Source of the DNA: a virus
Virus record (IMG/VR): IMGVR_UViG_3300018083_000066
Location: 1 to 39,355 of that record
Reading direction: 5' to 3' (one strand)
Length of the DNA stretch: 39,355 nucleotides
Below the pieces are notes generated by a model. The model was not told the origin of the DNA. It ran no database searches and worked only from the letters and a program-made list of their open reading frames with translations. Both the position numbers and the translations under genes were made by a program. Below, in pieces: positions 1-39,355 of this stretch; within the stretch, counting starts at the first letter, position 1, and the number at the start of each line of letters is the position of its first letter.

Positions 1-672
1 ACCGAGATCATCCACAAGGTGCTCAAGGTCGATGCGAAGGAAACCTTCGACGGTGCCGCGCACGCGCAGTTCAACCGCACCGTGCTCAAGGTCTCCCCGA
101 CCTCCGGTACTTCGACGACCTCCGTTGTCGTGACCACGGACGGCTCGACCGGCGTGACCGCGAACAACATCGAGTTCGGCAAGGACCATGTCAAGGCCAT
201 CGTGGACGTGATGAAGGAGCGCAACATTCCTCCGTACATCAACGATGACTACTACGCCATGGCGTGGCCCACCACCCTGCGCAAGATGAAGAACGATCTG
301 GAGGCCATCCACCAGTACGTGGAGACCGGCTTCCGCCACATCGCCAACGGCGAGATCGGTCGCTACGAGGGCGTTCGCTTCTGCGAGCAGACCCACGTCG
401 CCAAGGGTGGCGCGCTCGACTCCACCACGTGGAACTTCCGCACCGCCGACGCATGGAACACCGCGAAGTCGGACTGGATTTTCTTCATGGGTGAGGACAC
501 GGTCACCGAGGCCGTTGCGATCCCGGAGGAGATTCGCGGCAAGATTCCGACCGACTATGGCCGCTCGCGTGGTGTCGCATGGTACTACTTGGGAGGCTTC
601 GGTCTCGTCCATGGTGCCAGCGCGGCCGACGCAGCGAACGCCCGCATCGTCAAGTGGGACTCGGCGTCCTAA
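1..672 (+). CDS. N4-gp56-like major capsid protein, 5' end missing
   Basis: The frame is open from the first base of the window, so the N-terminus lies outside and no start can be assigned; at least 223 residues are present. The order of motifs (a stretch with FGKDHVKAIVDVMKERNIPPY, then a region on the fate of the ETGFRHIANGEIGRYEG segment, then a C-terminus ending in GLVHG and IVKWDSAS) resembles the C-terminal half of N4-gp56 family major capsid proteins, which build the icosahedral shell with an HK97-like fold. It is followed by small head-type genes, an adaptor and a nozzle gene, the context expected for a capsid gene. The family assignment is from recognition of the sequence pattern, not a search. 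Confidence 0.8.
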   Translation, partial: TEIIHKVLKVDAKETFDGAAHAQFNRTVLKVSPTSGTSTTSVVVTTDGSTGVTANNIEFGKDHVKAIVDVMKERNIPPYINDDYYAMAWPTTLRKMKNDLEAIHQYVETGFRHIANGEIGRYEGVRFCEQTHVAKGGALDSTTWNFRTADAWNTAKSDWIFFMGEDTVTEAVAIPEEIRGKIPTDYGRSRGVAWYYLGGFGLVHGASAADAANARIVKWDSAS

Positions 673-712
673 CGGGCGTCGTTCCACAAGCATCCCACTG
701 GAGAAATGAATC

Positions 713-1147
713 ATGTCCTCGTATGACCAGCCCCGAGTCTTCTCGTACAATCTCGGCGTAATCGACTTCGGTGCCGGCGCGAACGTGACCCGTTCGATTC
801 CGCTGGCGCTGGGCGCGACCCAGTTCCGAGTCCTCGACATCATCGCCCACGTCACCGAAATCTTCGAGTCCGACACGTCCGACGCCGCCGTGCAGATCGG
901 TCGCTCCGGCGATCTCGATGCGTTCGCCCAGCTCACCATCCCCAATGCGACTGCAGTTGGCTCCATGGTCAGTTTCCGCACTGCCGGTGGTGGCCTCAAC
1001 AGCATCTATCGTGCAGAGGCCGGCGGTCTGGCCGCCATCGAAGCGATGGTGGTGACCAACGTCTTTGCCGTGGATGACGCGGCAGTGACCGGACAGGCCG
1101 AAGTGACCGTGGTCGTGGAATACGACTACGTCAAGGCCGACCTGTAA
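713..1147 (+). CDS. Putative capsid-associated (decoration-like) protein
   Basis: This 144-residue protein starts at an ATG with a GGAGAA ribosome site nine bases upstream. It is rich in beta-branched residues and Ala/Val, without membrane segments or cysteines, as expected of an all-beta virion protein. It lies 40 bases after the capsid gene. I do not recognise a family. Its position suggests a head decoration or stabilising protein, but that is context only. Confidence 0.75.
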   Translation: MSSYDQPRVFSYNLGVIDFGAGANVTRSIPLALGATQFRVLDIIAHVTEIFESDTSDAAVQIGRSGDLDAFAQLTIPNATAVGSMVSFRTAGGGLNSIYRAEAGGLAAIEAMVVTNVFAVDDAAVTGQAEVTVVVEYDYVKADL

Positions 1148-1181
1148 TCCACCTCAACCAACTACCACAGGAAATACAGTC

Positions 1182-1367
1182 ATGAGCATGAAGGGCGACA
1201 AGTCCCCCCGCAAGCCCCCGTCGAGCGGTGCGTCGCTGCCGATGGGTCTGTCCCAGCAGGCCAAGATCACGGAGTCCCCGGACGCTCTTGGTATGGGCCG
1301 CAACGAAGCGAACGGCAAGCCGAAGGGTCCGCAGAAGGGCTCCCTTGGCGGCCAGCGCGTCGCCTAA
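1182..1367 (+). CDS. Small basic hypothetical head-region protein
   Basis: This 61-residue protein is rich in Lys, Pro, Gly and Ser and probably disordered. The ATG follows an AGGAAA ribosome site. It lies between the putative decoration gene and a hairpin terminator at about 1403, so it is the last gene before a transcription boundary. No domain is recognisable. The reading frame keeps the G/C-rich third positions of its neighbours, and the opposite frames offer nothing better. Confidence 0.6.
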   Translation: MSMKGDKSPRKPPSSGASLPMGLSQQAKITESPDALGMGRNEANGKPKGPQKGSLGGQRVA

Positions 1368-1402
1368 AGCGCAGTCGCAGCCGGCTCTCCTGCGGTTGCA
1401 TT

Positions 1403-1444
1403 GAGGCCCGCTTGCCCATGTGGCGGGCGGGCCTCTCTCATTTA
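1403..1444 (+). terminator. Hairpin terminator after the capsid group
   Basis: GAGGCCCGC (1403-1411) pairs perfectly with GCGGGCCTC (1427-1435), a nine-base-pair GC-rich stem with a 15-base loop, followed by the modestly T-rich TCTCATTT. It falls in a gap between two genes. The weak T tract suggests partial termination, which would lower expression of downstream genes relative to the capsid gene. Confidence 0.65.
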
Positions 1445-1457
1445 AAGGAACACGAAC

Positions 1458-1748
1458 ATGCCACAGTCCCGCCGCCGCTCTTCCTTCGACGCCATGGTGA
1501 TGTCCATGGGTCCGTCGATCCCGCAGGAGCCCAACTCGATCCCGTACACGCACAGCGCCCCGCATCTCGACGAGGCCAACAACGAGCCCACCACTCGCTC
1601 CGTTGATCGCGTCCGCACCCACGCCGAAGTAGAGGCGTCGCGCAGCCGCAGTGCCTCGCTGGGCGAGGGCTACACTATGCGCGTGCCGATGACCAACCAA
1701 GAGGTCAACGACCAGTTCCCGTACTTGCCGAAGGGCAAGCAGCGGTAA
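1458..1748 (+). CDS. Hypothetical protein, 96 residues
   Basis: The ATG is preceded by AAGGAA at a suitable distance, just after the terminator hairpin. The protein is polar with an Arg/Ser-rich start and a Pro-rich middle, no cysteine and no membrane segment. It ends in a FPYLPKGKQR tail. I do not recognise a family. Its place in the head/tail block suggests a minor virion or assembly protein. Confidence 0.6.
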   Translation: MPQSRRRSSFDAMVMSMGPSIPQEPNSIPYTHSAPHLDEANNEPTTRSVDRVRTHAEVEASRSRSASLGEGYTMRVPMTNQEVNDQFPYLPKGKQR

Positions 1749-1767
1749 TCCCAGCAGGAGAGCAGCT

Positions 1768-2283
1768 ATGAGTCTCGATGTCCCCGGTTTTGCCATGATC
1801 TCTGGTGGCGAACTCAGCGGCCGTTACGTCGACCGTAACGGCAACATCTTTCGCCGCGAAGGCGACAACATGATCGCCGAGAACGGTGCCACCGTATCCG
1901 TGGTCGATCAGGAGAAGGCAGGCCGCGTGGTTGGCCGCGTACGGCCATCGCTGTCGCCCGAGGCTATCCAAGCCATGGAGGACGAGGCGGCCGGCAACGT
2001 GCGCGCCATGTCGCTCAGGCAGGCAGAGAAGCCGCCTACCGCCGAAGCCATGATGGCCGAGACCATCGGCGAGGGTCACTCCGTCGCCATGGAGCCGAGC
2101 CCCGAGTACAAGGAAGAGGACGCCAAGGTGTCGTCGATCATGTCGACCTACACCCCGGCGCAAGTCCGCGACATGCTGCACGAAGCCGCGAAGCAGGGTG
2201 ACGATTCGGTACTGGTCATGGAAGGCGAGGACGAAACCTCTGTCCGTTTAAACGCTATCGCTCTGGCGAGCATCGTGGAGTAA
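1768..2283 (+). CDS. Hypothetical structural-region protein, 171 residues
   Basis: The ATG follows AGGAGAG. The protein is acidic. Its N-terminal half has a short beta-type repeat (GRYVDRNGNIFRREGDN), the middle is Glu/Met/Ala-rich and the C-terminal third looks helical (PAQVRDMLHEAAKQGDDS). The stop codon lies three bases before the next start. A TTTAAAC heptamer occurs in slippery phase near the end, but the alternative frame encodes only an Arg-rich stretch, so I do not propose a frameshift. No known family recognised. Confidence 0.65.
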   Translation: MSLDVPGFAMISGGELSGRYVDRNGNIFRREGDNMIAENGATVSVVDQEKAGRVVGRVRPSLSPEAIQAMEDEAAGNVRAMSLRQAEKPPTAEAMMAETIGEGHSVAMEPSPEYKEEDAKVSSIMSTYTPAQVRDMLHEAAKQGDDSVLVMEGEDETSVRLNAIALASIVE

Positions 2284-2286
2284 CGA

Positions 2287-3009
2287 ATGAGCCGGTCCTA
2301 TCTCGATCTGTGCAAGGCCTTCGTGTCCGAGCTTGGCATCGCGGGAGGCACCGGCCCATCCGCCGTCACTGGCCAGCAGGGAGAGCTGGCCAACGTCGTG
2401 CAGTGGATCGCCGACGCTGACCTGTACGTGCAGAACCTGTGGTCCGACTGGAAGTTCTTGTGGACCGAGGGTCCGGCTGGCCAGTCGCTCAACGCAGGCA
2501 TGGGCGTCATCAGCTCGATCACCGACATGCAGACGGAGATCGAAGAGGGCATGGTGATTCATGCCGGCACGGTGCGCGCGTACCGCCCGAAGTGGATGAG
2601 CTACCCGGACTTCCGTGCTCAATTCAAGACGAGGCCGAAGAACAACTCGTCCACGCCGGGGTACTGGACCGTTCGCCCGGACGGCATCATCGAAGTATCC
2701 AGCAACGTGACGGACGCAACGCCGTGGTCACTGGAATACCACAAGACGCCGACTCGCATGACAGAGAACGGAAGCGTGTCACCGATCCCTACGCACTTCG
2801 ACCGCATCATCCTTGCTCGCGCTGCAGTCTTCTATGGCACGCGCGAGGACGCGCCCGAAATCGACACCGGCTTCGTTGCCGAGTACGCGGACACGCTGGA
2901 GAAGATGGAGAGCGCCTACCTTCCGGGGCAGCGCAACAGCCGTCGCTCGCAGAATCGCGGACTGCCAGAGCCTGACTTCCTTGGCAGGGGCGGATATGAA
3001 TCTCGCTGA
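2287..3009 (+). CDS. Head-tail adaptor (head closure) protein, probable
   Basis: This 240-residue protein is mainly helical, with a Trp-rich segment (WIADADLYVQNLWSDWKFLW) and a C-terminal helix before a basic tail. This pattern is seen in podovirus adaptor proteins that form a ring between the portal and the tail nozzle. It stands directly before the large nozzle gene and overlaps its start by 14 bases, the usual adaptor-nozzle order. The adaptor identity rests on pattern and order rather than a catalytic motif. Confidence 0.6.
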   Translation: MSRSYLDLCKAFVSELGIAGGTGPSAVTGQQGELANVVQWIADADLYVQNLWSDWKFLWTEGPAGQSLNAGMGVISSITDMQTEIEEGMVIHAGTVRAYRPKWMSYPDFRAQFKTRPKNNSSTPGYWTVRPDGIIEVSSNVTDATPWSLEYHKTPTRMTENGSVSPIPTHFDRIILARAAVFYGTREDAPEIDTGFVAEYADTLEKMESAYLPGQRNSRRSQNRGLPEPDFLGRGGYESR

Positions 3010-5239
3010 CGCCATGCGTCGATCCGGCTCCCTGCAGCGCAGGACCGGAGTAAGGGTCAACGACTGGTTCGTCCTTGAAGGCGGGCTCAACCTCGTCGAT
3101 CCGCCGCTCGCGCAGACGCCCGGTGGGCTGCTCACGTGCCGCAACTACGAACCGGGTCCGCGTGGCGGATACCGTCGTGTCGATGGGTTCGAGCGCTTCG
3201 ACGGACGACCGAGCCCGACGCGCGCCGACTACTGGACCATCACGGTCGACGGCGTAACGGCCGACCCGTTCGTGCTTGGCTATCGTCTGCGCCAGTACGC
3301 GATAGGCGAGACCGTCTTCAACAACTCCACGCAGATTGCCGATGGCGTTGTGGTGAGCATCAACGATCTAGGTGACGGGACGTTCGTGATCGGTGTGGTG
3401 GAGACCACTGACACGACCGAGTTCGACGATGGCTTCGATCAGGACGGCGACATATACACCGCTGACGTGATCGACGCGCACCCGGGTACACTGGTCGGCG
3501 TCTCGTCTCAGGCCTCGCGTAACAGCGCCCCCACGAACGACCTCAACGTACAGATCATCTCCGACAAGACCGAGTTCTACCGGGCTGATATCGAGACCGT
3601 TGGCGGTAGCCTATGCACCGGCAAGGTGTTGGGCGTGGCCATCTACAAGGACCGTGTGGTCGCATGGCGCAACGCCATCTCCGGCACCGAAGCCCTGATG
3701 TTCCAGACCGACACCAACGCCTTTACCGGTTGGCAGCAAGTCAACCTTGGGTACAAAATCTATTTCGATGAGGGCGGACCCGAGATCGAAGAAGGCGACA
3801 CCATCACTGGTGCCTCGTCTGGCGCTACGGCTATCGCCAAGCGCATCGTGAGCGACGATGGCAGTTACGTTGGCTTGGACGCCAGTGGCTTCATCATCGT
3901 CAACTCGATCACCGGGGCGTTCATCGCCAACGAAGACCTCAATGTAGGTGGAGTTAAACATGCCCAGTATCTTTCGTCCGCTGCTCAGTCACTCCTTCCT
4001 AACGGTCGCTACCGCACTCGCGTACACAACTTCGCAGGAGCAGGCGACAAAACCAGACTCTATGGAGTCAATACCGTCAACCGCGCATTCGAGTACGACG
4101 GCACCACGTTCGTCCTCATCGAAACCGGAATGGCCGTCGACACCCCCGACCACATCTTCGTACTCAACAACCACCTTGGGCTCACTTTCCCCGGGGGTTC
4201 GGTCCAGAACAGCGGCTACCAGACGCCGTTGAACTGGAGCCCGGTTCTGGGCGCAGACGAGCGCAGCATTGGCGGCGACGTGACCGAGCTGAAGGAAGGC
4301 ACCAACAACACGGTGTTCATCGCTACGCGCAACTCGACGTACGTTTACTACGGCGACGTGGTGGAGAACTTCCAGCTCCGTCTCTTCAGTCCTACCACCG
4401 GCATGCTGCCGGATACGGCTGGCGAGATCGGGCACACCATCTTCTTGGACGATCAGGGCTTCTCGACCTTGAAGTCCGCGCAGGAGTACGGCAACTTCAA
4501 GGCCAACTCGATCAGCGACAAGATTCAGCCGCTGCTGAGTCTACAGCTATCGGCACACAACGTTGCCGGCAACGTCATCGCTCGATCCAAGAACCTGTAT
4601 CGGTTCTTCTTCAGCGACGGAACCGGGCTCGCGATCAACACGCGCGCGGGCAACAAGCTCAGTGGGTGGACGCCGATCAAGTATCCGGTCAGCCCCACAT
4701 GCTTCGACTCCGGCGAGCTGGAGTACCCGGTCGCGATCATCCCGGGGCAGACGCAGAACCCGGGACCGATCTTCCCGGAACGTGTCTTCATGGGAGCGCT
4801 CGACGGCTACGTCTACGAGATGGACATCGGCTCCAGCTTCGACGGCGGCGACATCGAATACTTCATGCATACCGCCTACCATCACTCCAGAACGCCGGAT
4901 CGCTTCAAGCACTACCGCAAGGCCACCATCGACATCGACGTGGATGGGCCGGTCACGCTGTTCGTTACCGTCGACTTCAACTACGGCAACCGCACCGGAC
5001 AGGTCGGACTGGACGCGAACATCGAAGGCGGCGGCGGTATCTGGAACGTGAGCAACTGGGATCAGTTCAAGTGGGCTGGTGCCGCGTTCGACCAGATATC
5101 CCTCAAGATCGAGGGCGACGGCTACAATATCGGGATGTACTTCTACGGCAAGTCAAGTCGGGAAATGTCGCACACGATCCATAACCTCTCCTACCATCAC
5201 TCGATCCGCCGAATCAATCGCGGCTCAACGAGCGCATAA
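2996..5239 (+). CDS. Tail nozzle (beta-propeller) protein
   Basis: The likely start is the ATG at 2996 (GGCAGGGGCGG upstream), giving 747 residues. An open frame extends upstream to 2813 but is only the shadow of the adaptor gene. Repeated beta-strand blocks with GxxxRVxxxNFAGAGDKTRLYG, NRAFEYDGTTF and a late FMGALDGYVYEMD segment resemble the large nozzle or tail-tubular-B-like proteins of podoviruses, in which a beta-propeller forms the distal channel. Neighbours are the adaptor upstream and the receptor-binding protein three bases downstream. Confidence 0.65.
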   Translation: MNLADAMRRSGSLQRRTGVRVNDWFVLEGGLNLVDPPLAQTPGGLLTCRNYEPGPRGGYRRVDGFERFDGRPSPTRADYWTITVDGVTADPFVLGYRLRQYAIGETVFNNSTQIADGVVVSINDLGDGTFVIGVVETTDTTEFDDGFDQDGDIYTADVIDAHPGTLVGVSSQASRNSAPTNDLNVQIISDKTEFYRADIETVGGSLCTGKVLGVAIYKDRVVAWRNAISGTEALMFQTDTNAFTGWQQVNLGYKIYFDEGGPEIEEGDTITGASSGATAIAKRIVSDDGSYVGLDASGFIIVNSITGAFIANEDLNVGGVKHAQYLSSAAQSLLPNGRYRTRVHNFAGAGDKTRLYGVNTVNRAFEYDGTTFVLIETGMAVDTPDHIFVLNNHLGLTFPGGSVQNSGYQTPLNWSPVLGADERSIGGDVTELKEGTNNTVFIATRNSTYVYYGDVVENFQLRLFSPTTGMLPDTAGEIGHTIFLDDQGFSTLKSAQEYGNFKANSISDKIQPLLSLQLSAHNVAGNVIARSKNLYRFFFSDGTGLAINTRAGNKLSGWTPIKYPVSPTCFDSGELEYPVAIIPGQTQNPGPIFPERVFMGALDGYVYEMDIGSSFDGGDIEYFMHTAYHHSRTPDRFKHYRKATIDIDVDGPVTLFVTVDFNYGNRTGQVGLDANIEGGGGIWNVSNWDQFKWAGAAFDQISLKIEGDGYNIGMYFYGKSSREMSHTIHNLSYHHSIRRINRGSTSA

Positions 5240-5242
5240 GTC

Positions 5243-6646
5243 ATGACGAATCCACTGTACAACGAGAACTTCCAAGGTCAGGCCGGACAGACTGCGCGAG
5301 CGGATCAGGTCAAGGACGAACTTGCGGCAGTAGCCTCCGCCTTCGACACCGTCAACAGCGTGCAGAACAGTGCGATCAAAGGACCGCTCGGCGAGACGTT
5401 GGCTCCGCTGCCTTCGGCGGTAAATCGCGCCGGCCTCTTCATGCGCTTCAATAACGTTACCGGACAGCCAGAGGCAGTGGCTGCTGGATTTACGTGGAAA
5501 GGCGCATGGGCTCACGACACCGTTTACGTGGTCGGCGATGTCGCCAGCAGCGATCCGAGCGGAACTGTCTACGTCGCTACGGTCTCGCATACATCTGCGT
5601 CTTCCGGTTCCATTGACCTTGCAAAGTTCGAGGTCATGATAAGCGGAACCTCCATCGCTCATAACTACATCATCAATGCCGACTTCCTTATTTGGCAGCG
5701 CGGAATATCGTCTGCCCCTACTACTGGCTACATGTACCTAGCGGACCACTGGCTCGACGCAGCCGCAAACGGTGCCACGGTGAGTCCGTCACGTCAGGCG
5801 TTCACGCTTGGACAAACAGAAGTGCCAAATGAGCCGGCGTATTTTCATCGCTCCGTTGTCGTCGCAGGAGCATCTGCAAGCTCTTTTGCAGTTTTTGGCC
5901 AACACATAGAGGGCGTGCGTACGCTCGCTGGTAAAGTTGCGACGATATCATTCTGGGCCAAGGCTGATTCCGCCAAGCCCATTGCCTTGGAATACATCCA
6001 ACAGTTCGGCGTTGGTGGTGGTTCATCCCCTCAGGCTTTTGCGCACATCGCAAAATTCAACCTGACCACGTCGTGGCAGAAGTTCACGGCAACATTCAAT
6101 GTACCGTCAATCGCTGGTAAAACCATTGGTAGCTCCAAAGAGTTCCTGATGATGCAGTTCTTCCTTGAAGCTGGTAGCGACTACAACGCGCGATCCGGTA
6201 ACCTTGGGCACCAGTCCGGAACATTCGATATCGCTCAGGTGCAGCTTGAGGAAGGGCCGTTCGCATCCAACTTTGAACAGGTTTCGTTGGCTACTGACTT
6301 CATTCGTTGCCAGAGATATTTCGAGTTGGTGTCACTCTTGAGGATCAACGGGGTGACATATACCTCCAACGGAGACACGCGGGCACAGGTTCAATACAAG
6401 GTAACGAAGAGAGACACCAATCCATCCATCGCGATAACCGGGACAACAAGCGTTATTGCGTTTGGCGCTCTGGGCGAGGTTCTCAACGTATCGCTTGGAA
6501 CCTTGACTGTGATTGGAAACGCTCATTCCCTATTTTTAACCACCGTCAGCAACTATGCCGCGTTCGCGTCGTGCGGCGGCGTCATATCGTGGGGTGACAA
6601 CGGTGGCGGAAATCTGGCAGCACTCGTGGAGTCGGAACTGATATGA
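5243..6646 (+). CDS. Tail fibre / receptor-binding protein
   Basis: This 467-residue protein has a conserved-looking N-terminus (NPLYNENFQGQAGQTARADQ) suited to virion attachment. It is followed by a carbohydrate-binding-like beta module marked by NYIINADFLIWQRG, ATISFWAKAD and a late FDIAQVQLEEG, a combination common in phage tail fibres. From about 5650 the DNA is clearly more A/T-rich than the flanking genes, as expected for an exchangeable host-range module. The gene ends in an ATGA overlap with the endolysin. No depolymerase active site is visible. Confidence 0.75.
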   Translation: MTNPLYNENFQGQAGQTARADQVKDELAAVASAFDTVNSVQNSAIKGPLGETLAPLPSAVNRAGLFMRFNNVTGQPEAVAAGFTWKGAWAHDTVYVVGDVASSDPSGTVYVATVSHTSASSGSIDLAKFEVMISGTSIAHNYIINADFLIWQRGISSAPTTGYMYLADHWLDAAANGATVSPSRQAFTLGQTEVPNEPAYFHRSVVVAGASASSFAVFGQHIEGVRTLAGKVATISFWAKADSAKPIALEYIQQFGVGGGSSPQAFAHIAKFNLTTSWQKFTATFNVPSIAGKTIGSSKEFLMMQFFLEAGSDYNARSGNLGHQSGTFDIAQVQLEEGPFASNFEQVSLATDFIRCQRYFELVSLLRINGVTYTSNGDTRAQVQYKVTKRDTNPSIAITGTTSVIAFGALGEVLNVSLGTLTVIGNAHSLFLTTVSNYAAFASCGGVISWGDNGGGNLAALVESELI

Positions 6647-7299
6647 GCATCCTTATCGTGCAGCAGAAACTCAAGGCGGCCGGGTTCGACCCCGGCCCGC
6701 TCGACGGACGCTGGGGCGCGACCACGGAGCTGGCGCTCGATGCCGCGATTGGTATCGAGCAGTCCGGATCGCTCGCATGGGGCAACAAGGTATCGGCCGA
6801 GTTCCGCAAGAAGGTGTTTGCCGGGTGCCGCGATCAAGGCATCCCTGCCGACAGCCTGATGGCCTGCATGGCGTGGGAGTCCGCTGAGTCCTTCAGCTCT
6901 GACATCCGCAACGCAGCCGGCTCTGGAGCCGTGGGGTTGATCCAGTTCATGCCATCCACTGCAAAGGACATGGGAACGTCTACAGCGCTGCTGGCAGGCA
7001 TGACCCCGGAACGGCAATTGGACTACGTGTTCGCGTACTTCCGCCCCTACAAGGGCCGCCTGAAGACGCTGGCGGACATCTACATGGCGATCCTCTGGCC
7101 GGCGGCGATTGGTCGCCCGGAGAGTTCGTCCCTATGGACCGCAGATGAAAGGCCAACCACATACCGCCAGAACTCTGGTCTGGACCTGAATCGAGATAGG
7201 GTAATATCCAAGGCCGAGGCAGCAGCCAAGGTTCAGCAGAAGCTGATGAAGGGCGTGAAGCCACCGTATGTTTGGAGAAGCAGCGATGGCAAACGATGA
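6643..7299 (+). CDS. Endolysin: peptidoglycan-binding plus lytic transglycosylase
   Basis: The 218-residue protein starts with a peptidoglycan-binding-like repeat (LKAAGFDPGPLDGRWG, about residues 9-25). It continues with an SLT-type lysozyme-like domain: the putative catalytic Glu is E79 in AWES, followed by GAVGLIQFMPST at about 96-106. No signal peptide is seen, so export should depend on the holin. Unusually for a lysis gene it directly follows the tail fibre, overlapping by four bases, and overlaps the next small membrane gene by 14 bases. A virion-associated role is possible, but the spanin and holin context favours lysis. Confidence 0.85.
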   Translation: MSILIVQQKLKAAGFDPGPLDGRWGATTELALDAAIGIEQSGSLAWGNKVSAEFRKKVFAGCRDQGIPADSLMACMAWESAESFSSDIRNAAGSGAVGLIQFMPSTAKDMGTSTALLAGMTPERQLDYVFAYFRPYKGRLKTLADIYMAILWPAAIGRPESSSLWTADERPTTYRQNSGLDLNRDRVISKAEAAAKVQQKLMKGVKPPYVWRSSDGKR

Positions 7300-7534
7300 A
7301 GACATCAACGACCTTCCGCCGGAAAATGCTACCACCACACAGCTCCTGTTTTTGATCCGTGATCTCCGTAGGGAGATGCGCCTTATACGCGCACAGCAGA
7401 TCGTAGACAGCGGAAAGGTAGAGGAACTCACCAAGGCCTTCGGCACTGCAAAGTCAGTGACGCGAGGAATCAAATGGCTGGCTGCCCTTGGTGCGGCCAT
7501 TGCCGCAATCGTAGGAGTATTTCGCTTCACATGA
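7286..7534 (+). CDS. Small single-span membrane protein of the lysis cassette
   Basis: I prefer the ATG at 7286 (82 residues) over one at 7268 because GGAG lies just before it. The N-terminus is acidic, the middle is a charged helix (LLFLIRDLRREMRLIRAQ) and residues about 63-80 form one hydrophobic segment. This layout is like XhlA-type haemolysin or anchor proteins and could aid lysis. The next gene starts in an ATGA overlap. The function is inferred from position and topology only. Confidence 0.65.
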   Translation: MANDEDINDLPPENATTTQLLFLIRDLRREMRLIRAQQIVDSGKVEELTKAFGTAKSVTRGIKWLAALGAAIAAIVGVFRFT

Positions 7535-7881
7535 ATGTCCAGATCGTTCGTCATCGCGCCACCCGCCGCAGTGTGTTCGGCATCCTGTATTTCAAAGACC
7601 TCGAAATCTTCACGCTCGAACGAAGGTCTGACATGCTCGATCAAGGGTCTCACATGCTGACGTTCAATTCCGACAAGCTCGCCATCGGCGACCACCCGGT
7701 ATCCGGTGACAGCAGGAAGGAAGGCAAGGCCGGATACCTGATTGTCGGGCTGCAAGCAAACAGCCTGTCACTCAGCGAAACAGGTAACGCCATGGAGAAG
7801 TTGAAGAGGGAGCTTGGAAACATCGCGGAGCCCGTCCACGTGGAAGTGGTCGACTCTGCAGACTACGACGCAGTGGAATGA
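7531..7881 (+). CDS. Hypothetical protein, weakly DUF5675-like
   Basis: The ATG at 7531 overlaps the previous stop, giving 116 residues; the frame's upstream extension is a shadow of the preceding gene. The N-terminal part (RSVFGILYFKDLEIFTLERRSD, then LAIGDHPVSGDSRKEGKAGYLIVG) faintly recalls DUF5675 proteins, which sit near phage lysis genes. The match is weak. No membrane segment or catalytic motif is evident. Confidence 0.6.
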   Translation: MNVQIVRHRATRRSVFGILYFKDLEIFTLERRSDMLDQGSHMLTFNSDKLAIGDHPVSGDSRKEGKAGYLIVGLQANSLSLSETGNAMEKLKRELGNIAEPVHVEVVDSADYDAVE

Positions 7882-7885
7882 GGAA

Positions 7886-8155
7886 ATGAAAATGTTGCGC
7901 AAATTGTTCGATGTCGAAGAGATCAAGAAGGCGTGGAAGTATTACTCCACGTACGCCTTCTTGCTCATCATGGGCCTGCCCGAGCTGTACAACATGGTCG
8001 CCACCAGCGGCCTAATCGACCTGTCCATGTGGGCGACTCCGTCCCGCATGATGCAGTACGCCGCGCTCGCCGGCCTCATTCTGCGTTACGTCAAGCAGAA
8101 GGGTGACGAGGCCAAGGCCAAAGCCGCAGACGAAGCGGACGAAGCCGGGGCATGA
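7886..8155 (+). CDS. Putative holin
   Basis: The ATG at 7886 follows GAATGAGGA, giving 89 residues. Two hydrophobic stretches (about residues 22-44 and 55-70) and a Lys/Glu/Ala-rich soluble C-terminal tail (KQKGDEAKAKAADEADEA) fit a class II-like holin, a pore former that releases the endolysin. It lies between the endolysin and the spanins and overlaps the inner spanin start by four bases. Holins share little sequence, so the call rests on topology and context. Confidence 0.6.
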   Translation: MKMLRKLFDVEEIKKAWKYYSTYAFLLIMGLPELYNMVATSGLIDLSMWATPSRMMQYAALAGLILRYVKQKGDEAKAKAADEADEAGA

Positions 8156-8520
8156 TCGGCCTGCAATCCAAACTCGTTCTGGCCGCCGCCATCGCCATCG
8201 CAGGCTTTGGCGGCGGCTGGGCAGTGAACGGGTGGAGGCACGACGCCAAGGATGCAGCGGAATTAAGAGAAGCCGTGAAGCAAGTCAATGCTCAAGCCGA
8301 GAGGATGCGCAAGTTCAATGAAGATGCAGCCAAAAGAGAGGCTGCTGTACTCGCGTCGATCCGCTCCCTCAACATAGATATTCAAGGGATTCGAGATGAA
8401 ATCGCGCGTACAGATGTCGGCATTGCTCGCATTACTCCTGATGGTGACAGGCTGCGTTTCGACGCCCACCATAAAGTCACAGCTCCCGGATCGCCCGGTA
8501 ACCCTCCTCGCGCCGATTAA
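8152..8520 (+). CDS. Inner-membrane spanin (Rz-like)
   Basis: This 122-residue protein has an N-terminal membrane anchor (about residues 8-28) followed by a long charged helix with heptad character (KDAAELREAVKQVNAQAERM), the usual i-spanin architecture. It would span the periplasm and pair with the outer-membrane spanin to fuse the two membranes in the last step of lysis. The outer spanin gene begins inside it in another frame at 8396, the classic overlapping Rz/Rz1 arrangement. Confidence 0.85.
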   Translation: MIGLQSKLVLAAAIAIAGFGGGWAVNGWRHDAKDAAELREAVKQVNAQAERMRKFNEDAAKREAAVLASIRSLNIDIQGIRDEIARTDVGIARITPDGDRLRFDAHHKVTAPGSPGNPPRAD

Positions 8521-8698
8521 CGCTCCGCCGGCCCCGCGCCCGCTGACTGGACTACCGGAGCAGGAACAGGCTAAAATCCTCATTCAGGAGTACGTCGAAG
8601 CTTTACGGTGGGGTGGAGAACTCGACCGCGTACTTGACGAATTGCAGGCGTGGGTGTTGCGCCTTTACGAGGCCGAGGAACCGCGTGATGGCAAATGA
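8396..8698 (+). CDS. Outer-membrane spanin lipoprotein (Rz1-like)
   Basis: The 100-residue product has a basic start, a hydrophobic core and a lipobox ending VTGC with Cys at residue 20. This marks it for lipoprotein signal peptidase and outer-membrane anchoring. A Pro-rich segment follows (APINAPPAPRP), typical of o-spanins. The first 125 bases lie within the inner spanin gene in the +1 frame. It runs on beyond the inner spanin and overlaps the next gene by 11 bases. Confidence 0.85.
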   Translation: MKSRVQMSALLALLLMVTGCVSTPTIKSQLPDRPVTLLAPINAPPAPRPLTGLPEQEQAKILIQEYVEALRWGGELDRVLDELQAWVLRLYEAEEPRDGK

Positions 8699-9980
8699 GC
8701 AATTCATCAATCCGACTACTCCGCCTGACCTGACTCCGTTCGTAAACAAGGACGTGAGTCAGTCGAATCTGGCGGAGAACTCCGATCTCGGCAAAGACCT
8801 GACCAAGGCTCCCAGCTTCATTTCGGAGCTGCCGGAGGATAAGCCGCAGGCGACAGAGTGGAATGTCGACAAGAACCAGACCGTGCAAGGTCAGTTCACC
8901 GACATCATGAAGTCGGACAGCCCAGTGTTTAAACAGGTTCGCGAGCAAGTCGTTCGCGAGCATGCCGCGCGCGGGGGCCAGAACTCACTGATGGCGGCGC
9001 GCTCGGCCGAGATGGCCGTGGCCGAAGTCGGCTTCAAGATCGCGTCGCAGGACGCGGCCACGTTCGCTCGTTCCGGCGAGTTCAATGCCGCGATGAAAAA
9101 CCAGTTCGGTCTGGCCGAGCAGCAGTTCATGCACAACGCGCTCCTGTCGGAACAGAACTTCAAGCAGGGCGTCATGATGCTGCGCGAGCAGCAGATGGCC
9201 GATCTCGAAAAGATCAACGCCGACATGAAGTCGCGTCTCAATCTGATGGGCGCGCAAGGTGTCATCGACCTCAACTTGGAATCTGCCAAGCACATGAACG
9301 TGCTATCGCAGATGGACAAGGCCTACGGCCAGAACATGGAGAGTTTGAAGCTGCAGCAGAGTCAGGCGCTGGAGCGCATGGATCGCGAATCTTCAAACTC
9401 CCTGTACCAAGAGCAGCAGAAGTTCGGCTGGCAGTCGCAGTTGAGCTACATGTCCGAGGTCGGACAGAACGGACGCATGCTGATGAACACCGTGGGCGCA
9501 ATCGGAAGCAACCCCAACATCTCCGTGCAGCAGGCGCAGGCCGCGATCTCCGATGCGGTTCGCCAGTACAATGCCGTCAACGCACAGCTCGCCGCAACGT
9601 ACACCGTGCCGCAAGACCCGACGAGCACGGCGCGCGGCTACCTCAACTTCTCCGGTCACGCGCTAGGCCCGGGCAATCCCGCGCCGGCACCGGCACCTTC
9701 CTTCCAGCCCGTCCCGGTCGCAGCTCCCGCTGCCGCGCCGGCCCCTGCTATCCCTCAGGTCGCGGCTCCGCCGCCGGTCCCGGGTGGCATGGTGACCATG
9801 GTAGGTGGCGTGCCGAGCGTGAACAAGTCGCTGTACGGAAGCGACCCGGCGTACCAGCGCGCATGGAACGAAGTGGTGGCTGGACATCAGGCGCAGTTCG
9901 GACGTGGCTTCAACAAGCAGTCCGATGCTGCAGCTATCGAGCAGCATCTCGCCGCACTCTATCAGCAGTACCGTCGATGA
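8688..9980 (+). CDS. Putative internal virion (ejection) protein, 430 residues
   Basis: The ATG at 8688 is chosen; the earlier frame start at 8613 is spanin shadow. The protein has a polar N-terminus, a long Gln/Glu/Met/Ala-rich helical region (about 90-270) and a Pro/Ala-rich linker (about 325-370), then a short helical C-terminus. Such helical proteins, encoded between the tail genes and a giant polyvalent gene, are commonly packaged internal proteins ejected with the DNA. No enzymatic motif is seen. It overlaps the next gene by four bases. Confidence 0.7.
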   Translation: MANEQFINPTTPPDLTPFVNKDVSQSNLAENSDLGKDLTKAPSFISELPEDKPQATEWNVDKNQTVQGQFTDIMKSDSPVFKQVREQVVREHAARGGQNSLMAARSAEMAVAEVGFKIASQDAATFARSGEFNAAMKNQFGLAEQQFMHNALLSEQNFKQGVMMLREQQMADLEKINADMKSRLNLMGAQGVIDLNLESAKHMNVLSQMDKAYGQNMESLKLQQSQALERMDRESSNSLYQEQQKFGWQSQLSYMSEVGQNGRMLMNTVGAIGSNPNISVQQAQAAISDAVRQYNAVNAQLAATYTVPQDPTSTARGYLNFSGHALGPGNPAPAPAPSFQPVPVAAPAAAPAPAIPQVAAPPPVPGGMVTMVGGVPSVNKSLYGSDPAYQRAWNEVVAGHQAQFGRGFNKQSDAAAIEQHLAALYQQYRR

Positions 9981-10447
9981 TCCGTGCGATCCAAAATGGA
10001 GATATGCAGAAGCTCGTCGAACTCTACGACGGGCTTCATCGCAAGTCGCTGTATCACATGTTCAAGCCGCACTACGCCACCGTGCTGCAGAAGACATCGT
10101 ACCTGCAGGCAACGCCCAACGGATTCGTCCGTGTTGCCGATCACGACGGCGAACTCACTGGTGTGATCCTTTGCATCTGTGAGGAGTTCTGGTGGGTCGA
10201 GGACAAGGTCGGCGCGAAGTACGCAACCGATCTCGTCTTCTATTCCAAGCGTCGCGGAGACGGCGTGCTGATGCTGAAGGAAGCTATCGAGTGGGCATGG
10301 TCTCGTCCTCGCGTCGTCTGCTTCGAGACGGCAGTGAGTTCGGGCATCGAACACAAGTCCGCTGCCGCAATGTACGAGCGCGCAGGGCTAAAATTGCAAG
10401 GTTCATTCTGGCGGATTGAGCACCCCAAGCTGAGAGAAATGTCATGA
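9977..10447 (+). CDS. GNAT-like acetyltransferase-fold protein
   Basis: The ATG at 9977 overlaps the previous stop, giving 156 residues. The order of strands and helices fits a GNAT fold: an N-terminal helix, a central strand pair with GELTGVILCICEE, then DLVFYSKRRGDGVLMLKEAIEWA, and a late SSGIEHKSAAAMYERAGLKLQG as in the acetyl-CoA-binding end. Similar proteins occur in the internal-virion-protein block of many podoviruses, where T7 gp13-like roles are suspected. Whether it is an active acetyltransferase cannot be told. Confidence 0.7.
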   Translation: MIRAIQNGDMQKLVELYDGLHRKSLYHMFKPHYATVLQKTSYLQATPNGFVRVADHDGELTGVILCICEEFWWVEDKVGAKYATDLVFYSKRRGDGVLMLKEAIEWAWSRPRVVCFETAVSSGIEHKSAAAMYERAGLKLQGSFWRIEHPKLREMS

Positions 10448-11502
10448 GCGGTGTCGTCAAAGGCGTCAAAAAGGTCTTCAAGAAAGTAACGAAGTTCGTG
10501 AAGCGTTACTGGAAGGAGATCATCATCGCTGCCGCCATTGTGTTTACCGCAGGCGCGGCGCTCGGCTATTTCGCAGTAGGTGGAGCAGCAGCGGCTGGGG
10601 GAGGTGCCGCAGCCGCTGGCGCGGCCAGTGCGGGTGCAGCCGGGGCAACAGCCGCCGGCACGGCCACAGCAGGCGCAGCGGCAGTCGGTGGAGGCGCAGC
10701 AGCGGCGGGAGCAGGGGCAGCCGCAGCGGGTGGCACGGTGTTCGGTGCAGCCGGCGGCGCAGCCGCCCTTGGAGCGGGCACGGCGGCCGGTCTGGGCGCG
10801 GCCAGTACGGGCGCACTGGGCATGGGCACGCTGGCCACTGGTGGCGCTGCAGCGGGCCTTGGGGCCGGGTTCGGAGGTGGCATCGCCGCCGCCGCTGGCG
10901 GAGCCTCCCTGACCGAGACCGTGGGCGCGAACGTACTCAAGTCAGGCGGACAGGGCGGATACTCGCAAGCCGCCGCGACCGTTTCGCCGCAGTCCACTGC
11001 CGCGTCGACCGCATCGAGTGCGGCCGAAGGTGGCGCGACCGGCGCGAAGGGTCTGGTGAGCAAGGCGGTGACCGGGGCCAAGAACATGTGGACCGGCATG
11101 TCCTCGTTCGAGAAGATGCAGATGCTCGCTACCGGCGCGCAGATGGCCTCCTCTCTCATGGCTCCCAAGCAGGAGGAACCGGGCAACGAGTTCGCGCAGC
11201 AGGAGCAGTTCTACGGACGCGACCGCGAAGGCAAGGGAAGCGGAACCGGGTTCGACTACGACTCAGTGTCCGGCAAGATGGTAGCTGGCGGACAGGCTGG
11301 AGCGCCGTTTGTTTCGAGCCCCGCGCCGCAAAAGGACGGCACGCGCACGCCTATCCCCGCATCGTTCTTGGATAGTTCGAGAGGCCTTCCGGCGCAGGCG
11401 GCCGAGACGCCGAAGTTCATCGGCGATGACGAGCTGGAGAAGCGCATGGAGTTCGTGCAGAAGGGCTACGAGTCTGGTAGCTACACCCCGGGAGGTGCGT
11501 GA
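10444..11502 (+). CDS. Ala/Gly-rich membrane-inserting virion protein
   Basis: The 352-residue product starts with a very basic amphipathic helix (GVVKGVKKVFKKVTKFVKR), followed by a hydrophobic segment (about 25-47). A long low-complexity region made almost entirely of Ala and Gly follows (to about 170) with many GxxxG-type contacts, then a polar C-terminus. This looks like an ejected protein that inserts into the host membrane to build the DNA conduit. The Ala/Gly tract is GC-extreme, so several shadow frames are open across it. No homologue is named. Confidence 0.7.
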   Translation: MSGVVKGVKKVFKKVTKFVKRYWKEIIIAAAIVFTAGAALGYFAVGGAAAAGGGAAAAGAASAGAAGATAAGTATAGAAAVGGGAAAAGAGAAAAGGTVFGAAGGAAALGAGTAAGLGAASTGALGMGTLATGGAAAGLGAGFGGGIAAAAGGASLTETVGANVLKSGGQGGYSQAAATVSPQSTAASTASSAAEGGATGAKGLVSKAVTGAKNMWTGMSSFEKMQMLATGAQMASSLMAPKQEEPGNEFAQQEQFYGRDREGKGSGTGFDYDSVSGKMVAGGQAGAPFVSSPAPQKDGTRTPIPASFLDSSRGLPAQAAETPKFIGDDELEKRMEFVQKGYESGSYTPGGA

Positions 11503-12437
11503 TGGCACAGCCATTCATTGGTGGTGAAGAGCAGCAGGCCCCCGCGCCCGCCGCACAGCCGCAGGGTCAGCAGTTCGTATCCGGTAATCCGGAGGACGAT
11601 CTCAAGCGTCGCGAAGCCATGGACCCGGCAGAGGTCGAAGAGGTCACGCAGGAAGAGCAGGACCAGTACGATGACTTCGTGGCCCGCGCCATTGCGATGA
11701 TCTCCGACTCGCGTCAACCAGAGGGTGGCGGCAAGTCGCCGAGCGACGCCGTGCTCGATGTCATGAACAACTCCACGTTCTCCATTCCGCAGGCACTGGC
11801 CGAAGGAACGGTGAGCACCGTCAAGATTCTGCACGATGCAGCGAAGCGTCAGAACGTCGCGTACTCGCCCGATGTCATCTTCCATGGCGCGGACGAAGTG
11901 ATCGCTGGGCTCTACATGCTCGGCTCTGCCGCTGGCATCTTCAATGGCGGTAGCGACTACAGTAAGTCCGCTGGCGCGCAGGCCGCGCCCGCTGCACAAG
12001 CTGCCCCACAGCCTATGCAGTCGACTGCACAAGCTCCTACTGCACAAGCTGCGCCAGCGCCGGCGGCCCCACAGGGTTTTGGCGATCAGGCGATGCAGCC
12101 CGCTGCACAGCCGGAACCGTTCGCCGCGCAGCCTACAGGCATCGAGCCGGCCACCGAAGAGATGCCCGTAGGCACCGAGCCGGAGATGCCGAGCGACGGC
12201 GACTTCACGGACGAGGAGTACGCTATCATGGCAGAGGCTAAGATGCTCGCCACCGAGTTGTTCGGTCGCAAGCTTCAGGAGTCCGGCCAGCTCACCGAAG
12301 AAGATCAGAAAGAGGCCAAGGCATTCTGGGATCAGCAGATCGCCAAGGAAGTCGAGACCGGACAGGTCGACGATTCGATGTTCGATAGCATGGACATCGA
12401 CTCCATCCGCAAGCAAGTAATCTCCCGAGGTGCGTGA
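11502..12437 (+). CDS. Hypothetical virion-block protein with Gln/Ala/Pro linker
   Basis: I take the ATG at 11502 (311 residues), which overlaps the previous stop and has GGAGG 6 bases upstream; a GTG one codon earlier is also possible. The N-terminal part is helical, residues about 155-225 form a Gln/Ala/Pro-rich linker and the C-terminus is acidic and helical. The gene belongs to the ejection-protein run but has no recognisable domain. The stop-start junction repeats the 14 bases seen at the next junction. Confidence 0.65.
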   Translation: MAQPFIGGEEQQAPAPAAQPQGQQFVSGNPEDDLKRREAMDPAEVEEVTQEEQDQYDDFVARAIAMISDSRQPEGGGKSPSDAVLDVMNNSTFSIPQALAEGTVSTVKILHDAAKRQNVAYSPDVIFHGADEVIAGLYMLGSAAGIFNGGSDYSKSAGAQAAPAAQAAPQPMQSTAQAPTAQAAPAPAAPQGFGDQAMQPAAQPEPFAAQPTGIEPATEEMPVGTEPEMPSDGDFTDEEYAIMAEAKMLATELFGRKLQESGQLTEEDQKEAKAFWDQQIAKEVETGQVDDSMFDSMDIDSIRKQVISRGA

Positions 12438-13309
12438 TGGGCGACAGCAGAATCAGCAACGCGCTTCGAGACCTTGCCGGCGGGCTGCAGAACATCGCCG
12501 CGTTTCGCGCCGACCAGCAGCAGAAAGACGAGTCGCGTAAGTTCCAGCAGGCCATGCAGGAATCCTCGCAGGCGTTCTCCGCGCGCATGCAGGAGATCAG
12601 CATGCAGCACAGCGAGACCATGCTCGGCAAGCAGCAGGACTTCAACGCTGGCGAGTCGGACAAGGATCGCGCATTCCGTGGCGAGATGTTCGACAAGGAG
12701 CAGGGCGCTCGGATGAAGATGTTTGGTATGGAGCAGGGTGCGATCAACGCCCGCCATGCCCAGTCTCTCGGCGCGCAGTTCGAGCAACTCAAGCAGCAAG
12801 CCTCGCAAGTTGAAGACGCGAAGAAGGATCGCGACCTTCAGCGTCAGCTCAAGGTGTACGAACTCGGTGTGTCCCAAGCTTCCGGACAGCACTCCAGCCT
12901 GCTCGATCAGATGAACAAAGAGATGGGAGAGATCGCCAAGAACCCCATGCTCGCCGTCGATCCGAAGAAGTTGGCCGCAGCCAAGCAAGAAGTCAGCTCG
13001 CGCTACGCTCCGCAGCTTCAGGAGGCCACCGGCAAGATCGAAGAGAACATCAAGAAGTATGCGGGCGCGGTCGGTATCCCCGACTTCTCTGGTGTCACCG
13101 GCAACAAGGACAATCCGGAGACCAAGGCCTCTGGCGGAATGCCCGGTATGGATCGTGATAAAGTGTCGCAAGCGGTTCAAGCCGCGCAGACGCAGATTGG
13201 TGGTGGAGCCATGCCAAGCGAGCAGGCACTCGTCAACGGTTTCATGGGTAAAGGATTGACCCGTCCAGAGGCAATCGCCGCCGCCCGTCAGATGAAGGGT
13301 GGCAGGTAA
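12437..13309 (+). CDS. Coiled-coil internal virion protein, putative
   Basis: The 290-residue protein is Gln/Met/Lys/Glu-rich and looks almost wholly helical from about 15 to 160, a composition typical of packaged internal proteins. The C-terminal third has a Gly-rich linker (TKASGGMPGMDRD) and a final helix. The ATG at 12437 overlaps the previous stop (TGATG), and its own TAA overlaps the start of the giant gene (TAATG). These couplings suggest production in fixed ratio with the giant protein. No enzymatic motif was seen. Confidence 0.65.
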   Translation: MGDSRISNALRDLAGGLQNIAAFRADQQQKDESRKFQQAMQESSQAFSARMQEISMQHSETMLGKQQDFNAGESDKDRAFRGEMFDKEQGARMKMFGMEQGAINARHAQSLGAQFEQLKQQASQVEDAKKDRDLQRQLKVYELGVSQASGQHSSLLDQMNKEMGEIAKNPMLAVDPKKLAAAKQEVSSRYAPQLQEATGKIEENIKKYAGAVGIPDFSGVTGNKDNPETKASGGMPGMDRDKVSQAVQAAQTQIGGGAMPSEQALVNGFMGKGLTRPEAIAAARQMKGGR

Positions 13310-16300
13310 TGCCGACCAACTGGAAGCCGGATGGAGCGTTCGACTTCTCGGAACCGGAAGCCACTCAGGCTCCCGGTTCTTCGTTCGGTGAGTTCGATTT
13401 CAGCGAGCCCGAGGAAGAGAACAAGGACGGGTTTACTTTCAGCTCCCTGACCAATCAGCTTCTCGCGGTCGTCAACAATCCCGCCGACTCGTTCAACTAC
13501 CTCGCCGGTCGCGCGGCGCAAGTTGGCGCGACCGCAGGCTGGCTGGTCGAGCAGTCCGGCAAGGGAGACTCGCCGCTCGGTGGCGCACTCGAATCACTCG
13601 CCCCGGGATTACAGGCCCTCCCCGATGCGGCCGGAGCTATCTTCGAGCACGGGGCCGAAGCCATCGGCCAGCAGATGCAGAAGCGCAGCCGCGAGTCCGC
13701 AGACTTCTGGCTGGATCGAGTCGGCGAAGACTTCAAGAAGAAGGCCGCTGCCGGGATCGACGATCCTGAGTTCGGCGTCACCACGCTGTACGCTGCCGCG
13801 CTCGGATCGCTCCCGGAAATGATCCTGACCATGGGGTCGGGTGCGGTGGCCGGTAAGCTCGGCGCGCTCGCCACTTCCGTCACCACAGCTCGCGTTGCCG
13901 CTGCCGCTGCCAAGGGTTCGGTGGTCGCAACCAAGATTCTCCAGTACGCCAAGTACGCCCCGACCGCAGCCGGCGCGCTGGCCGGCGGTGCGACCGAGGG
14001 AGCCATGGCCGCAGGCGCATCCGGCCTTGCCATGGAAGACCGTGTAAACGCAATGAGCCACGACGAGCTGGTCACCGGAAGCGACCGCTACCTCGCCATC
14101 TACCAGTCGGCAGAGGGAATGCCCGAGGGAGAGCGCAGGGACTACGCACGCCGCACCACAGCCGAAGAGATGGCGCGCACTACCGCTTCATGGGTGGGCA
14201 TGTCCACGGCCGTCCTAGGGGCTCCTACGGGCGGCCTGATGGGCTACCTAGGTGGCAAGGCTGCAGCCAGAGCTGGAGCCAAGGCGGTGGCCGGGAAGCT
14301 GGAGAGCAGCATCACCGGGCAGGCGCTGGCCGGCTTCGCTTCCGAGGGCGCGCAGGAGTTCATGCAGGAGGGCTCGCAGCAGTTCCTCCAGAACCTTGGT
14401 CTACGCGAGTACGCGGACAAGGGCCAGTCCCTGTCCGAGGGCGTCCTGAGTAACGCGGTGATCGGCGGGCTCGTCGGTGGCGTCATGGGTGGCTCGATCA
14501 CCCCGCTCGTCGGCAGCGGCGCTCGCAAGCAGGCCAAGGCGAAGGACAAGGCCGGGGCCGCATCGGCATCACCGGAAGCGGCAGGTAAGTTCTCGCGTAA
14601 TCCGATCTTGGAAGCGAAGATCGTCGAGCAACTGCAGCAGGTACAGGACGCGAAGATTCCACCCAACGAGTTCGCCAAGGTCGCGCGCTGGGCCGGACAG
14701 AGCGAAGCTGGTGGACGCTCGTCGCTGGAGTTCTCCAAGGCGCTAGAACAACTGATCGAAGATGGCGTTGCGCCGGAACAGGTGGAGTCCGCCATCGGCG
14801 ATGACTTCGACGACAACGGCATGCTCACCGAGGCCGCCTACGACAAAGACTCGAAGCGTCTGGCATTCGATGTCGAGATGCGGATCAAGCCGCTCGATGA
14901 CCAGCAGCGCGCAGCTACCGCCGAAGCGCTCGCGAAGAACGGCGCGAACCCGTACGTCATGAATGACGGAACCATGGTGGTTCCGCAGTCGCAGGCCGGA
15001 GAAGCTGGCCTCGTTGCTGTCGCCGAAAGCATCAAGCGTGCGGTCGGTGTCGACTTCACCATCACGAGAAAGCCGAATGAAGAGTCCAAAGATTCCGTCG
15101 CCGAAGGTGCCGAAAGCTCCGTCTCCGCCGCGCCCGAAGGTGCCGCAGTCGCCGAAGGCACCGAAGGGGTATTGAGTGAAGAAGAGATCGTCAATCCGAT
15201 CCCGCGCGACGCAACGCCAGAGCAGAAGCTCGAAGCGATCCGTGCGCTCACGGCAGAGAACAAGCCGTTGGTGGATGATTTTATTGCTCAGGTTGACGCT
15301 GAACTTGGCACTACGTCTGGTTCCAGCATCAAGGGCGACGAGCAGATCATCGAGAAGTCGAAGCGTCCGTCGATCATTGCAGAGAAGCCGTGGCACGACA
15401 TCGAACACGTGCGCGACACGTTCCGATTCAAGTCGGTAATCGACACGCCCAAGCAGCTCGAATCCATCGCCGACAAGGTCAAGGATCAGGGCTGGGAGAT
15501 CGTCAAGGTAGACGTAGAGAAGATGGCCACCCCGAAGTCGTGGGGCTGGCGCTTCGTTGCGCTGGACATGCGCATGCCCAATGGGCAGCTCGTCGAATAC
15601 TACATGCCGCTCAAGGAGCTGGAGGCCGCGAAGAAGTCAGGCGGCCACGAGCTGTTCGAGAAGTGGAGGAACCGCGATCTTTCCAAGCTTCTGGAGCAAG
15701 ACCTTCGCGAGTTCGAGTTTGACCAGACGCAGTCGTACGAGCAGTACAACTCGGCCTATCAGTCGGCTTTGTCGAGAGCCGGTTTGTCAGAGAGCGAAGC
15801 CCTCGCCTCCGCCAAGAAGTTGGCGGACAAGTTGTCGTCCACGGGGGCCAAGGCCTCCATGAAGTCGTCGGACGAGAAGTTGACGCCGCGCGACCAGACG
15901 CCATCGCGGCGCGAGGCAGCCCAGCCGTCATCCAGCACCGACACCCAAGACAAGTCTTTGTTGGCCGACACGCGCATTTCTGAACCCTCCGAAGCGGACA
16001 ATGTCACTGTAGCACAACCGGGGAAGCACGTCACCGTCACCCCAGAGGCAGGCCCAGCGGGCATCGAGGCCATGGGCCGGGGTGCCGCCGTCCATCCGGA
16101 AAGCCCGCACGAGGCCCCCTCCACGCGCGAGCTGGTGGCCGGAAACTACCCCAAGGGACACGGCACCCTGAAGGGCCAGACCGCACGCGAGAACATCAGC
16201 GTCTCCATCGAGAACGTCCCGGGCTCGATCCGGCGCGCGGTCGACGGTGGCTGGTCGCGCAAGATGAAGCACTGGTACGGCTACATCCGTGGCACCAAGG

Positions 16301-19300
16301 ACGTGGGCGACGGGAAGCTAGATGTCTACATCGGGCGTAGTGCCTACGACAACACGCTGCCGGTCTTCGTGATCCGGCAGATGGAGACCAACGGCGCGTT
16401 CGACGAGCCGAAGGTCATGCTTGGTTATGCCAGCGAGGGAGAGGCGAAGAACGCCTACCTGTCCGAGTATCCTGCCGCCCTTGGGTCGCGCCTGTTCGGC
16501 GGCATTACGCGCATGACGCGCGCCCAGTTCGCTTCCTACCTAGAGACGGGAGATACCGACGTGCCGCCGCACCCGGTGTCGAAGAAGCCGATGGTTGAGC
16601 TGCGCGGAGATATTTCGTTGAGCTTGCGCAAAGTGGCGAAGATGCACGACCCTTCGCAGAGCGGAACGTCATTCAAGAACACGGTGCTTTACCACGGCAC
16701 CAGCCGCAACATTGTCGGGGATTTTGAACGGAGCAAGATCGGGGCTATGGGTCCGGCCGTCTACCTTTCTCCATACAAGGATGTCGCTGGCCCGTACGGA
16801 AAGAACCTGATCGCGGTTAGCGTGAGCGGCAAATACTTGTCGAACATGCAGTGGACGGATTACATCAATAAATATGGTTGGGAAGGCGCAGAAGCCAAAG
16901 CCATCAATGATGGTTGGGCTGGAGTATTCGATGAGAAATTTGAAGATGCGGTTGCGGTATGGAACCCGAAAGACATCACAAAAATATCGACCAAGGGGAA
17001 AAGGGTCATCGAAGCCGGGGCGCGAGAAACGCCCGATACAACCTCCGCCTTGTTGCGAAACCTGACGCCCAAGGAACAGGTCAAGGTCACGAAAGCCACG
17101 GCTACAAAGATCGTCTCAATTCTGGAGAACATGCCCGATCCTGACGAAGTGGCTGCTGTCGCGTTCGCCGGTCGCGCGAAGCGCGGTTGGTATCGCCAGA
17201 GTGCAGAGGCCATCAGTGAAGTGTTCGGCATGGACGCGCCGCGATTCGCTGGCCTGTTGGCCGCGATGTCGCCGCAGACTAGCGTGCAAAGCAATCTGCG
17301 CAATGCGCTCAACACGTGGGTCAACTGGGATGCAGCCGGTCGCCCGCAGAGCAAAGCCGAGATCACCCAGATCATGGCCGGTAGCGTTGAAGGTGGCGGC
17401 GGCATGTTCTCCGTTCTGCCGGCGTGGATAAACAACACCGTGCGCGCCCTGACCACGGAGAACCCGGCTGACATCGGGCTGTCCGGGCCGAAGGTCGATA
17501 GCTTCATGCGTAACCTCGTGGGCAATGTCGACGAGGTGACCAACGACACATGGATGGCGAACTTCGCTGCCGTCGACCAGAAGATTTTTGCCGGCACTCT
17601 GTTGGCATCTGGTGACCCGGGCAAGCGCCCCGGGTATCTGGCCATGAGTTCGCTCGTGCGCTCCGCCGCGCGCCGCCTGACGGAACTCACCGGGGACAAC
17701 TGGTCGCCGGCCGAGGTGCAGGAGACCGTGTGGAGCTGGTCCAAGACCGTGTTCGAGATGGCCGACTCTGCCGGTGAGATTCGCAACGCCGAAAGCATCG
17801 TGATGGACCGCGATGTGACGGACGAATTACTGCAATCTACCCCTGATTTTGGTACTCTGTTTACGCATGGCGAATACGCCAGCATTCTGGAGGAACATGG
17901 CTATGGTGAACAAATCGAGCGAATCCGTGCTCGCCGACCTGTTGCTGGCAAAGCTGTCGCCGAAGCCGGCTCTAAAGAAGAAGCAGGCCCGTTTGCTCGG
18001 GATACTCAGGTCGAACTCGAACGCAAAACCGCGAAGCGCCTTGACGCTCTCCGGCAAAAGCGGAACCAAAGAGTAAGCGAGGAAGTCCCCTTCAGCCTGC
18101 GTCGCCCGGTGGCCATGGACGACTTCGCGGTCGCGCCGGCCAAGGCGTTCAAGAAGCCCGGATGGGCAATCCTCACCGCGACTCGCGAAGCGGCTGGCGA
18201 TGCGACTAATGATGTAAACGTAGCGGCTAACGAGAAGCTGGCCGGCGAGCTGATGAAGCTCGGCGTTGAGTTCCGCCGTGTCAGCGGCTCGTACCAAGGT
18301 GTCGACCAAGGTGCCAACTTCCTGATCCTCGCAGACGAGGCCACCGCCAAGGCGCTCGGCGCTCGCTACGGACAGGAGAGCGTGCTGACCAATCGCGGTC
18401 TCGTGTACATGGATGGGCGCGTCACCCCGGCGATGCATGCCAACGACATCATCGGAGACGCTGCCCGCAACGAGGACTTCTTCAGCGAACTCAACGGAGA
18501 AGCGTTCTCCCTTGGACTGGACTTCGATGCCACGTCTTCCGAAGCTGCGCCGATGGAGAACATCGACGTGGACATCGCCGAGGGCGAGAACCTGATCGAA
18601 GTCAGCCGCATCGTTGACGACATCGCGAAGAACATCAAGGGCCGCCCCGGATACGAGACGGTCGCCAGCGAGAAAGACCTTCCAGCGCATGCGTTGCGCC
18701 AGATCAATTCCATGGGAGCCAACGGCCTTGTTGAAGGATTCTTTGATCCGTCCACGCAAAAGGTATTTGTCATCGCGAATAATGTTTCGCAACGCGAGGG
18801 TGAAAGCCTTGACGCTGCGGTTGAACGCATCTTCGCCGAAGAAACGCTCGGACACTACGGACTATATTCAACGCTTGGCAAAGGAGCGATGGACAAGCTA
18901 CTGGATCAGGTATGGCGAGATTTTAAGAACGACCCGGCCATGCGATCCATCGTCGATGACTATGCCAACGCCTACGGAAATCCTCACTACGACCAGTCCT
19001 CTGCCCGCAAGATGGCTTACGAGTTCGCCGCCAAGACGGACCCGAGCGTAAGCCCGTCGCTGTGGCAGAAGATGATGGCATGGCTGCGCGAAGGCCTGCG
19101 CCGCATCGGCTACGTGCGCGAATGGAGCGATGGCGATCTGCAGTTCCTGATGAGCCGCGTGTTCGACTCCGTTCGCAGCGGCACCGTTTCCTCCAGTCTG
19201 GAGAAGCTCGGCGCTTCGCTTGTGCAGGTAGAAGAGAACATTACCGAGTCGGTTGGACCGGATCGCTCCATCGTGTACGGACAGGACGGTACGCGCCAGA

Positions 19301-22281
19301 TCACTGCCGATAATTACAGCGCTGTCATCTACGACGGTGGAGTGGGCAGCGCCCCGGCGGCGGGCATCATCAGCTTTAGCGGCGACCTTCGTTCCCTCGC
19401 GTCCTATCTGGCGAACGAGGGCAAGAAGCGTGTCGTGGCTATCGAAGGCTCCCTGTCTGACGATCAGCTCGCTGGCTTCGAGCACTACAACGAGGATGGC
19501 GCGACCATCATCGACATCTCGGAAATGGCCGCAGAGGAAACCCCTGCCTTCAGTCTGCGCAATCGCCAGCGCGGAAGCGAAGACATCGAAGCGATCCTCG
19601 AAAAGACGATCCAGTCGCACACGTCGGAACTCAGCTTCGGCCACCGTATGGCGCAGTGGTTCCGCGAGATGACCGGGTACTTTGGTAGCGCTGATACGTG
19701 GCTGGAGTTGAAGACCGGGTGGGTAGACTCCGCTGCCATCATCGAGAAGCTGGAACGCAGCAAGTTCGGCGGCATGCTGCTCGATGCTGCTGAGTCGGCG
19801 TACAAGTTCGTTAGCCTCACCAAGAACCAGCCGCAGGTTATGGCCGCCATCTCCAAGCACGGCATCCCCGTGTATCAGGACGGCTCGTTCGTGCGCGTGC
19901 CCGGACGCAAGGGCCTGTACGAAATCTTCATGCCGCTGTTCAAATCCGAGAGTGGAAAGAACCTACTGCACCTGTGGGAAGGGTATGCGGTTGCGCGTCG
20001 CAGCTCGCAGCTCATCAATGAGACCAACCCGGACGGAACGAGCAAGGAGAAGTTGCTGGCTCCTGACGAGATCGACAAGCTGATCCGACTCGAAGACGAG
20101 TACCCGGAGTTCGCCAAGGTGTTCGACGACTGGCAGGAGTTCCGCAGTCAGGCGCTGGACCTTGCCGTCGAACGCGGCGCGCTGGATAGGGAAACGGCCG
20201 AGCTGTGGAAGAAGAACGACTACGTTCCGTTCTTCCGCGTCGAAGAGGATGAAGACGTTGCCGGCGGCATCTCGCGCAAGCGTGGCTTCTCTGGTCAAAA
20301 GGTAACCAGCAAGCGCTTGACCGGCAGCGACCGACGCATCCAGCCAGTACTGGAGAACATCGTGATGAACACCGCGTCGATCATCGACAAGGTGTACAAG
20401 AACGAAGCGATGAACCGTATCGTGGCACTCGCCGATGGCGTGGCCATGACGCAGGAGAAGCTGCGCACCGAGGCGGTGAAGATCGGCAACGAGCAGATCA
20501 AGGCCGCGCTGGAGAAAGCTGGACTCTCGGTTGGAACGCTGACGCCGGAGCAGGAGGAGCAGTGGACCACGTTCTTCCGCCGCGTGCGTCCGGAAGGCCA
20601 CGATGTCGTGAGCGTGATGGTGGCCGGCAAGCCGGTCTACTATCGCGTGCATGATCCGCTGCTGCTGCGCGCCATCATGGACATGTCGCCCGTCAACTTC
20701 GGCGCACTCGTGGATTTCATGGGCGGAGCGAAGCGGCTGCTCACTTCGATGGTTACGCTCGATCCGGCGTTCATGGCTCGCAACTGGATGCGCGACACGC
20801 TGTCCTCGTGGGCCGTGGTCAACGAAAGCTTCCGTCCGTTCCGTGATGCGCCCAAGGGTGCCGCAGAGGTATGGATGGAGTCCGGTCTCGCCGTCGATCT
20901 CGCGATGACTGGCGGCATGACGGGTGGCTTCTACAACCCGACGCAGGACTTCGGCGACGTGATGAAGAGCGTGGCTGGCGCGAGCGTGCTGGACAACCCC
21001 GGCAAGCTGGTCGACGCATACAAGAAGATCGGCATGGTGTCGGAGCAAGTCAATCGCATGGCCATCGCGAAGGCCGTTCTCCGTCGCGGTGGCTCCATGG
21101 CGGAAGCTGCATATCAGGCGCAGGACGTACTCAACTTCTCGCAGACTGGCGACGCCGTCGCGGCGCAACTGCTGATCCGCACCGTGCCGTTCCTCAATGC
21201 CCGCATCCAAGGCCTGTACCGCCTGTGGAAGGGAGCCAAGGGGCTGGATGGTCGCGACCCGAAGAAGGCCATGATGGCGTTCTTCATGAAGGGGCTGTTC
21301 CTGTTCGGCGTCTCGATGGCGCTGGCCCTGAAGAATCGCGGCGACGAGCGCTACGAGAAGCTGCCGGATTACCAGAAAGACACGTACTGGCACATCTTCG
21401 TGGGCGACAAGCACTACTCCATCCCCAAGCCGTTCGAAGTTGGCGTCATGTTCGCCACGCTGCCGGAGCGCGCCATGCGTCTGGCCGCCGGCAACGACAA
21501 GGGTCGGACCACGGTGATCTCGATCCAGCGCGCCCTCATGGATACGTTCGCGTTCAACCCTACGCCGCAACTGTTTAAACCTATCGTCGAGCAGTGGGCC
21601 AACCGCAGCTTCTTCACCAACCGCCCCATCGTCGGGCAGGAGCTGGAGGGGTTGGAGCCGGTCGCCCAGTACAACCCGTGGACCAGCGAGACCGCCCGCG
21701 CCGGGGCCAGCATCATCGACCAAGTCGTGCCGGACAGCATGCGCCGGTTCGTCCCCGAGACGTTGCGGTCGCCCGTCCGCATGGAGCACGCCATGCGCGC
21801 CTACCTTGGCACGATAGGCGGCTACCTCATGCAGGCCTCAGACGCCGCCCTACGGGTCTCTGGCGCGTTCCCAGAGGCACCCGCGATAGGTAGCGTCCGG
21901 GACATCCCGGTGCTCGGCAGCGTGGCAGGGAGCTTCGTACGGGGCGATCCGGAGCTGGAGCCCAGCTCGAAGTACGCCGATGACCTCTACGCCGCACTGG
22001 ACGACGCTGACGCCGCGTACCGGACGATGAACGCCTACGTCAACCAAGGTAATCTGGAGGCCGCCCAGCGCCTCACAGGCAAGCGCATGGACGCCCTGAC
22101 GGTGCGCCCGGTCCTGCACGACTTCCAGCAGGCCGCATCCGAGATCAACACCATGCAGCGCCGGATCATGAGTTCGGACATGACGCCGGAAGAGAAGCGG
22201 GCCGCCATGGATGAATTGACGCGAACGAAGAACGCCCTGATGAAGCAGGCCGTCCCGTATCTGGCCCTCATGAACTACTGA
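13309..22281 (+). CDS. Giant polyvalent ejection protein with several anti-host-type domains
   Basis: 2990 residues. From the N-terminus: disordered start; Ala/Gly-rich hydrophobic region (about 165-405); RelA/SpoT-like domain (about 690-790; R702-D703, W745-E763); inorganic-pyrophosphatase-like domain (about 937-1085); ADP-ribosyltransferase-like domain (about 1123-1235; YHGTS at 1128, Y1152); HhH/glycosylase-like domain (about 1246-1497); DUF3293-like domain (about 1595-1710); zincin-like domain with EETLGH at 1844-1849, where HExxGH is expected (about 1751-1958); and an LPD38-like C-terminal half (about 2130-2990) with a membrane-like helix near 2655. Such polyvalent proteins are known to be packaged and injected ahead of or with phage DNA to counter host defence. 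FSLR-like linkers occur at 1104, 1595 and 2081. Domain names are by pattern recognition; RelA-like, HhH and DUF3293-like are less certain than PPase, ART and LPD38. Confidence 0.9.
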   Translation: MPTNWKPDGAFDFSEPEATQAPGSSFGEFDFSEPEEENKDGFTFSSLTNQLLAVVNNPADSFNYLAGRAAQVGATAGWLVEQSGKGDSPLGGALESLAPGLQALPDAAGAIFEHGAEAIGQQMQKRSRESADFWLDRVGEDFKKKAAAGIDDPEFGVTTLYAAALGSLPEMILTMGSGAVAGKLGALATSVTTARVAAAAAKGSVVATKILQYAKYAPTAAGALAGGATEGAMAAGASGLAMEDRVNAMSHDELVTGSDRYLAIYQSAEGMPEGERRDYARRTTAEEMARTTASWVGMSTAVLGAPTGGLMGYLGGKAAARAGAKAVAGKLESSITGQALAGFASEGAQEFMQEGSQQFLQNLGLREYADKGQSLSEGVLSNAVIGGLVGGVMGGSITPLVGSGARKQAKAKDKAGAASASPEAAGKFSRNPILEAKIVEQLQQVQDAKIPPNEFAKVARWAGQSEAGGRSSLEFSKALEQLIEDGVAPEQVESAIGDDFDDNGMLTEAAYDKDSKRLAFDVEMRIKPLDDQQRAATAEALAKNGANPYVMNDGTMVVPQSQAGEAGLVAVAESIKRAVGVDFTITRKPNEESKDSVAEGAESSVSAAPEGAAVAEGTEGVLSEEEIVNPIPRDATPEQKLEAIRALTAENKPLVDDFIAQVDAELGTTSGSSIKGDEQIIEKSKRPSIIAEKPWHDIEHVRDTFRFKSVIDTPKQLESIADKVKDQGWEIVKVDVEKMATPKSWGWRFVALDMRMPNGQLVEYYMPLKELEAAKKSGGHELFEKWRNRDLSKLLEQDLREFEFDQTQSYEQYNSAYQSALSRAGLSESEALASAKKLADKLSSTGAKASMKSSDEKLTPRDQTPSRREAAQPSSSTDTQDKSLLADTRISEPSEADNVTVAQPGKHVTVTPEAGPAGIEAMGRGAAVHPESPHEAPSTRELVAGNYPKGHGTLKGQTARENISVSIENVPGSIRRAVDGGWSRKMKHWYGYIRGTKDVGDGKLDVYIGRSAYDNTLPVFVIRQMETNGAFDEPKVMLGYASEGEAKNAYLSEYPAALGSRLFGGITRMTRAQFASYLETGDTDVPPHPVSKKPMVELRGDISLSLRKVAKMHDPSQSGTSFKNTVLYHGTSRNIVGDFERSKIGAMGPAVYLSPYKDVAGPYGKNLIAVSVSGKYLSNMQWTDYINKYGWEGAEAKAINDGWAGVFDEKFEDAVAVWNPKDITKISTKGKRVIEAGARETPDTTSALLRNLTPKEQVKVTKATATKIVSILENMPDPDEVAAVAFAGRAKRGWYRQSAEAISEVFGMDAPRFAGLLAAMSPQTSVQSNLRNALNTWVNWDAAGRPQSKAEITQIMAGSVEGGGGMFSVLPAWINNTVRALTTENPADIGLSGPKVDSFMRNLVGNVDEVTNDTWMANFAAVDQKIFAGTLLASGDPGKRPGYLAMSSLVRSAARRLTELTGDNWSPAEVQETVWSWSKTVFEMADSAGEIRNAESIVMDRDVTDELLQSTPDFGTLFTHGEYASILEEHGYGEQIERIRARRPVAGKAVAEAGSKEEAGPFARDTQVELERKTAKRLDALRQKRNQRVSEEVPFSLRRPVAMDDFAVAPAKAFKKPGWAILTATREAAGDATNDVNVAANEKLAGELMKLGVEFRRVSGSYQGVDQGANFLILADEATAKALGARYGQESVLTNRGLVYMDGRVTPAMHANDIIGDAARNEDFFSELNGEAFSLGLDFDATSSEAAPMENIDVDIAEGENLIEVSRIVDDIAKNIKGRPGYETVASEKDLPAHALRQINSMGANGLVEGFFDPSTQKVFVIANNVSQREGESLDAAVERIFAEETLGHYGLYSTLGKGAMDKLLDQVWRDFKNDPAMRSIVDDYANAYGNPHYDQSSARKMAYEFAAKTDPSVSPSLWQKMMAWLREGLRRIGYVREWSDGDLQFLMSRVFDSVRSGTVSSSLEKLGASLVQVEENITESVGPDRSIVYGQDGTRQITADNYSAVIYDGGVGSAPAAGIISFSGDLRSLASYLANEGKKRVVAIEGSLSDDQLAGFEHYNEDGATIIDISEMAAEETPAFSLRNRQRGSEDIEAILEKTIQSHTSELSFGHRMAQWFREMTGYFGSADTWLELKTGWVDSAAIIEKLERSKFGGMLLDAAESAYKFVSLTKNQPQVMAAISKHGIPVYQDGSFVRVPGRKGLYEIFMPLFKSESGKNLLHLWEGYAVARRSSQLINETNPDGTSKEKLLAPDEIDKLIRLEDEYPEFAKVFDDWQEFRSQALDLAVERGALDRETAELWKKNDYVPFFRVEEDEDVAGGISRKRGFSGQKVTSKRLTGSDRRIQPVLENIVMNTASIIDKVYKNEAMNRIVALADGVAMTQEKLRTEAVKIGNEQIKAALEKAGLSVGTLTPEQEEQWTTFFRRVRPEGHDVVSVMVAGKPVYYRVHDPLLLRAIMDMSPVNFGALVDFMGGAKRLLTSMVTLDPAFMARNWMRDTLSSWAVVNESFRPFRDAPKGAAEVWMESGLAVDLAMTGGMTGGFYNPTQDFGDVMKSVAGASVLDNPGKLVDAYKKIGMVSEQVNRMAIAKAVLRRGGSMAEAAYQAQDVLNFSQTGDAVAAQLLIRTVPFLNARIQGLYRLWKGAKGLDGRDPKKAMMAFFMKGLFLFGVSMALALKNRGDERYEKLPDYQKDTYWHIFVGDKHYSIPKPFEVGVMFATLPERAMRLAAGNDKGRTTVISIQRALMDTFAFNPTPQLFKPIVEQWANRSFFTNRPIVGQELEGLEPVAQYNPWTSETARAGASIIDQVVPDSMRRFVPETLRSPVRMEHAMRAYLGTIGGYLMQASDAALRVSGAFPEAPAIGSVRDIPVLGSVAGSFVRGDPELEPSSKYADDLYAALDDADAAYRTMNAYVNQGNLEAAQRLTGKRMDALTVRPVLHDFQQAASEINTMQRRIMSSDMTPEEKRAAMDELTRTKNALMKQAVPYLALMNY

Positions 22282-22293
22282 TTCGGGGTAGAA

Positions 22294-22305
22294 TCGTGCT
22301 ATAAC
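22294..22305 (+). promoter_or_regulatory. Possible extended -10 promoter before the protease pair
   Basis: TGCTATAAC (extended -10 TGnTATAAC at 22297-22305) lies 24 bases before the serine protease start. No good -35 is seen. The gap after the giant gene is only 47 bases, so read-through also explains expression. Weak call. Confidence 0.3.
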
Positions 22306-22328
22306 TGGGAGCAGTTCAGGAGACGGTC

Positions 22329-22985
22329 ATGCGACCCTTCAAATCTGTCCTGCTTTCGGCCCTCATCCTCCTGCCCGCATTCTCGTCTGTCGCAGGCACT
22401 GGATTATCCCGACCCGAAGAGTACGCCAGCCGCGCAGCGGTCAGCATGGACGACGGAAGGTGCAGCGGCACGGCAATCGACTCGCCCAAAGGCAACGTCG
22501 TACTCACCGCTTCCCACTGCATCCACGGCGAGATCACACTAGTTCGCTTCGACGGCAAGATCATGGCCGTGTCGCGCGTTATCGCGGACGGCAACGACCA
22601 CTCGCTGATCGTCGTGAAGGGACACACCTTCCGGAACACTGCCGAAGTCGGGCCACGTCCACCTATTGGCTCTTCCGTTTTTATCTTCGGCAACTCGATG
22701 TTTGAAGACTTCTTCCGGCGCGGCACCGTAACCGGATACCACGACGATAGATGGAACCCGCCCAACATGGACCTTGGTATCAGCAACTGGATGGTGCTCG
22801 ATATGCTCGTTGCCCCCGGCGATTCTGGCTCCGGCGTGTTCGACGATAAGGGCCGGGTGGTCGGCGTCATCACTGGCTATGCCGGGATCGGGCCACACAC
22901 CATTGCGGTCGCGTTGCCATTCAAGTTCAAACATCAAGACGTAGTCGGTCTTGTCGCCAATCCCGGTCCACTGATCGGAAAATGA
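22329..22985 (+). CDS. Secreted trypsin-like serine protease
   Basis: The 218-residue protein has an N-terminal signal peptide (about residues 1-23, cleavage near VAG). The chymotrypsin-fold triad is visible: H63 in LTASHC, D90 in GNDHSLIV and S166 in APGDSGSG. It is therefore probably an active periplasmic or exported endopeptidase. It follows the giant polyvalent gene and precedes a small zincin. Whether it cleaves virion proteins, host envelope proteins or the giant protein is unknown; a signal peptide favours action outside the cytoplasm. Codon use matches the phage. Confidence 0.85.
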   Translation: MRPFKSVLLSALILLPAFSSVAGTGLSRPEEYASRAAVSMDDGRCSGTAIDSPKGNVVLTASHCIHGEITLVRFDGKIMAVSRVIADGNDHSLIVVKGHTFRNTAEVGPRPPIGSSVFIFGNSMFEDFFRRGTVTGYHDDRWNPPNMDLGISNWMVLDMLVAPGDSGSGVFDDKGRVVGVITGYAGIGPHTIAVALPFKFKHQDVVGLVANPGPLIGK

Positions 22986-22988
22986 GCC

Positions 22989-23297
22989 ATGAAAATCCCA
23001 ACTCGGTTCTCCATGGGCTGTCACCTGTGGACGGTAACGATTGTTTCCAAGGAAGAGATGGACACGCTCTTCGACGGTGGCGAGGGCAATGAAGTCCCCC
23101 TTGGACTCACTCTCACTCACGAGTGCAGGATATGCGTCAGGGACGATCCGTGCGAATCGGTGCGGTGGCATGCCTTCTGGCATGAGTTCGTCCATGTGCT
23201 CACCGCCAGCGCAGGCTTGAGCAAGATCGACAAGAACGAAGACTTGGTGGAGCTGCTGGGCATGCTCATCGCCCAAGCTCAACAGACCATGGAATAG
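22989..23297 (+). CDS. Minimal HExxH metallopeptidase-like protein
   Basis: The 102-residue protein contains WHEFVHVL at about residues 64-71 (H65, E66, H69), the zincin zinc-binding helix. A third ligand could be E84 or E88 in NEDLVELL downstream. Cysteines at 45 or 49 and 56 lie before it. It starts three bases after the protease stop, so both are likely co-transcribed, and a strong terminator hairpin begins right after its stop. It may be active where the giant protein's own zincin is degenerate. Substrate unknown. Confidence 0.75.
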   Translation: MKIPTRFSMGCHLWTVTIVSKEEMDTLFDGGEGNEVPLGLTLTHECRICVRDDPCESVRWHAFWHEFVHVLTASAGLSKIDKNEDLVELLGMLIAQAQQTME

Positions 23298-23299
23298 AA

Positions 23300-23327
23300 G
23301 AAGGCCGGCACGCCAATGCCGGCCTTC
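23300..23327. terminator. Strong bidirectional terminator between convergent operons
   Basis: GAAGGCCGGCA (23300-23310) pairs with TGCCGGCCTTC (23317-23327): an 11-base-pair perfect stem with a six-base loop. It lies between the end of the plus-strand late block and the end of the minus-strand operon, and the stem carries TTC/GAA ends on both sides. Confidence 0.85.
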
Positions 23328-23338
23328 AGTGCTGGTGA

Positions 23339-23500
23339 TTACTTTCCCTGACGGGCAGCCTCCTTACGGATATTGCGAGCCTTGTTCTTGGCTGCGCGAC
23401 CTTCCGCGTTGTAACTCTGCATTGCAGGGGCCTTCTTGTTGCGGCCGTGCTTGCGGTTCTTTTTGCCCTTCTTGAGGGCACCGTTTGCGGGACGAGCCAT
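23339..23500 (-). CDS. Lys/Arg-rich mini-protein, 53 residues
   Basis: Reading the minus strand from the ATG at 23500 gives a 53-residue protein, extremely basic (KKGKKNRKHGRNKK near the start, RNIRKEAARQGK at the end), with the stop at 23339. AGGAAA lies upstream. It is the last gene of the minus operon, downstream of the tRNA and before the shared terminator. The composition suggests nucleic-acid or ribosome binding, with no fold recognisable. Confidence 0.65.
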   Translation of the reverse strand: MARPANGALKKGKKNRKHGRNKKAPAMQSYNAEGRAAKNKARNIRKEAARQGK

Positions 23501-23529
23501 GACATCAGTTTCCTATGTGGACACTAGAT

Positions 23530-23642
23530 AATCATTGGCGTTCTCCTGTTTTAAAGTTGGAGCGGTAAGAGAGAATCGAACTCTCATCTTCAGCTTGGAA
23601 GGCTGTAACTCTGCCATTGAGCTACTACCGCAAAATCATTGG
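23530..23642. repeat. Direct repeats AATCATTGG flanking the tRNA
   Basis: AATCATTGG occurs at 23530-23538 and again at 23634-23642, one on each side of the tRNA-Gly. A 9-base repeat in so short a span could mark a past insertion or excision of the tRNA cassette, or be chance. Confidence 0.4.
23558..23631 (-). tRNA. tRNA-Gly (anticodon TCC)
   Basis: Read on the minus strand, 74 bases fold as a complete cloverleaf. The acceptor stem is GCGGTAG with a 3' partner ending TTACCGC, then TCCA with the CCA encoded. The D arm is AGCTC/GAGTT, the anticodon stem CAGC/GCTG carries loop CTTCCAA (TCC), and the T arm is GAGAG-TTCGATT-CTCTC. TCC decodes GGA, rarer in a GC-rich host but plausible for phage genes. 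Encoded CCA fits a gammaproteobacterial-type host. It lies in the minus operon between a long gap and the Lys-rich mini-gene. Confidence 0.92.
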
Positions 23643-23804
23643 AGGCTGTCTTGCTGTTTTGGGACACCGCCTTCCGCATCCTTCATCACCGCATCAAGCA
23701 AGTTACGTTCCCCATCAGCCGCGTGGTCGGATCATGATGAGGGCACCACGTAAAGCTCCCGGCTAATATTCCCGAGTGTCACCATGGACGCCAGTCGACT
23801 TCCG
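23643..23804. other. Gap with no recognised gene
   Basis: I see no credible gene, tRNA or hairpin terminator in these bases. Minus-strand frames break after short runs. One run (ADGERNLLDAVMKDAEG pattern, about 23640-23730) reads like coding sequence but lacks a start and may be a gene remnant. CCATGGA and TCCATGG form a short inverted pair around 23783-23820. Confidence 0.4.
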
Positions 23805-23936
23805 TCAACGCTCTCCATGGACTGAGCAGCTTCCCCACCAGTGGGTCTGCCACGCTGGCGGTATCACCGCGATGGTTCGGCACCAAAATGGCCTAGCACC
23901 ACTACTCCGCTGGTCCAACGCTTGCTCAGGGCTCAC
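23805..23936 (-). CDS. Doubtful 43-residue ORF with GTGA overlap
   Basis: A GTG at 23936 overlaps the stop of the upstream minus gene (GTGA), the junction style used throughout this operon. It opens 43 residues ending at 23805. The product is Trp/Cys/Ser-rich and resembles nothing known to me, and the ribosome site is weak. It may be real or only a chance open frame at the start of the otherwise gene-less gap. Confidence 0.25.
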   Translation of the reverse strand: MSPEQALDQRSSGARPFWCRTIAVIPPAWQTHWWGSCSVHGER

Positions 23937-24121
23937 TTCCAGCCAATCATCTTGTTGATGCTGGCTTCGATCTTTTCGGCCTGTTCGACAGTCAGGTAGC
24001 TGGCTGACTTGATTGCGATGCGTGAGTATACATTCTCGTTGCGGCGCAGTCGATACTGGCGCATGTACTCGCCGTCGCTACCTGTCGGCTTCTTGGCCGG
24101 CGCTACCTTCCTGTTGGTCAC
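23933..24121 (-). CDS. Small basic hypothetical protein, 62 residues
   Basis: It starts at the ATG that overlaps the previous stop (ATGA), with a basic N-terminus and a helical C-terminus (LTVEQAEKIEASINKMIGWK). A MRQYRLRRN stretch may bind nucleic acid. It is translationally coupled to the coiled-coil gene above it. No family recognised. Confidence 0.6.
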   Translation of the reverse strand: MTNRKVAPAKKPTGSDGEYMRQYRLRRNENVYSRIAIKSASYLTVEQAEKIEASINKMIGWK

Positions 24122-24702
24122 TTGACGATCTCCGATGCTCTGGTGGTGAGGTAATAGTTGGGGTCGATCTTGACGCCCGGTACGGTCTCGCCAGCGGCTA
24201 CGGCTGCGGCGATGGCCTTGGTGTCGACGCGCTCGGCACGTGACGGGACTGCGCGCACGTACTTGTCAGGAACCTTGCTCGCGTCCTCTACAACGACCGT
24301 GACGCTGCGGTGGGCGATGGTGGCGCTGGAGCCCATGGCACCCTCCATCCGCTTCGCCAGCGCGTCCCTGTCGCTGACAGTGCGGTACAGGGCGATGATC
24401 CGCTCGGCCACTGCATCGTCGGCCTTGGTCAGCCTTCCTCGAAGTGCGTTCCGCTCCGCTTCGACTGCCTTGATGGCCTTCTTGTGGGCCTCGACCTCTG
24501 CATCGAAGAGTGCATCCAGCTTGCGATTCGCTTCTCTAACGCGAGCCAGAACTTCCACACTCTTGTCGATGTTTTCATACGTGACGTTTACCTCAGTGGA
24601 AAAGGGGCCAGCCAGATCGGCAATCGCGACGATGGCCTTATAGGTATCAGGCTCTCGCTTCGCGAGAGCCAATTCCTTGGACGCGGCCTTCTTCGTGGCC
24701 AT
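24118..24702 (-). CDS. Coiled-coil protein, DUF1351/Gp157-like recombination accessory
   Basis: The 194-residue protein has a long charged helix (about 45-115). Its C-terminal block (VEDASKVPDKYVR, then a VDTKAIAAAVAAGETVPGVKI run) resembles the ends of siphovirus Gp157 and DUF1351 proteins, often near RecT-type recombinases. Here RecT and a YqaJ exonuclease lie on the opposite strand. The similarity is by eye and moderate. It overlaps its neighbours by single or few bases, so it is in the operon with SSB. Confidence 0.6.
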   Translation of the reverse strand: MATKKAASKELALAKREPDTYKAIVAIADLAGPFSTEVNVTYENIDKSVEVLARVREANRKLDALFDAEVEAHKKAIKAVEAERNALRGRLTKADDAVAERIIALYRTVSDRDALAKRMEGAMGSSATIAHRSVTVVVEDASKVPDKYVRAVPSRAERVDTKAIAAAVAAGETVPGVKIDPNYYLTTRASEIVK

Positions 24703-25160
24703 TACTGCGATTGCTCCTCGTGCGTCGCGATGATCGCATCGACGGTGGCCTCAAGGGTCTCGGTCGGGATCGCGGTGGTTCCGGTCGCATTCGCTTCCGC
24801 TGCGGCCGGGTCCATCGGGACGAAGTCCTCGAACGGGTACGAGAACACGGATTCCGGGGCGGCTTCGTAGATCACATCGACCGATACCGGGGCTCCGTCC
24901 TGATCGAACGAGATGACCCAACAGCCGGCGTTGGCCAGCTTGCCGTCAGACGTGTGCAGCTCGGCAACGTAAGAGCCGGCGGGACAATTGCCCAGCTCGT
25001 CGGTGGCATCCACGTAGTTGCCGGAGCCGGCGGGGTCGGTGGCGCGGGCGAGTACGGCAGCGCTGGCGGAACCAGACGACAACGCCGCCAGTACGAGGAA
25101 TGCCGCCAGTACGAGGGCAGCGTAGAGCAGAATCTTCTTCTTGCGAGGGTCCAATTTCAT
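24702..25160 (-). CDS. Signal-anchored/exported hypothetical protein
   Basis: I take the ATG at 25160 (152 residues) because the upstream part is shadow. A basic start (KLDPRKKK) and a hydrophobic segment (about 9-30) ending in ASAA form either a signal peptide or an anchor. Two cysteines (about 59 and 79) could form a disulfide in the periplasm. The C-terminus is acidic and Thr/Ala-rich. Location in an SSB operon is odd; it may be a moron-like envelope or superinfection gene, which is speculation. Confidence 0.65.
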   Translation of the reverse strand: MKLDPRKKKILLYAALVLAAFLVLAALSSGSASAAVLARATDPAGSGNYVDATDELGNCPAGSYVAELHTSDGKLANAGCWVISFDQDGAPVSVDVIYEAAPESVFSYPFEDFVPMDPAAAEANATGTTAIPTETLEATVDAIIATHEEQSQ

Positions 25161-25161
25161 A

Positions 25162-25353
25162 TCAGTGATCTCTTGGAGAAATGACGAAGTGCTTGTGGAT
25201 ATCAACGAGGAACGTCTGCCACTTGTGTGCAGTGGAACGATGGACACCCCACCGGGTCATGATGTCCTCTCTGGATGGCGGGGTCCGGCGTTGCAATGCC
25301 CAGACCATGACTTCGACGGATCGCTCCATCATGATGAGACCGTTCTTGTTCAC
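25162..25353 (-). CDS. Small helix-turn-helix protein
   Basis: A GTG at 25353 overlaps the previous stop (GTGA) and GGAAGG lies upstream, so I prefer it over the ATG seven codons later. The 63-residue protein carries a helix-turn-helix-like stretch (PPSREDIMTRWGVHRSTAHKW, about 25-45). It may act as a small transcription regulator. The next gene begins two bases after its stop. Confidence 0.65.
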   Translation of the reverse strand: MNKNGLIMMERSVEVMVWALQRRTPPSREDIMTRWGVHRSTAHKWQTFLVDIHKHFVISPRDH

Positions 25354-25493
25354 GCCTTCCCGCCACGGATGAGGAACCAGTAGATCAGTCCAACGAAGAT
25401 CATGCCGACAACGGTAGACAGGATGGCGGCCAGTGCGATGTAGTAAAAAAATGCATCAGCGAAGGCGTCAATGATTGCGGCGATAGCGTCCAT
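25350..25493 (-). CDS. Small membrane protein, 47 residues
   Basis: Translation from the ATG at 25493 gives 47 residues dominated by two hydrophobic stretches (FFYYIALAAILSTVVGMIF and a following VGLIYWFLI), with a short RGGKA tail. Its start overlaps the SSB stop (TGATG) and its stop overlaps the helix-turn-helix gene start. Strict coupling makes it likely real. Function unknown. Confidence 0.65.
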   Translation of the reverse strand: MDAIAAIIDAFADAFFYYIALAAILSTVVGMIFVGLIYWFLIRGGKA

Positions 25494-25945
25494 CAAAAAG
25501 GAATGTCATCATCTGCAAAATCATCGGCGAAGTCGTTGGACTTGGCCGGTGCGGCCTCTCGACGTGGCGCGGACTCCTGACGTGTTGGCGCAGCGCGACG
25601 TTCACCATCTGGCTTCGCGCCGAGCATCTGCATCTCGTCACAGATGATCTGGGTGGAGTAGCGCTCGTTGCCGTCTTTGTCGGTGTACTTGTCGTAGCGA
25701 ATCTCGCCCTCGACGTACACCTGTGAGCCCTTGTGGAGGTACTCACCAGCGATCTCGCCGAGCTTGCCGAAGAACACCACACGGTGCCAGTCGGTGCGCT
25801 CCTGCTTCTCGCCTTCCTTGTTATTCCAGACGGATGAGGTAGCGAGACTGACAGAGGTCACTGCCGTGCCGCTCTGCGTAAACTTAGTCTCAGGGTCGTT
25901 GCCGAGGTTACCGACGAGGATAACCTTGTTTACACCACGTGCCAT
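25493..25945 (-). CDS. ssb: Single-stranded DNA-binding protein
   Basis: The 150-residue protein has the SSB OB-fold signature (GVNKVILVGNLGNDPE at the start, then TDWHRVVFFGKLGEIAGEYL with aromatic DNA-stacking residues) over about residues 1-110. A disordered linker and the acidic interaction tail DDDIPF follow. It coats single-stranded DNA during replication and recruits partner proteins through the tail. It is in the minus operon, opposite the RecT/exonuclease/helicase operon. Confidence 0.97.
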   Translation of the reverse strand: MARGVNKVILVGNLGNDPETKFTQSGTAVTSVSLATSSVWNNKEGEKQERTDWHRVVFFGKLGEIAGEYLHKGSQVYVEGEIRYDKYTDKDGNERYSTQIICDEMQMLGAKPDGERRAAPTRQESAPRREAAPAKSNDFADDFADDDIPF

Positions 25946-25946
25946 G

Positions 25947-26234
25947 TCAGCTCTCCCAAGCGTGAAGCTTGATTAATCTATCTCTGCTCTCCCTGTCAAG
26001 CATCAGCTCGACAAGGTACTGGTCAGGGTAGCGGTGAGTCATGGCAGACTTCGTGTGCGTACCCTTTACTTTCAACGAAAGGTAGCGGAAGACTCGCTGC
26101 CTGTCAACACCCATTCTTGCGGCCAACTCCGTGGCGGTGATCCGCTCCTGCAGCATCAGGGTCATCAGGGCCTCACGGAAGAATGTCGGCCTCGCGATCA
26201 GGCGCGTGGCATCAGGACTCAGGCTTGGGGTCAT
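25947..26234 (-). CDS. Helix-turn-helix DNA-binding protein, 95 residues
   Basis: Residues about 30-55 (ITATELAARMGVDRQRVFRYLS) form a clear helix-turn-helix. The ATG at 26234 lies inside the small-terminase gene, a 23-base overlap. Such small regulators are common in phage operons. It could bind one of the repeated sites at the divergent control region, though this is only a guess. Confidence 0.7.
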   Translation of the reverse strand: MTPSLSPDATRLIARPTFFREALMTLMLQERITATELAARMGVDRQRVFRYLSLKVKGTHTKSAMTHRYPDQYLVELMLDRESRDRLIKLHAWES

Positions 26235-26928
26235 GCTCGATTACCCGGCTGGCGCGCTCCTCCATCAGGCGGCCACGGTGTGCATCCGCTTCCGCCATGG
26301 CTGCGCCGATGGAGAACATGTTGATGGTCGTATTGTTGAGCACGGCAGGACCAACCATCTTGCCGATCTGGGCGATGGTATTCAGTGCGGCCTGCTTGCT
26401 CGGGAACTTCAGGTGGACGTGCTGCTCTGGCTTTAGCAGCGGCTTGCCGTCTTTGTCCTTCATGATCTTGTTGTCGTCATCGCGCACCGGCACGTACGTG
26501 GTAGTGACCTTGACCTCTTCGATCAGGGCCTGAAACTCGCGCGGCAACTTCTTCAGCGTGGCAATAGGGAGGATCACGCCATTGTCGTCCATGAAGTCCA
26601 GCGGTGACGTAGTGGCCTGAGCCCATAGAAGGGCGAGCACTTTGTTCTTCTCGACATCGGCGGTCTTCAGCGCAATGTTGATCTCTTCCATGAAACTGTT
26701 GCCGGCCGTCATCATCGCGTTGAATCGCGAGGCGGTGTACCGCTTGTGCGTCACGGACTCGTATGCGGCCCTGATGTCCAGCCCGTTGCGAAGGTACTCA
26801 CTGGCCACAAGGCGGGCCGACAGCACGCGCTGCATGCGCCCCTGCTGGGGCTTGGGCAGCCTGATCTTCGCTGGCTCTGCAGCCGGCGTGATCGCGGCTT
26901 CCAGCTCTTTCAGATTGAGCTTTGGCAT
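26212..26928 (-). CDS. Probable terminase small subunit
   Basis: The 238-residue protein has a basic N-terminal half with a helix-turn-helix-like region (about 40-75). It then shows the recognisable Terminase_2-like run: TTSPLDFMDDNGVILPIATL, KKLPREFQALIEEVKV and SKQAALNTIAQIGKMVGP (about 110-205). This subunit normally recognises packaging sites and recruits the large terminase. It sits in the SSB operon on the minus strand, some 11 kb from and opposite in strand to the large terminase. The assignment is moderately firm. Confidence 0.7.
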   Translation of the reverse strand: MPKLNLKELEAAITPAAEPAKIRLPKPQQGRMQRVLSARLVASEYLRNGLDIRAAYESVTHKRYTASRFNAMMTAGNSFMEEINIALKTADVEKNKVLALLWAQATTSPLDFMDDNGVILPIATLKKLPREFQALIEEVKVTTTYVPVRDDDNKIMKDKDGKPLLKPEQHVHLKFPSKQAALNTIAQIGKMVGPAVLNNTTINMFSIGAAMAEADAHRGRLMEERASRVIEHDPKPES

Positions 26929-27146
26929 ACCGCCTCCATGATTACCTGCTCCGCGAAAGACATGCGAACCGGCAGAGTCCTGTCGCCAACCCTCCGGTAG
27001 CCAGACTCAACGTACAGCAGCCGGATACGGCCGATCCCGGTCAGCTTGCACAGCTTGTTGCGCGATCCAGCGGCGCGCTGTGCCCTATCAATGAGCTGCA
27101 CCGTGTACGCCCGGTCGGGCCACCAGCTCTCTCGTGCGTCGATCAC
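26910..27146 (-). CDS. Cro-like small DNA-binding protein, 78 residues
   Basis: The GTG at 27146 overlaps the stop of the first operon gene (GTGA), so the longer open frame reaching 27449 is not used. The protein has a helix-turn-helix-like run (AAGSRNKLCKLTGIGRIRLLYVE pattern at about 25-47), resembling Cro/CI-type folds, and ends in a helical MSFAEQVIMEAV. It overlaps the small terminase start by 19 bases. It may be a regulator or packaging-associated DNA binder. Confidence 0.55.
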   Translation of the reverse strand: MIDARESWWPDRAYTVQLIDRAQRAAGSRNKLCKLTGIGRIRLLYVESGYRRVGDRTLPVRMSFAEQVIMEAVCQSSI

Positions 27147-27418
27147 AGCTCGATATCTTCCGCATCGACGGGGATGTATTTGTGCGTTCCAAGTGGGGTC
27201 ACGAAGATGTCGCCAATCGAGGTAGTCTCGTCGTAATGCTTCCAGTCCCGCGTATCCCTGCTCACGGTGATGCCAATGTCGCTCACCAACCCCATGTACT
27301 CGGCCGCCTTGTAGCGATCCTTGGCAAGCACAACGATGCGGAATTGGCCGTGCTGCCCCCGGAGGAACCCATTGATGGTGAAGACCGTGCTCTCTTCTTT
27401 CAAGCTGTGCATTGGCAT
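27143..27418 (-). CDS. Hypothetical first gene of the minus operon
   Basis: This 91-residue protein has alternating beta-type residues (TVFTINGFLRGQHGQFRIVVLAKDRYKAAEYMG pattern), no cysteine and no membrane segment. It is the first gene after the divergent control region and its stop overlaps the next start. A conserved-phage-protein look is present, but I do not recognise the family. Confidence 0.65.
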   Translation of the reverse strand: MPMHSLKEESTVFTINGFLRGQHGQFRIVVLAKDRYKAAEYMGLVSDIGITVSRDTRDWKHYDETTSIGDIFVTPLGTHKYIPVDAEDIEL

Positions 27419-27439
27419 GGTTTGTGTCCGGTTTTCGGA

Positions 27440-27497
27440 ACCCTAGCACAAGGTAAGTGTACCGTCAAACCACGCTAGTGTGAAGTTAATTCTAGTG
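27440..27497 (-). promoter_or_regulatory. Candidate leftward promoter with CACTAG repeats
   Basis: On the minus strand TTGACG (27468-27463) and TAGGGT (27445-27440) are 17 bases apart, 21 bases before the first gene's start. The -10 is poor. Upstream, CACTAG occurs twice with 17-base periodicity (plus-strand CTAGTG at 27475-27480 and 27492-27497), one and a half turns apart, as an activator site might. Confidence 0.4.
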
Positions 27498-27574
27498 GTG
27501 ACTTCGTCCTACCACCATTCGCGGAAAACGTGCTATTAAACTCACCCTCTATCAGGTCACCAGCATCTCCGCAG

Positions 27575-27647
27575 AAAAGCAAAGAGCGACGCGAGGAGAT
27601 GGAGCAGTAAAAGCAAAAGAGCTTCAGATCAAGAGCTGTTGCTTTTA
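27575..27647. promoter_or_regulatory. AAAAGCAA operator array in divergent region
   Basis: AAAAGCAA is present at 27575-27582 and 27609-27616, and inverted (TTGCTTTT) at 27639-27646. Copies two and three form a 9-base-pair inverted repeat (TAAAAGCAA 27608-27616, TTGCTTTTA 27639-27647), and copies one and two share following AAGAGC-like bases. They lie between divergent operons, immediately before the rightward start at 27677, so they look like operators for a regulator. Confidence 0.5.
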
Positions 27648-27676
27648 GGAATCTCTCTACTGTAGGGTACGGAACC

Positions 27677-27877
27677 ATGAAGACTCAAGACGCCTACCGC
27701 AAAACTGGCGGGGCGCGAATCGCGAGCGCGTTTACATACAACATCGAAGGGAAACCCTACTCGATGAAACAGATCATTGCAGAATTGGGTGTGTGTGCCC
27801 GGTATGCGCGTAAACGCATGGAGCGCGAGAAGGCTAAGGATGGTCCGGTCACTTGGGCTGGATTGAAAGAGCCGTGA
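27677..27877 (+). CDS. Small basic hypothetical protein, first rightward gene
   Basis: The 66-residue product is basic; residues about 28-50 (YSMKQIIAELGVCARYARKRM) look like a helix-turn-helix. It is the first gene of the long rightward operon and the helicase GTG start overlaps its stop (GTGA). It may autoregulate the AAAAGCAA region just upstream, which is inference. Confidence 0.65.
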   Translation: MKTQDAYRKTGGARIASAFTYNIEGKPYSMKQIIAELGVCARYARKRMEREKAKDGPVTWAGLKEP

Positions 27878-29433
27878 TCGAGTGTCGCGACTATCAGGTT
27901 CGTGCCGCTGATCGGTGCGAGGAGCTGATGGCGACGAAGACGGGGGCCGTGCTGCTATGTCAGCCGACCGGAACCGGGAAAACTGTTACCTTCTCTCGCG
28001 TCCTCCGCAATCGGTACGAGCTGGGCGACGGCCGGCAGATGGTGCTCGCCCCGCGCCGGGAGATCGTATTCCAAACAGCCGACAAGGTGGCAGGGTTCCT
28101 GATCGAACCCGGCATCGTCATGGCTGGTTACACCTATCGCCCGGGCAAGGCTGTGCAGGTTGCCAGTGTCGACACGCTGCGGTCATGGGTGAAGCGAGGA
28201 AAGATCAAGCTGGACTCCGGTACGATGCTCGTGGTGGACGAAGCGCATCGCTCGATGAGCAAGACGTATTTGTGGCTGATCGAAGCGGCGAAGGATGGAG
28301 GCGCTGACGTGCTCGGCCCTACCGCTACACCGATCCGCGCAGATGGCGTTGGCTTGTACCCGACGTACGAGCACATGGTTACCGAACTCACCATGGTAGA
28401 CGCGATCAGGAATGGCTGGTTGGTCAAGCCGGAATATCGCATCCCGTTCGTGCCAGACCTGTCCGGAATTAAGATCAAGGGTGGAGACTTCAGTGAGGAA
28501 GACCTCGACCGCATCTTGAATCAGAAGGTGCTGGTCGGCGACATCGTCGACAATTGGATCAAGTACGCCAGCGGCAAGCCAACGCTGGTCTTCGCATCAG
28601 GCGTGAAGCACTCGATGGCCATCGCTGAAGAGTTCAAGAGGGTCGGACTGAACTTCGTCCACATCGACGGCGACACGGCCGGACACGTTCGTAATGATGC
28701 GATCAAGGCGCTACGCGCGCACAAGATCGACGGTATCACAAACTGCGGCGTCTACACCGAAGGTGCCGATATCGTCAACATCTCGTGCATCGTGGACGCA
28801 GGCCCGACTAAGAGTATCGGCAAGGATATCCAGAAGAAGGGGCGAGGATCGCGACCAGTGTTCGCGTCGGGGTTCGACCTTGATGACGTGCAGGGTAGGT
28901 TGGCTGCCATCGCCGCGAGCGAGAAGCCAAGCTTCCTGATACTCGACCACGCCGGCAACTTCTACCGTCACGGTCGCTTTGATCGCAACGTGCCATGGGA
29001 GCTTTGTGCCGGCAAAGAGATCATCGAGAAGGACAAGGAGAAGCGTGAGAAGGCCCGCGCATCGTTCACCTGTAGCGAGTGCCACAAGGTGTTCGCTGGC
29101 CAACTGTACTGCCCGTACTGCGGCACCAAGATCGAGCTACGTGGCAAGATGAAGGACTACCTCGAAGCCGAGCTGGTGTCGCTCACGCAGAAGCAGATGG
29201 CCGAGATCGACGACGTAATCACCACCATGGACAAACAGCGGTTCTATCTGGAAGCGCTGGGCTGGGTGCTCGACAAGAAAAAGAAGGTAGGCTATGCGGC
29301 CCGCGTCTTTCAGGCCAAGTTTGGCGAGTGGCCTGACAACGACTGGTACATGATGGAGCCGCTGGTGCCATCCGTCGAAACCAAAAACTACATACGACAC
29401 AGGTTGATCCACCATGCCAAGAGCCGGCAGTGA
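27874..29433 (+). CDS. SF2 DNA/RNA helicase with C-terminal zinc ribbon
   Basis: I use the GTG at 27874 (519 residues), which makes the N-terminus IECRDYQ, the usual helicase Q-motif start. Walker A is PTGTGKT (31-37), Walker B DEAH is at 122-125 and a TATP motif follows. The VI-like motif reads QKKGRGSRP. Near the C-terminus two CxxC pairs (CSECHK and CPYCG) form a zinc ribbon. It probably unwinds DNA during replication or recombination. The next gene, a primase-type zinc finger, overlaps it by 20 bases. Confidence 0.9.
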   Translation: MIECRDYQVRAADRCEELMATKTGAVLLCQPTGTGKTVTFSRVLRNRYELGDGRQMVLAPRREIVFQTADKVAGFLIEPGIVMAGYTYRPGKAVQVASVDTLRSWVKRGKIKLDSGTMLVVDEAHRSMSKTYLWLIEAAKDGGADVLGPTATPIRADGVGLYPTYEHMVTELTMVDAIRNGWLVKPEYRIPFVPDLSGIKIKGGDFSEEDLDRILNQKVLVGDIVDNWIKYASGKPTLVFASGVKHSMAIAEEFKRVGLNFVHIDGDTAGHVRNDAIKALRAHKIDGITNCGVYTEGADIVNISCIVDAGPTKSIGKDIQKKGRGSRPVFASGFDLDDVQGRLAAIAASEKPSFLILDHAGNFYRHGRFDRNVPWELCAGKEIIEKDKEKREKARASFTCSECHKVFAGQLYCPYCGTKIELRGKMKDYLEAELVSLTQKQMAEIDDVITTMDKQRFYLEALGWVLDKKKKVGYAARVFQAKFGEWPDNDWYMMEPLVPSVETKNYIRHRLIHHAKSRQ

Positions 29434-29923
29434 TAACGAGCGTGTAAACGCTATGCTGCTGCGCCTCGACAAGGTGCGCACGGCAGGCAAGGGCTGGGTG
29501 GCCCGGTGCCCCGCACACAAGGACGGGAGCGCCTCCCTGTCGATTTGCGAGGGCAGGGATGGCCGCGTGCTGCTCAACTGCTTCGCCGGCTGCAGCGCCG
29601 CCAGCGTGCTTACCGCCATCGGCCTGACGATGGAAGACCTGTACGCCAACACCATGAAGGAGGACATGACCAACGAGGAGCGCGCGGACATGCACGAGAA
29701 GTTCATGCGCGCCAAGTGGCAGGCAGCGCTGGACAACTTGGACCGCGAGGCCACCTTCCTGATGATTGTCGCTGCCGCAATGGTTCGTGGGGAGAAACTT
29801 GACACTGACACCACACGTAAGCTATATAGGACGGTAAAGCTACTGGCTGATGCGAAAACCACGCTCAGTACAGGGCCGGCGCGTCCTAGGACGCCATTCT
29901 TCAAACCGGAGCGAAAGACATGA
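29414..29923 (+). CDS. Primase zinc-finger (CHC2-like) protein
   Basis: The 169-residue protein has a CHC2-type zinc-binding block: C32-x2-H35 then C56-x3-C60, within RCPAHKDGSASLSI and LNCFAGCSAASVL. This is the zinc domain that recognises primase start sites on single-stranded DNA. No TOPRIM or polymerase domain follows, so it is a stand-alone primase zinc domain with a helical C-terminus. It works next to the helicase and is coupled with it by overlap. A separate primase catalytic gene is not in view. Confidence 0.8.
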   Translation: MPRAGSDNERVNAMLLRLDKVRTAGKGWVARCPAHKDGSASLSICEGRDGRVLLNCFAGCSAASVLTAIGLTMEDLYANTMKEDMTNEERADMHEKFMRAKWQAALDNLDREATFLMIVAAAMVRGEKLDTDTTRKLYRTVKLLADAKTTLSTGPARPRTPFFKPERKT

Positions 29924-30330
29924 AAACCCAGTTCCGCGCCTACGCCGAGGACGAGCTGCCGAACATCGAGTTCCGCTCGACCGGAGATGAGGCCCTGATT
30001 GATGCCATCGGTCGCGCTACCGCAGAGCGCTCGCTCGACGGCAAGTATGCGGCCATCATTGTGGAAGAGGTGCGCGAGGCGACCCTGTCTGACTTCTTCG
30101 ACTTCGATCAGCTTGTATCTCTCATGCGTGAGAGCATGCAGGAGCTGATCGGCAACGACGATGCGTTCACCGAAGAAGCGATGGCCGCTTTGCGCCCATG
30201 GGCCAGCGCCGCTATCGACGATGCGTTAGATACTGCGGCAGAGCATGCTGACCTGCGCATCGACGGCTTCATCGTAGTGTCGCGCCAGCGCGCCGAGCGG
30301 TGGTGGATCAAGGCCGGCGACGATGAGTAA
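29920..30330 (+). CDS. Hypothetical acidic protein, 136 residues
   Basis: It starts in an ATGA overlap. The protein is acidic and mostly helical with a C-terminal RRAERWW-like cluster after a beta strand (DGFIVVSRQRAERWWIK). No catalytic motif is visible and I do not recognise a family. Position between primase zinc finger and DUF1367-like gene suggests a replication accessory. Confidence 0.65.
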   Translation: MKTQFRAYAEDELPNIEFRSTGDEALIDAIGRATAERSLDGKYAAIIVEEVREATLSDFFDFDQLVSLMRESMQELIGNDDAFTEEAMAALRPWASAAIDDALDTAAEHADLRIDGFIVVSRQRAERWWIKAGDDE

Positions 30331-30895
30331 GCGTGGGGTTGTGCGCAAAGGCAAGTACGCCCCCATCCATTGGGTGGTGCGCAAGGCCAAGCTCGAAGAC
30401 GGCACCGTCCGCTTGGGCATGTTTGCCATGGACGAGGAAGCTTCCCGCCAGTGCCGGGAACGTGGCATGTCGGATGGATCGGAATGGAAGGCCGAGATCA
30501 AGCAGGTTCGCAACGCGCATTTCTGGCGGCTGGTACACAGGCTTGGCGGATGGCTGGCGGACAACGTTGACGACTTTGAAGGGCTGGACGCGCACGCAGC
30601 GCTGAAGAAGGTGCAAGAGAAAAGTGGCATCGGCTGCGACGTTACGCGATCAGACATCCGCGACAACGCAGGAAACCTACTCTATCGGGTGGTCAGCAAT
30701 CAGCCATTGTCCCTCGCGTTCGACTTGATGGACGAAGGCGAGTTCCGCATGTACTGGGACGGCGGCAAGGAAGCGCGCGGCAATGGTGGTTTTCTTGGAT
30801 GGATTCGCAAGCGCCTGTACCCCGGCATGAACCCGCTATCGGTCGACGAGATCGAGCGCATGATCGTTGGCAGGGTTGTCGAATGGGTCGCATGA
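30323..30895 (+). CDS. DUF1367-like phage protein
   Basis: The 190-residue product shows the DUF1367 pattern: an N-terminal strand block, then WKAEIKQVRNAHFWRLVHRLGGWL (about 56-78). It is followed by helices and a late strand-helix end. DUF1367 genes are common in lambdoid-type recombination or replication clusters and their function is not established. It overlaps both neighbours and lies before the Ref-like nuclease, consistent with a nin-like region. Assignment by pattern only. Confidence 0.6.
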   Translation: MSKRGVVRKGKYAPIHWVVRKAKLEDGTVRLGMFAMDEEASRQCRERGMSDGSEWKAEIKQVRNAHFWRLVHRLGGWLADNVDDFEGLDAHAALKKVQEKSGIGCDVTRSDIRDNAGNLLYRVVSNQPLSLAFDLMDEGEFRMYWDGGKEARGNGGFLGWIRKRLYPGMNPLSVDEIERMIVGRVVEWVA

Positions 30896-31305
30896 GATCG
30901 TTTCGCAAAAAGCGCAGGCCCGGGAACAGGAAGATGACGACCGAAGAAGCTCGCCGCGTTGAGCGATCAAAGAACGGACCATGCATGGCGTGCCTTGTGT
31001 GGTTCGCCAGACGCCACGACGGCGAGAACTTCATCATCTACGGTTGCGAGTACAACCACGTCAAGAGCGGCAACATCCGCATCGGCCACGGCCACGGCTA
31101 CAGCCTGTGCCTGTGGCACCATCGCCGCCAACCGCAGCCAAACACGCCGCAGGACGGCATGGACTTTAAGATGTTGACCCGGGTGTACGGCCCCAGCCTG
31201 CTTGACGGGAGCCGCCTGTTCCACGAAATCTACGGCACCGATTCTGAGTTGATCGAACAGCAAACTCAGCAGCTCGTAAGTGTTGACGGAGAAGGTCAAC
31301 AGTGA
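30892..31305 (+). CDS. Ref-like HNH nuclease
   Basis: The ATG at 30892 overlaps the previous stop, giving 137 residues. A zinc/HNH-type core is visible: C31-x2-C34, H56 in EYNHVKSGN, H66 and H68, then C73-x2-HH at LCLWHHRR. This matches the layout of Ref (RecA-dependent nuclease) family proteins of phages. Ref nicks or cuts DNA at RecA-formed D-loops. It lies upstream of RecT, so it may belong to recombination. The sequence around the stop overlaps the promoter for the RecT operon. Confidence 0.75.
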   Translation: MRSFRKKRRPGNRKMTTEEARRVERSKNGPCMACLVWFARRHDGENFIIYGCEYNHVKSGNIRIGHGHGYSLCLWHHRRQPQPNTPQDGMDFKMLTRVYGPSLLDGSRLFHEIYGTDSELIEQQTQQLVSVDGEGQQ

Positions 31306-31379
31306 TAAGGTCATTACTCCACGGCCACTGACCTTCTGAGGCAGCGGTAAAAGTGAGGGCATTATCATGAAATGACCTT
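31283..31379 (+). promoter_or_regulatory. Promoter with four AAGGTCA/TGACCTT sites
   Basis: TTGACG (31283-31288) and TAAGGT (31306-31311) are separated by 17 bases, a sigma70-like promoter. AAGGTCA lies at 31292-31298 in the spacer and at 31307-31313 over the -10; inverted TGACCTT lies at 31329-31335 and 31373-31379. Site 1 and site 3 make a nine-base-pair perfect inverted repeat (31290-31298 with 31329-31337). The positions fit a repressor that covers the -10 and start. Confidence 0.6.
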
Positions 31380-31530
31380 GACCGTGGATCAAATTAGATG
31401 GGTGCGCTGGAGCTGCAATAGTCCGGAAACCGTGATTAAGTTCCACGGAGTGATCGACGGATCACGTACAGAGATGAAGCACAAGGGATCGTTCCCCTTG
31501 GCACCTAACGTTTACCAGAGGGAGCCAGCC
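31306..31530 (+). other. Leader region before RecT operon, mini-ORF at 31367
   Basis: This stretch holds the operator array, then GTGAGGG followed by ATGAAATGA (31367-31375), a two-codon mini-ORF. Its stop overlaps an ATG at 31372 that opens a longer frame to 31713. The stretch may be a leader rather than coding sequence; the better start of the following gene is at 31531. Confidence 0.4.
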
Positions 31531-31713
31531 ATGACCACCGCAGAGCCACATGGTTACACCTACGAAGAGCGCACCTACACTGGCAAGTGGGTGAAGAACT
31601 TTAGCCACACCTACCCAAGGTATCTCGACGACGAGCCGTGGGCTCGCAACATCCAGCCGGTGTACCTGCGCGAGCAGTTCGACGCAGTGATGGAACAGGA
31701 GAAGGTTTCGTAA
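31531..31713 (+). CDS. Small hypothetical protein before RecT
   Basis: The ATG at 31531 has the strong ribosome site AGAGGGAG seven bases before it, giving 60 residues. The same frame is open from an ATG at 31372 (113 residues), which has a poorer site. The product is rich in Tyr, His and Trp (HGYTYEERTYTGKWVKNF). The stop overlaps the RecT start (TAATG), so translation is coupled. I do not recognise a family. Confidence 0.6.
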   Translation: MTTAEPHGYTYEERTYTGKWVKNFSHTYPRYLDDEPWARNIQPVYLREQFDAVMEQEKVS

Positions 31714-32708
31714 TGGCTCGCAAGGCGCAAGACACCGGGAAAGATATCGCGATCATAGAGGCCGCACTCGGCCGTGGCGTCGCGACCAAGTTCAACGCTG
31801 GCCGTGTCGTCGATCTGGAGTGGACCGCCGAGAAGCGCTACGCGCTGGCGATCCTCAACGATCCGAAGAACGACTACTTGCGAGACATCGCCTCGCAGAA
31901 TCCAGACTCAGTCGTCGATGCATTGCTCGATGCGTCGCGGCTCGGCCTATCCCTGAGTCCGACTACCAAGCACGCCTACCTCGTCCCGTACGGCGGTGAC
32001 TCGCCGCGCGTCACGCTATGCCCCAGCTACATCGGCATGGAGCAGTCCGTCCTGCGCTCGGGGAAGGTGACGTTGGTCCAGACCGATATCGTCTACGAGA
32101 ACGATACGTTCGAGCGCTGGACTGACAGCTCTGGCGCGCAGTTCAAGCACGTACCGGCGCGCAAGGATCGCGGCGACTTCGAGGGCGTGTACTGCCTCGC
32201 GAAGTTCCACAACGGCGAGAGCCACATGGAGTACATGTCCGCCGATGATGTCGAAGCATGCTTCAATGCAGCGGTAACCAAGAATAAGGGCAAGGTGCCG
32301 CCGGCATGGATGGGTGGATTCAAGAACGAGATGCGCAAGAAGTGCGTCGTGCGTCGCGGGGCCAAGCACTGGCCGTCCGACAAGCACGTCGACTTGGTCA
32401 TGGCGCAGATGGACAAGATCGTTCCCATGGAGTTCAACGCCAACGTCAAGGCTGACGAGGAAGTGGTCGCAGTTCTGTGCCTGACCGAGGAAGACATCAT
32501 CGAGATCGAGGCCAAGCTGGAACGTGTGCCGCCGAAGGCGCGGCCGGTGTGGGTATCCCGCGCAGCTCATGCCATGGGCTACCCGGACGGAGCCGACACC
32601 GTGCCGCAGGAGCGCAAGCAGGAGATGGTTGACCGGCTGGTGGAACGCATGAACAAGGTCATCACCCCGGCACTGAAGGCGAAGGAGAAGGCCAGTGGGA
32701 CGGCTTGA
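31713..32708 (+). CDS. recT: RecT-family single-strand annealing protein
   Basis: I use the ATG at 31713 (331 residues). The core shows the RecT pattern: a DASRLGLSLSPTTKHAYLVPYGG stretch (about 70-95), LCPSYIGMEQSVLRSGKV, VYENDTFERW, FEGVYCLAKF and MRKKCVVRRGAKHWP. RecT anneals complementary DNA ends, working with an exonuclease. The exonuclease gene follows directly, overlapping by 14 bases, which makes a complete two-component recombination module. Confidence 0.92.
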   Translation: MARKAQDTGKDIAIIEAALGRGVATKFNAGRVVDLEWTAEKRYALAILNDPKNDYLRDIASQNPDSVVDALLDASRLGLSLSPTTKHAYLVPYGGDSPRVTLCPSYIGMEQSVLRSGKVTLVQTDIVYENDTFERWTDSSGAQFKHVPARKDRGDFEGVYCLAKFHNGESHMEYMSADDVEACFNAAVTKNKGKVPPAWMGGFKNEMRKKCVVRRGAKHWPSDKHVDLVMAQMDKIVPMEFNANVKADEEVVAVLCLTEEDIIEIEAKLERVPPKARPVWVSRAAHAMGYPDGADTVPQERKQEMVDRLVERMNKVITPALKAKEKASGTA

Positions 32709-33384
32709 GCACGGGCAGGCTCGCGCCGGACTCATCACGGCATCCGTTGCTCGCGTCGTCATGAGCGGCGGTGAGGGGGCGTGGGACAGCCTTGTAGCGG
32801 CACTCTGGGCAGACGATGGGTCTGACTTCGCCAAGGCCTCCACAGGGGCCAGAGGATTCGGACACGAGCAGGAGAAGGTCGCAGCCGGAAAGTTCTGGGA
32901 GCGACACCCAGAGCTGGAGCTGGACACGCCAGAGTTCGTAATGTTTAAACGCAAGGGGTTCAAGACATCACATCCATATCGGTTGCTTCTGGGGGTTTCC
33001 CCGGACATGGGTTTGATCTTGCCGTCTGCCAGTCACGTCGTTCCCCCGCGACGGATTGGCGGCGGCGAGATCAAAAGTCCGACGACAGAGGGGACCTACA
33101 ACGCATACGTTGCCCATATGGTGCGCGGCAAGCTTCCTCCAGAGCATGAGGATCAGGTTCGATACTCCATCTTCGTTACCGGCTGGCCGGGGTGGTATTT
33201 CGTCACCCACTTTGGGCCGAAGCTATACAAGGAGATGTACGTTCTTCCTGATGCCGACCAGTTCGCGTGGGAGGCTCGATTCAGACCGAGGCTGGATGCT
33301 TTCATTAAGCTCTATCTTGAAGGTCACAAGCCCGAGCGCGACAAGCTCAATGCTGGTGGTCTGGCTGGGTTACTAGGGAAATGA
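32695..33384 (+). CDS. YqaJ/lambda-Exo family recombination exonuclease
   Basis: It starts at a GTG (32695) with GAAGGAGAAGG upstream, giving 229 residues. PD-(D/E)XK nuclease motifs are visible: GLITAS (12-17), GFGHEQEKVAAGKFW (54-68, E58/E60), GVSPDMGL (D104) and GGGEIKSP (E125-x-K127). It would degrade one strand of duplex DNA to expose single strands for RecT. It is coupled by overlap to recT and to the next small zinc-ribbon gene. Confidence 0.9.
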   Translation: MGRLEHGQARAGLITASVARVVMSGGEGAWDSLVAALWADDGSDFAKASTGARGFGHEQEKVAAGKFWERHPELELDTPEFVMFKRKGFKTSHPYRLLLGVSPDMGLILPSASHVVPPRRIGGGEIKSPTTEGTYNAYVAHMVRGKLPPEHEDQVRYSIFVTGWPGWYFVTHFGPKLYKEMYVLPDADQFAWEARFRPRLDAFIKLYLEGHKPERDKLNAGGLAGLLGK

Positions 33385-33530
33385 GCGCCGACGATCTGCC
33401 GGAAGCAACCGGTTACCATTACACGCACTATGACTGCCCGGAGTGCAGTTGCGCCGGTGAGCAGGAGGGCGACGTACGCGGCGAAGAGTTCGAGTGCGAA
33501 GACTGCGGATGCAAATTCAGGGTGAAATGA
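33381..33530 (+). CDS. Small zinc-ribbon protein, 49 residues
   Basis: The frame from the ATG at 33381 (ATGA overlap with the exonuclease stop) has two CxxC-type pairs, CPECSC near residue 19 and CEDCGC near residue 39, as in a zinc ribbon. It is acidic. Co-translation with the exonuclease suggests a nucleic-acid-binding role. It is too short for a specific family. Confidence 0.7.
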   Translation: MSADDLPEATGYHYTHYDCPECSCAGEQEGDVRGEEFECEDCGCKFRVK

Positions 33531-33814
33531 TGGACTACGAGATCACGCACTGGAAAATTCCAACCGACTTCCATCGACTCCTGTCCGGACTTGATGCGAT
33601 GGTTGCCATCTTCGCGAAAAAGAGCGGCGACCATAAGCTGCAGCTCTATGATGCGGATTATCGCAAGGTTCGACATCTCGCGAAGCAGAATCTGTCTGAT
33701 GGCGCAGTGATCGACTCGATCACGTACCATGGATTCAAAGTTGTAAACGGTGGCACCAAGGCATCGAAGCGCCCAGTCCACTACGCCCCTCCGCCGAAGA
33801 GAATCAAGTCATGA
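33527..33814 (+). CDS. Hypothetical protein, 95 residues
   Basis: ATGATG at 33527/33530 gives two possible starts, the first overlapping the previous stop. The N-terminal half is mixed alpha/beta, the C-terminus is basic and Pro-rich (HYAPPPKRIKS). Its stop overlaps the next start. No family recognised. Confidence 0.65.
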   Translation: MMDYEITHWKIPTDFHRLLSGLDAMVAIFAKKSGDHKLQLYDADYRKVRHLAKQNLSDGAVIDSITYHGFKVVNGGTKASKRPVHYAPPPKRIKS

Positions 33815-33984
33815 AGAAGAGCACGAAGCTGAAGTTTCTGGGTCGCAGCACGAAGGCGATGCGCCGCGAGCTGCACGAACTGGATCGCCGCCCCGGACCC
33901 AAGTTCCAGATGGATCACACCGTGCCGAAGCCGACCGGCGCACGAGACAAGAACGGCAACCTCGTCAAGTACGACGGGCCTTGA
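33811..33984 (+). CDS. Small basic hypothetical protein, 57 residues
   Basis: Begins at an ATGA overlap with the previous gene and ends two bases before the next ATG. The N-terminus is Lys/Arg-rich (KKSTKLKFLGRSTKAMRRE) with a following FQMDHTVPKPTG strand. Length, coupling and composition support a real gene. Function not recognisable. Confidence 0.65.
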   Translation: MKKSTKLKFLGRSTKAMRRELHELDRRPGPKFQMDHTVPKPTGARDKNGNLVKYDGP

Positions 33985-33985
33985 C

Positions 33986-34237
33986 ATGAAGAAGCTCATC
34001 ACGTTCAACGGCCTGATCGCCATCAAGGTGGCGCTGGCTACGAACAGGTCCGTCGAGGTGCAGGACGTTGGCCAGACGGCATGGATCGAGGCCTACTCAT
34101 GGGAAGCCAAGGCCATCGCCAACCGCGACATAGAGCGCGTGCGGCTGCGCGGTTACGCGAACGTGCTACGGCAGGCGGCGACCGGGCCAGACAAGGATTC
34201 TGTCATCGCGTTGATCGACGAACTGGCAAATGAGTGA
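33986..34237 (+). CDS. Hypothetical protein, 83 residues
   Basis: Mixed alpha/beta product with a late helix (SVIALIDELANE). It is spaced one base from the previous stop and overlaps the following gene by eight bases. No motif is seen. Real by coupling and codon use. Confidence 0.6.
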   Translation: MKKLITFNGLIAIKVALATNRSVEVQDVGQTAWIEAYSWEAKAIANRDIERVRLRGYANVLRQAATGPDKDSVIALIDELANE

Positions 34238-34529
34238 GTGCGAATACCCCGGGCTCACCGAAGGCTTGCGGATACACCGCGACCTACCGTATGAGGAATG
34301 GCGCGCTGCAGTGGACGAGCTGCCAGACCAGATCAAGATCGGGGCGGAGAAGTATCTGTCCGGGATCGTGGCCAGACACAAGGCGATGAAAGAGTTTGCC
34401 AAGCAGTGCGGCTGCAGATCGTTCGACGAGTTCGAGTCGCTGAAGAAACAAGCAAGGCAAGCCGGAGCCCCGGGCGCACGCGCATGGGTTCGTGCTGGTC
34501 GCCCACCCAAGTGGAGGAGAGGCGAGTGA
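34230..34529 (+). CDS. Hypothetical helical basic protein, 99 residues
   Basis: The product is helical with a conserved-looking IKIGAEKYLSGIVARHKAMKEFAKQ run (about 33-57) and a basic C-terminus with RAGRPPKWRRGE. The stop overlaps the GTG start of the next gene. It may bind nucleic acid. No family known to me. Confidence 0.6.
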   Translation: MSECEYPGLTEGLRIHRDLPYEEWRAAVDELPDQIKIGAEKYLSGIVARHKAMKEFAKQCGCRSFDEFESLKKQARQAGAPGARAWVRAGRPPKWRRGE

Positions 34530-34717
34530 ATAAGTTTACGAGGATCGCGCACTACGTCGCGCTGGTGGTGCAGCCAATCGGCGCAATCATTGGCATGTAC
34601 GCGCATACGGGCTGGCTTGTGGCGTGGAGCCTGTTCTGGTTTAGGTTCAGTGCTGCGGCCATGTATCGACACTTCAAAGCCAAGAAGCCTGACCCGAAAG
34701 ACTCCTTCAGAGCATAA
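34526..34717 (+). CDS. Small membrane protein, 63 residues
   Basis: A GTG at 34526 overlaps the previous stop and GGAGGAGAG precedes it. The product has two hydrophobic stretches (ALVVQPIGAIIGMYAHTG and WLVAWSLFWFRFSAA) and a Lys-rich tail. A longer frame upstream from 34298 is shadow. Membrane role unknown. Confidence 0.6.
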   Translation: MNKFTRIAHYVALVVQPIGAIIGMYAHTGWLVAWSLFWFRFSAAAMYRHFKAKKPDPKDSFRA

Positions 34718-34720
34718 GAG

Positions 34721-35149
34721 ATGACAATCAAGAAAGACGATCCGAATCTGGCTAAGGCTCCGTGTGGTCACGTCCACTATCTGCGCCGCGCGCTGGCCGA
34801 GGCCATCGGTTGCGACATGGAGGACTTCGATAAGCAGGCGGCCGGCAATGGGATTTCATTGAACCTAGACAAGGCGTGGCCAATTGCGGACGCGGTCTAC
34901 GATGGGTTCAAGGACGACATGGACATGCTGATCGACGCCGAGGGTCCGGTCGTCGACACGCTGGACAGGTATTTCCGTCTGGAAGTTCTGATGCGCGTGG
35001 CCGACCGGCTGGAGCAGACGGACAAGAAGTGTGCGTCCATCATGCGGATACTGGTGTTGGACGCACTGGCTACCATGCTGCCGCAGGAGATGGGTCTGGT
35101 GGCTTTGCTCGATGCATCTCCGCCGAAAGGCCCTGACAGGCTCAACTGA
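34721..35149 (+). CDS. Hypothetical protein, 142 residues
   Basis: The ATG lies three bases after the previous stop. The product has an N-terminal CGHVHYLRRALAEAIG run, an acidic middle and a helical C-terminal half with paired Asp/Glu (RVADRLEQTDKKC). No catalytic motif or family recognised. Confidence 0.65.
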   Translation: MTIKKDDPNLAKAPCGHVHYLRRALAEAIGCDMEDFDKQAAGNGISLNLDKAWPIADAVYDGFKDDMDMLIDAEGPVVDTLDRYFRLEVLMRVADRLEQTDKKCASIMRILVLDALATMLPQEMGLVALLDASPPKGPDRLN

Positions 35150-35151
35150 AA

Positions 35152-35280
35152 ATGTCAAGGCGCAGGCTCAACAGAATCAGCAAACGGAGGCGCTACCAGT
35201 ACGGTGGCTACGGCCCGCCGGTCGGCGGTTGGGTTGTGGTCGTATTCGCCATGCTTGTGCTAGGATCGCTGTTCAGATAA
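35152..35280 (+). CDS. Small Arg-rich membrane protein, 42 residues
   Basis: Translation from the ATG at 35152 gives 42 residues: an Arg-rich N-terminus (SRRRLNRISKRRR), a Gly/Tyr/Pro hinge and one hydrophobic segment (VVVVFAMLVLGSLF) at the end. It lies two bases after the previous stop. A tail-anchored membrane protein is likely. Confidence 0.6.
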   Translation: MSRRRLNRISKRRRYQYGGYGPPVGGWVVVVFAMLVLGSLFR

Positions 35281-35301
35281 CCAACAAAAGGGGTCTGGGC
35301 C

Positions 35302-35565
35302 ATGTCGTACCGTTCGCTGGAAGACGACATCAAATGGCTCGTGATCCAAGCCGAGATCAAGGTCAAGCTGGAGTCTCGCGTCAGTGGCACTACCGATGTC
35401 TTCCGTATCGACGACGGAAAACTCCTCTTCATTGCGAACGTCAACACATTCGGCGAGGTGTATGGGTATTACACAGGCATCGAACGAGCACTTGATATCG
35501 GCGTCGATGCATTGGTAGATCACTTCACCAAGCGCGTGGCCGACAACTACAGGAAGAAGCCATGA
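35302..35565 (+). CDS. Hypothetical protein, 87 residues
   Basis: The ATG follows AAAAGGGG. The product is mixed alpha/beta with a central FRIDDGKLLFIANVNTFGEVYGYY strand pair and a helical end. Its stop overlaps the phosphoesterase gene start. No family known to me. Confidence 0.65.
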   Translation: MSYRSLEDDIKWLVIQAEIKVKLESRVSGTTDVFRIDDGKLLFIANVNTFGEVYGYYTGIERALDIGVDALVDHFTKRVADNYRKKP

Positions 35566-36749
35566 CTACCGAATTGAAATGTCCCAAGTGTGGAGGTGTC
35601 GGTGTAAGGGGCAGCACCGGGCGAGGCCAATGCAAGAAGTGCAACTACGGCGGCGTGCTGTACATGTTCGACCAAACAGGGATGGCGGCAAGGCTGAAGG
35701 AATTGCAGAGTCAAAACAGATCGCTGGAACAAGAGAACAAGCGCCTGTCCGCCGAGTCTTCCGATGTCGCGGCACTGCGTCAGATGATCGGCACCATCGG
35801 GTCTCGAATTATCACGCCGGATTCCCCTGCGTGGCTGCTGCCGAAGCCGAGTGGCAAGGGTACGGTCCACGGTATCCCCACCCTCATGCTCTCGGACCTG
35901 CACTGGGGCGAGGTGGTTTTTCCTAAGCAGGTAAACAACATCAACTCCTACAACGTGACCATCGCCAAGAAGCGCTTGGCTCGCGTCGTAGAGGGCTCCG
36001 TCCGTCTGCTGCGGGAAACCCTATCCCCGGGCCTCTTCGGTGGCATGGTGGTCATCCTAGGCGGCGACATGGTGGACGGTGCGATCCATGATGAGCTGCG
36101 CGAGACAGGCGAGCTGACCGTGATCGAGTCCGTCATCTCGGTCCACGATGCACTGGTCCCCCACCTGTACGCACTGGCCGATGAGTTTGGACGTTTACAC
36201 GTACCCTGCGTCGCCGGCAACCACGGCAGGCTGGACAAGAAGCCTCGCATCAAACAGCGCCAGAAGCTCAACTTCGACTGGATGCTCTACCAGTTCCTCG
36301 CGCGCACCATCGCCGAGAGCAAGTACAAGGACAAGATCACCTTCCAGATTCCGGATGGTGATGATGCGTCGTATCGCATCTACAATACCGGCTACCTGCT
36401 AACGCATGGCGACAAGTTCACGGGTGGCAACGGTATCTGCGGCCCGATCTTGCCATGGATGCGCGGCGACATGAAGACGCGCAAGCAGTACGGTGCCATG
36501 GGCCAGAGCTACGACTGGATGGCCATGGGCCACTGGCATCAGCTACGATATCTGGACGGCATCATCGTCAACGGATGTCTCCCGGGATTCAACGAGTACG
36601 CCATGCGAATGGGCTTCGGCTGCGAGCCGGCACAGCAGGCGCTATGGCTGACACACCCGGTACGTGGGCTGACATTCCGCGAGGCGATATGGGCAGACGA
36701 GCCGTTGAACAAAACCAGTAGGGAGCCGTGGGTTTCCGTTTCAAAGTGA
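35562..36749 (+). CDS. Zinc-ribbon metallophosphoesterase
   Basis: The 395-residue protein joins an N-terminal zinc ribbon (C7-x2-C10, C24-x2-C27), a coiled coil (about 43-75) and a calcineurin-like phosphoesterase. Motifs are SDLHWGE (D112, H114), GGDMVDG (D169), GNHGR (N220, H221), THGD and a late GHWH. Metal-dependent phosphodiesterase or nuclease activity is expected. The zinc ribbon and coiled coil suggest DNA binding and oligomers. Downstream genes are nucleotide-metabolism types. Substrate unknown. Confidence 0.88.
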   Translation: MTTELKCPKCGGVGVRGSTGRGQCKKCNYGGVLYMFDQTGMAARLKELQSQNRSLEQENKRLSAESSDVAALRQMIGTIGSRIITPDSPAWLLPKPSGKGTVHGIPTLMLSDLHWGEVVFPKQVNNINSYNVTIAKKRLARVVEGSVRLLRETLSPGLFGGMVVILGGDMVDGAIHDELRETGELTVIESVISVHDALVPHLYALADEFGRLHVPCVAGNHGRLDKKPRIKQRQKLNFDWMLYQFLARTIAESKYKDKITFQIPDGDDASYRIYNTGYLLTHGDKFTGGNGICGPILPWMRGDMKTRKQYGAMGQSYDWMAMGHWHQLRYLDGIIVNGCLPGFNEYAMRMGFGCEPAQQALWLTHPVRGLTFREAIWADEPLNKTSREPWVSVSK

Positions 36750-36765
36750 CCAAGTGAGAGAGCCA

Positions 36766-37296
36766 ATGAGAATCGTGACACTGAACTTCGACGCGGATGG
36801 ATTCGTGTTCAACTTCGACGACCACTTCAAGGATCGCTTCGACCGCGACCCGAATGAGATGGAGAGCAGGGAGATATGCGAGCTGATCGCATCCGTCCCT
36901 GACTTTTACTACACCATGCCGGTGATGGAGGGGGCGCACGAGTTCCTGTATATGGCCACTACGCGCCCGGTAGAGGGCGACATTGTTTTCGTGAAGCGCA
37001 TCCTGACGGCATGTCCTCATATCGACGCGCCAACCTTCGAGAACTTCGCTACCCAGAAGAGACGTGTCGTCGAGAGGCATTTTGGGAAGAGCTTGACGGT
37101 AACGCCGGTTCCCGGCTCGCGTTCCAAGTACCTGTACATGGGCCATGATAATGATCTGCTGATCGACGATTACGGGAAGAACTGCGAGCAGTGGATTGCC
37201 GCTGGTGGGGCCGCAATCAAGCACAACAGCTTTGAGGAAACCTCGTATCGGTTCTTTGAGTACCTGAGCAACATTGTCACTGGAGTTCTGGCATGA
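36766..37296 (+). CDS. HAD-type 5'(3')-deoxyribonucleotidase, putative
   Basis: I take the ATG at 36766 (176 residues), with GTGAGAGAG as ribosome site. The HAD nucleophile motif is FDADGF (D9, D11), and the NT5C-like end is LLIDDYGKNCEQW. A central FVKRILTACPHID and EETSYRFF end also fit. It would remove 5'- or 3'-phosphates from deoxynucleotides. It overlaps the diphosphohydrolase-like gene by four bases, so both could act in one nucleotide pathway. Confidence 0.72.
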   Translation: MRIVTLNFDADGFVFNFDDHFKDRFDRDPNEMESREICELIASVPDFYYTMPVMEGAHEFLYMATTRPVEGDIVFVKRILTACPHIDAPTFENFATQKRRVVERHFGKSLTVTPVPGSRSKYLYMGHDNDLLIDDYGKNCEQWIAAGGAAIKHNSFEETSYRFFEYLSNIVTGVLA

Positions 37297-37859
37297 GCAA
37301 GCGACTGATCGACGTGCTCGGACGCGAGAACTTCCCGCTGGCTGATGGGTTCCTGCATTACTTCCCGGATGCAATGGCGTTGGTATCCAACGTCAGCTTG
37401 GTCGGAGACCGTCAGCACAATGACGGTAAGCAGCCGATGCACTGGTCGCGCGGAAAGTCAACCGACCACGACAACAAGATACTCAAGCATCTGGAGGGCG
37501 GGGAAGACGAGGACACTGACGGCACGTTGCACGCAGCCAAGGTAGCGTGGAGAGCAATGGCACGCCTGCAGGAACTTGCCGAGCGCAAATACGGGCTCGA
37601 TCTTCCGGCGCGGGCATGGGTGGATAGCCCGGAGCCGGAACCTGCGGTCGCTGGAAGCGTAATTGAGTTTGAGTATCGCGATGGCCAGATGTGGTACGTG
37701 CATAACGGTGGCGGTAGACCGGTCGCTGCTGGAACCAAGGTCCAGATTGAGTTTCGCCTTGGCCCTAGCGAGCGTCCCGTAATCGGATTCGCTGAAAGTC
37801 TAAAGTGGCACCACGACGGGCTTGGTGGTGACATTATGTCGTATCGGATTATAGAATGA
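37293..37859 (+). CDS. dATP/dGTP diphosphohydrolase-like (MazZ-type) protein
   Basis: The N-terminal about 100 residues (LADGFLHYFPDAMALVSNVSLVGDRQHN style, then MHWSRGKSTDHDNKILKHLEGG and DTDGTLHAAKVAWRAMARLQ) follow the pattern of the dATP/dGTP diphosphohydrolase N-terminal domain. The C-terminal 80 residues are a beta domain (IEFEYRDGQMWYV) of unknown role. This family includes enzymes that trim dNTPs to dNMPs in phages with altered bases. Overlap with the nucleotidase suggests joint work. No PurZ-like gene is in the window. Confidence 0.65.
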   Translation: MSKRLIDVLGRENFPLADGFLHYFPDAMALVSNVSLVGDRQHNDGKQPMHWSRGKSTDHDNKILKHLEGGEDEDTDGTLHAAKVAWRAMARLQELAERKYGLDLPARAWVDSPEPEPAVAGSVIEFEYRDGQMWYVHNGGGRPVAAGTKVQIEFRLGPSERPVIGFAESLKWHHDGLGGDIMSYRIIE

Positions 37860-38113
37860 TCTCTCACTCGCAAATTCTCTACGATGCCATTGGGCCGAGA
37901 GAGATTACTTCGACCGAGCTATCCGCGATCACCGGGATCACTATGCGGATAGTAAAGGCTCGCCTCAACACGATGCGCGACTGCGGCCGTGTTGCCGTGG
38001 TGCGCACCGAGGTTCACGGACACTCCACGGTCAACGTGTACGTGCGCGACGATAATCCATCGGCAGCCACTGGCCTGTGCCGGCTTTCCAACGAGTGGTT
38101 GAAGCGAGCCTGA
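37856..38113 (+). CDS. Winged-helix DNA-binding protein, 85 residues
   Basis: The ATG overlaps the previous stop (ATGA). The run ITSTELSAITGITMRIVKARLNTMRDCGRVAVVR (about 17-50) has the helix-turn-helix plus wing pattern. It ends in TGATG with the terminase start. It may regulate late genes or assist packaging; context only. Confidence 0.65.
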   Translation: MISHSQILYDAIGPREITSTELSAITGITMRIVKARLNTMRDCGRVAVVRTEVHGHSTVNVYVRDDNPSAATGLCRLSNEWLKRA

Positions 38114-39355
38114 TGGACGCGAGTCGGTACTACGGATTGAAGGAGCCCGTGTTCTCTTCCAAGGAAGAGGCCGACCAGTTCGCTGCGTGGATTGTTTCCT
38201 TCCAGAACAGGCCGCTGGACTTTACGCTGACCATGTGGCCATGGGGGATACCTGATACCCCGCTGGAGCACAGCCAGCTCGAAGACTGGCAATTCAATAC
38301 CCTGCTGGAGCTGCAGGCCGAGCTACTGCGTGACGAAGTAAACGAGATCGCGGCGCACAAAGCCGGCAAGGTTTACAACGCAGTTTACAGATACGCGCGC
38401 CCTGCCGGCCATGGCGTGGGCAAGACGGCCGGGTTCGCCCAGCTCGTCCACTGGTTCGAGTCCACGCATCCCAACGGGGTCGCTGTCATCACCGCGTCGA
38501 CCGAGAACCAGCTCCAGACCAAGACGTGGCGCGAGTTGCGCAAGTGGCAGGAGCTGGCCATCAATGGCTGGATGTTCGAGTGGAGCGCGACCCGGTACAA
38601 GCACAAGGGCAAGCCCGAGACATGGTATGCATCGGCCATCCCGTGGTCGGAGTCCAACCCGTCCGCATTCGCCGGCACGCACGAGCGCTACGTCTTCATC
38701 GGGTTCGATGAGTCCAGCGGTATCGCCCCGGTAATCTGGGAGACCATCGAGGGAGCGCTGACCACGGGTAAGTGCTTCTTCTTCGCCTACGGCAACCCGG
38801 TCGAGCCCACGGGTGGCTTCTTCGACATCTGCAACAAGCTGCGCCATCGCTGGAACATCGCCACACTGGATGCGCGCTCGGTCTCGTTCGCCAACTTGAA
38901 GCAGATTCAGGAGTGGATGGAGGATCACGGGGAGGATTCCGACTTCTTCCGTGTTCGCGTCCGTGGTGAGTTCCCCCGCTCGGCCGCCAACCAGTACATA
39001 GACCAAGGCAGGGTGGCCGAGGCTCGCCGCCGGCAGATCGAGTGGCGTGACGTACCGCGTGCCCACCCGCGCCTCATGGGCGTCGATGTAGCGCGTCAGG
39101 GCGGGGATCGGAACGTCATCATCATGCGACAGGGGCGGAAGATGGCCCCGAGGATCACCCGGTTCTACGAGCGCGACCTGATGAAGGTGGCCAACACCGT
39201 GGCCCGGGCGATCAGGGAGCAGAAGCCGGACGTGGTCTACGTGGACGAGGTCGGCATCGGTGCCGGCGTGGTCGACCGCCTGCGCCAGCTCGGCTACGAC
39301 ATGGTGGTGGGCGTCCAGTCTGGCTCCAAGGAGGGCATGGACGAACGCGAGAAGA
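38113..39355 (+). CDS. terL: Terminase large subunit, 3' end missing
   Basis: The frame from the ATG at 38113 runs off the window after 414 codons. The ATPase half has a Walker A at RPAGHGVGKT (96-105), Walker B at FIGFDE (D199, E200) and an AYGNP segment as coupling motif. The RNase-H-like nuclease domain starts at GVDVARQGGDRN (D325) with YVDEVGIG (D378, E379). The enzyme cuts and pumps phage DNA into the head. Its small-subunit partner is likely the minus-strand gene at 26212, far away, an unusual arrangement. Confidence 0.95.
   Translation, partial: MDASRYYGLKEPVFSSKEEADQFAAWIVSFQNRPLDFTLTMWPWGIPDTPLEHSQLEDWQFNTLLELQAELLRDEVNEIAAHKAGKVYNAVYRYARPAGHGVGKTAGFAQLVHWFESTHPNGVAVITASTENQLQTKTWRELRKWQELAINGWMFEWSATRYKHKGKPETWYASAIPWSESNPSAFAGTHERYVFIGFDESSGIAPVIWETIEGALTTGKCFFFAYGNPVEPTGGFFDICNKLRHRWNIATLDARSVSFANLKQIQEWMEDHGEDSDFFRVRVRGEFPRSAANQYIDQGRVAEARRRQIEWRDVPRAHPRLMGVDVARQGGDRNVIIMRQGRKMAPRITRFYERDLMKVANTVARAIREQKPDVVYVDEVGIGAGVVDRLRQLGYDMVVGVQSGSKEGMDEREK

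What the first reader, a model, noticed from the sequence alone, without database searches (positions are those of the whole stretch)
13309..22281. A single 2990-residue ejected-type protein with many anti-host domains
Seen: one uninterrupted frame with distinct blocks. Family knowledge: pyrophosphatase-like, ADP-ribosyltransferase-like, zincin-like and LPD38 domains occur together in phage polyvalent proteins, which are thought to be packaged and injected to counter host defence. Inference: this gene, placed at the end of an ejection-protein run, is such an effector. Its particular combination, with a RelA/SpoT-like and DUF3293-like block, may be new.
Basis: partly seen in the sequence, partly recalled or inferred. 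Interest (0 to 1): 0.8.

Follow-up and report, generated by a model that had tools for sequence, protein, structure and literature searches.

The report
Cysteine-free giant injected phage effector
A short-tailed phage encodes one 2990-residue protein, containing not a single cysteine, that is very probably packed in the virus particle and pushed into the bacterium; it carries an alarmone-synthetase-like, a DNA-glycosylase-like and a SAM-lyase-like enzyme among others, so it is a known kind of anti-host package with two payloads not described for it and a telltale composition that known injected proteins share.

Summary
The ORF is real (13309-22281, 2990 aa) and is a phage polyvalent protein as defined by Iyer et al. 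2017 (PMC5512222). LPD38 and InPase are unambiguous. The RelA/SpoT-like block, invisible to Pfam, is confirmed by an AlphaFold2 model (pLDDT 93): all leading PDB matches are alarmone synthetases (Z up to 15.9). Three refinements. (2) The DUF3293 block belongs with phage SAM lyases; one homologue scores 2e-21. (3) The zincin block lost its first zinc histidine (EETLGH where relatives have HExxxH), so self-processing is doubtful. The C-terminal 860 aa are shared with dozens of phages whose middle payloads differ; one such protein (JC1 gp69) is virion-associated by mass spectrometry. No relative found holds the full set. Unexpectedly the protein has zero cysteines, as have the three genes upstream, 30 of about 34 giant relatives, and T7 gp15/gp16, N4 vRNAP and P22 gp7/16/20: independent evidence for ejection and a possible general signature. 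Packaging, catalysis and targets of this protein are inferred, not shown.

The parts
13309..22281 (+). the 2990-aa giant polyvalent protein; no cysteine codon in frame (113 and 82 TGY triplets in the other two frames)
13309..15108 (+). N-terminal Ala/Gly-rich region (aa 1-600), ejection-type; aa 135-547 match the N-terminal part of the phage virion RNA polymerase PHROG profile, aa 162-577 the DarB-like one
   Evidence: E 2.3e-18 and 1.9e-10; shuffled control no such hit
15163..15795 (+). RelA/SpoT (small alarmone synthetase)-like nucleotidyltransferase domain, aa 619-829; invariant K675, K683, R686, D703, E763
16135..16542 (+). InPase domain, aa 943-1078; two acidic positions of the D-x-D-x-x-D motif of relatives read Gly here in an ungapped alignment
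16666..17028 (+). ART-PolyVal-like ADP-ribosyltransferase block, aa 1120-1240 (LYHGT ... VYLSP ...)
   Evidence: below curated cut-off
17056..18078 (+). DUF7178 domain, aa 1250-1590, HhH-GPD DNA-glycosylase-like; invariant K1395 and D1413
18130..18543 (+). DUF3293 / SAM-lyase-like domain, aa 1608-1745; G1660-x-Y1662 and Q1689-E1690-S1691
18721..19218 (+). zincin-like metallopeptidase domain, aa 1805-1970, with EETLGH (1844-1849) in place of HExxxH
19696..22278 (+). C-terminal module shared with dozens of phages, aa 2130-2990; Pfam LPD38 at aa 2679-2850 (21343-21858)
10444..11502 (+). upstream gene, 352 aa, Ala/Gly-rich, zero Cys; probable ejection protein
11499..12437 (+). upstream gene, 312 aa, zero Cys; probable ejection protein
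12434..13309 (+). upstream gene, 291 aa, zero Cys; probable ejection protein, overlaps the giant gene by one base

Best explanation
A phage-type polyvalent protein: a multi-enzyme cargo that is packed in the capsid of a short-tailed phage, threaded through the tail and envelope together with the genome, and active in the cytoplasm in the first minutes of infection. The N-terminal (aa 1-600) and C-terminal LPD38 (aa 2130-2990) parts are the constant packaging/ejection ends; the middle is an exchangeable payload: alarmone-synthetase-like NTase, InPase, ART, HhH-GPD glycosylase/AP-lyase-like, SAM-lyase-like and a zincin-like domain. Most likely actions: the SAM-lyase-like domain lowers SAM to blunt SAM-dependent restriction (as T3 SAMase does), the RelA-like domain makes a (p)ppGpp-type or pyrophosphorylated product that reprograms host transcription and translation, the ART modifies host proteins, and the glycosylase-like domain acts on modified or damaged bases in incoming or host DNA. 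Shown: ORF, domain homology, folds, module shuffling, cysteine absence. Inferred: packaging of this protein, catalysis, targets. Cysteines are avoided, on this reading, because the chain crosses the tail and periplasm unfolded, where stray disulfides would be harmful.
For: Domains and folds. Same C-terminal end with different payloads: methylase/helicase (Vibrio D274), ddrB-ParB + methylase (phiARM81mr), InPase + LPD3 (CF418P1). Relative JC1 gp69, with LPD38 at 4195-4401, found in purified virions with 51 unique peptides (PMC9144972). Cysteine: giant relatives 0.01% vs 0.88% in other ORFs, the only residue so depleted; their two nearest upstream neighbours 0.1%, the third 0.65%; T7 gp15/16, N4 vRNAP/gp51/gp52, P22 gp7/16/20, phiKMV gp35-37, SP6 gp35-37 all zero. 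N-terminal match to virion RNA polymerase.
Against: No virion proteomics for this phage; it is a metagenomic contig without an isolate. Several enzymes look degenerate: zincin first His is Glu, InPase acidic motif shifted, SAM-lyase Glu69 position apparently Gln. The HhH-GPD match comes from structure alone: no Foldseek hit at E < 0.001, no Pfam/NCBIfam or profile-profile match. epsilon15 internal proteins and P1 DarB do contain cysteines, so cysteine absence is not an absolute rule.
Confidence: 0.82

Rival explanations
1. It is mainly a structural ejection protein (conduit or tape), and the enzyme-like blocks are largely decayed, kept as spacers or DNA-binding folds.
For: Zincin lost its first His, the InPase acidic motif is shifted, the SAM-lyase Glu69 position is apparently Gln, ART is below its cut-off.
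Against: The RelA-like block keeps K, R, D and E invariant across 33 sequences and DUF7178 keeps Lys/Asp across 48; payloads swap as whole domains among relatives, as expected for selected effectors.
Confidence: 0.15
2. The protein is made and acts late in the producing cell (assembly, takeover or lysis) rather than being injected.
For: No proteomics for this phage; it follows structural genes and precedes a protease gene.
Against: Homologous-end protein JC1 gp69 is in virions; zero cysteines as in known ejected proteins; N-terminal match to virion RNA polymerase.
Confidence: 0.06
3. The DUF7178 block is not a glycosylase but another HhH-GPD-fold enzyme, such as a base-hypermodification transferase or a nucleoside hydrolase.
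For: The VIA list also holds the queuosine salvage enzyme DUF2419 (Z 7.9) and the phage 5-PmdU glycinyltransferase (Z 5.0).
Against: Best matches are Ogg-type glycosylase/lyases (Z 9.4-10.1), and the invariant Lys/Asp spacing of 18 fits bifunctional glycosylases (spacing in Nth and Ogg from own knowledge).
Confidence: 0.3

Closest known systems
Phage polyvalent proteins (Iyer et al. 2017, PMC5512222)
   Same: Giant multidomain phage protein joining disparate enzymes; RelA/SpoT, InPase, ART, zincin and LPD38 are all listed there
   Different: A glycosylase-like (DUF7178) and a DUF3293/SAM-lyase-like domain are not named in that text ('glycosylase' 0, 'duf3293' 0); the full combination was not found in any relative; zincin first His lost
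Bcep22-like DarB-like giant proteins (JC1 gp69, Bcep22 gp75)
   Same: LPD38 C-terminus, last gene of the morphogenesis module; JC1 gp69 has zero cysteines (4515 aa) and is in virions by MS
   Different: JC1 payload is methylase/helicase/transglycosylase; here alarmone synthetase, InPase, ART, glycosylase-like, SAM-lyase-like
N4 virion RNA polymerase (gp50)
   Same: Giant cysteine-free ejected protein; N-terminal region similar by PHROG profile
   Different: Carries an RNA polymerase; an LPD38-type end was not tested there
Small alarmone synthetases (SAS1/RelQ, SAS2/RelP), Tas1, CapRel
   Same: Fold (Z 12.8-15.9) and pattern of Lys/Arg/Asp/Glu residues
   Different: No Pfam RelA_SpoT match; embedded in a giant phage protein; product unknown
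Archaeal/Thermotoga Ogg 8-oxoguanine glycosylase/lyases
   Same: Helical fold over about 180 residues, Lys/Asp pair spacing
   Different: 11-14% identity; no profile match; larger C-terminal extension
Phage SAM lyases (Svi3-3, T3 SAMase; PMC7877911)
   Same: G-x-Y and Q-E-S motifs of the SAM pocket; homologue L044 block matches PF23780 at 2.4e-21
   Different: Window block itself scores only 0.016 for PF23780; Glu69 position appears to be Gln

Membership tests
Phage polyvalent protein (Iyer 2017) | two or more domains of disparate biochemistry in one polypeptide of a phage | tested here: met
Phage polyvalent protein (Iyer 2017) | phage-type marker domain such as LPD38 or InPase | tested here: met
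   both far over cut-off
Phage polyvalent protein (Iyer 2017) | delivered with the DNA at infection | not testable with these tools
   only indirect: JC1 gp69 MS, cysteine signature
RelA/SpoT-type synthetase | alarmone synthetase fold of the Pol-beta NTase superfamily | tested here: met
   all leading rows are alarmone synthetases, Z 15.9; first other family Z 8.2
RelA/SpoT-type synthetase | conserved basic, Asp and Glu active-site positions | tested here: met
   K675, K683, R686, D703, E763 invariant in 33 sequences; correspondence to catalytic residues from own knowledge
RelA/SpoT-type synthetase | match to Pfam RelA_SpoT PF04607 | tested here: not met
   so PF04607 membership is not claimed, only fold and likely mechanism
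RelA/SpoT-type synthetase | transfers pyrophosphate from ATP | not testable with these tools
   needs assay
HhH-GPD DNA glycosylase | HhH-GPD fold | tested here: inconclusive
   Z 10.1, 10.0, 9.4 to Ogg enzymes, MUTYH 7.8, AGOG 7.0; unrelated rows 6.2 or less over about 80 aa; but Foldseek E > 0.3 and middling Z for helical folds is common
HhH-GPD DNA glycosylase | catalytic Lys/Asp pair about 18 residues apart | tested here: met
   K1395 and D1413 invariant in 48 sequences
HhH-GPD DNA glycosylase | profile match to PF00730 or related models | tested here: not met
   so family membership is not claimed
Phage SAM lyase / DUF3293 | match to the family model | tested here: met
   DUF3293 29.2 bits vs 25; 7 of 8 aligned relatives match PF23780, best 7.3e-20; the window block alone is sub-threshold for PF23780
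Phage SAM lyase / DUF3293 | Gly56, Tyr58, Gln104 of the SAM pocket | tested here: met
   G1660, Y1662, Q1689 by motif
Phage SAM lyase / DUF3293 | Glu69 | tested here: inconclusive
   aligned position is Q1667 in the window, Glu in L044, L038, L013; loop length differs from Svi3-3
Zincin-like metallopeptidase of polyvalent proteins | HExxH or HExxxH zinc motif | tested here: not met
   EETLGH; all seven relatives keep the first His
InPase (PF18823) | match over curated cut-off | tested here: met
   99 bits vs 26.8
InPase (PF18823) | conserved acidic metal ligands | tested here: inconclusive
   D-x-D-x-x-D of relatives aligns to G-D-G-K-L-D
ART-PolyVal (PF18760) | match over curated cut-off | tested here: not met
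   26.8 vs 31.2 bits, E 1e-5; described as ART-like only
LPD38 (PF18857) | match over curated cut-off | tested here: met

The most novel reading that the evidence does not exclude
Proteins that short-tailed phages thread into the cell are purged of cysteine, so absence of cysteine over a long chain marks ejected cargo from sequence alone; and this cargo carries two payload enzymes not described for polyvalent proteins, a glycosylase/AP-lyase-like domain (DUF7178, in at least 153 viral contigs) and a SAM-lyase-like domain (DUF3293).
Probability: 0.5. Interest if true: 0.8.

Novelty: new variant of a known kind. Interest (0 to 1): 0.64.

Why it matters
Two uncharacterised Pfam families (DUF7178, DUF3293) gain testable biochemical predictions, both fitting counter-defence: base excision and SAM depletion. 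The cysteine signature, if it holds broadly, gives a simple sequence-only predictor of which phage proteins enter the cell, a question otherwise needing proteomics, and bears on whether such giants unfold in transit. The review of ejection proteins and the recent N4 vRNAP structure paper that I could search do not mention cysteine.

Tried and rejected
Direct search of viral contigs with the whole protein gave nothing; megablast to phages none; N-terminal and RelA-like blocks gave no tblastn hit in phages. PF04607 against the window: none. A joint alignment of DUF7178 and DUF3293 blocks was misaligned by MAFFT, so only DUF7178 was folded. hhalign of DUF7178 against ten Nth/MutY/AlkA-like sequences found no match; NCBIfam and Pfam scans of 48 members show no glycosylase family. 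Foldseek in PDB for DUF7178 gave only chance rows. PDB searches with the DUF3293 profile and with the SAM-lyase-like homologue gave nothing relevant. PF23780 against the whole window found no match; the link rests on homologues. I considered that cysteine absence follows from GC content or codon bias and rejected it: the other two frames of the same gene hold 113 and 82 TGY triplets. I also considered that all virion proteins lack cysteine: portal, coat, tail and spike proteins of the same phages mostly have it, though many other large ORFs in the fetched loci (94 of 225 of 500 aa or more) also have none, so the signature is not exclusive to the giant genes. That the zincin motif is a misalignment is unlikely: the flanks align without gaps around it.

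Full report
OBSERVATION. The frame 13309-22281 is open for 2990 codons and cannot be chance (about 2e-44). It starts at an ATG that overlaps the previous gene's stop. The contig is a 39355-base virus record whose left end is cut in the major head protein gene. The genes between look like those of a short-tailed phage: tail fibre, SLT-type lysozyme, GNAT, then three genes of 352, 312 and 291 aa and the giant gene; RecT, RecE-like, helicase and primase-like genes lie further right.

DOMAINS BY PROFILE. Pfam gives LPD38 (2679-2850), InPase (943-1078) and DUF7178 (1292-1475) over their cut-offs, with ART-PolyVal and DUF3293 weaker. Scanned alone, DUF3293 passes its cut-off and a second family appears on the same residues: S-AdoMet_lyase, E 0.016. 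InPase also matches the C-terminal extension of a phage portal in the PDB, 9b41; in the Pa193 portal paper residues 529-765 had no density (that 9b41 is this portal is my inference from name and length). Iyer et al. already noted InPase fused to portals.

RELA/SPOT-LIKE BLOCK. Pfam RelA_SpoT does not match. I found relatives step by step in viral contigs: one, six, then 39, nearly all in giant proteins of 1700-4000 aa, many with the same C-terminal module. Profiles of these relatives find alarmone synthetases among the first PDB rows, though weakly (YwaC 0.0099, RelP-type 0.05). An AlphaFold2 model from 33 sequences (pLDDT 93.4) settles it: the 50 Foldseek rows shown are alarmone synthetases or RelA/SpoT-family proteins (best E 6.8e-7), and VIA gives Z 15.9 to SAS1, 12.9 to the type VI effector Tas1 and 12.8 to CapRel, with the first unrelated family at 8.2. 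Positions K675, K683, R686, D703 and E763 are invariant. Which product it makes is unknown; Tas1 and CapRel show the fold can make (p)ppApp or modify tRNA (own knowledge).

DUF7178 BLOCK. The domain spans about aa 1250-1590 and is common: 153 viral contigs encode relatives, up to 67% identical, mostly inside proteins of 500-3300 aa; a short solo copy in a mycobacterial prophage is annotated N-glycosylase/DNA lyase. The AlphaFold2 model is excellent (pLDDT 93.5, pTM 0.91). Foldseek finds no significant PDB match, but re-alignment of its candidates by VIA ranks three Ogg glycosylase/lyases first (Z 10.1, 10.0, 9.4 over about 180 residues), then DUF2419 (7.9), MUTYH (7.8) and AGOG (7.0), with unrelated rows at 6.2 or lower over about 80 residues. 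The Lys of the SGPK turn (K1395) and the Asp of VTxDxW (D1413) are invariant in 48 sequences and 18 apart, which I recall to be the spacing of the catalytic pair in Nth and close to that in Ogg1. Sequence-only methods do not make the link, so I rate the glycosylase-type fold at about 0.8 and glycosylase/lyase activity at about 0.6.

DUF3293 BLOCK. Of eight aligned homologues seven match Pfam S-AdoMet_lyase, best 7.3e-20, and seven match DUF3293; the block of L044 reaches 2.4e-21 over the full model and a Flavobacterium phage structural protein passes the cut-off. Svi3-3 work names Gly56, Tyr58, Glu69 and Gln104 as SAM-pocket residues, with Glu105 and Ser106 next to the last (PMC7877911). The block has G1660-x-Y1662 and Q1689-E1690-S1691 in that order. 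The Glu69 position is Glu in several homologues and Gln (Q1667) in the window by my alignment; E69Q in Svi3-3 binds SAM but is 4500-fold slower. So SAM-lyase kinship is well supported, full activity of this copy is not. T3 SAMase is known for anti-restriction.

ZINCIN BLOCK. Seven homologues keep HE followed by three residues and His; the window reads EETLGH with the second His and the later Glu kept. Iyer et al. propose that such peptidases process polyvalent proteins. This copy probably does not do so in the usual way.

ARCHITECTURE. The last 860 residues are shared with phages of E. coli, Vibrio, Aeromonas, Achromobacter, cyanobacteria, Pelagibacter and Bacillus, but the middle differs: methylase/helicase, ddrB-ParB, LPD3, and so on. 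Among the viral contigs, RelA-like plus LPD38 end, DUF7178 plus LPD38 end, DUF7178 plus SAM-lyase-like plus LPD38 end, InPase plus DUF7178, and InPase plus RelA-like plus LPD38 end all occur, but no relative holds the whole set. The exact combination is therefore new in what I could search; the principle is not.

DELIVERY. JC1 gp69, a 4515-aa protein with LPD38 at the same end, is the second strongest protein in the virion mass spectrum of its phage (PMC9144972). The N-terminal 640 aa match the N-terminal part of the virion RNA polymerase profile (E 2.3e-18) and DarB-like proteins, while a shuffled copy does not.

CYSTEINE. The protein has no cysteine in 2990 residues; about 23 would be expected from the other window genes (P about 1e-10). 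It is not a nucleotide effect: the other two frames hold 113 and 82 TGY triplets. The three genes before it (955 aa) also have none, whereas the GNAT gene before those has five. Of 34-35 giant ORFs with the same C-terminal end 30 have none; the set holds near-duplicates (for example L094/L096 and L123-L125). Cysteine is 0.01% there against 0.88% in other ORFs of the loci, the only residue so depleted; the next lowest ratio is His at 0.5. The two nearest upstream neighbours of the giants are also poor in cysteine (0.1%), the third is not (0.65%). Known or annotated internal/ejected proteins agree: N4 vRNAP (3500 aa), gp51, gp52; T7 gp15, gp16; P22 gp7, gp16, gp20; phiKMV gp35-37; SP6 gp35-37: all zero; JC1 gp69: zero. 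T7 gp14 has one, epsilon15 gp14-17 have five in 2574 aa, P1 DarB nine in 2255. Most portal, coat, tail and spike proteins and enzymes of the same phages have ordinary or moderately low contents. The review of ejection proteins and the N4 vRNAP structure paper do not mention cysteine, and two library searches found nothing on it; I cannot exclude earlier notice in subscription papers. The explanation I favour is that chains threaded unfolded through tail and periplasm must avoid oxidation and mispairing; this is inference.

VERDICT. The class is known; the payload set, two domain assignments and the composition signature are the additions.

Noticed in passing
10444-13309 and 13309-22281: Four consecutive genes (3945 aa) encode not one cysteine, while flanking genes do; same in giant relatives and in known ejected proteins of T7, N4, P22, phiKMV, SP6.
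   Followed up: yes
22329-22985: Next gene downstream encodes a trypsin-like serine protease (GDSGS motif) with a signal-peptide-like start, matching a PHROG 'protease' family; role with or without the giant protein unknown.
   Followed up: no
9863-10447: GNAT acetyltransferase just before the ejection-type genes; GNAT genes sit near internal virion genes also in JC1, Pelagibacter phage HTVC204P, Mel-JY33 and epsilon15.
   Followed up: partly
1-672: Record is cut inside the major head protein gene; terminase large subunit and portal were not identified, so the contig is a partial genome.
   Followed up: no
L012 5089-17127, L013 5044-16128: Cyanophage and Flavobacterium phage giant proteins (4012 and 3694 aa) carrying the DUF3293/SAM-lyase-like block are also cysteine-free.
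   Followed up: partly
L011 4723-10221; P1 DarB at L153 10469-17236: Giant injected-type proteins of a 209-kb phage and of contractile-tailed P1 do contain cysteines, hinting that the avoidance is tied to short-tailed delivery.
   Followed up: no
giant LPD38 proteins of the fetched loci: Histidine is also halved (0.89% vs 1.79%).
   Followed up: no

Follow-up and report, generated by a model that had tools for sequence, protein, structure and literature searches.

A tandem of metallophosphoesterase, deoxyribonucleotidase and DUF5664 genes in a tailed phage as a probable deoxynucleotide-disposal module

Three adjacent genes of a tailed-phage contig encode a metallophosphoesterase, an NT5C-like nucleotidase and a DUF5664 protein, and our analysis confirmed that they are real and coupled. 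Judging from the families involved, the phage probably uses the trio to dispose of deoxynucleotides, with dNMP as the central intermediate. We observed the genes, the families to which they belong, the intactness of their catalytic motifs and their co-occurrence or fusion elsewhere, and from these we infer the activities, substrates and purpose. In relatives and across unrelated viruses, DUF5664 repeatedly adjoins or is fused with a predicted dNMP-consuming enzyme, either NT5C or a DUF4406/NDT-like protein. The component families are already known; the coupling is the new evidence.

Three coupled genes and their predicted products

The window that we analysed is the whole IMG/VR virus entry IMGVR_UViG_3300018083_000066, 39355 bases in length. 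Its left end falls inside the major head protein gene (phrog_1357, E 1.7e-9) and its right end inside the gene of the terminase large subunit. Thus, a packaging/head stretch is missing from the record, which we guess from podovirus maps to be about 4 kb long. The remaining genes are an ordinary tailed-phage set, i.e., a helicase, a primase zinc-ribbon protein, NinB/Orf, a RecA-dependent nuclease, RecT, a YqaJ/RecE-like nuclease, SSB and a polyvalent protein of 2990 residues. The features at and behind the trio are:

35562..36749, + strand: Mre11/SbcD/PolD-DP1-like metallophosphoesterase with a zinc ribbon at its N-terminus and a coiled coil (phrog_284); predicted 3'-5' DNA exonuclease
36766..37296, + strand: HAD-type 5'(3')-deoxyribonucleotidase, NT5C-like (phrog_2643); predicted to turn dNMP into deoxynucleoside and phosphate
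37293..37592, + strand: DUF5664 domain (PF18909, below cut-off); predicted dNTP pyrophosphohydrolase (dNTP to dNMP and PPi)
37641..37859, + strand: beta-rich extension at the C-terminus of the DUF5664 protein, without Pfam family
37856..38113, + strand: small HTH-like protein (weak MarR-type phrog match, E 0.009)
38113..39355, + strand: terminase large subunit, truncated at the record end (phrog_2, E 2.5e-29); start inferred from the overlap, the ORF list giving 38077

The metallophosphoesterase and nucleotidase genes are spaced by 16 bp, and the nucleotidase and DUF5664 genes share the four bases ATGA. The same ATGA overlap joins the DUF5664 gene to that of the small HTH-like protein, behind which the terminase gene follows. 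Homologs of the three genes were found by tblastn in 270 (metallophosphoesterase), 102 (nucleotidase) and 21 (DUF5664) phage records. Scans of IMG/VR viral contigs with each of the three single proteins returned no relative, and an alignment-based scan with the DUF5664 gene returned at least 588; a plasmid search with this gene gave no match. With homologs in these phage records and at least 588 IMG/VR relatives of the DUF5664 gene, the trio is more than a product of chance. An initial annotation of the sequence had proposed three coupled phosphate-removal genes of these enzyme classes, and the family matches, the 16-bp gap and the ATGA overlap bear this out.

The metallophosphoesterase (395 aa) consists of a zinc ribbon, a long helix and the phosphoesterase domain. 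The ribbon, already named in the initial annotation, is visible in the spacing C7-x2-C10-x13-C24-x2-C27. It is kept in the relative L017 (61% identity in the alignment), there with a weak Zn_Ribbon_TF match, and in relatives more distant than L017 the N-termini differ. The protein matched phrog_284, annotated as 'exonuclease', with an E-value of 5.9e-42; the Pfam Metallophos family did not match, and a PDB sequence search gave nothing meaningful. Its alignment contains a full metal-site set (D112, H114, D169, N220, H221, H282, H324, H326), which we take to be the two-metal-site motif of metallophosphoesterases. The best fold match of an AlphaFold2 model (mean pLDDT 64.4) was archaeal PolD DP1 (Z 13.0, rmsd 4.4, 229 aligned residues), followed by Mre11 (Z 12.6, rmsd 4.3, 201 aligned residues) and SbcD (Z 12.2). 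GpdQ (Z 11.1-11.2) and purple acid phosphatases (Z 10.7-10.9) came close behind at this model quality, and Foldseek placed Mre11 on top (E 7.3e-6). As DP1, Mre11 and SbcD rank ahead of GpdQ and the purple acid phosphatases, if by a small margin, the modeled fold suggests that the protein is likely a DNA exonuclease releasing 5'-dNMP. Pfam scans of those window proteins that were scanned revealed no Rad50/SbcC or PolD family. In MW202713, UOF80916 ('chitinase A') adjoins the metallophosphoesterase; we rejected it as a candidate nucleotidase, as it appears lysozyme-like by reading of its sequence.

The nucleotidase matched phrog_2643, '5'-3' deoxyribonucleotidase', with an E-value of 2.4e-29. 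Searches were performed from position 36772; the likely start is the ATG at 36766, and a GTG at 36754 also appears in the ORF list. The single sequence matched neither PF06941 nor any entry in a PDB sequence search, and a profile of seven phage proteins matched structures of human cytosolic 5'(3')-deoxyribonucleotidase (E 1.3e-8). The HAD catalytic residues D7, D9, K119, D132 and D133 (numbered from 36772) are invariant in all eight aligned proteins.

Residues 23-98 of the DUF5664 protein match PF18909, the N-terminal domain of dATP/dGTP diphosphohydrolase, at 25.3 bits (E 1.5e-5), just under the Pfam cut-off of 27; all 50 viral relatives that we scanned exceed this cut-off. Pfam detects no DUF550 (PF04447) in the protein; in the control from phage SH-Ab 15497, the domain is detected. 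The beta-rich extension has no Pfam family and matches phrog_9174, 13874 and 26870, all annotated as function unknown; tblastn found it in three phage records. The identity of the DUF5664 protein to its 21 tblastn homologs is 42-52% in 17 records and 35-36% in the other four, and at none of these matches is a nucleotide hydrolase annotated. A PDB sequence search returned nothing meaningful. A predicted structure (mean pLDDT 73.6) found no PDB match and nothing above noise, a result that speaks neither for nor against the all-alpha NTP-PPase fold that we had expected.

In a tree of 87 rows, the DUF5664 of the record belongs to a subfamily of 72 rows, separated by a 100/99 split from 15 others, among them the Wayne protein and the MazZ domain of SH-Ab 15497; the tree has long branches, which the tool flags as prone to doubtful joins. 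The two groups are homologous by profile (hhalign E 3.7e-5, probability 71%). Assays were found for the 15-row group only and for no member of the 72-row subfamily. The distance of the record's subfamily from the assayed proteins speaks against a disposal module, as does the lack of a PDB match for the predicted DUF5664 structure. Of the MazZ-type label in the initial annotation, a remote DUF5664 domain thus stands; the label does not extend to DUF550, and the assayed Z-phage proteins lie on the other side of the split.

The long branch to the assayed family and the extra C-terminal domain would fit a protein that has lost catalysis and acts in binding or regulation. Moreover, the acidic GED..D..G..H loop is missing in the relatives from SIO1, P12053L, ICBM1, phiL7 and MedDCM, so that activity may not be universal in the subfamily. 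We nevertheless give such a loss little credence for the protein of the record, as it keeps the loop together with W51, H66, D74 and H80, and H66, D74 and H80 are invariant across 63 aligned rows.

Genomic partners of DUF5664

To describe the neighborhood of DUF5664, we kept 80 loci, the best 80 of the at least 588 IMG/VR relatives. Our sample comprised 50 of these, i.e., 40 on contigs of at least 30 kb and 10 added loci. Five of the added loci had shown a positive result before they entered the sample, namely L017 and L019 for the metallophosphoesterase and L020, L050 and L094 for the DUF4406 fusion. Near-identical contigs, e.g. L031 and L032, remain in the sample. A phrog_284 metallophosphoesterase is present in 18 of the 50 records and lies no farther than 1.5 kb from DUF5664 in 14 of these, as compared to 1.5 by random placement. 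DUF4406, which is NDT-like, occurs in nine records, eight times within 0.7 kb and in five of these as a fusion. The NDT family PF05014 was found in five records, four times within 1.5 kb, with only two matches above the family cut-off. NT5C was detected in two records, each time within 250 bp of DUF5664, a result matched in 23 of 20000 random placements. Restricting the analysis to the 40 longer records and dropping G021 as a near-copy of G025 left 10 of 14 metallophosphoesterases within 1.5 kb, and five of six DUF4406 and both NT5C genes within 0.7 kb, so that records selected purely by length gave the same picture. As phage metabolic genes cluster anyway, random placement is a generous null; the fusions, on the other hand, disfavor chance neighbors. 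Sequence comparison ties DUF4406 only weakly to NDT (one member matches PF05014 at E 0.0013; PDB NDT E 0.51), and we take both to be placed in one clan by Pfam.

Two IMG/VR loci combine NT5C with DUF5664 as separate genes. In IMGVR_UViG_3300029914_000023 (L037), the metallophosphoesterase, NT5C and DUF5664 follow each other in the order and on the strand seen in our record, with overlapping genes. In L038, DUF5664 is followed by a 72-residue ORF and then by NT5C (PF06941, E 4.7e-43). Maribacter phage Panino likewise carries separate DUF5664 and NT5C genes in this order, 3 bp apart, the NT5C match being below cut-off. Furthermore, a DUF5664-NT5C fusion was recovered from 16 phage records as a single tblastn piece covering at least 80% (seven Cellulophaga, one Leptolyngbya and eight Salinibacter, some of them duplicate deposits). 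Pfam recognized both domains in all five fusions scanned (three phages, two IMG/VR loci), with NT5C above cut-off in one of the five. The fused DUF5664 belongs to the 15-row group on the Wayne/SH-Ab side and not to the subfamily of our record. As far as our searches went, with subscription journals outside them, neither the fusion of DUF5664 with NT5C or with DUF4406 nor the order metallophosphoesterase-NT5C-DUF5664 has been described, and the literature so covered names DUF5664 without mention of a nucleotidase.

In the proposed disposal module, the DUF5664 enzyme would split dNTPs into dNMP and PPi, by analogy with the stand-alone DUF5664 of phage Wayne, which is reported to turn dATP, dUTP and dGTP into dNMPs with an about tenfold higher kcat on dATP than on dGTP (PMC12884076). 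The Mre11/DP1-like exonuclease may supply further dNMPs from DNA, and the NT5C-type nucleotidase would turn dNMPs into deoxynucleosides, thereby barring simple recharge by host kinases. Where an NDT-family partner is present, it could instead cut the base off the dNMP, as base cleavage has been reported for the NDT-family DmtZ of Z-phages (PMC12884076); either step would stop recharging. DUF5664 and NT5C may not share a substrate, since a human NT5C enzyme is described as acting on dTMP and dUMP (PMC12697855) and Wayne DUF5664 prefers dATP. The detection of NT5C in only two of the 50 relatives also counts against the module and makes the nucleotidase an optional partner. The module may serve to reshape the dNTP pool of the infected cell, much as T5 Dmp acts on dNMPs. 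Among the options named in the initial annotation, dNTP depletion is the one best supported by our data.

More tentatively, DUF5664 together with a dNMP consumer (NT5C or a DUF4406/NDT-like glycosidase) may possibly constitute a two-step module of wide distribution, by which phages with ordinary DNA irreversibly clear selected purine dNTPs and which Z-DNA phages recruited later. Our record would then carry a version with a third step, contributed by an Mre11/DP1-type exonuclease.

The same genes could also serve a T5-style breakdown of host DNA combined with anti-salvage. Nucleosides produced from host DNA by the exonuclease and the nucleotidase would then be exported, and DUF5664 would be a minor sanitizer (e.g. 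of dUTP). The resemblance of the metallophosphoesterase model to the Mre11 and PolD DP1 exonucleases and the recurring linkage of metallophosphoesterase and DUF5664 would agree with this. However, NT5C is fused to DUF5664 and not to a nuclease, and 48 of the 50 records carry DUF5664 without a detected NT5C, so that we regard this explanation as unlikely. Highly improbable in our view is counter-defence, i.e., a shift of dNTP levels by the trio that evades host systems sensing or exploiting dNTPs. Clover is reported to sense dTTP, and phages escaping it were mutated in dmp and nrdA/B (PMC12265719). These escape mutations hit the phage nucleotidase gene itself, which argues that the nucleotidase gives no protection there, and the record holds nothing defence-specific.

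DUF5664 and base-substituted DNA

The initial annotation had noted that the MazZ-type N-terminal pattern is linked in other phages to dATP/dGTP handling, base-substituted genomes included, and that no PurZ was in view. The latter statement held, as PF00709 has no match in the record, itself a fragment with its end stretch missing. Outside the record, we searched PF00709 in 95 distinct records with DUF5664, with phiVC8 as PurZ control. All three Z-phage controls were positive and the other 92 records were negative. The negative set is made up of 68 of the 80 nearest IMG/VR relatives, seven named phages of the record's subfamily, 12 IMG/VR records found with the Cellulophaga fusion and five further named phages; as many of them are fragments, the result is not proof of absence for each. 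Within the record, no family A polymerase (PF00476) was detected. Its absence has to be read with S-2L in mind, which is reported to use PrimPol, so that a DpoZ-type family A polymerase is not universal in Z-DNA systems. Pfam scans of the scanned window proteins also revealed no dNTP-synthesis or base-modification family.

DUF5664 is moreover frequent, the Wayne domain matching 832 and the SH-Ab domain 678 phage records. It is reported from canonical-genome Arthrobacter phages, placed beside those with PurZ0 (PMC12884076). Being common and present in these phages, DUF5664 by itself is no marker of base-substituted DNA.

If the trio cleared a canonical dNTP to let its modified counterpart into the DNA, this would be in line with the presence of DUF5664 in PurZ and PurZ0 phages (PMC12884076) and with the removal of dTMP by a PF06941 nucleotidase in the dU-DNA phage PBS1 (PMC12697855). 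Given the negative searches in the record, its relatives and the seven named phages, we consider base substitution or modification highly improbable. Its Z-DNA form we reject as unsupported, with neither PurZ nor a family A polymerase in the record and no PurZ in 68 relatives. Nothing that we found points to a new base-modification route.

Comparison with known systems

Among phage nucleotide genes, DUF5664 is very common, and every assayed example that we found stems from a Z-DNA phage. Its fusions and neighborhoods with two unrelated types of dNMP-consuming partner, seen in phages without a detected PurZ, suggest a general and testable role in the permanent removal of deoxynucleotides. They are also a warning against reading DUF5664 as a sign of modified DNA.

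The DUF5664 protein of Arthrobacter phage Wayne (gp51) shares with that of our record the absence of DUF550 and the conserved W, RH, D and H core. It differs by an identity of only about 26%, by its position on the opposite side of the 100/99 split and by its C-terminus, the record protein having a different extension; PurZ0 adjoins the Wayne gene, and our search of the record yielded no PurZ. MazZ of Acinetobacter phage SH-Ab 15497 (DUF5664 and DUF550) has the PF18909 domain in common with the record protein, which lacks PF04447 and again comes from a record without a detected PurZ.

T5 Dmp and PBS1 Dtm resemble the predicted nucleotidase in being dNMP phosphatases with which phages dispose of deoxynucleotides (PMC12265719, PMC12697855). 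T5 Dmp is a precedent for the purpose of disposal (PMC12265719), its gene being reported as dispensable in the laboratory (PMC8108384), and Dtm, a PF06941 enzyme, is one for a role in base substitution (PMC12697855). In contrast to our trio, no DUF5664 partner is mentioned for either enzyme in the consulted parts of PMC12265719 and PMC12697855.

The arrangement of L037 matches our record in order, strand and gene overlap. Its metallophosphoesterase belongs to another subfamily (PF00149 E 0.002, not phrog_284) with no zinc ribbon visible. The fusion protein of Cellulophaga phages phi38:1 and Calle_3, annotated as '5' nucleotidase' or hypothetical, contains the same two predicted activities, which would lead from dNTP via dNMP to the nucleoside. 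There, they reside in one polypeptide that starts with a DUF5664 of the classic subfamily, whereas our record encodes them in two genes, the nucleotidase first, and adds a metallophosphoesterase.

The acidic loop and annotation of the DUF5664 family

A GED..D..G..H loop is present in the DUF5664 protein of the window, a predicted dNTP pyrophosphohydrolase, and in most of its relatives. It is missing from the relatives in SIO1, phiL7, P12053L, ICBM1 and MedDCM-OCT-S45-C18, which may be inactive or use another site. Public records PP885686.1 (gp31), NC_004466.2 (orf30), PP496472.1 and PP496454.1 annotate DUF5664 genes as 'endolysin', with 'inhibits RNA polymerase' added in two of the four. This name does not fit the DUF5664 domain and looks like a transferred misannotation.

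37641-37859, C-terminal extension of the DUF5664 protein

The extension, which closes with a W..H....DI..YR pattern, matched three PHROGs, none with an assigned function. A similar tail is found at L051:5586-6116, a relative locus.

Nucleotide-metabolism and pyrophosphatase genes

L047:7570-10270, ThyX, endonuclease VII/NDT-like fusion, small ORF, dCMP deaminase and DUF5664
13309-22281, polyvalent protein of 2990 residues with LPD38, inorganic pyrophosphatase, DUF7178 and DUF3293 domains

The listed genes of relative locus L047 stand in a single row and form a compact nucleotide-metabolism island that includes DUF5664. In the polyvalent protein, a Pfam scan assigned the pyrophosphatase domain to PF18823 (E = 2.2e-28) and returned a weak ADP-ribosyltransferase match. 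If this pyrophosphatase and the DUF5664 protein meet, any PPi-releasing DUF5664 reaction would be pulled forward.

N-terminal modules of the metallophosphoesterase

L005:11800-13038, L027:8545-9756 and L089:7675-8910, metallophosphoesterases with an apparent helix-turn-helix N-terminus

Judging from the sequences, the enzymes of these three relative loci appear to begin with a helix-turn-helix, whereas the Mre11/DP1-like metallophosphoesterase of the window carries a zinc ribbon, as if nucleic-acid-binding modules had been swapped on a single nuclease core.
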